Assembly (NCBI GenBank): GCA_019244395.1
Contig: JAFASQ010000415.1
Span: 1-42,232, forward strand
Length of the DNA: 42,232 bases
Source of the DNA: Solirubrobacterales bacterium
Lineage (GTDB): Bacteria > Actinomycetota > Thermoleophilia > Solirubrobacterales > Solirubrobacteraceae
Direction of reading: 5' to 3'
The notes under the pieces were generated by a model. The model was not told the origin of the DNA and did not search any database. It worked only from the letters and a program-made list of their open reading frames with translations. Position numbers and translations under genes: made by a program. Position 1 is the first letter of the stretch. Each line of letters starts with the position of its first letter. Positions 1 to 42,232 of this stretch are shown piece by piece.

Positions 1-960
1 CCAGGCGCCGGCCCCGCGCTCGTGCTCCTGCGCCATCGCCGCGAGCATCGTCGCCACCAGCCCAGGCCCTCGCTGAGCGCAGGCCACCAGCGCGACGGCG
101 CCCACCGGGTTGCGCTTGTGGGGCATGGTCGAGGAGCCGCCGCGACCCTCGCCTCCGCCCTCGCTCGCCTCCGCCACCTCGGTTTGCGCAAGCAGGACCA
201 CATCGCGACCGAGCTTTCCGAGCAGCCCGAGCGTGATGCCGAGCCCAGTAGCCAGGCGCGCCGGGCGCAGTCTGATCGCGTGCCACGGAAGCTCGGCGGC
301 CGCGAGGCCCAGCCGCTCCGCCATGCCGACGCCTACCTCGAGTCCGCGGTCGCCCAGGCTCGCCAGCGTGCCCACCGCCCCGCCGAACTGCGCCGCCAGC
401 TCATGGGCGCGGATGGCGGCGAGCGCGTCCTTCGCCGCGTCGAGCCCCGAGAGCCAGCCCGCCGCCTTCAGCCCGAAGGTGACCGGAAGGGCCTGCTGGA
501 GCAGGGTCCGCCCGGGCACGATTGCGGCGCGGTGGCGCTCCACGAGCGCCGCGCAGGCATCCGCGGCTTCGCCAAGGTCCGCGACGATCGAATCGAGGGC
601 GCGCCGAGCGACCAGCATGATCGCGGTGTCGATCACGTCCTGGCTGGTGGCGCCCATGTGCAGGTGGGTCGAAGCGGCACCGTCGAGCTGCCGGCGCAGG
701 GCGCGCAACAGCCCGGGAATCGGCGTCCCCTGCTGTCCGGCAGCGCGGCCGAGGTCATCGAGATCCAGCTCGAGCTTTCCGGAGGCGACGGCATCCGCCA
801 GCTCCCAGGCCGCCTCAGCGGGGGCCAAGCCGAGATCGGCGAGCGCCTCGAGCAGGGCGACCTCGACCTCGACCATGGCCTCGAGCAGAGCGCGATCGGT
901 GGCCTGGGCAGCCGCTTCGCCGTGCGCGAACAGGCCGGCGAACAGCCTGTCCGGGGCCAC
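1..960 (-). CDS. pcaB: 3-carboxy-cis,cis-muconate cycloisomerase-like (PcaB; fumarase/aspartase superfamily), 3' end cut by window edge
   Basis: Manual reverse-strand translation from GTG 960: VAPDRLFAGLFAHGEAAAQATDRALLEAMVEVEVALLEAL... with TSQDVIDTA and the superfamily signature GGSSTMPHKRNPVGAVAL; absent from the ORF track because it has no stop inside the window. Confidence 0.88.
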   Translation of the reverse strand, partial: MAPDRLFAGLFAHGEAAAQATDRALLEAMVEVEVALLEALADLGLAPAEAAWELADAVASGKLELDLDDLGRAAGQQGTPIPGLLRALRRQLDGAASTHLHMGATSQDVIDTAIMLVARRALDSIVADLGEAADACAALVERHRAAIVPGRTLLQQALPVTFGLKAAGWLSGLDAAKDALAAIRAHELAAQFGGAVGTLASLGDRGLEVGVGMAERLGLAAAELPWHAIRLRPARLATGLGITLGLLGKLGRDVVLLAQTEVAEASEGGGEGRGGSSTMPHKRNPVGAVALVACAQRGPGLVATMLAAMAQEHERGAGAW

Positions 961-965
961 GGCGA

Positions 966-1481
966 CTATCGAGTCCCGCCGAGCGGGCGAGGGCGTGGAG
1001 ACGGGTTGGTCACGTGCAGGGACTGAGCGAAGACGCCGAGCGCGTCGCGCACCACCTCCACCGTCTCGGGCGGCAAATCGCCGAGCATGTCGGCCTCGAT
1101 CCGGTCGACTGACTGGTCGCAGCGGTCCAGCGTCTCGAGCCCCTTGTCGGTGACCGATGCGCGCAGGACGCGGCGGTGCTTGGGGTCCGGGCGCCGGCGG
1201 ATGAGCTTGCGGCGCTCGAGCGCAGAGATGACCAGGTTCATGGCCTGCGGCGTGACGAGCGCCCAACGCGCCAGCTGCGCGCAGGACAGACCGTCGCGCT
1301 CGCGCAGCAGGCTCAGCGTGACGTATTCGGGCGTGGAGACGCCGAGCAGGCGGAGCTCCTCATCGAGTCGTGCGCGCAGTCGGCGCTCCACCCGGTACAC
1401 GAGGTAGCCGACGCGGGGAACGGTCTTGGCCTCGGCCGAGCCGAGCGCTGCTGTGGCCGCACGCGTCATCGCGCGCAACAT
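966..1481 (-). CDS. MarR family transcriptional regulator
   Basis: VGYLVYRVERRLRARLDEELRLLGVSTPEYVTLSLLRERDGLSCAQLARWALVTPQAMNLVISALERRKLIRRRPDPKHRRVLRASVTDKG, a typical MarR winged HTH; start trimmed to internal ATG (1481 or 1469). Confidence 0.88.
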   Translation of the reverse strand: MLRAMTRAATAALGSAEAKTVPRVGYLVYRVERRLRARLDEELRLLGVSTPEYVTLSLLRERDGLSCAQLARWALVTPQAMNLVISALERRKLIRRRPDPKHRRVLRASVTDKGLETLDRCDQSVDRIEADMLGDLPPETVEVVRDALGVFAQSLHVTNPSPRPRPLGGTR

Positions 1482-1503
1482 TAGTCGCTTGCCCGAGGGT
1501 TTC

Positions 1504-1518
1504 GGGGCAATGTGCCCC
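1504..1518. promoter_or_regulatory. Perfect palindrome GGGGCA-atg-TGCCCC in the divergent MarR/hydrolase intergenic region, candidate operator
   Basis: Exact inverted repeat read in sequence, between the divergent starts. Confidence 0.4.
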
Positions 1519-1527
1519 ACAACGGCA

Positions 1528-1557
1528 TTGACAAGTCCCTTGCCACCCGCATAGGGT
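1528..1557 (+). promoter_or_regulatory. Sigma70-like promoter: TTGACA (1528-1533), 18-nt spacer, TAGGGT (1552-1557)
   Basis: Consensus-like -35 and weak -10 upstream of the GTG at 1600. Confidence 0.4.
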
Positions 1558-1599
1558 TCCGCGGCACGCAACGCCGTTAGATCCAGGAGGGAGGATCTC

Positions 1600-3030
1600 G
1601 TGATCGGACGTAAGGTAATCATCGCGCTCGTCGCCGCAGGGATGCTCGCAGCGCTTCCCGCCTCATCAGGGGCGCAAGCCACCTCTACCCCCTACGCCGG
1701 TGCGACCAGCGACGGCGGGCAATGGATCGCCGACGTGCCGACCAACTGGAATGGGACGCTGCTTCTGTACAGCCACGGCTTCGGGCCTCCCGTCGCGGCC
1801 GACGCGCCCGATCCGAACACGAAAACGGCGCTGCTCGACCGGGGCTACGCGATGGCCGGATCCTCGTATGACCCGAACGGCTCGTGGTGGGCGCTGAACA
1901 GCGCGCTGACCGATCAATTTCAGACGCTGAGCGCGGTCGAGGCGCTATTGCCGTCGAAGCCGGTTCACGTGTTCGCGGTCGGCACCTCGATGGGCGGCCT
2001 GATCAGCGCGCTCGAGGACGAGCATTCGAACGGCCGCCTCGACGCATCGCTGACCACGTGCGGGATCGTGGCGGGCGGACTCCAACTGGGCAACTATCAG
2101 CTGGACGGCGAGTACGCGATGACCCAGCTGCTCAACCCGACGGGCGAGAGCATCCAGCTGGTCAACTTCAACAACAATCCGGGCGCCGGGCTGGCCACGG
2201 GGAAGCAACTCGACGCGCTGGCCGACCAGGCTCAGACGACGCCACAGGGCCAGGCACGGCTGGCCCTGGCCATGTCGCTCATGAACGTCTCGACGTGGGC
2301 GCCAGGGCAGACCATGCCGGCGCCGAACGACTACAACGGCCAGGAGCAGCAGCAGTACCAGGTCGAGTTCGCCAAGAGCGGTCCGGCGACCGGAATCCAG
2401 ACCACGATGGATTTCGTCGAGTTTGGCCGGCCCTGGATCGAGCAGGCAGCGGGCGGCAACCCGAACTGGACGAAGGACGTGAACTTCTTCCGCCTGCTGG
2501 CCGAATCCCCCTACGCACCCGAGATCGTCAGCCTCTACCGACAGGCCGGGCTCAACCTGTGGCGGGACCTGCAGACGCTCACCCGGAACGCCGATATCAC
2601 CGCGGACCCGGCGGCCGTAAGGTCGCTCACGCTGACATCGGTGCCGACCGGGCGCCTCCAGATCCCCGAGCTCGACATGCACACGATCTCGGACCAGCTG
2701 GTGCCCGTGCAGCAGGAGAACTACTACCGCCACACGGTCACGTTCGCGGGTCGCCGCGAGCTACTCCGGCAGGCCTTCGTCCAGCGCCAGCTGCACTGCA
2801 ACTTCACGCCGGCCGAGCTGGTGGCGGGCGTGCAGGCGGTCCAGCAGAGGGTTGAAACCCGACATTGGGACGATCTCGCCGATCCCGCCAGACTGAACGC
2901 GGCGGCCGCCGCGACCGGCCTGGGTGACTCTGCGTTCATCCCCTACGAACCGGCCCCCCTATCAGGCGACAACGGGCCGTTCGACCCGTTCACCGGCGGC
3001 TCGTTCCCGTTCTTCTTCGGTCGCTGGTAG
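1600..3030 (+). CDS. Secreted alpha/beta hydrolase-fold protein
   Basis: Signal peptide MIGRKVIIALVAAGMLAALPASSGAQA; LLLYSHGFG oxyanion region; GTSMGG nucleophile elbow; SD ccaggaggga. Confidence 0.8.
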   Translation: MIGRKVIIALVAAGMLAALPASSGAQATSTPYAGATSDGGQWIADVPTNWNGTLLLYSHGFGPPVAADAPDPNTKTALLDRGYAMAGSSYDPNGSWWALNSALTDQFQTLSAVEALLPSKPVHVFAVGTSMGGLISALEDEHSNGRLDASLTTCGIVAGGLQLGNYQLDGEYAMTQLLNPTGESIQLVNFNNNPGAGLATGKQLDALADQAQTTPQGQARLALAMSLMNVSTWAPGQTMPAPNDYNGQEQQQYQVEFAKSGPATGIQTTMDFVEFGRPWIEQAAGGNPNWTKDVNFFRLLAESPYAPEIVSLYRQAGLNLWRDLQTLTRNADITADPAAVRSLTLTSVPTGRLQIPELDMHTISDQLVPVQQENYYRHTVTFAGRRELLRQAFVQRQLHCNFTPAELVAGVQAVQQRVETRHWDDLADPARLNAAAAATGLGDSAFIPYEPAPLSGDNGPFDPFTGGSFPFFFGRW

Positions 3031-3073
3031 GCCCCTGACGTGAATCTGCGGCTCCCGGGCCACAATACCCGGG

Positions 3074-4447
3074 ATGCCGCAGAGTGCGGTCAGACCGCAG
3101 CGGACCGTCTGGGCGTGGGCCTGCGCCGGCCTGGCCGGCTCGATCCTGCTCACGCTGGCCGGTCCACCGCTGGCCGGCGGCGCGGTGAGCTGGTGGTTCA
3201 CGGGCGGTGGCGGCGTCGCGGTGTTCTACGCCGGGATCGTGGTGCTGTCGCTCGCGTGGCTGGCGCTCGGGCGGCTGGCGCTCACACGCCGACAGGTGTG
3301 GACGATCGGAGCGATGTGGTGCCTTCCGTTGTTCCTCGGGGCGCCGCTGTTCAGCCAGGACGTCTACAGCTACCTGGCCCAGGGAACGCTCGTGCACCTC
3401 GGCCTGGATCCATACGCGCACAGCCCGGCGGTCCTCGCGCAGCACGGCCAGGCGCACGTCCTTAGCGCGGTCTCTCCGTTCTGGCGCCACACCACGGCGC
3501 CATACGGCCCGTTGTTCTTGTGGATCGTCAGCTGGTTCACCGGTACGAGCCTGGTGGCCGGAGTGCTGCTGATCAGGACAGTCGAGCTGGGTGGCTACGT
3601 CCTGCTGGCAGCATTCGTGCCGCGGCTGGCGCGGAATCTAGGGGCCGACCCCAGCCGCGCGGCGTGGCTGGTGCTGCTCAGCCCGCTCCTGCTCCTCCAG
3701 TTGGTGGCAGCGGCGCACAACGATCTTTTGATGATCGGCCTGGTGGTCGCAGGCGTCTCGCTCGCCATCGAGCGACGCGTGCTGCTGGGCATCGCGCTGT
3801 GCGCGGTGGCGGCCACGATCAAGCTGCCCGCGGCGGCGGCCATTCCGTTCATCCTCGTTGCCGAGGGTGACCGGAGAACCGCGGTGAGGGGCGTGCTCAT
3901 GGCGGTCGCCGTGGTGGTGGCGGTGAGCTTGGTCAGCGATCTCGGGTTGGGTTGGGTCTCGACCTCGATCTTTTCGACGCCCGGCAAGGCGCGGCTGGCG
4001 ATCACCCCGGCCACCGCGCTCGGGTGGACGGTCGCGCAGGTCGTGCCGGTCGGAGCGCGTGGGCTCGAGTCGGCGCTCGGTGTCGTGGCCTTCGCGGCTG
4101 CGCTGCTGTTCGGCTTCGTCTTGCTGTGGCGAACCAGACCCGGCAACATGGTTCGGTACCTCGGCTACGCGTTGATTGCCGTCGCTGTCTGTGGGCCGGC
4201 GGCTTGGCCCTGGTACCTGACCTGGGGACTCGTGTTGCTGGCGGCCTGTCCCGGCATCCAGTCGTCGCGCGCGTTGGTGGCGACCACCCTGCTGGGGGCA
4301 CTGGCGGTCAAAGCCGACGGTGTCCTGGCCTTCCCGCTGCACACGGCGCCCGCATTCGTGGCGCTGTACGTCGCGGTCGCGGCCGTGGCCTCGCGCCGGC
4401 GGCCCTCAGTCACCGCTCCTCCGTTGCGTCCGATCGCCGAGTCCTGA
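3074..4447 (+). CDS. Polyprenol-phosphate-mannose-dependent alpha-1,6-mannosyltransferase-like (MptB-type GT-C) membrane protein
   Basis: Multi-TM; FLGAPLFSQDVYSYLAQGTLVHLGLDPYAHSP and APYGPLFLWIVSW resemble actinobacterial MptB/DUF2029-type proteins. Confidence 0.72.
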   Translation: MPQSAVRPQRTVWAWACAGLAGSILLTLAGPPLAGGAVSWWFTGGGGVAVFYAGIVVLSLAWLALGRLALTRRQVWTIGAMWCLPLFLGAPLFSQDVYSYLAQGTLVHLGLDPYAHSPAVLAQHGQAHVLSAVSPFWRHTTAPYGPLFLWIVSWFTGTSLVAGVLLIRTVELGGYVLLAAFVPRLARNLGADPSRAAWLVLLSPLLLLQLVAAAHNDLLMIGLVVAGVSLAIERRVLLGIALCAVAATIKLPAAAAIPFILVAEGDRRTAVRGVLMAVAVVVAVSLVSDLGLGWVSTSIFSTPGKARLAITPATALGWTVAQVVPVGARGLESALGVVAFAAALLFGFVLLWRTRPGNMVRYLGYALIAVAVCGPAAWPWYLTWGLVLLAACPGIQSSRALVATTLLGALAVKADGVLAFPLHTAPAFVALYVAVAAVASRRRPSVTAPPLRPIAES

Positions 4448-5907
4448 TGGCCACACTGGTTCGGGCGCCCGCACCTGCACCTCGGCGATCGGCTCCGGAG
4501 TACCGAATCCAGGACGTGGTCGTCGTGGCCGCTCCGGCGGCGCTGGCGCTCGTCCTATGCCTGTACGAGTTGACCGCGCGCAGCCTGTGGCTTGACGAGG
4601 CGGCCACGGTGGCCATCGCCGGCCAACACGGCTCCGCGCTGTGGAGCGCAATCGCCCACGACGGCGGCAACATGCTCGGCTACTACGCGCTGCTCCACGT
4701 TCTGATCGGGTGGTTCGGCCACGGGGCGCTGGTCATCCGGTTGCCGTCGGCCGTGGCCGCCGCTACGTGCGCCGGAATCGTCGCGCTGCTCGGCCGGCGG
4801 CTGTTCGATCGGCGCGTAGGCGTGGTAGCCGGGGCGCTCACCGCGGTCAGCCTGCCGGTGGTGTTCTGGGGTCAGGACGCCAGGGGCTACGCGCCGATGC
4901 TGGCCCTGGTGGCGGGGTCGTTCCTCGCCTTCGCTGCGCTGGTGCAGACCGGCGGCCGGCGCGCGTGGATCGCCTACACGGTGCTCACCGCGCTCGCGGC
5001 GTACGCGAGCTTCATCGCGGTTTTTATTCTTCCGGCCCAGCTGATCGCGCTCATCTGGCGCCGGCAGGCGTGGCGTCGCGTCGCCTCCGCGCTGGTCGCG
5101 TGCGCGGTGTGCTGGGTGCCGCTCGCGGTGCTCGCGCTCACGCGAGGCTCGGGTCAGCTGTTCTGGATCCCCCGCCCCAGCCTCAAGGCCGAAGGCCAGG
5201 TCATCAAGACGCTCACCTCGGCGGCGTTCGAGCCGAACTTCCGGCCCACCTGGGCCGCGACGGGGCTGGCCATCGTCACCGTGGCGCTGCTCGCGGTGGC
5301 CGCGATCAGGCTCGTCCGCCGGCCCGACTGGGGAGCGCTGCTGGCGCTGTCCTGGCTGGTCGTGCCGGTGGCGCTGATCTGGCTCGAGTCGCTCCTCGGG
5401 CAGTCGCTGTTCACGCCGCGCAACGCGCTCGTGGCCTTGCCCGCCGTGGCGCTGCTGCTCGCGTGGCTACTGGCTCGAAGCCGCACCGGCTGGGTGGCGG
5501 TGGCGATCCTGATCGCGCTGCGGGCGGCCGCGTTGGTGCCGAGCTATGGGGTATCGCCCGAGAACTGGCGGGCGGCAACCGCATACGTGCTGCATGGTGA
5601 GCGGCCGGGCGACTGCCTCGCGTTCTACCCGCTCGATGCCCGGATGCCGTTCGCCTACTACGCCGATCAACCGGTGGTGCCGTACGTAGAGCGCTACGAA
5701 GCGCCGCGGCTGCCCTCGGGCTGCCGGCGGGTGTGGTTGGCGGTCAGCCATCAGGGGCAGCCGAACGGCCCGGCCGGATCGCGGGCGCACTATGCGCGCT
5801 ACGTCGCGCTGCGGGACACTTTGGCGCGCGAGTACGGGCAGCCGAGCACGCGGGCGTTCGGGTACGCCAGCGTGATCTGGGTGCAGCGGTTCGGGCCGCG
5901 GCGCTGA
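4447..5907 (+). CDS. ArnT/PMT-like (GT39/GT83) glycosyltransferase family membrane protein
   Basis: Start ATG 4447 overlaps upstream stop (TGATG); TARSLWLDEAATVAIAGQ...GGNMLGYYALLHVLIGWFG...RLPSAVAAATCAGIVALLGRRLF; the N-terminal extension in the ORF track (3952-4446) is out-of-frame read-through of the previous gene. Confidence 0.8.
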   Translation: MATLVRAPAPAPRRSAPEYRIQDVVVVAAPAALALVLCLYELTARSLWLDEAATVAIAGQHGSALWSAIAHDGGNMLGYYALLHVLIGWFGHGALVIRLPSAVAAATCAGIVALLGRRLFDRRVGVVAGALTAVSLPVVFWGQDARGYAPMLALVAGSFLAFAALVQTGGRRAWIAYTVLTALAAYASFIAVFILPAQLIALIWRRQAWRRVASALVACAVCWVPLAVLALTRGSGQLFWIPRPSLKAEGQVIKTLTSAAFEPNFRPTWAATGLAIVTVALLAVAAIRLVRRPDWGALLALSWLVVPVALIWLESLLGQSLFTPRNALVALPAVALLLAWLLARSRTGWVAVAILIALRAAALVPSYGVSPENWRAATAYVLHGERPGDCLAFYPLDARMPFAYYADQPVVPYVERYEAPRLPSGCRRVWLAVSHQGQPNGPAGSRAHYARYVALRDTLAREYGQPSTRAFGYASVIWVQRFGPRR

Positions 5908-5955
5908 CGGTCGAGCATCACGGGCTGGCGCTCGGTGGCGCGCCGGACGCGACGG

Positions 5956-5979
5956 CCGCCGGGCATGGACGCCCGGCGG
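5956..5979. terminator. Hairpin CCGCCGGGC-atggac-GCCCGGCGG between convergent genes
   Basis: 9-bp perfect arms, 6-nt loop, just after stop 5907. Confidence 0.55.
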
Positions 5980-6055
5980 AATCGGCGTCGCGGCGACGGC
6001 CCGCTCGGCGTCCATGCCTCGCCAATTGGGCCTGCCGCGACATCGTCCGGAGGAC

Positions 6056-6072
6056 GCTGCGCGAAGCGCAGC
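6056..6072. terminator. Hairpin GCTGCGC-gaa-GCGCAGC followed by CCCTTTG
   Basis: 7-bp perfect arms, 3-nt loop, between convergent stops. Confidence 0.45.
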
Positions 6073-6079
6073 CCTTTGA

Positions 6080-7273
6080 CTACGGACGGAGCGTCGTCCC
6101 GACGAAGGTGAGCGCGCTCAGGCCGGCCAGCATCACCCCGTTGACCCACAGGAGCGCGATGAACGGTCGGCCACGGACGTAGCGCGCGACCACGATCACC
6201 GCGGGGAAGGCGGTGATAATCAGGCGCGGCATCGGCGGGACGTATTCGGAGGACATGCCGAGCCAGGCAATCCCCAGCGTGTAGACGATCGCTTCGGCGG
6301 ACATCTCGTGGCGGTTGCGGGCGATCAGGGCCAGCGTGGCGATCAGGATAAGCGCGCCCGCCAGGCCCACCACGAGGTTGAGGTTGATCGTGGGGTGGTT
6401 GAAGTGGCCCAGCGACATCTGGTCGGCGAGTTGCTCGGTCAGATGTGCGAGCGCGAACACATCGGTCTTCTCGTGCCATCCGTCGCGCTGCGCGATCAGG
6501 CTCGCCAACGGGCTGCCCGTCCGCAGCCACAGGAATACAAAGAACGACCCGGCCCCCACGAGCGACAGGACGGGCGCCAGCAGGGGCCGCAGCGCCGCTC
6601 GGTGGCGGCGCAGCTCGAGCGCCGCCGAGACCGCGCACACCACGACGAGTACGATCGCTTGCGGTTCGCAGGCCGTGCCGATCCCGCCCAACGCGCCGGC
6701 CAGGACCCAACGGCGCTGCTGCAAGGCGAGGATGCAGCCCGCGGCCAGCGGGATCATGAGCCCCTCGGCGTAGACCATCGAGAACACGACCGAGCCGGGG
6801 AACAGGCAGAAGAGCAGCACCGCGCGCCGGGCCGCGCGCTCGCCCCACCACGATTGCGCGAGCCGGCCGACCAAGACCGTGGCGACCAGGCCGCCCAGAC
6901 TGGACACGATCACCCCGGCGATCGTCGTGGACAGGATCTCGTAATGGGCGATCGGCGTGACGAACACCCGTCCCACGAGCCAGATCACCATCGGGTAGAG
7001 CGGGAAGAAGCCAAGCGTCGACTGGGCATGCACCACGTGATCGGGGTAGCCGTGGTTGGCCACGGCGCGATACCAGAGGCCGTCCCACTGGGCCAGCTCG
7101 TGAGTGAAGGCGTGGTGCCGCAGTGCGCCGTTGACGAGCGCTACGAGCATGAGGAGCGCGCGCGTGGCGAGGTAGACGGCGATCGCGAACCGGGCGCTGT
7201 AGAGCGCGGTTCGGGTGCGTTCACGCAGGCGCGTTGCGCTCGGGGTGGCTATGGCGACGGACGCACTCTCCAC
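6080..7273 (-). CDS. PIG-V / mannosyltransferase-like GT-C membrane protein
   Basis: ELAQWDGLWYRAVANHGYPDHVVHAQSTLGFFPLYPMVIWLVGRVF, multi-TM; start trimmed to GTG 7273. Confidence 0.72.
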   Translation of the reverse strand: MESASVAIATPSATRLRERTRTALYSARFAIAVYLATRALLMLVALVNGALRHHAFTHELAQWDGLWYRAVANHGYPDHVVHAQSTLGFFPLYPMVIWLVGRVFVTPIAHYEILSTTIAGVIVSSLGGLVATVLVGRLAQSWWGERAARRAVLLFCLFPGSVVFSMVYAEGLMIPLAAGCILALQQRRWVLAGALGGIGTACEPQAIVLVVVCAVSAALELRRHRAALRPLLAPVLSLVGAGSFFVFLWLRTGSPLASLIAQRDGWHEKTDVFALAHLTEQLADQMSLGHFNHPTINLNLVVGLAGALILIATLALIARNRHEMSAEAIVYTLGIAWLGMSSEYVPPMPRLIITAFPAVIVVARYVRGRPFIALLWVNGVMLAGLSALTFVGTTLRP

Positions 7274-7416
7274 GAGGCGGCCAGTGTAGGAGAGCGCGGG
7301 ACCCCTGGCGCACGAGCGCGGCACCCACGGCACCTTCACCGCGGCCACTGCCGGAGACACGAACCTTGGGGGGTAACTTGACATTCGCCGCCCACCCGGC
7401 GCCGAGTGCATGTTCA

Positions 7417-7433
7417 GCCACGCATAGCGTGGC
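7417..7433. terminator. Small hairpin GCCACGC-ata-GCGTGGC
   Basis: 7-bp perfect arms in the gap downstream of the minus-strand ligase gene. Confidence 0.3.
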
Positions 7434-7663
7434 CTTTGCCGCGCTCGCGCCACCACGCCCGCCGAATGCCGAGTTATCCCTCTTGCCGAGACGAAGAGGC
7501 CCGCGCATCCCCACAACAGGACTCTTGATCCAAGGACCTCCTCGGCCGGCGTATGACGGTCGCCGGCGGTGTACCGCTCGGGATGAGCGGGCGAGGTATG
7601 AGTGGACGTCGGGAGGATCCGGCCCGCGCCCTGTGGTCACCGCGGCGCGTCGCGAATCCCGCT

Positions 7664-8731
7664 TCAGGCGGCGAAGCGGGCGGCGAGATCGCCCATGAGG
7701 ACCTCGAGGCCGGCGGAGGCCATCAGGCGCTTCTGCCGCGCCGACTCGGGGTCGACCACGAGCGTCCGTACTTCCTCGAGCTCGTCGAGCGCGTCGAGCG
7801 CGTCGGCGTGGGGACGAACGGCGGTGAGGACATCGTCGAGCAGCCGCGCGACCGGAACCAGTGTGCCGCGCACGGGGTCGATCAGCTCTGCCGCGGACGC
7901 GTCGCGAGCGGCGATGAAACGGTTCTCGGCGAGCGCCTCCTGCGCGCTGACGAGCGCAGCCGGCGCGAAGCCCTCCTCGAGCTCGAGCCGGGCGAGCGCC
8001 TGCACGAGCGCGGTGAGACCTCCGGTGGCGGCCAGACGTGGCTGGGCATCCATGATCCGGATCTCGACCGTGCCGAGCCTGGGCTGGGGACGGATGTCCC
8101 ACCACAGGAAGGTGGGCTCGGGAATCGCGCCGGAGCGCACGAGCAGATCGACGGTCTCGGTCCAGTCCGAATAGTCGGCGAACCGCCGGGGAAGGCCCGT
8201 GCGCGGGAACCCCTGGAACACGATCGTGCGGTTGGAGGCCAGCCCGGTGGACTGGCCGTGCAGGAACGGCGAGCTAGCGGACAGCGCCAGGAGCATCGGT
8301 AGGTGCGCGCGGAGCTGGTTGACCAGCCGGATCGCGCCACCCGCGTCCGGTACGCCGACGTGCACGTGCAGCGCGAAGGTCGGCTCGCGCCGGGCCAGAC
8401 CGCGCATGGTGCGTTGAATGACCTGGTAGCGGCTGGAGGGAGATACCCGGGTGGCCTGGCCCGACGGCCCCGGGTAGGTGCCGGCCGAAGCGGCTGCCAT
8501 GCCGAGCCGGCGCAGATCCTGGGCGAGCAGGCGGCGCAGCTCGCGCATCTCGTTGATCGCTTCGCGGACGGTCGCGTGCGGTGCGGTCCGCAACTCGAGC
8601 GCGGCCTCGTGGGTCTCCGCCGCGCACCGTCCGGCCAGCTGGTGGTGGGCGTGTGAGAGCACCTCGTCGGCCCGTTGGGTCAGCTCCCAGGTGGCCGGGT
8701 CGAGGAGCATGATCTCCTCCTCGATCCCCAC
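7664..8731 (-). CDS. Carboxylate-amine ligase, YbdK-type (GCS2 family glutamate-cysteine ligase-like)
   Basis: VGIEEEIMLLDPATWEL; FALHVHVGVPD; TFLWWDIRPQPRLGTVEIRIMDAQPRL. Confidence 0.88.
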   Translation of the reverse strand: MGIEEEIMLLDPATWELTQRADEVLSHAHHQLAGRCAAETHEAALELRTAPHATVREAINEMRELRRLLAQDLRRLGMAAASAGTYPGPSGQATRVSPSSRYQVIQRTMRGLARREPTFALHVHVGVPDAGGAIRLVNQLRAHLPMLLALSASSPFLHGQSTGLASNRTIVFQGFPRTGLPRRFADYSDWTETVDLLVRSGAIPEPTFLWWDIRPQPRLGTVEIRIMDAQPRLAATGGLTALVQALARLELEEGFAPAALVSAQEALAENRFIAARDASAAELIDPVRGTLVPVARLLDDVLTAVRPHADALDALDELEEVRTLVVDPESARQKRLMASAGLEVLMGDLAARFAA

Positions 8732-8869
8732 CGTGTAGGCCTCAGATGGCCGCCAGGCTGCCCAGTCACCCCTCCCCGAAGGTGCGGAGCGCCCCGTCAG
8801 TGTTTCGAGACTGTCCGTGGAAGCAGTAAACCACGCACCGAATGGCCCGTGGGGCTTAAATCAAGCGGA

Positions 8870-9730
8870 CTAGCCGGCCTCGGCGAGACGTCCCTGATTG
8901 GCCATCCGGCCAGTGCGCGGCGATCGCCTGGTGCTCGCGAGCCGACGCGGCTCCCTCTGACTCGCCGCTGCGGCCACCGGCTCGTCGGCAACCTCGGCTC
9001 CGGCCGCCGCCGAGATCAGCGCCTCGAACAACGGCCCATGGGCCTCGAGGCCCTCGGCATGCCACTGAACCCCGAGGACCAGCCGGCCGTTTTGATCCTC
9101 GACCGCCTCGATCGCGCCGTCCTCGGCCCAGGCGGTCGCCACCAGGTTCTTGCCCAGCGTCTTGACGCCCTGGTGGTGGAACGAGTTGACCTCGAGCGAG
9201 GGGCCGCCCAGGGTCGCCCTGAGGCGGCTGTGCGGTGCGGTCTCCACACGGTGGGTGGTGATGCTGCCGTGCTGGGGCTGGCGGTGCGCGAGCCGGCTGC
9301 CCACGACGTCGGGCAGGTGCTGGTGCAGCGTCCCGCCGCGCGCCACGTTGAGGATCTGCATGCCGCGGCAGATGCCGAGGATCGGCAGGCGGCGCCGGTC
9401 CGCGGCCTTCACGAGGGCGAGCTCGACCGCATCCACGCGAGGCTCGGTCGGGCCGAGCTCCGGGTGCGGTTCCTCGCCGTAGATGCTGGGCTGGACGTCA
9501 GGGCCGCCGGGGAGGCAGACGCCGTCCACCCGGTCGAGCAGCGTCGCGATCGTGTCGGGGCGCAGCAGCGGGATGATCACCGGCACGCCGCCCGCCCGTT
9601 CGATCGCCTCGGGGTAGAGGGTGGCGAGCGACACCTCGAGCTTCGGCGGCTCGCCCTGGGGGCGCGCGATGAAATCCTCGGGCCGGCGAAGCTCGGATGT
9701 GGTGATCGCGATCAGAGGACGGGCGCGCAT
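8870..9730 (-). CDS. Class I glutamine amidotransferase-like / gamma-glutamyl-GABA hydrolase (peptidase C26, PuuD-like)
   Basis: MRARPLIAITTSELRRPE; DGVCLPGGPDVQPSIYGEEPHPEL; PILGICRGMQILNVARGGTLHQHLPD; VNSFHHQGVKTLG; VLGVQWHAE. Confidence 0.87.
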   Translation of the reverse strand: MRARPLIAITTSELRRPEDFIARPQGEPPKLEVSLATLYPEAIERAGGVPVIIPLLRPDTIATLLDRVDGVCLPGGPDVQPSIYGEEPHPELGPTEPRVDAVELALVKAADRRRLPILGICRGMQILNVARGGTLHQHLPDVVGSRLAHRQPQHGSITTHRVETAPHSRLRATLGGPSLEVNSFHHQGVKTLGKNLVATAWAEDGAIEAVEDQNGRLVLGVQWHAEGLEAHGPLFEALISAAAGAEVADEPVAAAASQREPRRLASTRRSPRTGRMANQGRLAEAG

Positions 9731-10061
9731 GTGCACATATATTTGGGCGGTCGGTGCCGTTCCTCCATATCCATCGGGATAAACATCCGTCCTGGCAGTT
9801 CGCCCGGAATAAGGAGTTTGGTGGCGGTGGCGGACGGGTTTGGTGGCCGAGGGGGCCACCAACGTGCGTGGAGCATGATCAAGAAACGCGCGCATGCTGG
9901 CGTTTCTCGCCCAGCCGCCCGGGTGAGGTGGCGGGAGCTCAGGCGATCCGGCGGGCGGGTCACCCGATCCGGCGAGCGAGCTGGGCGCGGAGGTAGAAGC
10001 ATGGGGTGCGGCCACATCGGCTGCGCCCCCTGCCTTCGTTTCGTGATGGGCGCGCTAGACG

Positions 10062-10173
10062 GTGCAAAACGCAGAAACCGGCCGCCCCGCCACCGCATCT
10101 GCGACATAAGCGTCGTGGAGGCGCTTATGTCGCAGATGTTGTCTCGCTGGGCGAGCCTTTGCGCTTTGTGCAC
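10062..10173. repeat. Imperfect 112-bp palindrome with perfect 17-bp core arms CATCTGCGACATAAGCG (10096-10112) / CGCTTATGTCGCAGATG (10122-10138)
   Basis: Core arms exactly complementary with 9-nt loop; flanks also related, GTGCAAAACGCAGAAA vs reverse-complement GTGCACAAAGCGCAAA, at nearly equal distance from the core. Confidence 0.75.
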
Positions 10174-10412
10174 TCCAGCGGGCGGGGCGGGGCGGCCGTC
10201 GAGTGGATTGCCTCGCGCCAGTTGGCCTTGATCACCGTCCCACAGCTCCACGTGGAGAAGGAGGAGGAGGCGTACGTCGGCGCCGCGAGGATCGGACGCT
10301 CGATCCGATGCACCGGCCCTGAGTGACGAGCCGGCGCCGGTGGCGCGCGCCACGACCCGCGCCCCCACACTCCGCGCAGGCCACGCGATCCGGCGGGCGC
10401 AGGGCCGGCCGA

Positions 10413-10589
10413 TCAGGCGATCCGGCGGGCGGCGAACCAGCCCGCGGCCGCGCCGGCCATGAGGCCCACGCCCAGCAGGGTGGCGCTGCGCAGCGGCTTA
10501 CGCCGTGCCTTCGACGCCGCCCCGCGAACCGAGTGCCGAGCCGTCGCCTTTGCCGCCTTCATTCCGACCGTACGGGCGAAACGTGCCAT
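10413..10589 (-). CDS. Small basic protein with C-terminal TM segment, hypothetical
   Basis: MARFARTVGMKAAKATARHSVRGAASKARRKPLRSATLLGVGLMAGAAAGWFAARRIA; GGAGG 7 nt upstream of ATG. Confidence 0.5.
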   Translation of the reverse strand: MARFARTVGMKAAKATARHSVRGAASKARRKPLRSATLLGVGLMAGAAAGWFAARRIA

Positions 10590-10690
10590 CGATGCCTCCA
10601 TTTTCGGGAATCCCACGCTGGTTTACCCGGGTCGAGTGCATCGCTAATCCAGCCCCACGCCGGCCAGGAACTGAATGGTTACGAAGAAAG

Positions 10691-11848
10691 CTAAAGCGCG
10701 GGCGGCTCACCGCTCCAGTACGCCGAGAACGCGCTGCTGGAGGGGCTAGTGAGGCGTCGAGCGATATTCGTCAGCTCGGTCGCCGGGCGTCTAGCGGTGC
10801 TGTCGACGACGGAGAGGTATCCACCGGTGGCGCTGTAGAGAAGCCAGCGGCCATGCCATTGAATGTCCGCCTGGATCACACACCCGCTATCGGGGGCGTG
10901 CTCGCGGCGCACCGCCGTGGCGATATGCCCGCCGGCACGGAGAACGTACACCGTCTCCGTGCCGGTCGAACCGCTGGAGCCCGAGTTAGACAACGAGGTG
11001 TAGGCGACCGCGCGGCCGTCCGGAGCCACGGCGACAGTGCCGGCGAGCTCTCCGGCCGGCGCCGGCAGCTTCGTCTCGGCAAACAGCGACCCATCAAGGT
11101 TGAGCAAGATCAAGCGCTGGTTGGTGAGGAGCTCGACCAGGCGGCCGAGTGGATCGAGCTCCACATCGGGTTTGCGCACCGGCAGCTGCAGTCGGCGGAG
11201 CGAGGCGAGCGGCTCGTTGACCCCGCCGTGCGCCCACATCACGCTGCCGCCGGCGATGAAGTAGAGGCTTTGTGTCGTCCGGTCGTAGACGTAAGAAGCC
11301 GGGCTGCGCACCACCACCCGCTCGAGGGCGCCCATGTCCGTGCGCAGGAGAAGCAGGTGGCCGCGATAGCGGTACGCGTAGAAGCCGCCGCTTGTCCACC
11401 CGAGCGGGAACTCGTTGGGCGCGACACGCCGCTCGTGGCCATCCAGCGAGGAGACGTACAGCCGCTCGGCGCCCGCGGTCCGGTATGAGAAGGCGACGGC
11501 GTGGTGCCCAATCGTCACGATGCCGATGGGCAACGTGCCCTGATATTGCCCGCTCGACCGCCAGAGGGTCCTTCGCCATCGTCCGACGATGAGGTGCCGG
11601 TGGCGTATGGCGTACCAGGCGCCGGTGCCGGGGACCCAGGCGACATCGCGCGGGAACGGGAGGATGCGCGGGGGGACGCTCCGGATGTCCCCGTTGCGCT
11701 CGACCTGAAAGCGGCGCGCGCCCGCGTCGATCGTGATCGGCGCCGGCAGACGCACGGCGGCGCGGGTGGTCGTGCCGGCGGGCGAGGCCGAGGCGAACGT
11801 CGCGGCAGCGGCCAGAGCGATCGCTATCGATACTCGCGTCGCGCGCAC
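10691..11848 (-). CDS. Secreted protein with WD40/TolB-like beta-propeller character
   Basis: Signal-like VSIAIALAAAATFASASPAG; repeated blade-like strands; VAVAPDGRAVAYTSLS; start approximate. Confidence 0.6.
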   Translation of the reverse strand: MRATRVSIAIALAAAATFASASPAGTTTRAAVRLPAPITIDAGARRFQVERNGDIRSVPPRILPFPRDVAWVPGTGAWYAIRHRHLIVGRWRRTLWRSSGQYQGTLPIGIVTIGHHAVAFSYRTAGAERLYVSSLDGHERRVAPNEFPLGWTSGGFYAYRYRGHLLLLRTDMGALERVVVRSPASYVYDRTTQSLYFIAGGSVMWAHGGVNEPLASLRRLQLPVRKPDVELDPLGRLVELLTNQRLILLNLDGSLFAETKLPAPAGELAGTVAVAPDGRAVAYTSLSNSGSSGSTGTETVYVLRAGGHIATAVRREHAPDSGCVIQADIQWHGRWLLYSATGGYLSVVDSTARRPATELTNIARRLTSPSSSAFSAYWSGEPPAL

Positions 11849-11897
11849 GCGACACGTACGGAGCAGGACGGGTTCGAGGTCCCTTTGACCACGCCGG

Positions 11898-12353
11898 CTA
11901 TGCCTGGGCGCGGAGCTCCTCCGCCGAGGGGATCTCGACCGGGTGATCGGGCGGCTGCGTGAAGCGGATCGGGTTGCCGAACGGGTCGCGCAGCGCGCAG
12001 TCAATGCCGTAGAAGCGCTCGGTCGGCTCCTGCGTGAATTCGACCCCGGCAGCGAGCAGTCGATCGTAGGTGGCGCGGCAGTCGTCGGTCGCGAAGATCA
12101 GGCCGCCGCCGGCCCCGCCTTTGGCCACCAGCTCACGGATCTGCTCGGCGGTCGCGTCGTCGTAGGCCGGGGGACCCGGAAGCATCAGTCCGACCTGAAG
12201 GTCAGGCTCGTCAGGAGCGGTCACCGTGAGCCAGCGCATGAACCCGAGGTCGGCGTCCGTGTGGACCACCATGCCGAGCTTGCCGACGTAGAAATCGAGC
12301 GCCTCGTCCTGATCGAGGACGTGGATGAAGGCGTGGATGATTCGGTTGAGCAT
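11898..12353 (-). CDS. VOC (glyoxalase/bleomycin resistance) family protein
   Basis: MLNRIIHAFIHVLDQDEALDFYVGKLGMVVHTDADLGFMRWLTV...DCALRDPFGNPIRFTQP. Confidence 0.88.
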   Translation of the reverse strand: MLNRIIHAFIHVLDQDEALDFYVGKLGMVVHTDADLGFMRWLTVTAPDEPDLQVGLMLPGPPAYDDATAEQIRELVAKGGAGGGLIFATDDCRATYDRLLAAGVEFTQEPTERFYGIDCALRDPFGNPIRFTQPPDHPVEIPSAEELRAQA

Positions 12354-12443
12354 GCCGGTGACGCTAAACGCCGCCGGGGCCGGGCGCTTCTCCAAATCTG
12401 CTCTGTTCTCGAGGTTCCGGCGGGCCTCGGGTCCGGCAGCGCC

Positions 12444-12848
12444 TCACCCGGCGGGGCGCATCCAGGCCATCGCCCAGCACGCCGGCATCCGCAGAGCGGC
12501 TCCTTGGCCCGCGAAGCGCGCGCGATATTGCGAAGGTGACTCGCCGATCACCGCGCGAAACGTGCGGCTGAACGTGCCGAGGCTGGCGAAGCCCACGTCG
12601 AAGCAGATCTCGGTCACGGACCGGTCCGTATCGCGGAGCAGCTCCATCGCTCGCTCCACGCGACGGCGCTGCAGGTACCGGTGCGGCGTCTCGCCGAACG
12701 TGGCGCGGAACTGGCGAGCGAAGTGCGCGGGCGAGACATGCGCCACCGCTGCCAGGGTCGGGACGTCGAGCGGCTGCACATACGCCCGGTCCATCGTGTC
12801 CCGGGCCCGCAGCATCCTTCGGTTGCGGTCCTCGATCGCGCGGGACAT
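12444..12848 (-). CDS. AraC family transcriptional regulator (HTH domain only)
   Basis: LAAVAHVSPAHFARQFRATFGETPHRYLQRRRVERAMELLRDTDRSVTEICFDVGFASLGTFSRTFRAVIGESPSQYR. Confidence 0.9.
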   Translation of the reverse strand: MSRAIEDRNRRMLRARDTMDRAYVQPLDVPTLAAVAHVSPAHFARQFRATFGETPHRYLQRRRVERAMELLRDTDRSVTEICFDVGFASLGTFSRTFRAVIGESPSQYRARFAGQGAALRMPACWAMAWMRPAG

Positions 12849-12931
12849 CGCCTCGGAGCATATGTCGGCCGAGGCGAGTTCTCAGGGCTTCGGGAGGTGG
12901 CTCGGGCAGCGCGTGCGGGTATCTCGTAGGT

Positions 12932-14578
12932 GTGGCCATAGCTGACGATCTGACCCGCTATCGGCGGATCTCGACTCTTGGCTCGGGTGGGATGGCCCGG
13001 GTCGACCTCGCGGAGGACACGCTGCTGGGACGCCAGGTGGCGCTCAAGCGGATGAACGAGACGGCCGGCCCCAGTGGCGTCTTGCGCCTGCGGCGCGAGG
13101 CGATGACCGGTGCGTCACTCAGCCACCCAAACCTCGTCTCGATCTACGACGTGGTCACCGGCGAGGACGGCCACCTCGTGGTCGTGATGGAGTATGTGGC
13201 CGGCGAAACGCTTCGTGCCAGGCTGGGCCGCGAGGGACGGCTGCCCGTCGGGGAGGCCCTCCACATCCTCGAGGGCGTGGCCGCCGGCCTCGACGCCATC
13301 CATGCCCGGGGGATCGTGCATCGCGATGTCAAGCCGTCGAACATCCTGCTTGGCGCCGATGGTGCCGTGAAGCTGGCCGATCTGGGCATCGCCTCAGTCC
13401 CCGACGGCACACGGATCACGACCTCTGGGTCGATCATCGGATCCCTGAGCTACATGGCGCCGGAGCAGCTGGCGGACACCCGTGCGCGTCCGGCCATCGA
13501 TATCTACGCGCTGGCGGCGATGGCGTTCGAGCTGTTGTCGGGCCACAAGGCGCGGCGCGAGACGAACGCCGTCGCCCTTGCCCACGCGCTGGCGACACAA
13601 CCGCCCCCGGACCTCCGCGCGGCGTGGCCGGACGCGCCCGCGGCTGCCGTGCAGACGGTAAGCCGCGGGATGGCCCGGGATCCAAGCGCCCGTCCGCGCT
13701 CGGCCGGGGAGCTCGTGGCGGGTCTGAAGGCGGCGCTCGAGCCGGAACCAACCGTGCCAATGCGGGCGCTGGCGCCGGTCCCTGCGCCGGTCAGCGCCGT
13801 GCCTGCCGATGCGAAGTCGGCAGCGCCACGGCACGCGCGGCCCGCGGGGCCGCCTGCGGCGGTGTATCGTCACCGCCGCTCGCCGGCTGCAGCCGTCGCG
13901 GCCGCGCTGTTGGGGCTGGTGGCGCTGGCTGTCGTGCTCGCGGTGGTGCTGAATTCGGGGAGCGGGCAGCCACAGCGGTCCGCCTCCGGAAGCACCTCGA
14001 GGCACGGATCGGGCGGCACGACGCAGGGATCGGGCGGCACGACGCAGGCATCGAGCGGCACGACGCACGGATCGGGCGGCACGGCCACGCACACGGGCAC
14101 TTCTGCGTCGCGGCCGGCGACGAGCGGCACCGCTTCCGCGCCGCCGTCGTCCGGGACGTCGTCCACGCCGGCGCCATCCGGGACATCGTCCACGTCGACG
14201 CCATCCGGCGCGTCGTCCGCGGGCGCGTCGTCCGCGGGCGGGCCGTCCCCGTCTACCACGCCGATCTCGGCGGTCGAATCGTTCTACCAACTGGCTGCAG
14301 CGCACCGATACGACGAGGCGTGGGCGCTCGCGGATCCGAGCCTGCGCGCCCAGCTGCTGGGCTTGCGGAGCTTCGAGGCGGGCCTGGCCGGCACTCGGTC
14401 GATCACGTTCGGCGACGCCCGGAGCGTCAGCCAGTCATCCGGGGGCGCCACCGTCGCCATCCAGACCACCTCGCTCCGCGACGACGGGACTCATAGCTGC
14501 ACCGGGACCGTCGATCTCGTTCGCGGCGGATCGACGGCCGGCTGGCTGCTGCATCAGGTCCACATCACCTGCACCTGA
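12932..14578 (+). CDS. Ser/Thr protein kinase (PknB-type) with one TM helix, Ser/Thr/Gly-rich linker and extracellular NTF2-like domain
   Basis: STLGSGGMARVDLAED; VALKRM; HARGIVHRDVKPSNILL; LADLGIA; SYMAPEQL; TM AAALLGLVALAVVLAVVL; C-terminal ISAVESFYQLAAAHRYDEAWALADPSLRAQL. Confidence 0.9.
   Translation: MAIADDLTRYRRISTLGSGGMARVDLAEDTLLGRQVALKRMNETAGPSGVLRLRREAMTGASLSHPNLVSIYDVVTGEDGHLVVVMEYVAGETLRARLGREGRLPVGEALHILEGVAAGLDAIHARGIVHRDVKPSNILLGADGAVKLADLGIASVPDGTRITTSGSIIGSLSYMAPEQLADTRARPAIDIYALAAMAFELLSGHKARRETNAVALAHALATQPPPDLRAAWPDAPAAAVQTVSRGMARDPSARPRSAGELVAGLKAALEPEPTVPMRALAPVPAPVSAVPADAKSAAPRHARPAGPPAAVYRHRRSPAAAVAAALLGLVALAVVLAVVLNSGSGQPQRSASGSTSRHGSGGTTQGSGGTTQASSGTTHGSGGTATHTGTSASRPATSGTASAPPSSGTSSTPAPSGTSSTSTPSGASSAGASSAGGPSPSTTPISAVESFYQLAAAHRYDEAWALADPSLRAQLLGLRSFEAGLAGTRSITFGDARSVSQSSGGATVAIQTTSLRDDGTHSCTGTVDLVRGGSTAGWLLHQVHITCT
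14006..14089 (+). repeat. Four tandem 21-bp units (GGATCGGGCGGCACGACGCAG) in the kinase linker
   Basis: Units at 14006, 14027, 14048, 14069; encode GSGGTTQ-like heptads. Confidence 0.8.
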
Positions 14579-14644
14579 TGCGAACAACTGGCCGGATGCG
14601 CGGCTGGACATGGTCCGAGAGCGCGAGACGGTCGACTCGGGTGC

Positions 14645-15934
14645 TCAGCGCCCAGGAAGCATCTGGTAGATGGTCGCGAACCCGATCAGGAACACGACCT
14701 TTCCGTCGGTGATCACGGGGGTGAACTCGCCGTCGTCGAACGAGAACACCTGACGCCCGGTGCGCTGGTCGAGGCCGAAGGTGGTGTTCGAGCCCAAGCT
14801 GGAGTAGTACACGACGTTGCCGATGGCCGTGGCGGAGCCATCGATCCGCCCGCCGCCCCCGTGACTCCAGCGCAGACCGCCGCTGTCGGCGCTGTACGCG
14901 TAGAGATGGCCATCGTACGAGCCGATATAGACCATGGGCCCAAGACCGGGAACGTTTGCCACGGCCGGCGAGGCGTAGACATATGCGCCCGTCGACGCGG
15001 TCCACGAAGTTGCCCCGGAGCTCGCCCAGAATGCGTAGACCGCGCCGCTCGTGCTGCCGATGTACACCCTCCCGAACGCGACCGCGGGCGTCGAGTAGAA
15101 GCTGTCGCCACCCGCCGCCGACCAGATCTCCTGGCCGTCAGCCGCGTTGACGGCATGCACGCGAGCGCCGTAGTCGCCGAAGTAGATCGTGTTGTGGGCA
15201 AACGCGACCCCGCCCTTGACTGCGCCGCTGGCCTGGAAGGTCCAGTTCGTCTGGCCGTCGTAGGTCCGAAACGAGTAGACGGTGCCGCTCTGGTCGCCCA
15301 GGAACACGCTGAGACCGTGCACGAGCGGCGAGGACTCGCTCCCGGCGGGTAGCGAGTGCGACCACGCCACCTTTCCGGTCTTCATCGACAACGCCGTGAC
15401 CGCGCCGTTTCCCGGCTCGCGGGCGCCAGGACTCGTCGATAGCAGCGTGAAGAACACGAGCTTGTGCCGCACGTCGAGCGCCGGAGAGGCCGCGGCCACG
15501 CTTCCTACCCGGCGCTGCCAGAGGAGATGGCCGTTTGTCGTGCTTACTGCCCTCGCCCATCCGTTGGCGTCCTCGAAGTACACCGTGTTGTCATAGACCA
15601 CCGGCGGGAACTCAAGCAGCGCGCCGTCCCGGAACCTCCATCCCACGTGCAGCGGCGGGTCGAGCTTGGCCGCGTTGGGGAAGAAGCGGGTCCGCGCCAG
15701 TGTGTAGCCGTAGAGCGGCCAGGGATCGTCCGTGGGAGCCGGACGCGGCTTGGGCGCAGGCGGCGGAGGCAGAATCGGCGGCGGCGGCATGGGCGCCGCC
15801 GCGTGCAATGTGGGATCGCGGCGCTGCTGAGCGCTCCCAGATTTGAGCAGCACCAGGACCGCCACCGCGACCGCTATCGCAATGAGCGGGCCCGCCACGG
15901 CGACGAGGCCCCGACGCAAGCCGGGACTCGACAT
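14645..15934 (-). CDS. PQQ-binding-like (quinoprotein/BamB-like) beta-propeller protein, membrane anchored or secreted
   Basis: N-terminal TM plus proline-rich segment PPPPILPPPPAPKPRPAP; repeated blades such as GQTNWTFQASGAVKGGVAFAHNTIYFGDYGARVHAVNAADGQEIWS. Confidence 0.83.
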   Translation of the reverse strand: MSSPGLRRGLVAVAGPLIAIAVAVAVLVLLKSGSAQQRRDPTLHAAAPMPPPPILPPPPAPKPRPAPTDDPWPLYGYTLARTRFFPNAAKLDPPLHVGWRFRDGALLEFPPVVYDNTVYFEDANGWARAVSTTNGHLLWQRRVGSVAAASPALDVRHKLVFFTLLSTSPGAREPGNGAVTALSMKTGKVAWSHSLPAGSESSPLVHGLSVFLGDQSGTVYSFRTYDGQTNWTFQASGAVKGGVAFAHNTIYFGDYGARVHAVNAADGQEIWSAAGGDSFYSTPAVAFGRVYIGSTSGAVYAFWASSGATSWTASTGAYVYASPAVANVPGLGPMVYIGSYDGHLYAYSADSGGLRWSHGGGGRIDGSATAIGNVVYYSSLGSNTTFGLDQRTGRQVFSFDDGEFTPVITDGKVVFLIGFATIYQMLPGR

Positions 15935-16078
15935 GGCGGCGGATGCTAGCCAGCCTCGCTGACGACACAGATCGTGGCGGCGCGGTGCGAGGAGTCGACG
16001 GGCTGGAGCCTCCATGGTCTTGCGCTGTGCACGTCGCAGGAACTCCTGTGTTGCCCGTCGAATACCGGCCTCGGAGAC

Positions 16079-16948
16079 ATGTCTCGAGCCGTCGTGACAG
16101 CAATCGCAGCGCAAAAGGGAGGGACCGGCAAAACCGCGCTCGCCGGGAGCCTCGGTTCGCAGTGGGCATATGCGGGATTCCGGACGCTGTTGGTCGATCT
16201 CGACCAGCAAGCCAACCTGACATTTGCTTACGGTGTCGATCCGGCAGCCCTCGAGGCCACCGTCGTCGACGTGCTGGCGCCAAGGAATGCGGTGCCGGCC
16301 GAAGACGCGGTGCTGCACGACGTGCTAGGCGTGCCTAGGCTGGACCTGTTGCCGTGCGACGAACGCGCGGAGGCATTGGATACACAACTTCGGTCCGAGA
16401 CGATGGGCGTGTTCAAGCTGAACGACGCGCTCGAGCCGCTTCTGTCCGAGTACGACCGCGTGCTGATGGATTGCCCCCCGAACGTGGGAGAACTCACGGT
16501 TTCGGCGCTCCTCCTGGCCGACGAGATCGTCTGCCCGATCAAGATGGGAGACAGCAACGCGCTCCGAGGTCTGAGTCGGCTTACGCAGACCGTCGAGAAG
16601 CTGAACCGCCGGGGCGCAGAGGTGCGCTTCAAGAGCCTGGTCAGGGTCGAGTGCGACCACGCTCAGCTGAGCTACCGCCTAAATCAGCAAGCTCTTCAGC
16701 GGCTCGCTCGGCGACTGAAGCTTCGGGTGGCGCGAACCGAGCTGAGGGCTCGGGCCGCGTGGCGGACCGCCATCACTCAGGATGTGCCGCTAATCCTGCT
16801 GGATGAGCGCGACCGCAGCACACGCGAGGCGCAGGCGGACGTCCACAACCTGGCCAGGGAGCTCTGGCCGCGGGTCAAGTTTCCCTCCCCGAGCGAGATC
16901 AAGACCCAGAGGAGGGCGAGTGCAGCCAGCGACAGGAAGGCAGCCTAG
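16079..16948 (+). CDS. ParA/MinD-family ATPase (orphan ParA-like)
   Basis: Deviant Walker A AQKGGTGKTAL; LLVDLDQQANLTFAYG; YDRVLMDCPPNVGELTVSALLLADEIVCPI. Confidence 0.88.
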   Translation: MSRAVVTAIAAQKGGTGKTALAGSLGSQWAYAGFRTLLVDLDQQANLTFAYGVDPAALEATVVDVLAPRNAVPAEDAVLHDVLGVPRLDLLPCDERAEALDTQLRSETMGVFKLNDALEPLLSEYDRVLMDCPPNVGELTVSALLLADEIVCPIKMGDSNALRGLSRLTQTVEKLNRRGAEVRFKSLVRVECDHAQLSYRLNQQALQRLARRLKLRVARTELRARAAWRTAITQDVPLILLDERDRSTREAQADVHNLARELWPRVKFPSPSEIKTQRRASAASDRKAA

Positions 16949-17520
16949 TGCCGCTCCGACCGGTATCTGAGCTGGGCCTCGTGGATGTAACCGATCTCGC
17001 GTCCCGGCAAGACAAAGAAACCCCGATCGGACGCGCTCCCAAGCCCGTGCGTCCCACGCGAGCGCAATCATCCCGGCGCGCAGAACCTCCAACACGTCGG
17101 GCCTCACGTGCGGCCGCAGGTCGGGCCTCGGGCAGCCCACGCTCCGCCGCGGCCAAGCGTTCCAGGACAAGCGCCGGTGTAGGCGCGACCCGGAAAGCGA
17201 GCTCGATGACCGGCCGCCGGCACAGCGCAAATCCCGGTCGGGCGAAGAGCGTTCGGGCGAAGCCGAGTGGCGGCGACAGCGACTCCGGCCAGACACCGCG
17301 AGCAACGTCGCCGAGCACGCCGCGGGCAACGGTCCGGAGCACGCCGCGGGCAACGGTCCGGAGCACGCCGCGGGCGACGGCCCGGAGCAGGCCGATGGCG
17401 AAGTCGAGGGCCGCGTGGGATCGACGGTCGCGCATGGCGACGATCGGTGTCTCGGTCTTGACCGGCGCTCTGGGTGTCGCGGGCGGGTTGCTACTTCAAC
17501 GCGCTGCCCTTCATCGTTGA
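16948..17520 (+). CDS. Basic low-complexity protein with TPRATxxS repeats and C-terminal TM helix, coupled to ParA
   Basis: GTG start overlaps ParA stop by 1 nt (TAGTG); Arg/Ser/Ala-rich; ends MATIGVSVLTGALGVAGGLLLQRAALHR. Confidence 0.6.
   Translation: MPLRPVSELGLVDVTDLASRQDKETPIGRAPKPVRPTRAQSSRRAEPPTRRASRAAAGRASGSPRSAAAKRSRTSAGVGATRKASSMTGRRHSANPGRAKSVRAKPSGGDSDSGQTPRATSPSTPRATVRSTPRATVRSTPRATARSRPMAKSRAAWDRRSRMATIGVSVLTGALGVAGGLLLQRAALHR
17293..17388 (+). repeat. Four tandem 24-bp repeats (acgccgcgggcaacggtccggagc) encoding TPRATxxS octapeptides
   Basis: 17293-17316 (diverged), 17317-17340 and 17341-17364 (identical), 17365-17388 (diverged). Confidence 0.85.
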
Positions 17521-17661
17521 CGCCGGGGTTCGCGCGGACCGCATCGCATAGCCGCGCGGTGTCGGGTCGGGTAGCGGCCGCGCCCGCATCGGTAGCACTG
17601 AGCCGTGTGTCTTGTGGTATCGGCTCCACTGATCCGCGCTGATCCGCAGCAAGGTGTCCAG

Positions 17662-17708
17662 TGGGCGATCCAGGACTCGAACCTGGGACCTCTTCCTTAT
17701 CGGAGAAG
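17662..17708 (-). pseudogene. 3' half of a tRNA-Ile(GAU)-like gene
   Basis: Reverse strand CTTCT-CCGATAA-GGAAG, AGGTC, T-arm CCAGG-TTCGAGT-CCTGG, ATCGCCCA; no D-arm or GGGCGAT 5' acceptor strand follows; position 33 is C instead of U. Confidence 0.65.
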
Positions 17709-18104
17709 CGCAGGAGTAACATGCAGGCGTCTCCAGTCGTCAAGAACGCTGCAAACTGGCTGTTTCCTGGGGAGGCAAGTCGACTTGAGACGACTGCGGT
17801 TGACGATCTGATGCACCCAAAATGCACCCTCGTCGGGCCGCCCGGGTTCGCGGCCCGTTCCCTGACCGCGAAGGATTCTCTGGGCGCGGCGTCAGGTGCG
17901 CGAGCACGCTCGCTCTGGCCCGGCCCGACGGCCTGGTTGTCCAAGGCGGTCTTGCACGACTCGTCAGCTGCATAGGCTTCAACGGCCGCGTTGCCGGCGC
18001 CGGAGTCCGAGCTCGCGAAGAGCAGGTCGACAGGTTCGGTGTGCACGCGAGAGGTCGGCAGGAACACTTCGACTCGGATGAGCCGGCATACCGGGACCTG
18101 TGAG

Positions 18105-18527
18105 CTAGCGACGCACGTTGACCAGGATACGACTGGGGGTGGCGGCAACGTTCGCGGTCACGGTCGTCACGCCAGAGTCGTCATTTCGCCAAGCACGCGT
18201 TCCCGGATCACGGGCTGCTCGCTCTGGTGGCCCGTCCCGGGTCAGTGCCAGAACAGGCAGATCGGGGTCTTCGGCGAGCTCGCTAAGGAGGTCATCGAGG
18301 CGACGGCTCGGGCCAAAGAGCGGGTAGCGCTCCCAGCGGCCCGTGTGGCGGAGGTAGTAAAGAGTCCAGAGCCCTTTGAGGCGACACAGCGCAGCCGCGC
18401 GACCGGCAGCCGGGACCACTCCGGGCCGAGGTCAGCGCGCCACGGCGGGCGGCGCTCGGACGATGTTGATCGCCTGGCGCTCCCGCTCGAGCTCGACGCG
18501 AACCTCGTCGCGTGCCTTTGCCGGCAT
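18105..18527 (-). pseudogene. DUF3024-like protein, frameshifted
   Basis: Pieces in three frames: MPAKARDEVRVELERERQAINIVRAPPA / WRADLGPEWSRLPVARLR / LKGLWTLYYLRHTGRWERYPLFGPSRRLDDLLSELAEDPD. Confidence 0.55.
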
Positions 18528-18668
18528 CCGCGTGTTGCGTATCACGCGAATCCTCGCGACGTCGCTTCCGGGAAGCACGAGCCGATCGTACGCGTGAGGC
18601 CAGGTCGATCCAGTGTTGGTCTCGGCGACCGTGCGCCTGCTAATCTTGTACTCGAGGGGTACGGTTTT

Positions 18669-19220
18669 ATGAGGCGAACACTGATCACGCGGCGCGAGGC
18701 CGCGAGCCTGAGCGGCATCACCGAGACGACCGTGAAGAAGGCGGTTGACCAAAGGGTGGTCCCCACCCGCCGACGCGGCTCGCAGTCGTGCATCGAGGTC
18801 GAGGACGTCCCGGTGCTCGCGATGCTCGGGCTGCTCGGCAAGATGCGACTCAGTCCGAGCGATAAACGCACCGTCCGCAGGTGGTTGCGCAGCCCAGATC
18901 CGCCAACCGAGCTCGAGCTCGCCCCAGCCCTGGTGGTCAGACGAGTTGACGAGATCGAGCAGGCACGGCTGCGAGCCGAGCGCTACGCCGCTTTGCGCGA
19001 CCGCTGGATCATCCGCGACCCCGCGATCAAGAACGGCGAGCCCGTGATCCGCGGATCGCGCGTCACCGTCCACACGCTGGCTGACCGGATCGCCGGCGGC
19101 GAAAGTGATGAGGTCCTCGACGAAGACTTCCCCCACATCCCCGCCGAGGCGCGAGACATCGCGGTCCAGTTCGCTCGCGCGAACCCACGCCGCGGCCGCC
19201 CACGACGCCCAGCACGGTGA
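18669..19220 (+). CDS. DUF433-domain antitoxin with N-terminal HTH-like region
   Basis: MRRTLITRREAASLSGITETTVKKAVDQ; C-terminal DPAIKNGEPVIRGSRVTVHTLADRIAGGESDEVLDEDFPHIPAEARDIAVQFARANP; start trimmed to ATG 18669. Confidence 0.75.
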   Translation: MRRTLITRREAASLSGITETTVKKAVDQRVVPTRRRGSQSCIEVEDVPVLAMLGLLGKMRLSPSDKRTVRRWLRSPDPPTELELAPALVVRRVDEIEQARLRAERYAALRDRWIIRDPAIKNGEPVIRGSRVTVHTLADRIAGGESDEVLDEDFPHIPAEARDIAVQFARANPRRGRPRRPAR

Positions 19221-19604
19221 GACTCTGGTTCGATGAGGACCTGTCACCAACGCTCGTACAGGTAGCTCACGAGCTGGGGTTCGAAGGGACCTGCAACCGC
19301 GACCGGGGCGTCCTGGGAGTCAGCGACGCCGCGCTGCGGCAGCTCGTCCAGCGCGAGGGTTCGTCCTGGTCACCGACAACGCGTCCGACTTCCGCCCGAT
19401 GTATCGGCGCGAGGATGTCCATCCCGGGCTGATCGTCGTCCCAGCCGGTTACGGCCGTGCCCGCAACCCATCCTTGCGCGCGAGGTGATCAGCTGGATCT
19501 CTGGCGTTGCCCTGGAATCGGGCCAGGTGGCCGCGGATTACATGCTCAATCGGCTGGTGGAGATCGATCAGGACGGGTCAGTGACCTCGTACGAGCTTCC
19601 ATAG
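19217..19604 (+). pseudogene. DUF5615 PIN-like toxin, frameshifted partner of DUF433
   Basis: RLWFDEDLSPTLVQVAHELGFEGT...QLVQREG / FVLVTDNASDFRPMYRREDVHPGLIVVPAGYGRARNPSLR / EVISWISGVALESGQVAADYMLNRLVEIDQDGSVTSYELP*; GTGA overlap with the antitoxin stop. Confidence 0.7.
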
Positions 19605-20350
19605 TTCTCCTCGCCCTAGCCTCGGGACCGTCGAACGCGACAGCGATCTAGCGGGCTTTCGGGCGTCGCTTCGCGCTCTCCAGGGCCCGGTTGTCCGGAC
19701 CATCGTTAGCAGGAGCCAGGCCCCAGCCAGCTAGCAGCAGATGCGCGGATCTGGCGAAAAGCACGTCGCTCGAGAAGCCGCGGGTAGCACCTGCCTTGGT
19801 GCTCGCGCGGGTATGAGCCGCCGACCGCGCCGGCGTGGCTGCCTATGTCCGAAAGGACCACTCTGCCGGCGGCAGGCGACGTGACTGCTCCCTCACAGAT
19901 GGAGCAGTCCGCGGCGGCGCGGATCTGACGCTCGCAGCTCGTCTGTTGGGGAGCTGCGGACCAGCGAGTTGCCAGGTCCTGTCAGCGTCGCCCGTTGTGC
20001 GACACGCACAATTCGGTCGTCCCCGTCGCTCTCGACCTCATGGTCGACGTTACGCTCGCACTTGTGCGAACTCAGCAGAGCTGCGTCGCGTCCGTTTACC
20101 GCTGTTGGGTGCAGCGGCCACCTCGAGGATGGCTGCTGCTTGTCGTGACGGAGCGACGCTGTCGGTGAACGCCCGTCGCGCGCGGTCGGACAGCTCGGTC
20201 GCAGCGGCTTCCGAATTGCCCGGCGGATGCAGCGGTCTCACGCGCGCAGCACGCTGGAACATGCCATCGCCCGTTCCTACTTTCACTTCGCGACAAGCAT
20301 GCGGCGTGCGACGGCAAGCGACCCGCACAGCGCGGATAGCTCGCTTGAGG

Positions 20351-21247
20351 TCAGCTGTGGTTGTCTGCGATCGGCGGGATGCTGAGATCGAGTTGCTCTA
20401 GACGCTCCGGGTCGAGAAGAGCATCAATCTGGACGATCGTCCCGTTGGTGACGGTGAACGCCATTACCGAGAACACGTGGCCACTCGGGGCCACCACGGC
20501 CCCGGCAGCGCCGTTGACGAGCGCGGGCCTGACGAAGGGGTACAGCTTGGAGTATGTGGCTGTGTGGGCGGCCACGGCGTCCGCGCCGTGCAGCATGAGC
20601 GAGGCGTCTGCGCGTAGGACGCCGCCGTCGATGCGCAGTTCGACGTCGGGGTCTAGCACCTTCAGGAGGGCGTCGAAGTCGCCATCGCGCGAGGCGGCAA
20701 AGAACGCGTCGACGACACGTCTCTGACGCGCGAGGTCACGGTCCGGCTCGGGCGTGTTGCGCAGGCGCCGCCGAGCGCGGCTCGCGAGCTGTTGAGCGGC
20801 CGCTTCGGAGCGGTCCAGCGCGGTGGCGATGTCGGCGAATGGCACGCCGAACACATCACGCAGAACGAAAGCGAGTCGCTCGGCGGGCGTGAGCGCGTCG
20901 AGCACCACCAGCAGCGCCAGACCCACGGACTCGGCCAGAAGCACCTCGTGTTCCGGGTCCTCTTCCTCGAAGCTGACCACCGGATCCGGCACGTGCGCCG
21001 CGAGCCCCTCCCGCCGGGCCCCGCGCGAGCGGAGTAGGTTCAGACACACCCGGGCAACGACCGTCGTCAGCCAGGCCTGCATGTTCTCGACGGACCCAGG
21101 ATCCTGGTCGCGGATCCGCAGCCAGGCCTCCTGCAGGGCGTCCTCCGATTCGCTCACCGACCCGAGCATCCGGTACGCAACCGCACGGAGATGCGCTCTG
21201 TGCTGCTCGAATCCTTCGGTCAGCCACTCACGCTCGTTCATCGTCAC
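20351..21247 (-). CDS. ECF-type RNA polymerase sigma factor with C-terminal SnoaL-like extension (ECF41/SigJ-like)
   Basis: HRAHLRAVAYRMLGSVSESEDALQEAWLR; LTPAERLAFVLRDVFGVPFADIATALDRSEAAAQQLASRARRR; C-terminal ~110 aa NTF2-like domain ending LLDPERLEQL. Confidence 0.88.
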   Translation of the reverse strand: MTMNEREWLTEGFEQHRAHLRAVAYRMLGSVSESEDALQEAWLRIRDQDPGSVENMQAWLTTVVARVCLNLLRSRGARREGLAAHVPDPVVSFEEEDPEHEVLLAESVGLALLVVLDALTPAERLAFVLRDVFGVPFADIATALDRSEAAAQQLASRARRRLRNTPEPDRDLARQRRVVDAFFAASRDGDFDALLKVLDPDVELRIDGGVLRADASLMLHGADAVAAHTATYSKLYPFVRPALVNGAAGAVVAPSGHVFSVMAFTVTNGTIVQIDALLDPERLEQLDLSIPPIADNHS

Positions 21248-21266
21248 GTCTCGCTCCGGCGAACTC

Positions 21267-21623
21267 TCACCAGTGGTTGTGGTAGGCGAGGCTCGTGATC
21301 AGGGCCGCCACCGCGAGCAGCAAGAAGAACATGGCTCCCCCGAATCCGTGGTCACGGACTCGTAGGTGAGCGGTCACGGCGCAGATGAAGTACAGGACGA
21401 GGCCGCTCGCTGCCGCCGTCCCGAGCGCCGGCACCGCAAATCCCGCCAGAAGCCCGACGGCGCCTGACGCCAAAAGCATTCCGAGCGGAACCATCCACCG
21501 TCGGGAGACCTGCACGCGGTCAGCAACCACCTTGACCGACTCGGCGCCGACGAAATCCAAGGAGGCCGCGTAGGCGTTGGCCATCGCCGCAATGATGGTG
21601 ATAACGAGATACGTCACGTGCAT
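21267..21623 (-). CDS. DoxX-like small membrane protein
   Basis: MHVTYLVITIIAAMANAYAASLDFVGAESVKVVADRVQVSRRWMVPLGMLLASGAVGLLAGFAVPALGTAAASGLVLYFICAVTAHLRVRD, four hydrophobic segments. Confidence 0.68.
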   Translation of the reverse strand: MHVTYLVITIIAAMANAYAASLDFVGAESVKVVADRVQVSRRWMVPLGMLLASGAVGLLAGFAVPALGTAAASGLVLYFICAVTAHLRVRDHGFGGAMFFLLLAVAALITSLAYHNHW

Positions 21624-22443
21624 AACTGCAAGACACGCGCCCCCCCAAGAACCTGACAAGGGACGATGCGCCTCCTCGCGCTACCACACAGGTGGGCGAA
21701 GCGGCCCGAACCTGGTCACGGAAACTTGCGCCTGCCTGACAGACCTGCTCTGCTGGCGAGACGAGCATCATCCCGCCGCGCGGGACAGACCTGCTCCGTG
21801 CGGAAAGGGCGCATCCGGCTGGCGATCGCTTTTGCTTCTGCGACCCCGCTGGCCGCGCGAGCGCAATGGCGACCCAGCAGTCGTCAGCTGGCGCCGACGC
21901 CGGCGTCTCCACCCGCCAGTGTCGGCGGGCGCAGGCCGGTTGGGCCCGGGGGCGAGGCCGACGCCCGCTCGACGCCACGGCAGCAGCACCGCCGGCGTGC
22001 GAACGCTTGCTCTGAAGCAGTAGCGGCAGCTCCGCACGACTGCTCCGCGGAAGGAGTGGCGCGGTCTCACGGCTGCGGCCGTGGCAAAGGGATCGCCGGC
22101 TCGTGGCCCGTCGTGACGATCGCTCTCAAGGAATGCGATCTTCGCGACGCCGACGCGGTGACCCGGAATGGCGCTGCTGGCTTGGGGCGATCGCGACAGC
22201 AAGGTCGACGGTGCTCGCGGCGGTCGACGGCAATGGTGATGTCTATGCACGCCAGTACCGTCGGCGATCGGCACCTCGCTGTCGCTTTCCGCAGCGGGCC
22301 GCAGGCTGCGGGTGTAGCCGGCGATCGGGCCGGCAAGGCGCCGCGACTGCCGCTTCGGCTGACAGCGCCCCTTTGCGCCTCTACCACCGCCCGGACAGCC
22401 GCCCGAGCCAAGTAGCGCATCGCCCTTACTAGGATCACCGACG

Positions 22444-23976
22444 ATGGAGCGTAAGTGGTGGACCCTGCTCGTCGTCTGCGTCGGGACGTTCATGCTGTTG
22501 CTGGACATCACGATCGTCAACGTCGCGTTGCCGAAGATCGCGACCGATCTGAAGGCGAGCTTCTCCGACATTCAATGGGTGATCGATGCCTACGCGCTCA
22601 CCCTGGCGTCGGTTCTGCTCACCGCAGGCACGCTGGCTGATCGGCTCGGGCGGCGGCTCCTCTACTCGATCGGGCTGGTCCTGTTCGCGCTCACGTCGTT
22701 GCTGTGCGCGCTCTCGCCGAGCGCCCTCTTTTTGATCCTGGCCCGCGGCGGGCAGGGGATCGGGGGCGCGATCATGTTCGCGACCGCGCTGGCCCTGCTC
22801 GCTCAGGAATTCCAGGGTCGGGAGCGAGGCACCGCCTTCGGAATCTGGGGCGCGGCCATCGCGGCATCGGCTGCCGTCGGGCCGCTGCTCGGCGGTGTGC
22901 TGACCGAGGCGTTCGGCTGGTCCTCGATCTTCTACGTCAACGTCCCGGTGGGGATCGTCGCGGCGGCGCTCGCCATGACGAAGATGCGCGAGTCGAAGGA
23001 CCCTCAGGGCAAACCGATCGACTGGACCGGAACGATCACCTTCACCGGTGGCTTGTTCGTGCTGATGCTCGCCATCATCCGCGGTAACAGCCTCGGATGG
23101 GGGAGCACCGAGATCGTGGCTCTGTTCGCCGGCGCCGGCGTCCTACTCGTCGCCTTCCTGGTCTCCCAGTTCGTCCAGGAGCAGCCGATGTTCGACCTCT
23201 CGCTGTTTCGAAAGCCGACGTTCAGCGGGGCCTCGATCGTGGCCTTCACCCTGGCCGCGGCGATGTTCGCGATGTTCCTGTACCTCACCCTCTACCTGCA
23301 GACGCTGCTAGGCCTCTCGCCACTGCAGACCGGACTTCGCTTCCTCCCCTTCACCGTTGTCTCGTTCTTCGTCGCGGCTGCCGCCGGAAGGCTCTCGACC
23401 AGGGTGCCACTTCGGCTTCTGCTGGGCGCGGGGCTCGGCCTGACCGGGCTTGGGCTCCTGCTGATGCGCGGCCTGACGCCGAGCTCGGATTGGACCGCGC
23501 TCCTGCCCGGCTTCATCGTCGCCGGCGCCGGGGTCGGTCTGGTCAACCCCCCGCTCGCCCAGGCCGCGATCGGCGTGGTCCCGCCCCAGCGCAGCGGAAT
23601 GGCAAGCGGGATCAATAACACGTTCCGCCAGGTCGGGACGGCCGTCGGCATCGCCGTCCTGGGCGCCCTGTTCGAGAGCCGGATCTCACACGACCTCGCA
23701 ACCAGCCTGGCCCGAACCCCGGTCGCGCGTCACGCATCGCCGATCGGCCATGCGGTGGCCGGCGGCGGCGCGCAGCGCGTGCTGGCAGCTGTACCGGCTA
23801 CCGCGCGCACCAGGGCCAGCGCGGCCATCCATATCGCGTTCGTGGGCGCGATGAACGAGATCCTGCTCGTCAGCGCGATCGTCGCCCTGACCGGTGCGGT
23901 CCTGGCCCTGCTGCTCATCCGGGGGCGCGACTTTGCCACCCATGGCGCGCCGGAGCCGGCTGCCGCCGCAGCGTAG
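22444..23976 (+). CDS. MFS transporter, DHA2 family (EmrB/QacA-type drug efflux)
   Basis: TFMLLLDITIVNVALPKIATDLKASFSDIQWVIDAYALTLASVLLTAGTLADRLGRR; GQGIGGAIMFATALALLAQEF; GPLLGGVLTEAFGWSSIFYVNVPVG. Confidence 0.92.
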   Translation: MERKWWTLLVVCVGTFMLLLDITIVNVALPKIATDLKASFSDIQWVIDAYALTLASVLLTAGTLADRLGRRLLYSIGLVLFALTSLLCALSPSALFLILARGGQGIGGAIMFATALALLAQEFQGRERGTAFGIWGAAIAASAAVGPLLGGVLTEAFGWSSIFYVNVPVGIVAAALAMTKMRESKDPQGKPIDWTGTITFTGGLFVLMLAIIRGNSLGWGSTEIVALFAGAGVLLVAFLVSQFVQEQPMFDLSLFRKPTFSGASIVAFTLAAAMFAMFLYLTLYLQTLLGLSPLQTGLRFLPFTVVSFFVAAAAGRLSTRVPLRLLLGAGLGLTGLGLLLMRGLTPSSDWTALLPGFIVAGAGVGLVNPPLAQAAIGVVPPQRSGMASGINNTFRQVGTAVGIAVLGALFESRISHDLATSLARTPVARHASPIGHAVAGGGAQRVLAAVPATARTRASAAIHIAFVGAMNEILLVSAIVALTGAVLALLLIRGRDFATHGAPEPAAAAA

Positions 23977-24038
23977 CCGGTGACGGCAGCGGGAACCCGG
24001 CTACAGACTGGGGCAATCCCGTCCGGCAGGGCACGCTC

Positions 24039-24287
24039 CTACTCATAGCCCTTCGACTGCCAGTGGGGGCGGACGTCGTCGCACCCAAGCGCCCACGGGT
24101 TGCCCTTCTGAGCTACGAAGGGCATCCCCACCTTCTCCGGCTCCCAGATCCCGAAGCACGCGTCGCCGGCCCACTGCTCATAGCGAGCGTGCTCGTCGGG
24201 GCGGAGGCCCGGCGCGTCGCGGTAGAAGCTGCGGGCGCGGTCGGCGTCCCGCGAGGGGATGCCGACGAAGTCAAGTCGCATCATCAT
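24039..24287 (-). pseudogene. Truncated VOC family protein
   Basis: MMMRLDFVGIPSRDADRARSFYRDAPGLRPDEHARYEQWAGDACFGIWEPEKVGMPFVAQKGNPWALGCDDVRPHWQSKGYE*, stops before the second half of a VOC domain. Confidence 0.5.
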
Positions 24288-24990
24288 CGTGGAGTTGTAC
24301 CCCGCAACGCAGGTCAACCGTTGGTCCTCATGGCAATGCCTGTGAGCTGCGCGGGCATCGAGTCGCAGACAGGTCTACGCACCCCGAGCGGAAGCGGGCG
24401 CTCGGCCATCGACCCTCGGCACCATGGTGAACGGTCCAGCCGGTCGGCCGCCCCTGAAGCTCGTGATCCTCCTGCTCATCCAGCGCGGTCGGACCTGGTC
24501 TGGTCGCCGCCGGCGCCAAAAAGTCACGGCGGGTGGACGCTGATCGTCGTAGGTCTGCTGTTGCTCGGGGCTTCGATCCCTGGCCCGTGGCGGATCCAGA
24601 AAGCCCGGGACCGGACTCTGCAATAGCAGCATCTCGCCGTCGCGTGTGACGACCTTCCTCCTGCCAGTCTCTGGTCTTGCATTCCTCAGCCGACGAGCAT
24701 CTCGCCACTCCTGGCGTCACACCTGAGTTGCGCGGAGAGCAGAAGCTTCACAGAGAGTGCCGCCCGGGCGACAATCGGGACGTGAGGTCGGCGCTGTGGA
24801 TGTCGCCGCGGGCGTAGCCCGCGCATAGCGGAAGTTATGCGTCGGCCGAGCGGGCGCGTGTCGTCCGATCCGGTGTCTGTTCGCTTCCAGGGCACGGCTG
24901 CCAGTCGACCGGCGTTCTACATTCAGCGGTCCGGACGGCAACCCCTGGCCGGTGCAGTAACTCTCGCTCCGCCGAGCGCGGGCCCTGGCG

Positions 24991-25902
24991 TCAGCTCACG
25001 AGCAGCACGAGCTTTCCGCGGACGTGGCCCGTCTTGCTGAGCCGGTGGGCCTCGGCAATCTGGTCGAGCGGGAACGTCTGCGCGACCGTGAGCGTGAACC
25101 GCCCGGCCTCGATCAGCTTGCCGATGTCCTTGAGCGCGTGCATTGCCCGCGCGGTGCTCGGGTCCGCGCCGGCGCTAAAGCGCACGCCGGTCGCTTGGGC
25201 GCCGGTGTGATCGGCGATCGTGACCACGTGCTGGGGGCCGCCGGCGAGCTCGACGCGCGCGGGGAGCGCGTCGCCACCCGCCGCGTCGACAGCGGCGTCG
25301 ATGCCGTCGGGTGCGAGCTCGCGGAGTCGCCCCGCCAGGCCCTCGCCGTATGTTGTCGGCTCTGCGCCGATCGAGCGCAGGTAGCCGTCGTTGCCGGGGC
25401 TAGCCGTGCCGATCACACGCGCGCCGCGCGCAACCGCGATCTGAACCGCGGAGCTGCCGACCGCGCCGGCGGCTCCGTTGATCACGACGGTGCTGTCGGC
25501 GCCGACGCCCACGAGACCGAGCGTGCGCACCGCCGTCTCGACCGCGACCGGCAGGCCCGCGGCGCCGGCGAAGTCAAGCGACGGCGGGATCGGCGCGTAC
25601 TCCGCCGACAGCGCGAGCTCGGCCGCGCCGTCGAACCCAGGCGCGAACCCGAACACCCTGTCGCCGACCGCCACGTCCGTGACCCCGTCGCCGAGCTCGT
25701 CGACGACGCCTGCGACCTCGCCGCCCGTCCTGCGCGGGAAGTCGCCGCCCCTCATCCCGCTGCGCAACTTCCAGTCGATCGGGTTCACCCCGACGGCGCG
25801 AACCGCCACCCGGATCTGGCCGGGCGCGGGATGGGGATCGGGAAGCTCTACAAGCTCGAGAACCTCCGGGCCGCCGAACTGGCTGAATCGGATCGCCTTC
25901 AC
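24991..25902 (-). CDS. NADP-dependent zinc-type alcohol dehydrogenase/quinone oxidoreductase (MDR superfamily)
   Basis: MKAIRFSQFGGPEVLELVELPDPHPAPGQIRVAVRAVGVNPIDWKLRSG; VVINGAAGAVGSSAVQIAVARGARVIGTAS. Confidence 0.92.
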   Translation of the reverse strand: MKAIRFSQFGGPEVLELVELPDPHPAPGQIRVAVRAVGVNPIDWKLRSGMRGGDFPRRTGGEVAGVVDELGDGVTDVAVGDRVFGFAPGFDGAAELALSAEYAPIPPSLDFAGAAGLPVAVETAVRTLGLVGVGADSTVVINGAAGAVGSSAVQIAVARGARVIGTASPGNDGYLRSIGAEPTTYGEGLAGRLRELAPDGIDAAVDAAGGDALPARVELAGGPQHVVTIADHTGAQATGVRFSAGADPSTARAMHALKDIGKLIEAGRFTLTVAQTFPLDQIAEAHRLSKTGHVRGKLVLLVS

Positions 25903-26461
25903 GCGATCTTCCCTAGCCGGGGGGCGCCGACTTATCAGCGTGACCGAACCTCATCTTTCCATCCGGACCTGTCGCGACCGTCCGCTCTCGCGCCGGCTGG
26001 TCCGGGGCAATCGCGGGCAAACCGCGGGCGGCCGCCGCGGCTTACCGCGGGCCGTTCGGCCATGGTTCGTTGGGCGGGTCCGCCGGTCGGCCTCTAGGGA
26101 CGTGGACTAGGGGAACCCTGATGCGAGCAGGATGTGCTCCGGCGACAATCGCTGCCACGAATGATGGCTCCGCTGTGAGAAAGGTCCAATGCTGGAGTCT
26201 TGCGAGAGAAATCAGGAGCCGGGCCAGACCAGCGCCAGCCGATCGGCTGCTCGATGTCAGCGTCGACGGCAGCGGTGCCCTCTCCTGGGGTCACGGAGAC
26301 GGACCTGTTCGTTCCCTGAAGAGTCTCGGCGATGCCGGTGTCTGAACTCGGAAACGCCGGGCCGTCCACGACCTGGACCGAACATCCGGCGTCGCCCGCC
26401 CGGCGCCGCGTCGGCCGATGAACGCCGTCGCGAATGGGACTTCTCGAGGGAGCTCGGGTAG

Positions 26462-27082
26462 GTGAAGGCTGAGGTCCCCGAGTACGCCGTGCACGACGAG
26501 GTCTGCGTCGACTTAGCGACGACGGCTGTGCTCGTGATCAATATGCAGAACGACTTCGTCAAAGAGGGAGGCAATCTGCTGGTGCCCGACGCAGAGGCGA
26601 CGATCCCCCCGATCAAGCGCCTCCTGGATCTCGCGCGCGGCAACCGGATGCGCATCGTCTACTGCCAGGACACCCACCACCAGGGTGACGCGGAATGGCG
26701 GACATGGCCCGAGCACTGCCGCGAGGGCAGCTGGGGATGGGAGATCATCAGCGAGCTTGCGCCGGCTGCCGGCGACGCCGTTGTTCCCAAGCTCCGCCAC
26801 GATGCCTTCTACGGCACCTCCCTCGACGAGCTGCTGCGCGGCTGGGGAATCACGACTCTCGTGCTCTGCGGCACTGTCGCCAATATTTGCGTCCAATACA
26901 CGGCGTCGAGCGCGGTACTACGCTCGTACGCTGTCGTGATTCCGCGCGACGCGCTTTCGGCGCTTGAGGCGTTTGATCTCGAGGCCTCGTTACGACAGAC
27001 GACGTTCGTGTTCGCCGGTCGGCTGACAACAGTGGCCGGCATCCGGGTGGTTGAGACGGCAACTGTCGAGAGCCCAGCCTAA
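26462..27082 (+). CDS. Isochorismatase-family cysteine hydrolase
   Basis: AVLVINMQNDFVKEGGNLLVPDAEATIPPIKRLLDLAR; LRHDAFYGTSLDELLRGWGITTLVLCGTVANICVQYTASSAVLRSY. Confidence 0.9.
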   Translation: MKAEVPEYAVHDEVCVDLATTAVLVINMQNDFVKEGGNLLVPDAEATIPPIKRLLDLARGNRMRIVYCQDTHHQGDAEWRTWPEHCREGSWGWEIISELAPAAGDAVVPKLRHDAFYGTSLDELLRGWGITTLVLCGTVANICVQYTASSAVLRSYAVVIPRDALSALEAFDLEASLRQTTFVFAGRLTTVAGIRVVETATVESPA

Positions 27083-27219
27083 CTCCCGACGTCGATCGCA
27101 ATTGCTGAAGCTGAGGCGATCGCCGTCAGGCAGGACGTAACCGCGGCGTCCCAACGGCCCGAGGGGCGGGCCGCCCAGCCCACCTATGCCGGAGCCTCGA
27201 CAGACGTTAGGCTCACGCT

Positions 27220-28290
27220 GTGGGGGTCCTTGCTCTCATCGGCACGCGCAAGGGTCTCTTCGTGCTCAGAGCGGCCGACGGGCGCGACAGGTGGCAGATA
27301 GAGGGGCCCTTGCTCGATACCTGGGGCGTTTACCACGCGGTCGTCGACGAGCGCGACGGGACCTGGTACGCGGCGGCCAACCACACCACTTATGGCCCAA
27401 CCGTTCAGCGCTCATCGGACGGCGGCCAGACGTGGAGGCGCTCGCGGCAGATCGGCCTCCCCGAGGAGTCTGGACTGGTCCTGAACGCGACCTGGCACAT
27501 CGAGCCGGGGCTCCCGGAGGACCCCGAGACGCTGTATCTAGGTGGTGATCCCGGCGTGTTGTTCCGCTCGCACGACCGCGGCGAGAGCTGGCAAGTGAAT
27601 CGGGCCATCCTCGATCACCCCACGCGGGCCGACGTTTGGATCCCGGGCGCAGGAGGGTTGTGCTGTCATTCGATTCAGATCGACCCACGCGATCCTGGGC
27701 GTATTTACGTCGGGATCACCTCAGCTGGGACCTTTCGTTCGGATGACGCTGGCGAGACTTGGGTTCCGCGGAACAAGAACATCGTGGCGGACTTCCGCCC
27801 GGATCCCTATGCGGAGGTCGGGCAGTGTCCTCACAAGCTGCTGCTCCACTGCACGCAGCCTGACCGACTGTGGCAGCAGAATCACTGCGGTGTCTACCGC
27901 TCGGATGACCGCGCCGACTCGTGGCTCCGGCTCGACGGGAACGGGCTGCCGAGCCCGTTTGGTTGGGCGCTCATGCTCGATCCGGATGATCCAGACACGG
28001 CGTTCGTGATCCCGGCCAGAAGCATGGAGTACCACTACGGTCCCGGTGGACGGCTCGCCGTCTATCGGACGACCGACGCGGGGGCGACGTGGGAGTCCGT
28101 TTCAAACGGCCTCCCGGATCAGTCGTGGACGGTAGTTCTCCGGGAAGCCTCGGCGTTCGACGATGAGTCCGTCTACTTCGGGACACAGAGCGGCTCGTTC
28201 TTCGTCCTTGCGGACGGCGATACCTGGCTCGAGGCAGCCCGGCATCTCCCAACGATCTTGTCCGTGGAGGTCACGTCGTGGTCCGCATAG
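27220..28290 (+). CDS. BNR/sialidase-like (VPS10/YCF48-type) beta-propeller protein
   Basis: LIGTRKGLFVLRAADGRDRW; Asp-box-like SSDGGQTW, SHDRGESW, SDDAGETW, TTDAGATW. Confidence 0.85.
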   Translation: MGVLALIGTRKGLFVLRAADGRDRWQIEGPLLDTWGVYHAVVDERDGTWYAAANHTTYGPTVQRSSDGGQTWRRSRQIGLPEESGLVLNATWHIEPGLPEDPETLYLGGDPGVLFRSHDRGESWQVNRAILDHPTRADVWIPGAGGLCCHSIQIDPRDPGRIYVGITSAGTFRSDDAGETWVPRNKNIVADFRPDPYAEVGQCPHKLLLHCTQPDRLWQQNHCGVYRSDDRADSWLRLDGNGLPSPFGWALMLDPDDPDTAFVIPARSMEYHYGPGGRLAVYRTTDAGATWESVSNGLPDQSWTVVLREASAFDDESVYFGTQSGSFFVLADGDTWLEAARHLPTILSVEVTSWSA

Positions 28291-28535
28291 TAGTCCCGAG
28301 CGTGCTCGCCTCCGAGGCGGAGGGGAAACAGAGCTTCGACGTTGAAGCGGAAACCCTTGGCGACGCGCTGCGCGCGCTCCCGGTCGCAGATCTCCTCTTC
28401 AACGAGCGCGGCGAGTTACGACACCACGTCAACGTATACGTGGATGGAGAGGACCATCGCGAACGAGGGGGCCTGGTGTCGCCACTCGAGGACGCTCACG
28501 AGGTCCGCATCGTCGCTATGGTCTCCGGCGGCTGA
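28278..28535 (+). CDS. MoaD/ThiS-like ubiquitin-fold protein with C-terminal GG
   Basis: MVRIVVPSVLASEAEGKQSFDVEAETLGDALRALPVADLLFNERGELRHHVNVYVDGEDHRERGGLVSPLEDAHEVRIVAMVSGG*; 13-nt overlap with upstream gene. Confidence 0.85.
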   Translation: MVRIVVPSVLASEAEGKQSFDVEAETLGDALRALPVADLLFNERGELRHHVNVYVDGEDHRERGGLVSPLEDAHEVRIVAMVSGG

Positions 28536-28576
28536 AAGAGCTCAGCCTGCGCCCCCAGGGTTATGCTGGCGGCGGG

Positions 28577-31330
28577 ATGGCTCTTTCCGCGGGACCGGAG
28601 AAGAGTGCGGCACTGCCTGGCCGCGGCGACGAGTGTGCGCGACTCGATCAGCTGCTTGCTGAGGCGCGTCTGGGGCAAAGCGCGGTCCTCGTGGTGCGGG
28701 GCGATCCGGGCATCGGCAAGTCCGCACTCCTCGATTACACGGCCGCCCACGCAGACGGCTGCCGGATTGCTCGCGCCGCGGGCGTGGAGTGGGAGATGGA
28801 GCTCCCCTTCGCAGGTCTGCATCAGCTGTGCGTGGGGCTGCTGGACGGCCTCGAGCAACTGCCGTTGCCGCAGCAGGACGCGCTCGCAGGAGCCTTCGGT
28901 CTCAGTCCCGGTTCGGAACCCGATCGGTTCCTCGTCGGACTGGCCGTGCTCAGCTTGTTGTCTCACACGGCGGAGGACCGACCGCTCGTTTGCCTCGTCG
29001 ATGACGTGCAGTGGCTTGATCGGTCCTCAGCGCAGGTCCTCGCGTTCGTCGCCCGGCGCCTGAAGGCGGAGTCCGTCCTGCTCGTCTTCGCAGTGCGCGA
29101 TGCTGGAGAGCTTGAGGAGCTCACTGGACTGCCCGAGCTGAGGCTCGGGGCGTTGCCGGTCGCGGCTGCCCGAGAGCTGCTTGCGTCCGTCCTGACGGCA
29201 CCTCTGGACGAGCGTGTCCGCGATCGGATCCTCGCCGAGACGCGTGGCAATCCGCTTGCGCTGCTTGAGCTGCCACAGGCATGGTCGCCTGAGACGCTGG
29301 CTGGCGGGTTCGGACTTCCTGGCAATCGATCGCTCTCAGGACGGATTGAGGCGAGCTTCGGACGGCGCGTACAGCTGCTCCCCGTAGAAACTCAGCGGCT
29401 GTTGCTGGTGGCCGCTGCCGACCCAACTGGCGAACCCGCGCTGCTGATGCGTGCCGCGAACTCGTTAGATATCCCGATGGAGGAACTGGCTCCCGCGGAG
29501 GCGGCTGGGCTGCTTGAACTCGGCGTCCAGGTTGCGTTTCGCCACTCGCTGCTTCGCTCGGCGATCTACCGTGGCGCCACGACGGAGATGCGTCGAGTGG
29601 CGCACCGAGCGCTGGCCGCCGCCACCGACCCCGAGCTCGACCCTGATCGCCACGCCTGGCATCGAGCTCACGCGACCGCCGGCGCCGACGAGGAGGTTGC
29701 AGCCGAGCTGGAGCGATCAGCCGACCGTGCTCGCGCGCGAGGTGGTCTGGCAGCAGCCGCCGCTTTCCTGGAACGGGCCGCAGCACTGACCGCTGACCCG
29801 GGTCGCCGGGCACGGCGGACGCTCGAGGCTGCCGCGAGCAAACAACTGGCCGGCGCGTCTCAGGCGGCTTTGACGCTACTCGCTGCGGCGGCCGCTGGCC
29901 CGCTGAATGACGTCGATAATGCCAGGCTGCAGCGCCTTCGCGGACAGATTCTCCTAGACCTGAGGCGCGCCGCCGAGGCGGAGCCGCTGCTGCTGGAGGC
30001 GGCCAGGCTCCTCGAACCGATTGACCCAGGCCTGGCGCGGGATACGCATTTGGAGGCGCATCGAGCCGGAAGTGTCGCGGGCCGCCTCGGCCGCGGCATG
30101 CTCGAGGCCGCCAGAGCGGCACGTAGCGCACCACCGAGGCCCGGACCCCCCCAGCCCAACGACCTGCTGCTCGACGGGCTGGCCATTCGTTTCACCGACG
30201 GTTATGCCGCCAGCGCGCAGGCCCTAAAAGTGGCCGTTCGCGCCGTCCGCGAAGCTGGCGATAACCCGGGGCAAAGCGTCCGGTGGCCGTGGTTGGGGCG
30301 GCGAGTGGCGCCGGACCTGTTCGACGATGAGGCGTGGAATTTCTTCGCGACTCTTGGCGTCAAACTCGCCCGCGAGCACGGGGCACTCGCGGTGCTTCCA
30401 CTCGCACTGAACTATCTCGCGCGCGATCTGTGCTTCGAGGGCGATTTGGACGGCGCGGCCAAGCTGGTGGATGAGGCCGACACCATCGCTGCCGCTACGG
30501 GTACCGAGCCGCTCGTGTTGGGCAGTCTGTCGCTGGCCGGCGTTCGTGGTAATGAGACGGAAGCCCTGAGCCTGTTCGAAGCCGCCGAGGAGGCTGCGAT
30601 CTCGCGCGGTGAGGGCGTTGTCGTGACCTTCTCCGAGCACTCGCGCGCGGTGCTATACAACGGACTCAGCCGCTACGAAGCCGCCCTCGGTCCAGCGCAG
30701 ACCGCAAGCGGCTTGGATGAGCTCATGGTCTCGGCTCAGGCCTTGCCGGAGCTTGTAGAGGCCGCGACCCGCTGCGGCAGCCTCCAGGTGGCGAACGACG
30801 CCATTGAGCGCCTCGTTGAAAGAACGTCGGCGGTGGGCACCGAGTGGGCGCGCGGCATCGAGGCGCGGTCACGAGCGCTGTTAAGCGAGGGCTCGGTCGC
30901 CGATCGGCTGTACTGCGGGGCGATCGATCACCTAAAGCGCTGCCGTCTGGCCCTCGAACTCGCGCGGGCCCACCTTCTATACGGCGAATGGCTGCGGCGC
31001 AATAGGCGTCGCACCGATGCCCGGGACGAACTGCGCCGCGCGCAGGACATGTTTACCTCAATGGGAGCTGAGGCGTTCGCGGGCCGCGCGGCTCGGGAAC
31101 TATTGGCGACTGGCGAGGCAGCCCGAAAGCGCTCAGTCGAGACCCGGGATGAGCTCACCGCACAGGAGTCGCAGATCGCCCAGTTTGCCCGGGATGGCCT
31201 GTCCAATGCCGAGATCGGTGCCCGACTCTTCATCAGTCCTCGGACGGTTGAGTACCACCTTCGGAAGGTGTTCGCCAAGTTGGGCATCACCAGTCGAGAG
31301 CACCTGGATCGCGTGCTGCCGCCCGAGTGA
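28577..31330 (+). CDS. LuxR-family regulator with N-terminal AAA/STAND ATPase (LAL type)
   Basis: Walker A VVRGDPGIGKSALLDY; Walker B LVCLVDDVQWLD; C-terminal HTH ELTAQESQIAQFARDGLSNAEIGARLFISPRTVEYHLRKVFAKLGI. Confidence 0.92.
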   Translation: MALSAGPEKSAALPGRGDECARLDQLLAEARLGQSAVLVVRGDPGIGKSALLDYTAAHADGCRIARAAGVEWEMELPFAGLHQLCVGLLDGLEQLPLPQQDALAGAFGLSPGSEPDRFLVGLAVLSLLSHTAEDRPLVCLVDDVQWLDRSSAQVLAFVARRLKAESVLLVFAVRDAGELEELTGLPELRLGALPVAAARELLASVLTAPLDERVRDRILAETRGNPLALLELPQAWSPETLAGGFGLPGNRSLSGRIEASFGRRVQLLPVETQRLLLVAAADPTGEPALLMRAANSLDIPMEELAPAEAAGLLELGVQVAFRHSLLRSAIYRGATTEMRRVAHRALAAATDPELDPDRHAWHRAHATAGADEEVAAELERSADRARARGGLAAAAAFLERAAALTADPGRRARRTLEAAASKQLAGASQAALTLLAAAAAGPLNDVDNARLQRLRGQILLDLRRAAEAEPLLLEAARLLEPIDPGLARDTHLEAHRAGSVAGRLGRGMLEAARAARSAPPRPGPPQPNDLLLDGLAIRFTDGYAASAQALKVAVRAVREAGDNPGQSVRWPWLGRRVAPDLFDDEAWNFFATLGVKLAREHGALAVLPLALNYLARDLCFEGDLDGAAKLVDEADTIAAATGTEPLVLGSLSLAGVRGNETEALSLFEAAEEAAISRGEGVVVTFSEHSRAVLYNGLSRYEAALGPAQTASGLDELMVSAQALPELVEAATRCGSLQVANDAIERLVERTSAVGTEWARGIEARSRALLSEGSVADRLYCGAIDHLKRCRLALELARAHLLYGEWLRRNRRRTDARDELRRAQDMFTSMGAEAFAGRAARELLATGEAARKRSVETRDELTAQESQIAQFARDGLSNAEIGARLFISPRTVEYHLRKVFAKLGITSREHLDRVLPPE

Positions 31331-31493
31331 GACCCCAGCCCGCTGAGGGATCCCCGCAACTCCCTCACTGCGAGAACTGGTGCGCCCCTGACGCGAACGG
31401 CGCGGTCCCAACCGACACTGTAAGCGTCTCTCGGAATGGCTGGCGCGACACACCCCACGCGCGCCACCGGGTCAGCAATCGGAGGAGGCCGTA

Positions 31494-34274
31494 ATGATCG
31501 GTCCACGTTCTGCCGGCGAAGCGTCACACCCGGCGCGCAATTCGTGGTCGCTATGCGGACGAAGCGCCGAGCGGCGACTTCTCGACCATCTGCTTGAGGC
31601 GGTGCGCACGGGCGAGAGCCGGACGCTGGTGATCGTCGGCGAGCCAGGGATCGGGAAGACGGCTTTGCTTGAGCACACGGTCGCCATTTCGCCGGATTTT
31701 CGGATCGTGCAGACCGTCGGGGTGGAGTCGGAGATGGAGCTGGCGTATGCGAGTCTGCATCAGTTGTGCGCGCCCCTGCTTGACCGGGTCGAGAGGTTGC
31801 CGGCTCCGCAGCATCACGCGCTCGAGATCGTATTCGGCTTGAGCGCCGGCGCTGCCCCGGATCGGTTCCTGGTCGGGTTAGCGGTGTTGAGCTTGCTCTC
31901 TGGGGCGGCTGACGAGTGTCCCCTCATTTGTCTGGTGGATGACGCGCAGTGGCTCGATGCCGCATCGTCGCAGACGCTCGGTTTCGTAGCCCGCCGGCTG
32001 GGTGCCGAGTCCGTCGGGGTCTTCTTCGGCACGCGCGAGGTCGGACCGGACCTGATCGGGTTGCCGGATCTCCACGTGGCTGGCCTGTCCAACCGCGATG
32101 CGCGTGCCTTGCTCGACTCGGCCATGCGCGGTCGGTTGGATGAGCGGATCAAGGACCGGATCGTCGCGGAAACCGACGGGAACCCGCTTGCCCTGCTCGA
32201 GCTTCACCGAAGCCTCACTCCTGCGCAACTCGCGGGCGGCTTTGGTGAGCCTTATGCAGGCGCCCTGGCGAGCCGGGTCGAAGAGAGCTTCGGTCGCCGC
32301 CTGGCGGCGCTCCCCGCGGAGACGCGATGGCTATTACTCGTCGCAGCCGCCGAGCCACTGGGCGAGCCACTTCTCCTGTGGCGCGCCGCCGAGCGCCTCG
32401 GGCTGCCACCCAGCGCGGCGGACGCCGCAGAGCACTCCGGCCTTCTCCAAATCGGCTCAGGCGTCCGGTTCCGTCATCCGCTCGTCCGATCGGCGGTCTA
32501 TCGATCAGCCACGCCCGCGGAGAGGCGCAGAGCGCACAACGCCCTGGCACACGCCACGGATGCGGAGTCCGACCCCGAGCGCCGCGCCTGGCATCGCGCT
32601 CGCGGCGCGGCCGCGTCCGACGAAAGCATCGCCACGGAACTCGAACGGTCGGCGGGAAGCGCGGCCGCGCGCGGAGGACGGGCGGCCGCTGCGGCATTCC
32701 TCAGACAGGCGGCGGCCCTCTCCCCGGAGCCTGCCGATCGAGCGCGCAGGGCACTGACGGCAGCGGAAGCAGAATGGCAGGCGGGCGACCCCGAGGCCGC
32801 AATTCAAATCCTTGTCTTCGCAGAGGCCGGGCCGCTAGAACCGCTGGCACAAGCGCGCGCCGACCTTCTGCGTGGCCGTGTGGCGTTCAGCGTTGGTGCC
32901 GACGAGGCGGCCCGTCTACTGTTCGACGCCGCGAAGCGGCTCGAACCGCTGGACATGGATCGAGCCCGTGAGACTTACCTCGATGCGCTCAGCGCCATGG
33001 TTTACATGGGCCCGAATGCGCGGTGTGACCCCATCGAGGTGGCCCGGGCCGCGCTCGCCGCCCGGCGCCCCGGCCATCCGCGGCCGACCGACCTGCTCCT
33101 CGACGGGATCGCGCTTCAGATCACCGAGGGTTATGCGACCGCAACTGCGACACTGCGCGAGGCCGTCAGAGCATTCGATAGCGACGACGTTCCCGCGGAC
33201 GTCGGGCTCGGCTGGGGCTGGCTGGCGTCGCACGTGGCGAGCTCTCTATGGGAGCACGAGCTTCAACTCACGCTTGCCCGCCGACACGTGCGGCTGGTGC
33301 GTGAGGCCGGAGCGCTGGAGGTGCTGGTCCCGACCCTGGCGCAGCTAGTCGGCATCTACCTACGCGACGGGAAACTGGGTGAGGCAGCGGCGCTCACGCG
33401 TGAGATGACGGCGGCCGGCGACGCGACGCGCAGCGGGCCTGCGGTCCATATTGCCATGGTGACGGCGGCATATGCGGGCCTGGAAGCCGAAGGGGAGCGG
33501 CTGATCGTCGAGGTCAGCCGGCACCTGACGCCCCAGTCGCGCGGCCTTGGTGTGGTCGTCGTTCAGTTCGCGAGCCTGCTCCTCTACAACGGTTTGGGCC
33601 GCTACGAGGATGCGCTGCGCCACGGAAGCGCAGCCCTTGAAGATCCCGAACCGGTCGGACGGCCCCCGTGGGCCTTCCCGGAGCTCGTGGAGGCCGCCGC
33701 GCGTGCAGGTGCGCCGGACCTCGCGGCTCGTGCCCTGCAAGCCCTCTCCGAACGGGCTGCCATCAGCGGCACCGACTGGGCTCGGGGCCTTGAGGCCCGC
33801 TCGCGCGCGCTGTTGAGCGAGGGCGTAACGGCCGAACGTCTGTATCGCGAGGCAATCGAGCGGCTCGCGAGACCTGGGAGCCGGACGGACCTTGCGCGCG
33901 CTCACCTCGTCTACGGCGAGTGGCTGCGCCGCGAGGGTCGCCGGGTCGACGCGCGGGAACAGCTGCGCATGGCCCACGACCACTTCAGGTCGATCGGGAT
34001 GGAGGCGTTCGCCGAGCGCGCTCGTCGGGAGCGGCTGGCGACGGGCGAGAAGGCGCGCAAGCGGACGGTCGAGGCGCGCGACGATCTGACGGCTCAGGAG
34101 CGGCAGATCGCCGAGTTCGCCCGCGACGGGCTGTCGAACCCCGAGATCGGTGCCCGGCTGTTCCTCAGCCCGCGCACCGTTGAGTGGCACCTGCGGAAGG
34201 TGTTCGGGAAGCTCGGGATCCGTTCTCGCCACGAACTGGCCGGGGCGTTTGCCGCCTCCGCGTCTCCGAGGTGA
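31494..34274 (+). CDS. LuxR-family regulator with N-terminal AAA/STAND ATPase (LAL type), paralogue of the upstream gene
   Basis: Walker A VIVGEPGIGKTALLEH; Walker B LICLVDDAQWLD; C-terminal HTH DLTAQERQIAEFARDGLSNPEIGARLFLSPRTVEWHLRKVFGKLGI; SD ggaggagg. Confidence 0.92.
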   Translation: MIGPRSAGEASHPARNSWSLCGRSAERRLLDHLLEAVRTGESRTLVIVGEPGIGKTALLEHTVAISPDFRIVQTVGVESEMELAYASLHQLCAPLLDRVERLPAPQHHALEIVFGLSAGAAPDRFLVGLAVLSLLSGAADECPLICLVDDAQWLDAASSQTLGFVARRLGAESVGVFFGTREVGPDLIGLPDLHVAGLSNRDARALLDSAMRGRLDERIKDRIVAETDGNPLALLELHRSLTPAQLAGGFGEPYAGALASRVEESFGRRLAALPAETRWLLLVAAAEPLGEPLLLWRAAERLGLPPSAADAAEHSGLLQIGSGVRFRHPLVRSAVYRSATPAERRRAHNALAHATDAESDPERRAWHRARGAAASDESIATELERSAGSAAARGGRAAAAAFLRQAAALSPEPADRARRALTAAEAEWQAGDPEAAIQILVFAEAGPLEPLAQARADLLRGRVAFSVGADEAARLLFDAAKRLEPLDMDRARETYLDALSAMVYMGPNARCDPIEVARAALAARRPGHPRPTDLLLDGIALQITEGYATATATLREAVRAFDSDDVPADVGLGWGWLASHVASSLWEHELQLTLARRHVRLVREAGALEVLVPTLAQLVGIYLRDGKLGEAAALTREMTAAGDATRSGPAVHIAMVTAAYAGLEAEGERLIVEVSRHLTPQSRGLGVVVVQFASLLLYNGLGRYEDALRHGSAALEDPEPVGRPPWAFPELVEAAARAGAPDLAARALQALSERAAISGTDWARGLEARSRALLSEGVTAERLYREAIERLARPGSRTDLARAHLVYGEWLRREGRRVDAREQLRMAHDHFRSIGMEAFAERARRERLATGEKARKRTVEARDDLTAQERQIAEFARDGLSNPEIGARLFLSPRTVEWHLRKVFGKLGIRSRHELAGAFAASASPR

Positions 34275-34323
34275 ATTAAACCGGAGATCAAGCGCCGTGA
34301 CGCAGCGAGAGGGTGCGCCCCGG

Positions 34324-34352
34324 CTGTCTCCTGAGATGCCGTTGGGAGACAG
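34324..34352. terminator. Hairpin CTGTCTCC...GGAGACAG downstream of the second LAL gene
   Basis: 8-bp perfect arms, 13-nt loop, 50 nt after the stop. Confidence 0.45.
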
Positions 34353-34689
34353 GTTTCCCAAGGTGGACAGCAGAGCAGCCCGCGTGGGCAGGGTAGCGAG
34401 TGCGCGGTTCGGGACGGTGTGCTCGGGACCGTCAGGTGGGCACGTCGTAGCCACCGTTGCGCATCTGGGCATCCGTTCGCTGAGTGCTGGGAAGCAAGTG
34501 GGCCGATTCGAGTTGGCTTTGAGCTTTGCGCGCACACGGCCACGTCGTGCCCGTTAGTCACTGGTCGGCTCGTGGGCTCCGGCCCTCAATGCCAATTGGC
34601 GGCCTCGAGCGCGGTAGGCCGGACGGATGAGAACCCGTTCGGCTCGCCGAGCGCCGCGCCCTGGGACGAAGACCAAACCCGGGGTGTGG

Positions 34690-34716
34690 CCAGTGACTCA
34701 CGGGCGCGACCAGTCA
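34690..34716 (+). promoter_or_regulatory. Upstream element CCAGTGACTCACGGGCGCGACCAGTCA (contains TGACT-N13-AGTCA)
   Basis: 20 of first 22 nt shared with 38260-38281; lies about 50 bp upstream of the hydrolase start 34767. Confidence 0.4.
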
Positions 34717-34766
34717 ATCGACGCGGCAGGCTTGGTGCCAATACCAATCGACCGACGGAGGTCATC

Positions 34767-35618
34767 GTGAGCAAAGACGGCGGCGACACAGAACACGGCC
34801 AGACCCCGCTGATCTTCATACATGGGGCATGGCTCTCGGCGCGAAGCTGGGAGAACTACATCGAGTACTTCGGCAAGTGCGGCTTCGCAGTGTCCGCGCC
34901 CGAGTGGCCGCGCAAGCAAGGCGATGTCGGGACGATCCGCGAGACCGCCGACGCGTCGGCAGGGCTCGGGGTGCAGGAGATCGTCGATCATTACGAGCAG
35001 CTGATCCGCGAGCTCGATCAGCCACCGGTACTGATCGGGCATTCATACGGCGCGCTGTTCGTCGAGCTGCTGCTCGACCGCGGTCTCGGACGGGCCGGGG
35101 TGGCGATGAGCCCCGCACCGCCCAAAGGGATCCTCGCGCTGCCATTCTCGACGCTGAAGTCGGCCTCGCCCGTGCTCGCGCACCCGTCGAGATGGCATGG
35201 CGTCGTGACCCTGACGCCCGAGGAGTTCACCTATGCGTTCGTGAACACCTTCTCGGAGGAGGACGCGGCCGCCGCCTACGAGCGTTACGCGGTCCCCGAG
35301 ACCGGCCAGATCTTCTACGAGGGCGGGTTCGCGAACTTCCACCTGCACCCGCCGACCGAGGTGCACTTCAGGAACGAGGACCGCGCGCCGCTGCTGCTCG
35401 TCGGCGCGGCCGAGGACCATACCGTGCCGGCGTCGTTGACCAAGGCGCAGTACAAGCGCTACGAGCGCTCGTCGGCCACGACCGACTACCTTGAGTTCGA
35501 GGGTCGGCCGCACCTGCACATGGTCGCTGCCGACTGGCACGAGGTCGCCGCCGCGATCGAAAGCTGGCTGGACGGTGTCGTGGACGCGCCGGTCGCCGCG
35601 ACGCAGCAGGCGTCGTAG
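34767..35618 (+). CDS. Alpha/beta hydrolase
   Basis: TPLIFIHGAWLSARSWENYIEYF; PPVLIGHSYGALFVELLLDRG; VGAAEDHTVPASL; PHLHMVA; GTG start with SD ggagg. Confidence 0.88.
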   Translation: MSKDGGDTEHGQTPLIFIHGAWLSARSWENYIEYFGKCGFAVSAPEWPRKQGDVGTIRETADASAGLGVQEIVDHYEQLIRELDQPPVLIGHSYGALFVELLLDRGLGRAGVAMSPAPPKGILALPFSTLKSASPVLAHPSRWHGVVTLTPEEFTYAFVNTFSEEDAAAAYERYAVPETGQIFYEGGFANFHLHPPTEVHFRNEDRAPLLLVGAAEDHTVPASLTKAQYKRYERSSATTDYLEFEGRPHLHMVAADWHEVAAAIESWLDGVVDAPVAATQQAS

Positions 35619-35762
35619 GGCCAACGTTGATGACCCTCGAGTTGACCGAAAGGGTCGCGGTCGTCGCCGGACGCAAACAACTGCACTGCGGTGGCTGGCG
35701 CCCCGAGCTGTCGGTCGACCCGAGACGCCGGTGCGGATTTCAATCTTCCAAAGGAAGTCGTC

Positions 35763-36839
35763 GTGACCGATGACAGGAGCGAGACGAGAGGCGGCCGGAT
35801 CCGGCTGATCCTCAGCTGCGGAGCGGTAGTCGTTCGCCTGCCGCCGACCTTCTTCGCGATTGCGTTCGGCCTGGCTGGTCTGGCGCTCGTATGGCGGCTG
35901 ATGGCCTCGACGTATGGCTCGCCCGCAGCGCTAGCGGACGCACTGTTCCTCACAGCTGGGCTTGTATGGGCGCTGCTCATGGCAGGATCGCTGACGCGGG
36001 CGGTGAGGATGCCGCGAGAGATTCTGGGCGAGCTGCGCGATCCGGTCCTGTCGCCGTTCTGGGCACTTCCCAGCGTCATCGGAATGCTGCTTTCTGTCGG
36101 GCTCCAGCCGCATGCGCCGGGCGCCGGAAAGGTCGTGTTCGTCATCTTCCTGATCGCGACGGTCCTCGTCGGTGGCTGGGTGACAGGCCAGTGGATTGCC
36201 GATCCGCTCGACCAAGCCAAGCTCCACGTTGGCTATCTACTCCCGACGGTCGCCGGTGGGCTCGTGGGCGCTCAGTGTGCAGCGAGCTTTGGGCTGCGCG
36301 GGATCGGGTGGCTGAGCTTCGGGATCGGGATCGTCTGCTGGCTGCTGCTTGGGTCCCTGATTCTGAACCGGCTGTTCTTCGTCGAGATGCTGCCAGGGGC
36401 GCTCGTGCCGACGCTGGCGATCGAGCTTGCGCCACCGGCCATTGCCGGCAGCGCGTATTTCGCACTGCACGGCTCGGCTGCGGGGCCGGTCGCCTACGCG
36501 TTCGCCGGCTATGCCGCGCTGATGGTGCTGGTTCAGGTCCGGCTCCTTCCGTCCTATGCACGCCTCCGGTTTTCGCCCGGGTTCTGGTCGTTCACGTTCG
36601 CTTGGTGCGCGGTCGTCGGCTTGACACTTCGGTGGCTCCGGATCGAGCACCCGCCAGGCGAGGCCGTGTGCGCGGCCCTCGCGGCCGGGGGGCGTCAGCC
36701 TGCTCGTCGCTGCCGTCGCCGCCCGTTCAGCCCTCGCGATTTGGCGTGGCTTTGCACCCCGTTCCAGCGCGACAGCGTTCCCGTCGCAGGCGCCACCACT
36801 CTCAGCCGCGCAGGTCAACTATCGCTCGGTGGACAGTGA
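35763..36839 (+). CDS. TDT/SLAC1 (TehA-like) membrane transporter, C-terminal end probably frameshifted
   Basis: About 9-10 hydrophobic helices; ILGELRDPVLSPFWALPSVIGMLLSVGLQPHAPGAGKVVFVIFLIATVLVGGWVTGQWI; GTG start with SD aaaggaag. Confidence 0.7.
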   Translation: MTDDRSETRGGRIRLILSCGAVVVRLPPTFFAIAFGLAGLALVWRLMASTYGSPAALADALFLTAGLVWALLMAGSLTRAVRMPREILGELRDPVLSPFWALPSVIGMLLSVGLQPHAPGAGKVVFVIFLIATVLVGGWVTGQWIADPLDQAKLHVGYLLPTVAGGLVGAQCAASFGLRGIGWLSFGIGIVCWLLLGSLILNRLFFVEMLPGALVPTLAIELAPPAIAGSAYFALHGSAAGPVAYAFAGYAALMVLVQVRLLPSYARLRFSPGFWSFTFAWCAVVGLTLRWLRIEHPPGEAVCAALAAGGRQPARRCRRRPFSPRDLAWLCTPFQRDSVPVAGATTLSRAGQLSLGGQ

Positions 36840-37022
36840 GGCGCCGAGCGCGAGCGAATCACCGCGCGCCCATCCGGTCGCCTCGCGGACCGAGGTCCCC
36901 GGAGCCGGACTCCGATCAGCGTCGTGTCGATTGCGTACCGCTCCTCACGCAGTCCCGACCCGTTGATCACCCACAACCAGAGGTGATCGGTCTCCCGCCC
37001 CCGGGCGTCACCGGCGCAAACC

Positions 37023-37034
37023 ACTCACGGTCGC
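37023..37034 (+). promoter_or_regulatory. Possible third, weaker copy of the upstream element: ACTCACGGTCGC
   Basis: Partial match to ACTCACGGGCGC, 65 bp upstream of 37099. Confidence 0.2.
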
Positions 37035-37098
37035 AGAGCGCTGAAGCAGGCACCAACACACGAGACGGCCGTCCACCGCATACAACAGGAGGCACAGC

Positions 37099-37962
37099 AT
37101 GACATTCCAACGCTCCACATACATGGGCAGCGGCGATCCCGCGCGCAGGGACGCCAACTACTACCCCTGGTGGCTGGACAACCTAGCCGACGACGCGACC
37201 GGAGAGGGTGCGTTCATGCAAGGCGCCGCGCACGGCGCTGCCGCGGTTCGTTCGCTCGTGACTTACGCCCGGACGCTCTACGAGTATCAGGACTTCAACA
37301 ACTTCGGCGATTACGGAGACGACCGCTTCATCGAAGACTACACCACCCAGATTCGCGGCGAGCCCACGGGTGTGATTGTCACGGTCACCCGCAATGCTGC
37401 CGGGGACGCACAGCACATCGTGGTGAACCATCGGCCACGCGACTCAATGCTGCTCCTCGCTCGCTTGTGCGCGGGCGAGTTCGCCGGCACGTCCCTCGAG
37501 AGCCTCTTCGGCGACGGCAAGCCTGACTCCCGCACGAGTGTGGGCGCCACATACCTCGACAACATCAACGGGGTCACCGAGTATTACCCGGAATGGCTTG
37601 ACAACCTGGCCGATGACGCCACGCTGGAAGGCGCGGCGATGAATGGAACCGCCCGCGGTGCGGAGACCGTCCGATCAATCGTGCTCTATGCGCGCACGCT
37701 GTATGAGCATCAGGTGTTCAGATACACGGGCCCCTATGGCGGCAACGGCTTTCTCGAGCAATACACCACGCCGATCAAGGGCCAGGCCACCGGAGTCGTC
37801 GTCAGCGTAACGCGCAACGTCGCCGGCGAGGCCCAGCACATCTCGGTCAACCACCGTCCGCGCAGCTCGGTACTGCTCTTCTCCCGCTTGATGGGCGAGA
37901 AGTTCGCCGACACCGCCATCGGCGAGCACTTCATCCTCCCCACCGACCCCGTCGTCGGCTGA
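37099..37962 (+). CDS. NTF2-like (nuclear transport factor 2/SnoaL superfamily) protein with internal tandem duplication
   Basis: Two aligned halves: YYPWWLDNLADDATGEGAFMQGAAHGAAAVRSLVTYARTLYEYQDF... and YYPEWLDNLADDATLEGAAMNGTARGAETVRSIVLYARTLYEHQVF... Confidence 0.65.
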   Translation: MTFQRSTYMGSGDPARRDANYYPWWLDNLADDATGEGAFMQGAAHGAAAVRSLVTYARTLYEYQDFNNFGDYGDDRFIEDYTTQIRGEPTGVIVTVTRNAAGDAQHIVVNHRPRDSMLLLARLCAGEFAGTSLESLFGDGKPDSRTSVGATYLDNINGVTEYYPEWLDNLADDATLEGAAMNGTARGAETVRSIVLYARTLYEHQVFRYTGPYGGNGFLEQYTTPIKGQATGVVVSVTRNVAGEAQHISVNHRPRSSVLLFSRLMGEKFADTAIGEHFILPTDPVVG

Positions 37963-38259
37963 ACGGCGTCCCGGCAGACCTGGGTCCCGGCGCCCACCTG
38001 CCGCCCCCGGCGGACCGCTTGGGCTGCCTCCGATAACCCGGCCCAGGGCGATCCCAACCGCTTCGAATTTCACCGTCGCGCCGTATTCGCGACGATCTCG
38101 GAGCACGTCTCGCCCCGTACCGCTCACCGTCGTGTCGAGTGGTAGGCGTCCATTGCGCCGCTCGTGACTCATTGTGCCGCTCATCGGTTGTCGTCCTCGG
38201 ATCTCCCGCGTTGTGTGGAGCGCATCCCGAGCCGGTCACCATCGACTCAACGCGGATGA

Positions 38260-38281
38260 CCAGTGTGTCACGGGCGCGACC
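38260..38281 (+). promoter_or_regulatory. Upstream element CCAGTGTGTCACGGGCGCGACC, followed by GTCAC-gatct-GTGAC (38295-38309)
   Basis: 20/22 identity to 34690-34711; upstream of a second alpha/beta hydrolase. Confidence 0.4.
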
Positions 38282-38353
38282 CGACGCGGTCACGGTCACG
38301 ATCTGTGACGTCATCAAATGAATGGTCCGTCCGGGCTTGGAAAGGAGTTCTAT

Positions 38354-39193
38354 ATGTCCATCAAACCCACGGCGCGCGTCGGGCTTGCGGCGCTCATCGT
38401 TGTAGGGCTGAGTGTGGCACTTCCGCTTTCCGCCAATGCAGCGAGACAGTCGCGCGCGCGGCACGGTGCGACCAAGCCGACGATCGTCCTCGTGCACGGC
38501 GCGTGGGCCGACTCGGGGAGTTGGGACCAAGTCATCCGGCGACTGCAGCGCGATGGCTACACCGTCTCGGCGCCACCGAATCCGCTGATGGGCCTGGCAA
38601 CCGATTCGGCCACCATCGCTGACTTCTTGCACACGATCTCAGGGCCGATCGTGCTCGTCGGACATTCCTACGGCGGCGAGGTGATCACGAACGCGGCCTA
38701 CGGCGATAGCCAAGTCAAGTCTCTCGTGTACGTCGACGCCTACATTCCGGCGAAGGGCGACACACTGGAATCGCTTACCGGCGCGGGGTCGTGCTTCCAT
38801 GTGCCGCAGTCTGACCTCCCCAATCTGTTTGACTTCGTTCCGTTCCCCGGTGCCCCGTCCGGTGTCGTCGACGCGTACGTCAAGCAGAGCGTCTTCCCGA
38901 GATGCTTCGCGAACGGCCTCCCTGCCCGGGAAGCGGCGGAGTTGGCTGCAACGCAGCGCCCCCTCGCGACCAACGCTCTCACGGACCCGTCAGGCGCTCC
39001 CGCTTGGGCCACCATCCCGTCCTTTGCCGTCGTCGGCACGGCGGACCACGTGATCCCAGCCGCTGATCAGCTCTCGATGGCCCATAGGGCCGGCGCCATC
39101 GTCGCCAGGATCGACGCTCCGCACCTGTCGATGGTCGCTGATCCCCGCGCCGTGACGAACGTCATCGAGCGGGCGGCGACGCACGCCGGCTGA
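38354..39193 (+). CDS. Secreted alpha/beta hydrolase
   Basis: Signal peptide VGLAALIVVGLSVALPLSANAA; TIVLVHGAWADSGSWDQVIRRLQRDGYTV; IVLVGHSYGGEVITNAA; VGTADHVIPAADQ; PHLSMVADP; SD aaaggag. Confidence 0.88.
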   Translation: MSIKPTARVGLAALIVVGLSVALPLSANAARQSRARHGATKPTIVLVHGAWADSGSWDQVIRRLQRDGYTVSAPPNPLMGLATDSATIADFLHTISGPIVLVGHSYGGEVITNAAYGDSQVKSLVYVDAYIPAKGDTLESLTGAGSCFHVPQSDLPNLFDFVPFPGAPSGVVDAYVKQSVFPRCFANGLPAREAAELAATQRPLATNALTDPSGAPAWATIPSFAVVGTADHVIPAADQLSMAHRAGAIVARIDAPHLSMVADPRAVTNVIERAATHAG

Positions 39194-39213
39194 CACCCGC
39201 CGCAACACGCCCG

Positions 39214-39246
39214 GGCGCTCCGCCCCGCTTTCGATGGCGGAGCGCC
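39214..39246. terminator. Hairpin GGCGCTCCGCC-ccgctttcgat-GGCGGAGCGCC
   Basis: 11-bp perfect arms, 21 nt after the hydrolase stop. Confidence 0.6.
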
Positions 39247-39591
39247 GGCTCCTCCCAACGGCGGAGCGGTAGCAGAACGCACCTCATGACAGGCCGCAAG
39301 GCGAGGCGGGACAAGTAGCGACCGCCGGTCGAGTCGCGGGTAGGAGCCCGTATCACCCCGTTCCAGCAGAGAGCGACTGGACGGACGTGCCACCGGCAAG
39401 AGCCCCCACCGTCGTGGCCCGAGAAGAAATCCGGATTGTGGCCGACCGCTGGCCGGCGATCCGTCTAGCCGGCGCTAATGAACTGACGGTACGGACGACC
39501 CGCGCGTGGGCCAGGGCCTACGTGCGACCGGCCGTCGGAAGCGCGAAGGTCACAACGCACTTTCAACGACCAGATAGAAGGAGAGAACGCC

Positions 39592-41320
39592 ATGGCGGGC
39601 TTCGACTATGACGTGGTGATCATTGGCTCGGGGTTCGCCGGCAGTGTGGCCGCGCTTCGTGCCGCGGAGAAGGGTTACAGGGTCGGCGTGATGGAGTCGG
39701 GCAGGCGCTGGGCGGACGAGGACATCCCGAAGACGCAGTGGGACTTGGCGCATTTCGTCTGGTTTCCGGGTGCGGAGCTGTACGGGGTGCAGAGGATCGA
39801 GTACCTCGACGATGTGCTCATCCTGTGCGGCGCCGGGGTCGGTGGCGGCTCGCACGTGTATGCGAGCACGATGTATGTCCCACCGAACCAGTTCTTCGAG
39901 GCGAAGGAATGGGGGGTATCACGGATTGGGCCGATGAGCTGGCGCCGTATTTCGACCAGGCCAGGAGGATGCTTGGCGTCGTCCGCTACCCCTACATGCC
40001 GACGGACGTCGACCGGGCGATCAAGCAGGTCGCGAACGAGATCGGCCGGGGCGAGACTCACAACAAGGCCCCGCTCGGCGTGTACTTCGGCACGCCGGGG
40101 GTCGAGGCCGAAGATCCGTACTTCGGCGGGGTCGGGCCGCGGCGGACGGGCTGCATCTCCTGCGGAACTGCAACAACGGCTGCGGCCGTAACGCCAAGAA
40201 CAAGCTGACGACGAACTACCTCTACCTCGCCGAGAAGCTGGGCGCGCGGGTTCACGATATGCATGAGGTGTTCGACCTGGTGCCGCTCGAGGGAGGCGGG
40301 TTCGAGGTGCATGCACGTCACCCCGGCTGGGCGCAGCACGCCGGGCACGTCGGCCACCACACGTACACGGCCGAGCAGGTGATCGTGGCCGCCCACGCGT
40401 ACGGGTCGGCCAAGCTCCTGCATCACACGCAGCACAAGGGTCGCCTCGCCGGGCTGTCGAGCGAGCTCGGAAAACGCGCGCGGACCAACTCCGAACAGCT
40501 CCTCTACATCACGCGGACGCACGAGGAGTGGGAGCGCGACCGGGAGAGGATCCACATCATGCCGGGGTCGGTCACGATCACCTCGGGCACTTGGCCGGAT
40601 CCGGTGACGAGTATCGAGCCGACCTATTGGGGGCTCGGAAGCAACGTCTTCGCGTTTCTCGGGACCTACCACCAGCACGGCGAGCAGAAGCATTCGTGCG
40701 AGTCCTGGCTCAAGGAGATCCTCAGGCACCCGAGCGAGGAGATCTTGCCCGCCGACCCGCGCCACTGGTCAGAGCGCTCCTTCGTTGCGCTCTGCTCGCA
40801 GACGACCGACACCTCGATCGAGCTCTACTGGCACGACGGCCTGCTCCGCTCAAAGCCATCGGGAACGCCGCCGTCGGTCCACGTCCCGGCGATCGAGGAC
40901 TTCGTCGACCGCGTGGCGAGGCAGTTGGGAGCTCACGAGGCGGCGCTGGCGACCGAGGTCATCAACCGCAACGCCTCCGCGCACGTCGTCGGCGGGATCC
41001 CAATCGGCGAAAACAGCGAGATCGGCGCTGTGGACCCCTACCTGCGCATGTTCGGCCAGCCAGGCCTGCACGTCATGGATGGGAGCGTGATGCCGGCCAA
41101 TCCGGGCGTGAGCCCGTCGCTCTCGATCACGGCCCTCGTCGAACGCGCAGTCTCGCTGTGGCCGAACAAGGGAGACGAGGACACCAGGCCACCCCTGGGC
41201 TCCGGCTACGAGCGCATCGACCCGGTCATGCCGCACCGAGCGTTCGTCCCCGCCGGCGCGATGGGCGAGCTGCGACTCGACGGCAACAAGTCAGACGTCA
41301 TCCCCGACTACCCCTACTAG
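39592..41320 (+). pseudogene. GMC-family oxidoreductase (cholesterol-oxidase-like), split by two -1 frameshifts
   Basis: FDYDVVIIGSGFAGSVAALRAAEKGYRVGVMESG...CGAGVGGGSHVYASTMYVPPNQFFEAKEW / GGITDWADELAPYFDQARRMLGVVRYPYMPTD...GCISCG / NCNNGCGRNAKNKLTTNYLYLAEKLGARVHD...GLHVMDGSVMPANPGVSPSLSITALVERAVSLW. Confidence 0.85.
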
Positions 41321-41331
41321 AGGAGCAACCC

Positions 41332-41697
41332 ATGAGCACACTCGCACCCGACACCCCTCGCGTGCTCGGACCGGCCGACGCGATCCCGAACCACTTCGTC
41401 GTTCCGTACTACCTCGACGACATCAAGCCACGGATCTCGGTTGCGCGGATCGACGGCAATCTGTACGCGTTCGATGATCTCCGCACCCGCGGCGGACAGC
41501 CGTGTCCACTGTCCGGAGGCCTCCTCAGCGGGAGACGCTGATGTGTCAGTGCCACGGATCCCGGTTCGACATCTCGACCGGCGCCGTGCGGAACGGGCCC
41601 GCCACCGCACCGCTGCGCCGTTACGGGGTGGCGGCACGTTTGCGCCGGCGACTTTGCCGAGGCCAGCTATACGATCACGTTCCTGAATCTTTTTCGT
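41332..41697 (+). pseudogene. Rieske [2Fe-2S] domain protein, frameshifted and lacking the first ligand pair
   Basis: ISVARIDGNLYAFDDLRTRGGQPCPLSGGLLSG / MCQCHGSRFDISTGAVRNGPATAPLRRYGV; CxxH present, expected CxH reads RTR. Confidence 0.7.
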
Positions 41698-41753
41698 GAC
41701 TTATTTCGTTTTCGACTCCGGATTCCGGTGCGAGTACGTGGTTGCGTGGGGCG

Positions 41754-42232
41754 CTAGGACGAGGCTTCTTCCTGCTGGAATTGCGCGACCGAAACGTAAT
41801 GTCGACCTTCCTTGCACCAGGTGCGATATAGCTTTCCGGCGAGACGTAGTTCTCTCAAGAGCGGGATGTACTCGTCTTCGGAGACGGGAACGGGGGGTCC
41901 CCAGTTGGGCAGTGGCGGGAGAGGGGCGTCGGGGAGCTCGATCTGTCGGAGGCCTAACTCTTGGAGCACGCGGTCGCGCGCTATGCCTGTTCGCCTGAGC
42001 ATGGTGAGGGTGAGGCAGGTCTGCTGCTCCCACAGCAGCGCCAGCAGGAGGTGATCTTCCCCGACCGTGGGGCTCCCCATCCCGACGGCGATTCCCTGAG
42101 CGCGGGCAATGACCGTCTGCGCGGACGGCCTCACGGATAAGGGCCAGCGCTCACTATCTGAGCCCGCTCGGCGGTCGCCGTGATAGTGCGGCGGCAAGAT
42201 ATCGATCTCGTGCCGGAGCTGGTGGTAGTCCA
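41754..42232 (-). CDS. Clp N-terminal (Clp_N) domain protein, 5' end beyond the window
   Basis: SAQTVIARAQGIAVGMGSPTVGEDHLLLALLWEQQTCLTLTMLRRTGIARDRVLQELGL; frame open to the right edge (DYHQLRHEIDILPPHYHGDRRA). Confidence 0.8.
   Translation of the reverse strand, partial: DYHQLRHEIDILPPHYHGDRRAGSDSERWPLSVRPSAQTVIARAQGIAVGMGSPTVGEDHLLLALLWEQQTCLTLTMLRRTGIARDRVLQELGLRQIELPDAPLPPLPNWGPPVPVSEDEYIPLLRELRLAGKLYRTWCKEGRHYVSVAQFQQEEASS

What the first reader, a model, noticed from the sequence alone, without database searches (positions are those of the whole stretch)
27220..28535. BNR beta-propeller overlapping a MoaD/ThiS-type ubiquitin-like protein
The two genes overlap by 13 nt (28278-28290), so they are probably co-translated. 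The small protein keeps the GG C-terminus needed for adenylation/thiocarboxylation or conjugation, yet no MoaE, ThiG, E1-like or other cofactor gene is nearby. The propeller has Asp-box-like repeats but no signal peptide, so it is probably cytosolic. This could be a sulfur-carrier or protein-tagging pair in which the propeller is substrate, scaffold or processing factor.
Basis: partly seen in the sequence, partly recalled or inferred. Interest (0 to 1): 0.6.

Follow-up and report, generated by a model that had tools for sequence, protein, structure and literature searches.

The report
Conserved ubiquitin-like protein and propeller pair
Two overlapping genes encode a small ubiquitin-like protein with an intact Gly-Gly tail and a cytosolic seven-bladed propeller; the same pair is kept side by side in bacteria of many phyla, nearly always in bacteria that use molybdenum cofactor, and I found no published description of it.

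Summary
The pair is not local. In an E-value-based class survey, 29 of 29 propeller loci examined have an adjacent Ubl. In a cross-phylum scan it is 71 of 80, against one Ubl elsewhere in about 0.96 Mb of flank. Gene order has flipped several times while the pairing persisted. Gly-Gly is the only invariant feature of the Ubl. The propeller keeps K11, W140, H205, Q220, H222 and R308, which map by topology to one face. It is not a sialidase (no FRIP motif in 113 homologues). The closest solved structure, 3b7f, is of unknown function.

In Bacteroidota the genes sit in Moco clusters with XdhC and xanthine-oxidase-family enzymes. In the window's class, 53/53 propeller genomes carry MoaE or a xanthine-oxidase-family enzyme, against 91/146 of the others. 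Catalase shows no such enrichment, but phylogeny confounds part of this.

Best reading (confidence 0.42): a sulfur-carrier Ubl charged by the genome's single E1-rhodanese hands sulfur to its propeller partner, probably for molybdoenzyme maturation. Linkage is shown; chemistry is inferred.

The parts
27220..28290 (+). Cytosolic seven-bladed Asp-box beta-propeller gene, 3b7f family (356 aa, GTG start)
28278..28535 (+). Ubiquitin-like sulfur-carrier-type protein gene, ThiS/MoaD/CysO fold, ends in Gly-Gly (85 aa, GTG start)
28278..28290 (+). 13-nt overlap of the two reading frames; close relatives have gaps of about -4 to +13 nt (translational coupling inferred)
28527..28532 (+). Codons of terminal Gly84-Gly85, the only two invariant columns among 37 paired Ubls
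   Evidence: 68 of 72 Ubl ORFs end exactly at GG
27250..27252 (+). Codon of Lys11 of the propeller, invariant in 106 homologues, B-C hairpin of the closing blade
27637..27639 (+). Codon of Trp140 of the propeller, invariant in 106 homologues
27832..27834 (+). Codon of His205, invariant, start of an innermost strand
27871..27891 (+). WQQNHCG motif (residues 218-224); Gln220 and His222 invariant in 106 homologues
28141..28143 (+). Codon of Arg308, invariant in 106 homologues
28577..31330 (+). AAA_16 + LuxR-type (LAL) regulator immediately downstream; a similar gene follows the pair in the two closest relatives (L069, L070); not part of the conserved unit elsewhere

Best explanation
The two genes form a dedicated sulfur-carrier module. 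The Ubl is adenylated at its Gly-Gly end and turned into a thiocarboxylate by the genome's single E1-like enzyme with a rhodanese domain, which probably serves several Ubls as mycobacterial MoeZ does. The charged Ubl docks on its partner propeller. The propeller holds a conserved His/Gln/Arg/Lys/Trp site on one face and uses the sulfur, or passes it on, in a cytosolic reaction tied to molybdoenzymes, most likely maturation or sulfuration of the molybdenum cofactor of xanthine-oxidase-family enzymes. Shown: near-obligate pairing, invariant GG, fold of both proteins (predicted), invariant residues, E1 in the genome, association with Moco genes. Inferred from topology: that the invariant residues share one face. 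Inferred: thiocarboxylate formation, direct contact, the transfer step and the Moco acceptor.
For: Pairing: 29/29 loci in the class, 71/80 across phyla, kept through changes of gene order. Ubl: GG is the only invariant feature; the fold is closest to the sulfur carrier CysO. E1: one strong ThiF hit in the genome, rhodanese-fused; in genome G216 an E1-rhodanese gene lies directly before Ubl+propeller at two loci. Propeller: invariant K11, W140, H205, Q220, H222, R308, in innermost-strand starts, the loops before them and B-C hairpins of the model. Moco: Bacteroidota loci contain XdhC, MoaA/C/E, MoeA, MobA-like NTP transferase, ModA-like protein, CoxG or xanthine-oxidase-family subunits next to the pair or its solo paralogue. 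MoaE is in 50/53 propeller+ against 61/146 propeller- genomes; MoaE or xanthine-oxidase family in 53/53 against 91/146; catalase control 7/53 against 42/146. Across phyla 47/49 propeller genomes have MoaE.
Against: Physical linkage to Moco genes was seen only in Bacteroidota; the flanks (up to 8 kb) of the Actinomycetota, Chloroflexota, Planctomycetota, Myxococcota and Proteobacteria loci held none. The co-occurrence is partly phylogenetic: it discriminates within family f7 (31/31 against 8/11, p=0.014) but not within the window's own family f1. Many bacteria with Moco lack the pair, so it is not essential to Moco. XdhC with a cysteine desulfurase already explains Mo=S formation in Rhodobacter capsulatus (PMC2997495). 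A few propellers keep the invariant residues without an adjacent Ubl.
Confidence: 0.42

Rival explanations
1. Sulfur-carrier module with a non-molybdenum product. The Ubl delivers sulfur to the propeller for another small molecule or RNA, and the Moco association reflects lifestyle and chance operon neighbours in Bacteroidota.
For: No Moco genes in the flanks outside Bacteroidota; the pair sits beside cysK-JAB-CysO-E1 in G216 and a Ubl-less propeller lies near egtB/egtD in a Rhodobacter plasmid. Ubl sulfur carriers serve many products (PMC1779556).
Against: All 53 propeller genomes in the class sample carry MoaE or a xanthine-oxidase-family enzyme, and five paired plus four solo Bacteroidota loci lie in Moco clusters.
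Confidence: 0.25
2. The Ubl is a structural or regulatory subunit of the propeller. Its GG tail lies in the propeller's central pocket but carries no sulfur.
For: One-to-one gene ratio and tight coupling suggest a stoichiometric complex; some lineages have a propeller with no nearby Ubl.
Against: GG is the only invariant feature among 37 Ubls down to 20% identity and sits at the very C-terminus in 68 of 72 ORFs, the hallmark of adenylation substrates; E1 genes adjoin the pair in G216.
Confidence: 0.18
3. Protein-tagging pair: the Ubl is conjugated to lysines, with the propeller as substrate, adaptor or ligase.
For: The Ubl resembles archaeal SAMP1 (NCBIfam SAMP1 35.5 bits, below its cut-off of 60; Foldseek 3po0 TM 0.70), and Urm1/SAMP-type proteins do both jobs.
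Against: No E2 gene or dedicated JAB deconjugase accompanies the pair; no third gene is conserved across phyla. Invariant residues that fall on one propeller face suggest an active or binding site rather than a passive substrate.
Confidence: 0.1
4. Secreted sialidase or glycosidase, as public annotation names it (exo-alpha-sialidase), with a chance neighbour.
For: Asp boxes and fold similarity to GH74 propellers; RefSeq names.
Against: No signal peptide, no FRIP motif in 113 homologues, single propeller, and near-obligate Ubl neighbour.
Confidence: 0.03

Closest known systems
CysO-CysM sulfur carrier system of Mycobacterium tuberculosis (3dwg, 3dwm)
   Same: The Ubl is structurally nearest to CysO (TM 0.84), has the GG end, and the genome has an E1-rhodanese like the MoeZ that CysO shares with MoaD (PMC3227635).
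   Different: The partner is a beta-propeller, not a cysteine synthase; no JAB protease or cysM beside it in the window.
MoaD-MoaE molybdopterin synthase
   Same: Small GG-ended beta-grasp protein with a dedicated partner; genome-level link to Moco.
   Different: This genome has a separate fused MoaD-MoaE gene; the partner here is not MoaE.
Protein 3b7f (Reut_B4987, Cupriavidus/Ralstonia eutropha JMP134)
   Same: Same family: 38% identity, TM 0.94, same invariant residues. Listed with function 'Not known' in PMC2716378.
   Different: Its gene neighbour was not examined here; the deposit calls it a putative glycosyl hydrolase.
YCF48/HCF136 photosystem II assembly propeller
   Same: Asp-box-type propeller acting as an assembly factor.
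   Different: Only TM about 0.5; no Ubl partner known to me.
XdhC plus cysteine desulfurase Moco sulfuration
   Same: Adds sulfur to Moco for xanthine-oxidase-family enzymes; xdhC is a repeated Bacteroidota neighbour of the pair.
   Different: The review passages read describe no Ubl or propeller in the system (PMC2997495).

Membership tests
ThiS/MoaD/CysO-type sulfur carriers | Beta-grasp fold and Pfam ThiS above cut-off | tested here: met
   24.5 bits against 22.5; AF2 model nearest to CysO
ThiS/MoaD/CysO-type sulfur carriers | Free C-terminal Gly-Gly | tested here: met
   Ends SGG; only invariant columns among 37 homologues
ThiS/MoaD/CysO-type sulfur carriers | An E1-like activating enzyme in the genome | tested here: met
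   One strong ThiF hit, fused to rhodanese
ThiS/MoaD/CysO-type sulfur carriers | C-terminal thiocarboxylate formed | not testable with these tools
   Needs mass spectrometry
MoaD of molybdopterin synthase | Partner MoaE | tested here: not met
   Partner is a propeller; a MoaD-MoaE fusion exists on another contig
CysO of cysteine biosynthesis | Adjacent cysM and JAB protease | tested here: not met
   Neighbours are isochorismatase-family and LAL regulator genes
SAMP1 (NCBIfam NF041918) | Score above the curated cut-off | tested here: not met
   35.5 bits against 60
Sialidase GH33 | FRIP motif | tested here: not met
   Absent in all 113 homologues
Sialidase GH33 | Secretion signal in the extracellular members | tested here: not met
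   In-frame stop 4 codons upstream of the start; beta-strand from residue 2
GH74 xyloglucanase | Two tandem seven-bladed propellers | tested here: not met
   Single 356-aa propeller; TM normalised by GH74 targets only about 0.33
3b7f propeller family | Full-length similarity and shared invariant residues | tested here: met
   E 6.5e-66, TM 0.94, residues aligned
Bacterial ubiquitin-like conjugation operons | E2 and/or JAB with E1 in the same operon | tested here: not met
   No cross-phylum third gene in 80 loci; E1 and JAB beside the pair only in G216
Moco maturation factors | Required for molybdoenzyme activity | not testable with these tools
   Only gene context and co-occurrence available

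The most novel reading that the evidence does not exclude
A beta-propeller is the acceptor enzyme of a thiocarboxylated ubiquitin-like protein, and the pair is an undescribed route, spread over many phyla, that inserts the terminal sulfur into the molybdenum cofactor of xanthine-oxidase-family enzymes or otherwise matures them.
Probability: 0.2. Interest if true: 0.85.

Novelty: new variant of a known kind. Interest (0 to 1): 0.62.

Why it matters
Each known dedicated Ubl sulfur carrier (MoaD, ThiS, CysO, PdtH) marks a distinct sulfur-transfer pathway. A carrier that has stayed next to one propeller family across at least six bacterial phyla, through changes of gene order, is strong evidence of another such pathway hidden under the names 'exo-alpha-sialidase' and 'MoaD/ThiS family protein'. 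If the molybdenum link holds, it would add a player to molybdoenzyme maturation and give a function to a structure (3b7f) that has sat in the PDB without one since 2007. Even if the product is something else, the misleading sialidase label affects many genomes, and the pair is directly testable in culturable bacteria.

Tried and rejected
Sialidase or glycosidase reading: rejected (no FRIP, no signal peptide). A conserved third gene: clustering 830 neighbouring ORFs gave only the Ubl itself as a cross-phylum cluster of any size. Claim that the window's Ubl was recruited separately from the CysO lineage: the tree suggests two groups of paired Ubls, but the AU test does not reject one clade (p 0.37), so not claimed. 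Reading the Bacteroidota propellers without an adjacent Ubl as Ubl-independent systems: four of those six genomes have a full pair elsewhere, one has a propeller-type Ubl elsewhere and one has only a CysO-type Ubl; a locus I had first read as unpaired in G332 was a gene-calling artefact and is paired. Treating the whole WQQNHCG motif as invariant: the pattern-based scan selected for it, so only residues invariant when the E-value-based set is added are claimed. MoaE test in Bacteroidia: the propeller is too rare (5/295) to be informative. Literature: no paper found in the open-access library describes the pair; subscription papers and preprints could not be searched.

Full report
1. The observation. 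The reading frames are exactly as described: propeller 27220-28290 (+), Ubl 28278-28535 (+), overlap 28278-28290. The Ubl is a Pfam ThiS member just over the curated cut-off (24.5 against 22.5 bits), with CysO as nearest PDB sequence (3dwg, E 7.6e-7). An AlphaFold2 model from an alignment of 37 sequences has pLDDT 92.6 and is closest to CysO (TM 0.84), then SAMP1, Urm1 and MoaD. The propeller matches PDB 3b7f over its full length (E 6.5e-66). Its model (alignment of 43 sequences, pLDDT 95.3, pTM 0.93) shows seven four-stranded blades by my count of the strands and superposes on 3b7f at TM 0.94. An in-frame stop 4 codons before the start leaves no room for a signal peptide.

2. The pair is conserved. 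In a class-level sample of 199 genomes (taken as Thermoleophilia from the nearest named relatives, L069 and L070), 53 carry a propeller at E<=1e-40. In all 29 homologous loci I examined with flanks, a Ubl lies directly next to it. A scan of 84,980 species genomes gave 80 loci from Actinomycetota, Chloroflexota, Planctomycetota, Myxococcota, Bacteroidota and Proteobacteria. 71 have a Ubl abutting or within about 150 nt of the propeller; three of the nine others end at the contig edge and six are Bacteroidota. In the rest of the flanking sequence, about 0.96 Mb, there is one other Ubl, a CysO. The order is propeller-Ubl in the window's group, Caulobacterales and gammaproteobacteria, and Ubl-propeller in Chloroflexota, Bacteroidota, Planctomycetota and a second actinobacterial group. 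The label needs several changes on the propeller tree, so adjacency has been kept across rearrangement. The window's own genome has a second pair in the opposite order at C536. No third gene is conserved across phyla.

3. What is conserved inside the proteins. Among 37 paired Ubls down to 20% identity, the only invariant columns are the last two glycines; 68 of 72 Ubl ORFs end exactly there. One plasmid-borne Ubl (L156) ends without GG. In the propeller, K11, W140, H205, Q220, H222 and R308 are invariant in 106 homologues, apart from residues of the Asp boxes. On the model they lie at the starts of innermost strands, in loops leading into them, or in B-C hairpins. Ascertainment caution: the cross-phylum scan used peptide patterns including WQQNHCGV, so I rely on residues also invariant in the E-value-based class set.

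4. Not a sialidase. Public records name such proteins exo-alpha-sialidase or sialidase family protein. None of 113 homologues has the FRIP motif. The closest structure is listed as function not known in PMC2716378.

5. Molybdenum cofactor. In Bacteroidota the genes recur in Moco clusters. Paired loci: G231 (two pairs, each beside xdhC), G449 (MobA-like NTP transferase and xdhC), G271 (moaE, moaC, a PF00384 oxidoreductase, a xanthine-oxidase-family subunit), G332 (ModA-like binding protein, xanthine-oxidase-family subunits, coxG). Solo propellers: L117, L122, L130, L147. Four of the six genomes with a solo propeller also carry a full pair elsewhere. In G216 the pair follows an E1(rhodanese) gene at two loci, behind cysK-JAB-CysO.

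6. Genome co-occurrence in the window's class. MoaE 50/53 with propeller against 61/146 without (p 3e-12); xanthine-oxidase family 47/53 against 62/146 (p 2e-9); XdhC 45/53 against 57/146 (p 7e-9). Given MoaE, xanthine-oxidase family is still enriched (44/50 against 32/61, p 7e-5). MoaE or xanthine-oxidase family is 53/53 against 91/146, and catalase, as control, is 7/53 against 42/146. Across phyla 47 of 49 propeller genomes have MoaE. Limits: the genomes are related; within family f7 the signal holds (31/31 against 8/11, p 0.014), within the window's family f1 it cannot discriminate; genomes without any hit are not listed by family; many are incomplete MAGs; and outside Bacteroidota there is no physical linkage.

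7. Mechanism. The genome holds eight ThiS-family genes, including a fused MoaD-MoaE, and one strong ThiF hit, fused to rhodanese. A single MoeZ-type enzyme charging several Ubls has precedent: mycobacterial MoeZR makes thiocarboxylate on both MoaD and CysO (PMC3227635). I therefore propose E1-rhodanese, then Ubl thiocarboxylate, then propeller as acceptor, with molybdoenzyme maturation as the most likely destination. XdhC-linked sulfuration of Moco (PMC2997495) is the step most often beside it in Bacteroidota. The conserved pair and its genome association are shown; charging, docking and product are inferred.

8. Prior knowledge. The standard survey of prokaryotic Ubl gene neighbourhoods (PMC1779556) lists no propeller association in the rows of Table 1 that I read and does not contain the words propeller, BNR or sialidase. 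Searches combining MoaD with BNR or sialidase terms returned nothing, and a broader search gave no paper whose title or abstract describes such a pair. The pair is visible in RefSeq annotation only as two adjacent unrelated names.

9. Verdict. Both partners belong to known folds; the combination is new to me. I file it as a new variant of the dedicated sulfur-carrier pair.

Noticed in passing
window own genome, contig C536:4829-6129 (L007): A second Ubl+propeller pair in the same genome in the opposite gene order, its propeller about 41% identical to the window's.
   Followed up: partly
L109 / L182 / L186 (genome G216): cysK-JAB-CysO-E1(rhodanese) genes followed directly by Ubl and propeller, at two loci of one Bacteroidota genome.
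   Followed up: partly
L152, L153, L157: Plasmid-borne propellers in Rhodobacteraceae and a Streptomyces with no Ubl nearby; one lies beside ergothioneine genes egtB and egtD.
   Followed up: partly
L156:7102-7380: Ubl beside a Nonomuraea propeller that ends LPALA without the Gly-Gly.
   Followed up: no
28577-31330 and 31494-34274: Two tandem large AAA_16 plus LuxR-type regulators; a gene like the first also follows the pair in the two closest Solirubrobacterales relatives.
   Followed up: no
G000 contig C188:7559-8188 (L171): Fused MoaD-MoaE gene in the window's genome.
   Followed up: no
L018-L020, L023, L025, L031: A subgroup of paired Ubls with a divergent central region (such as RRDFIRFFACG); two of their propellers checked have FMQKHWD in place of WQQNHCG.
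   Followed up: no
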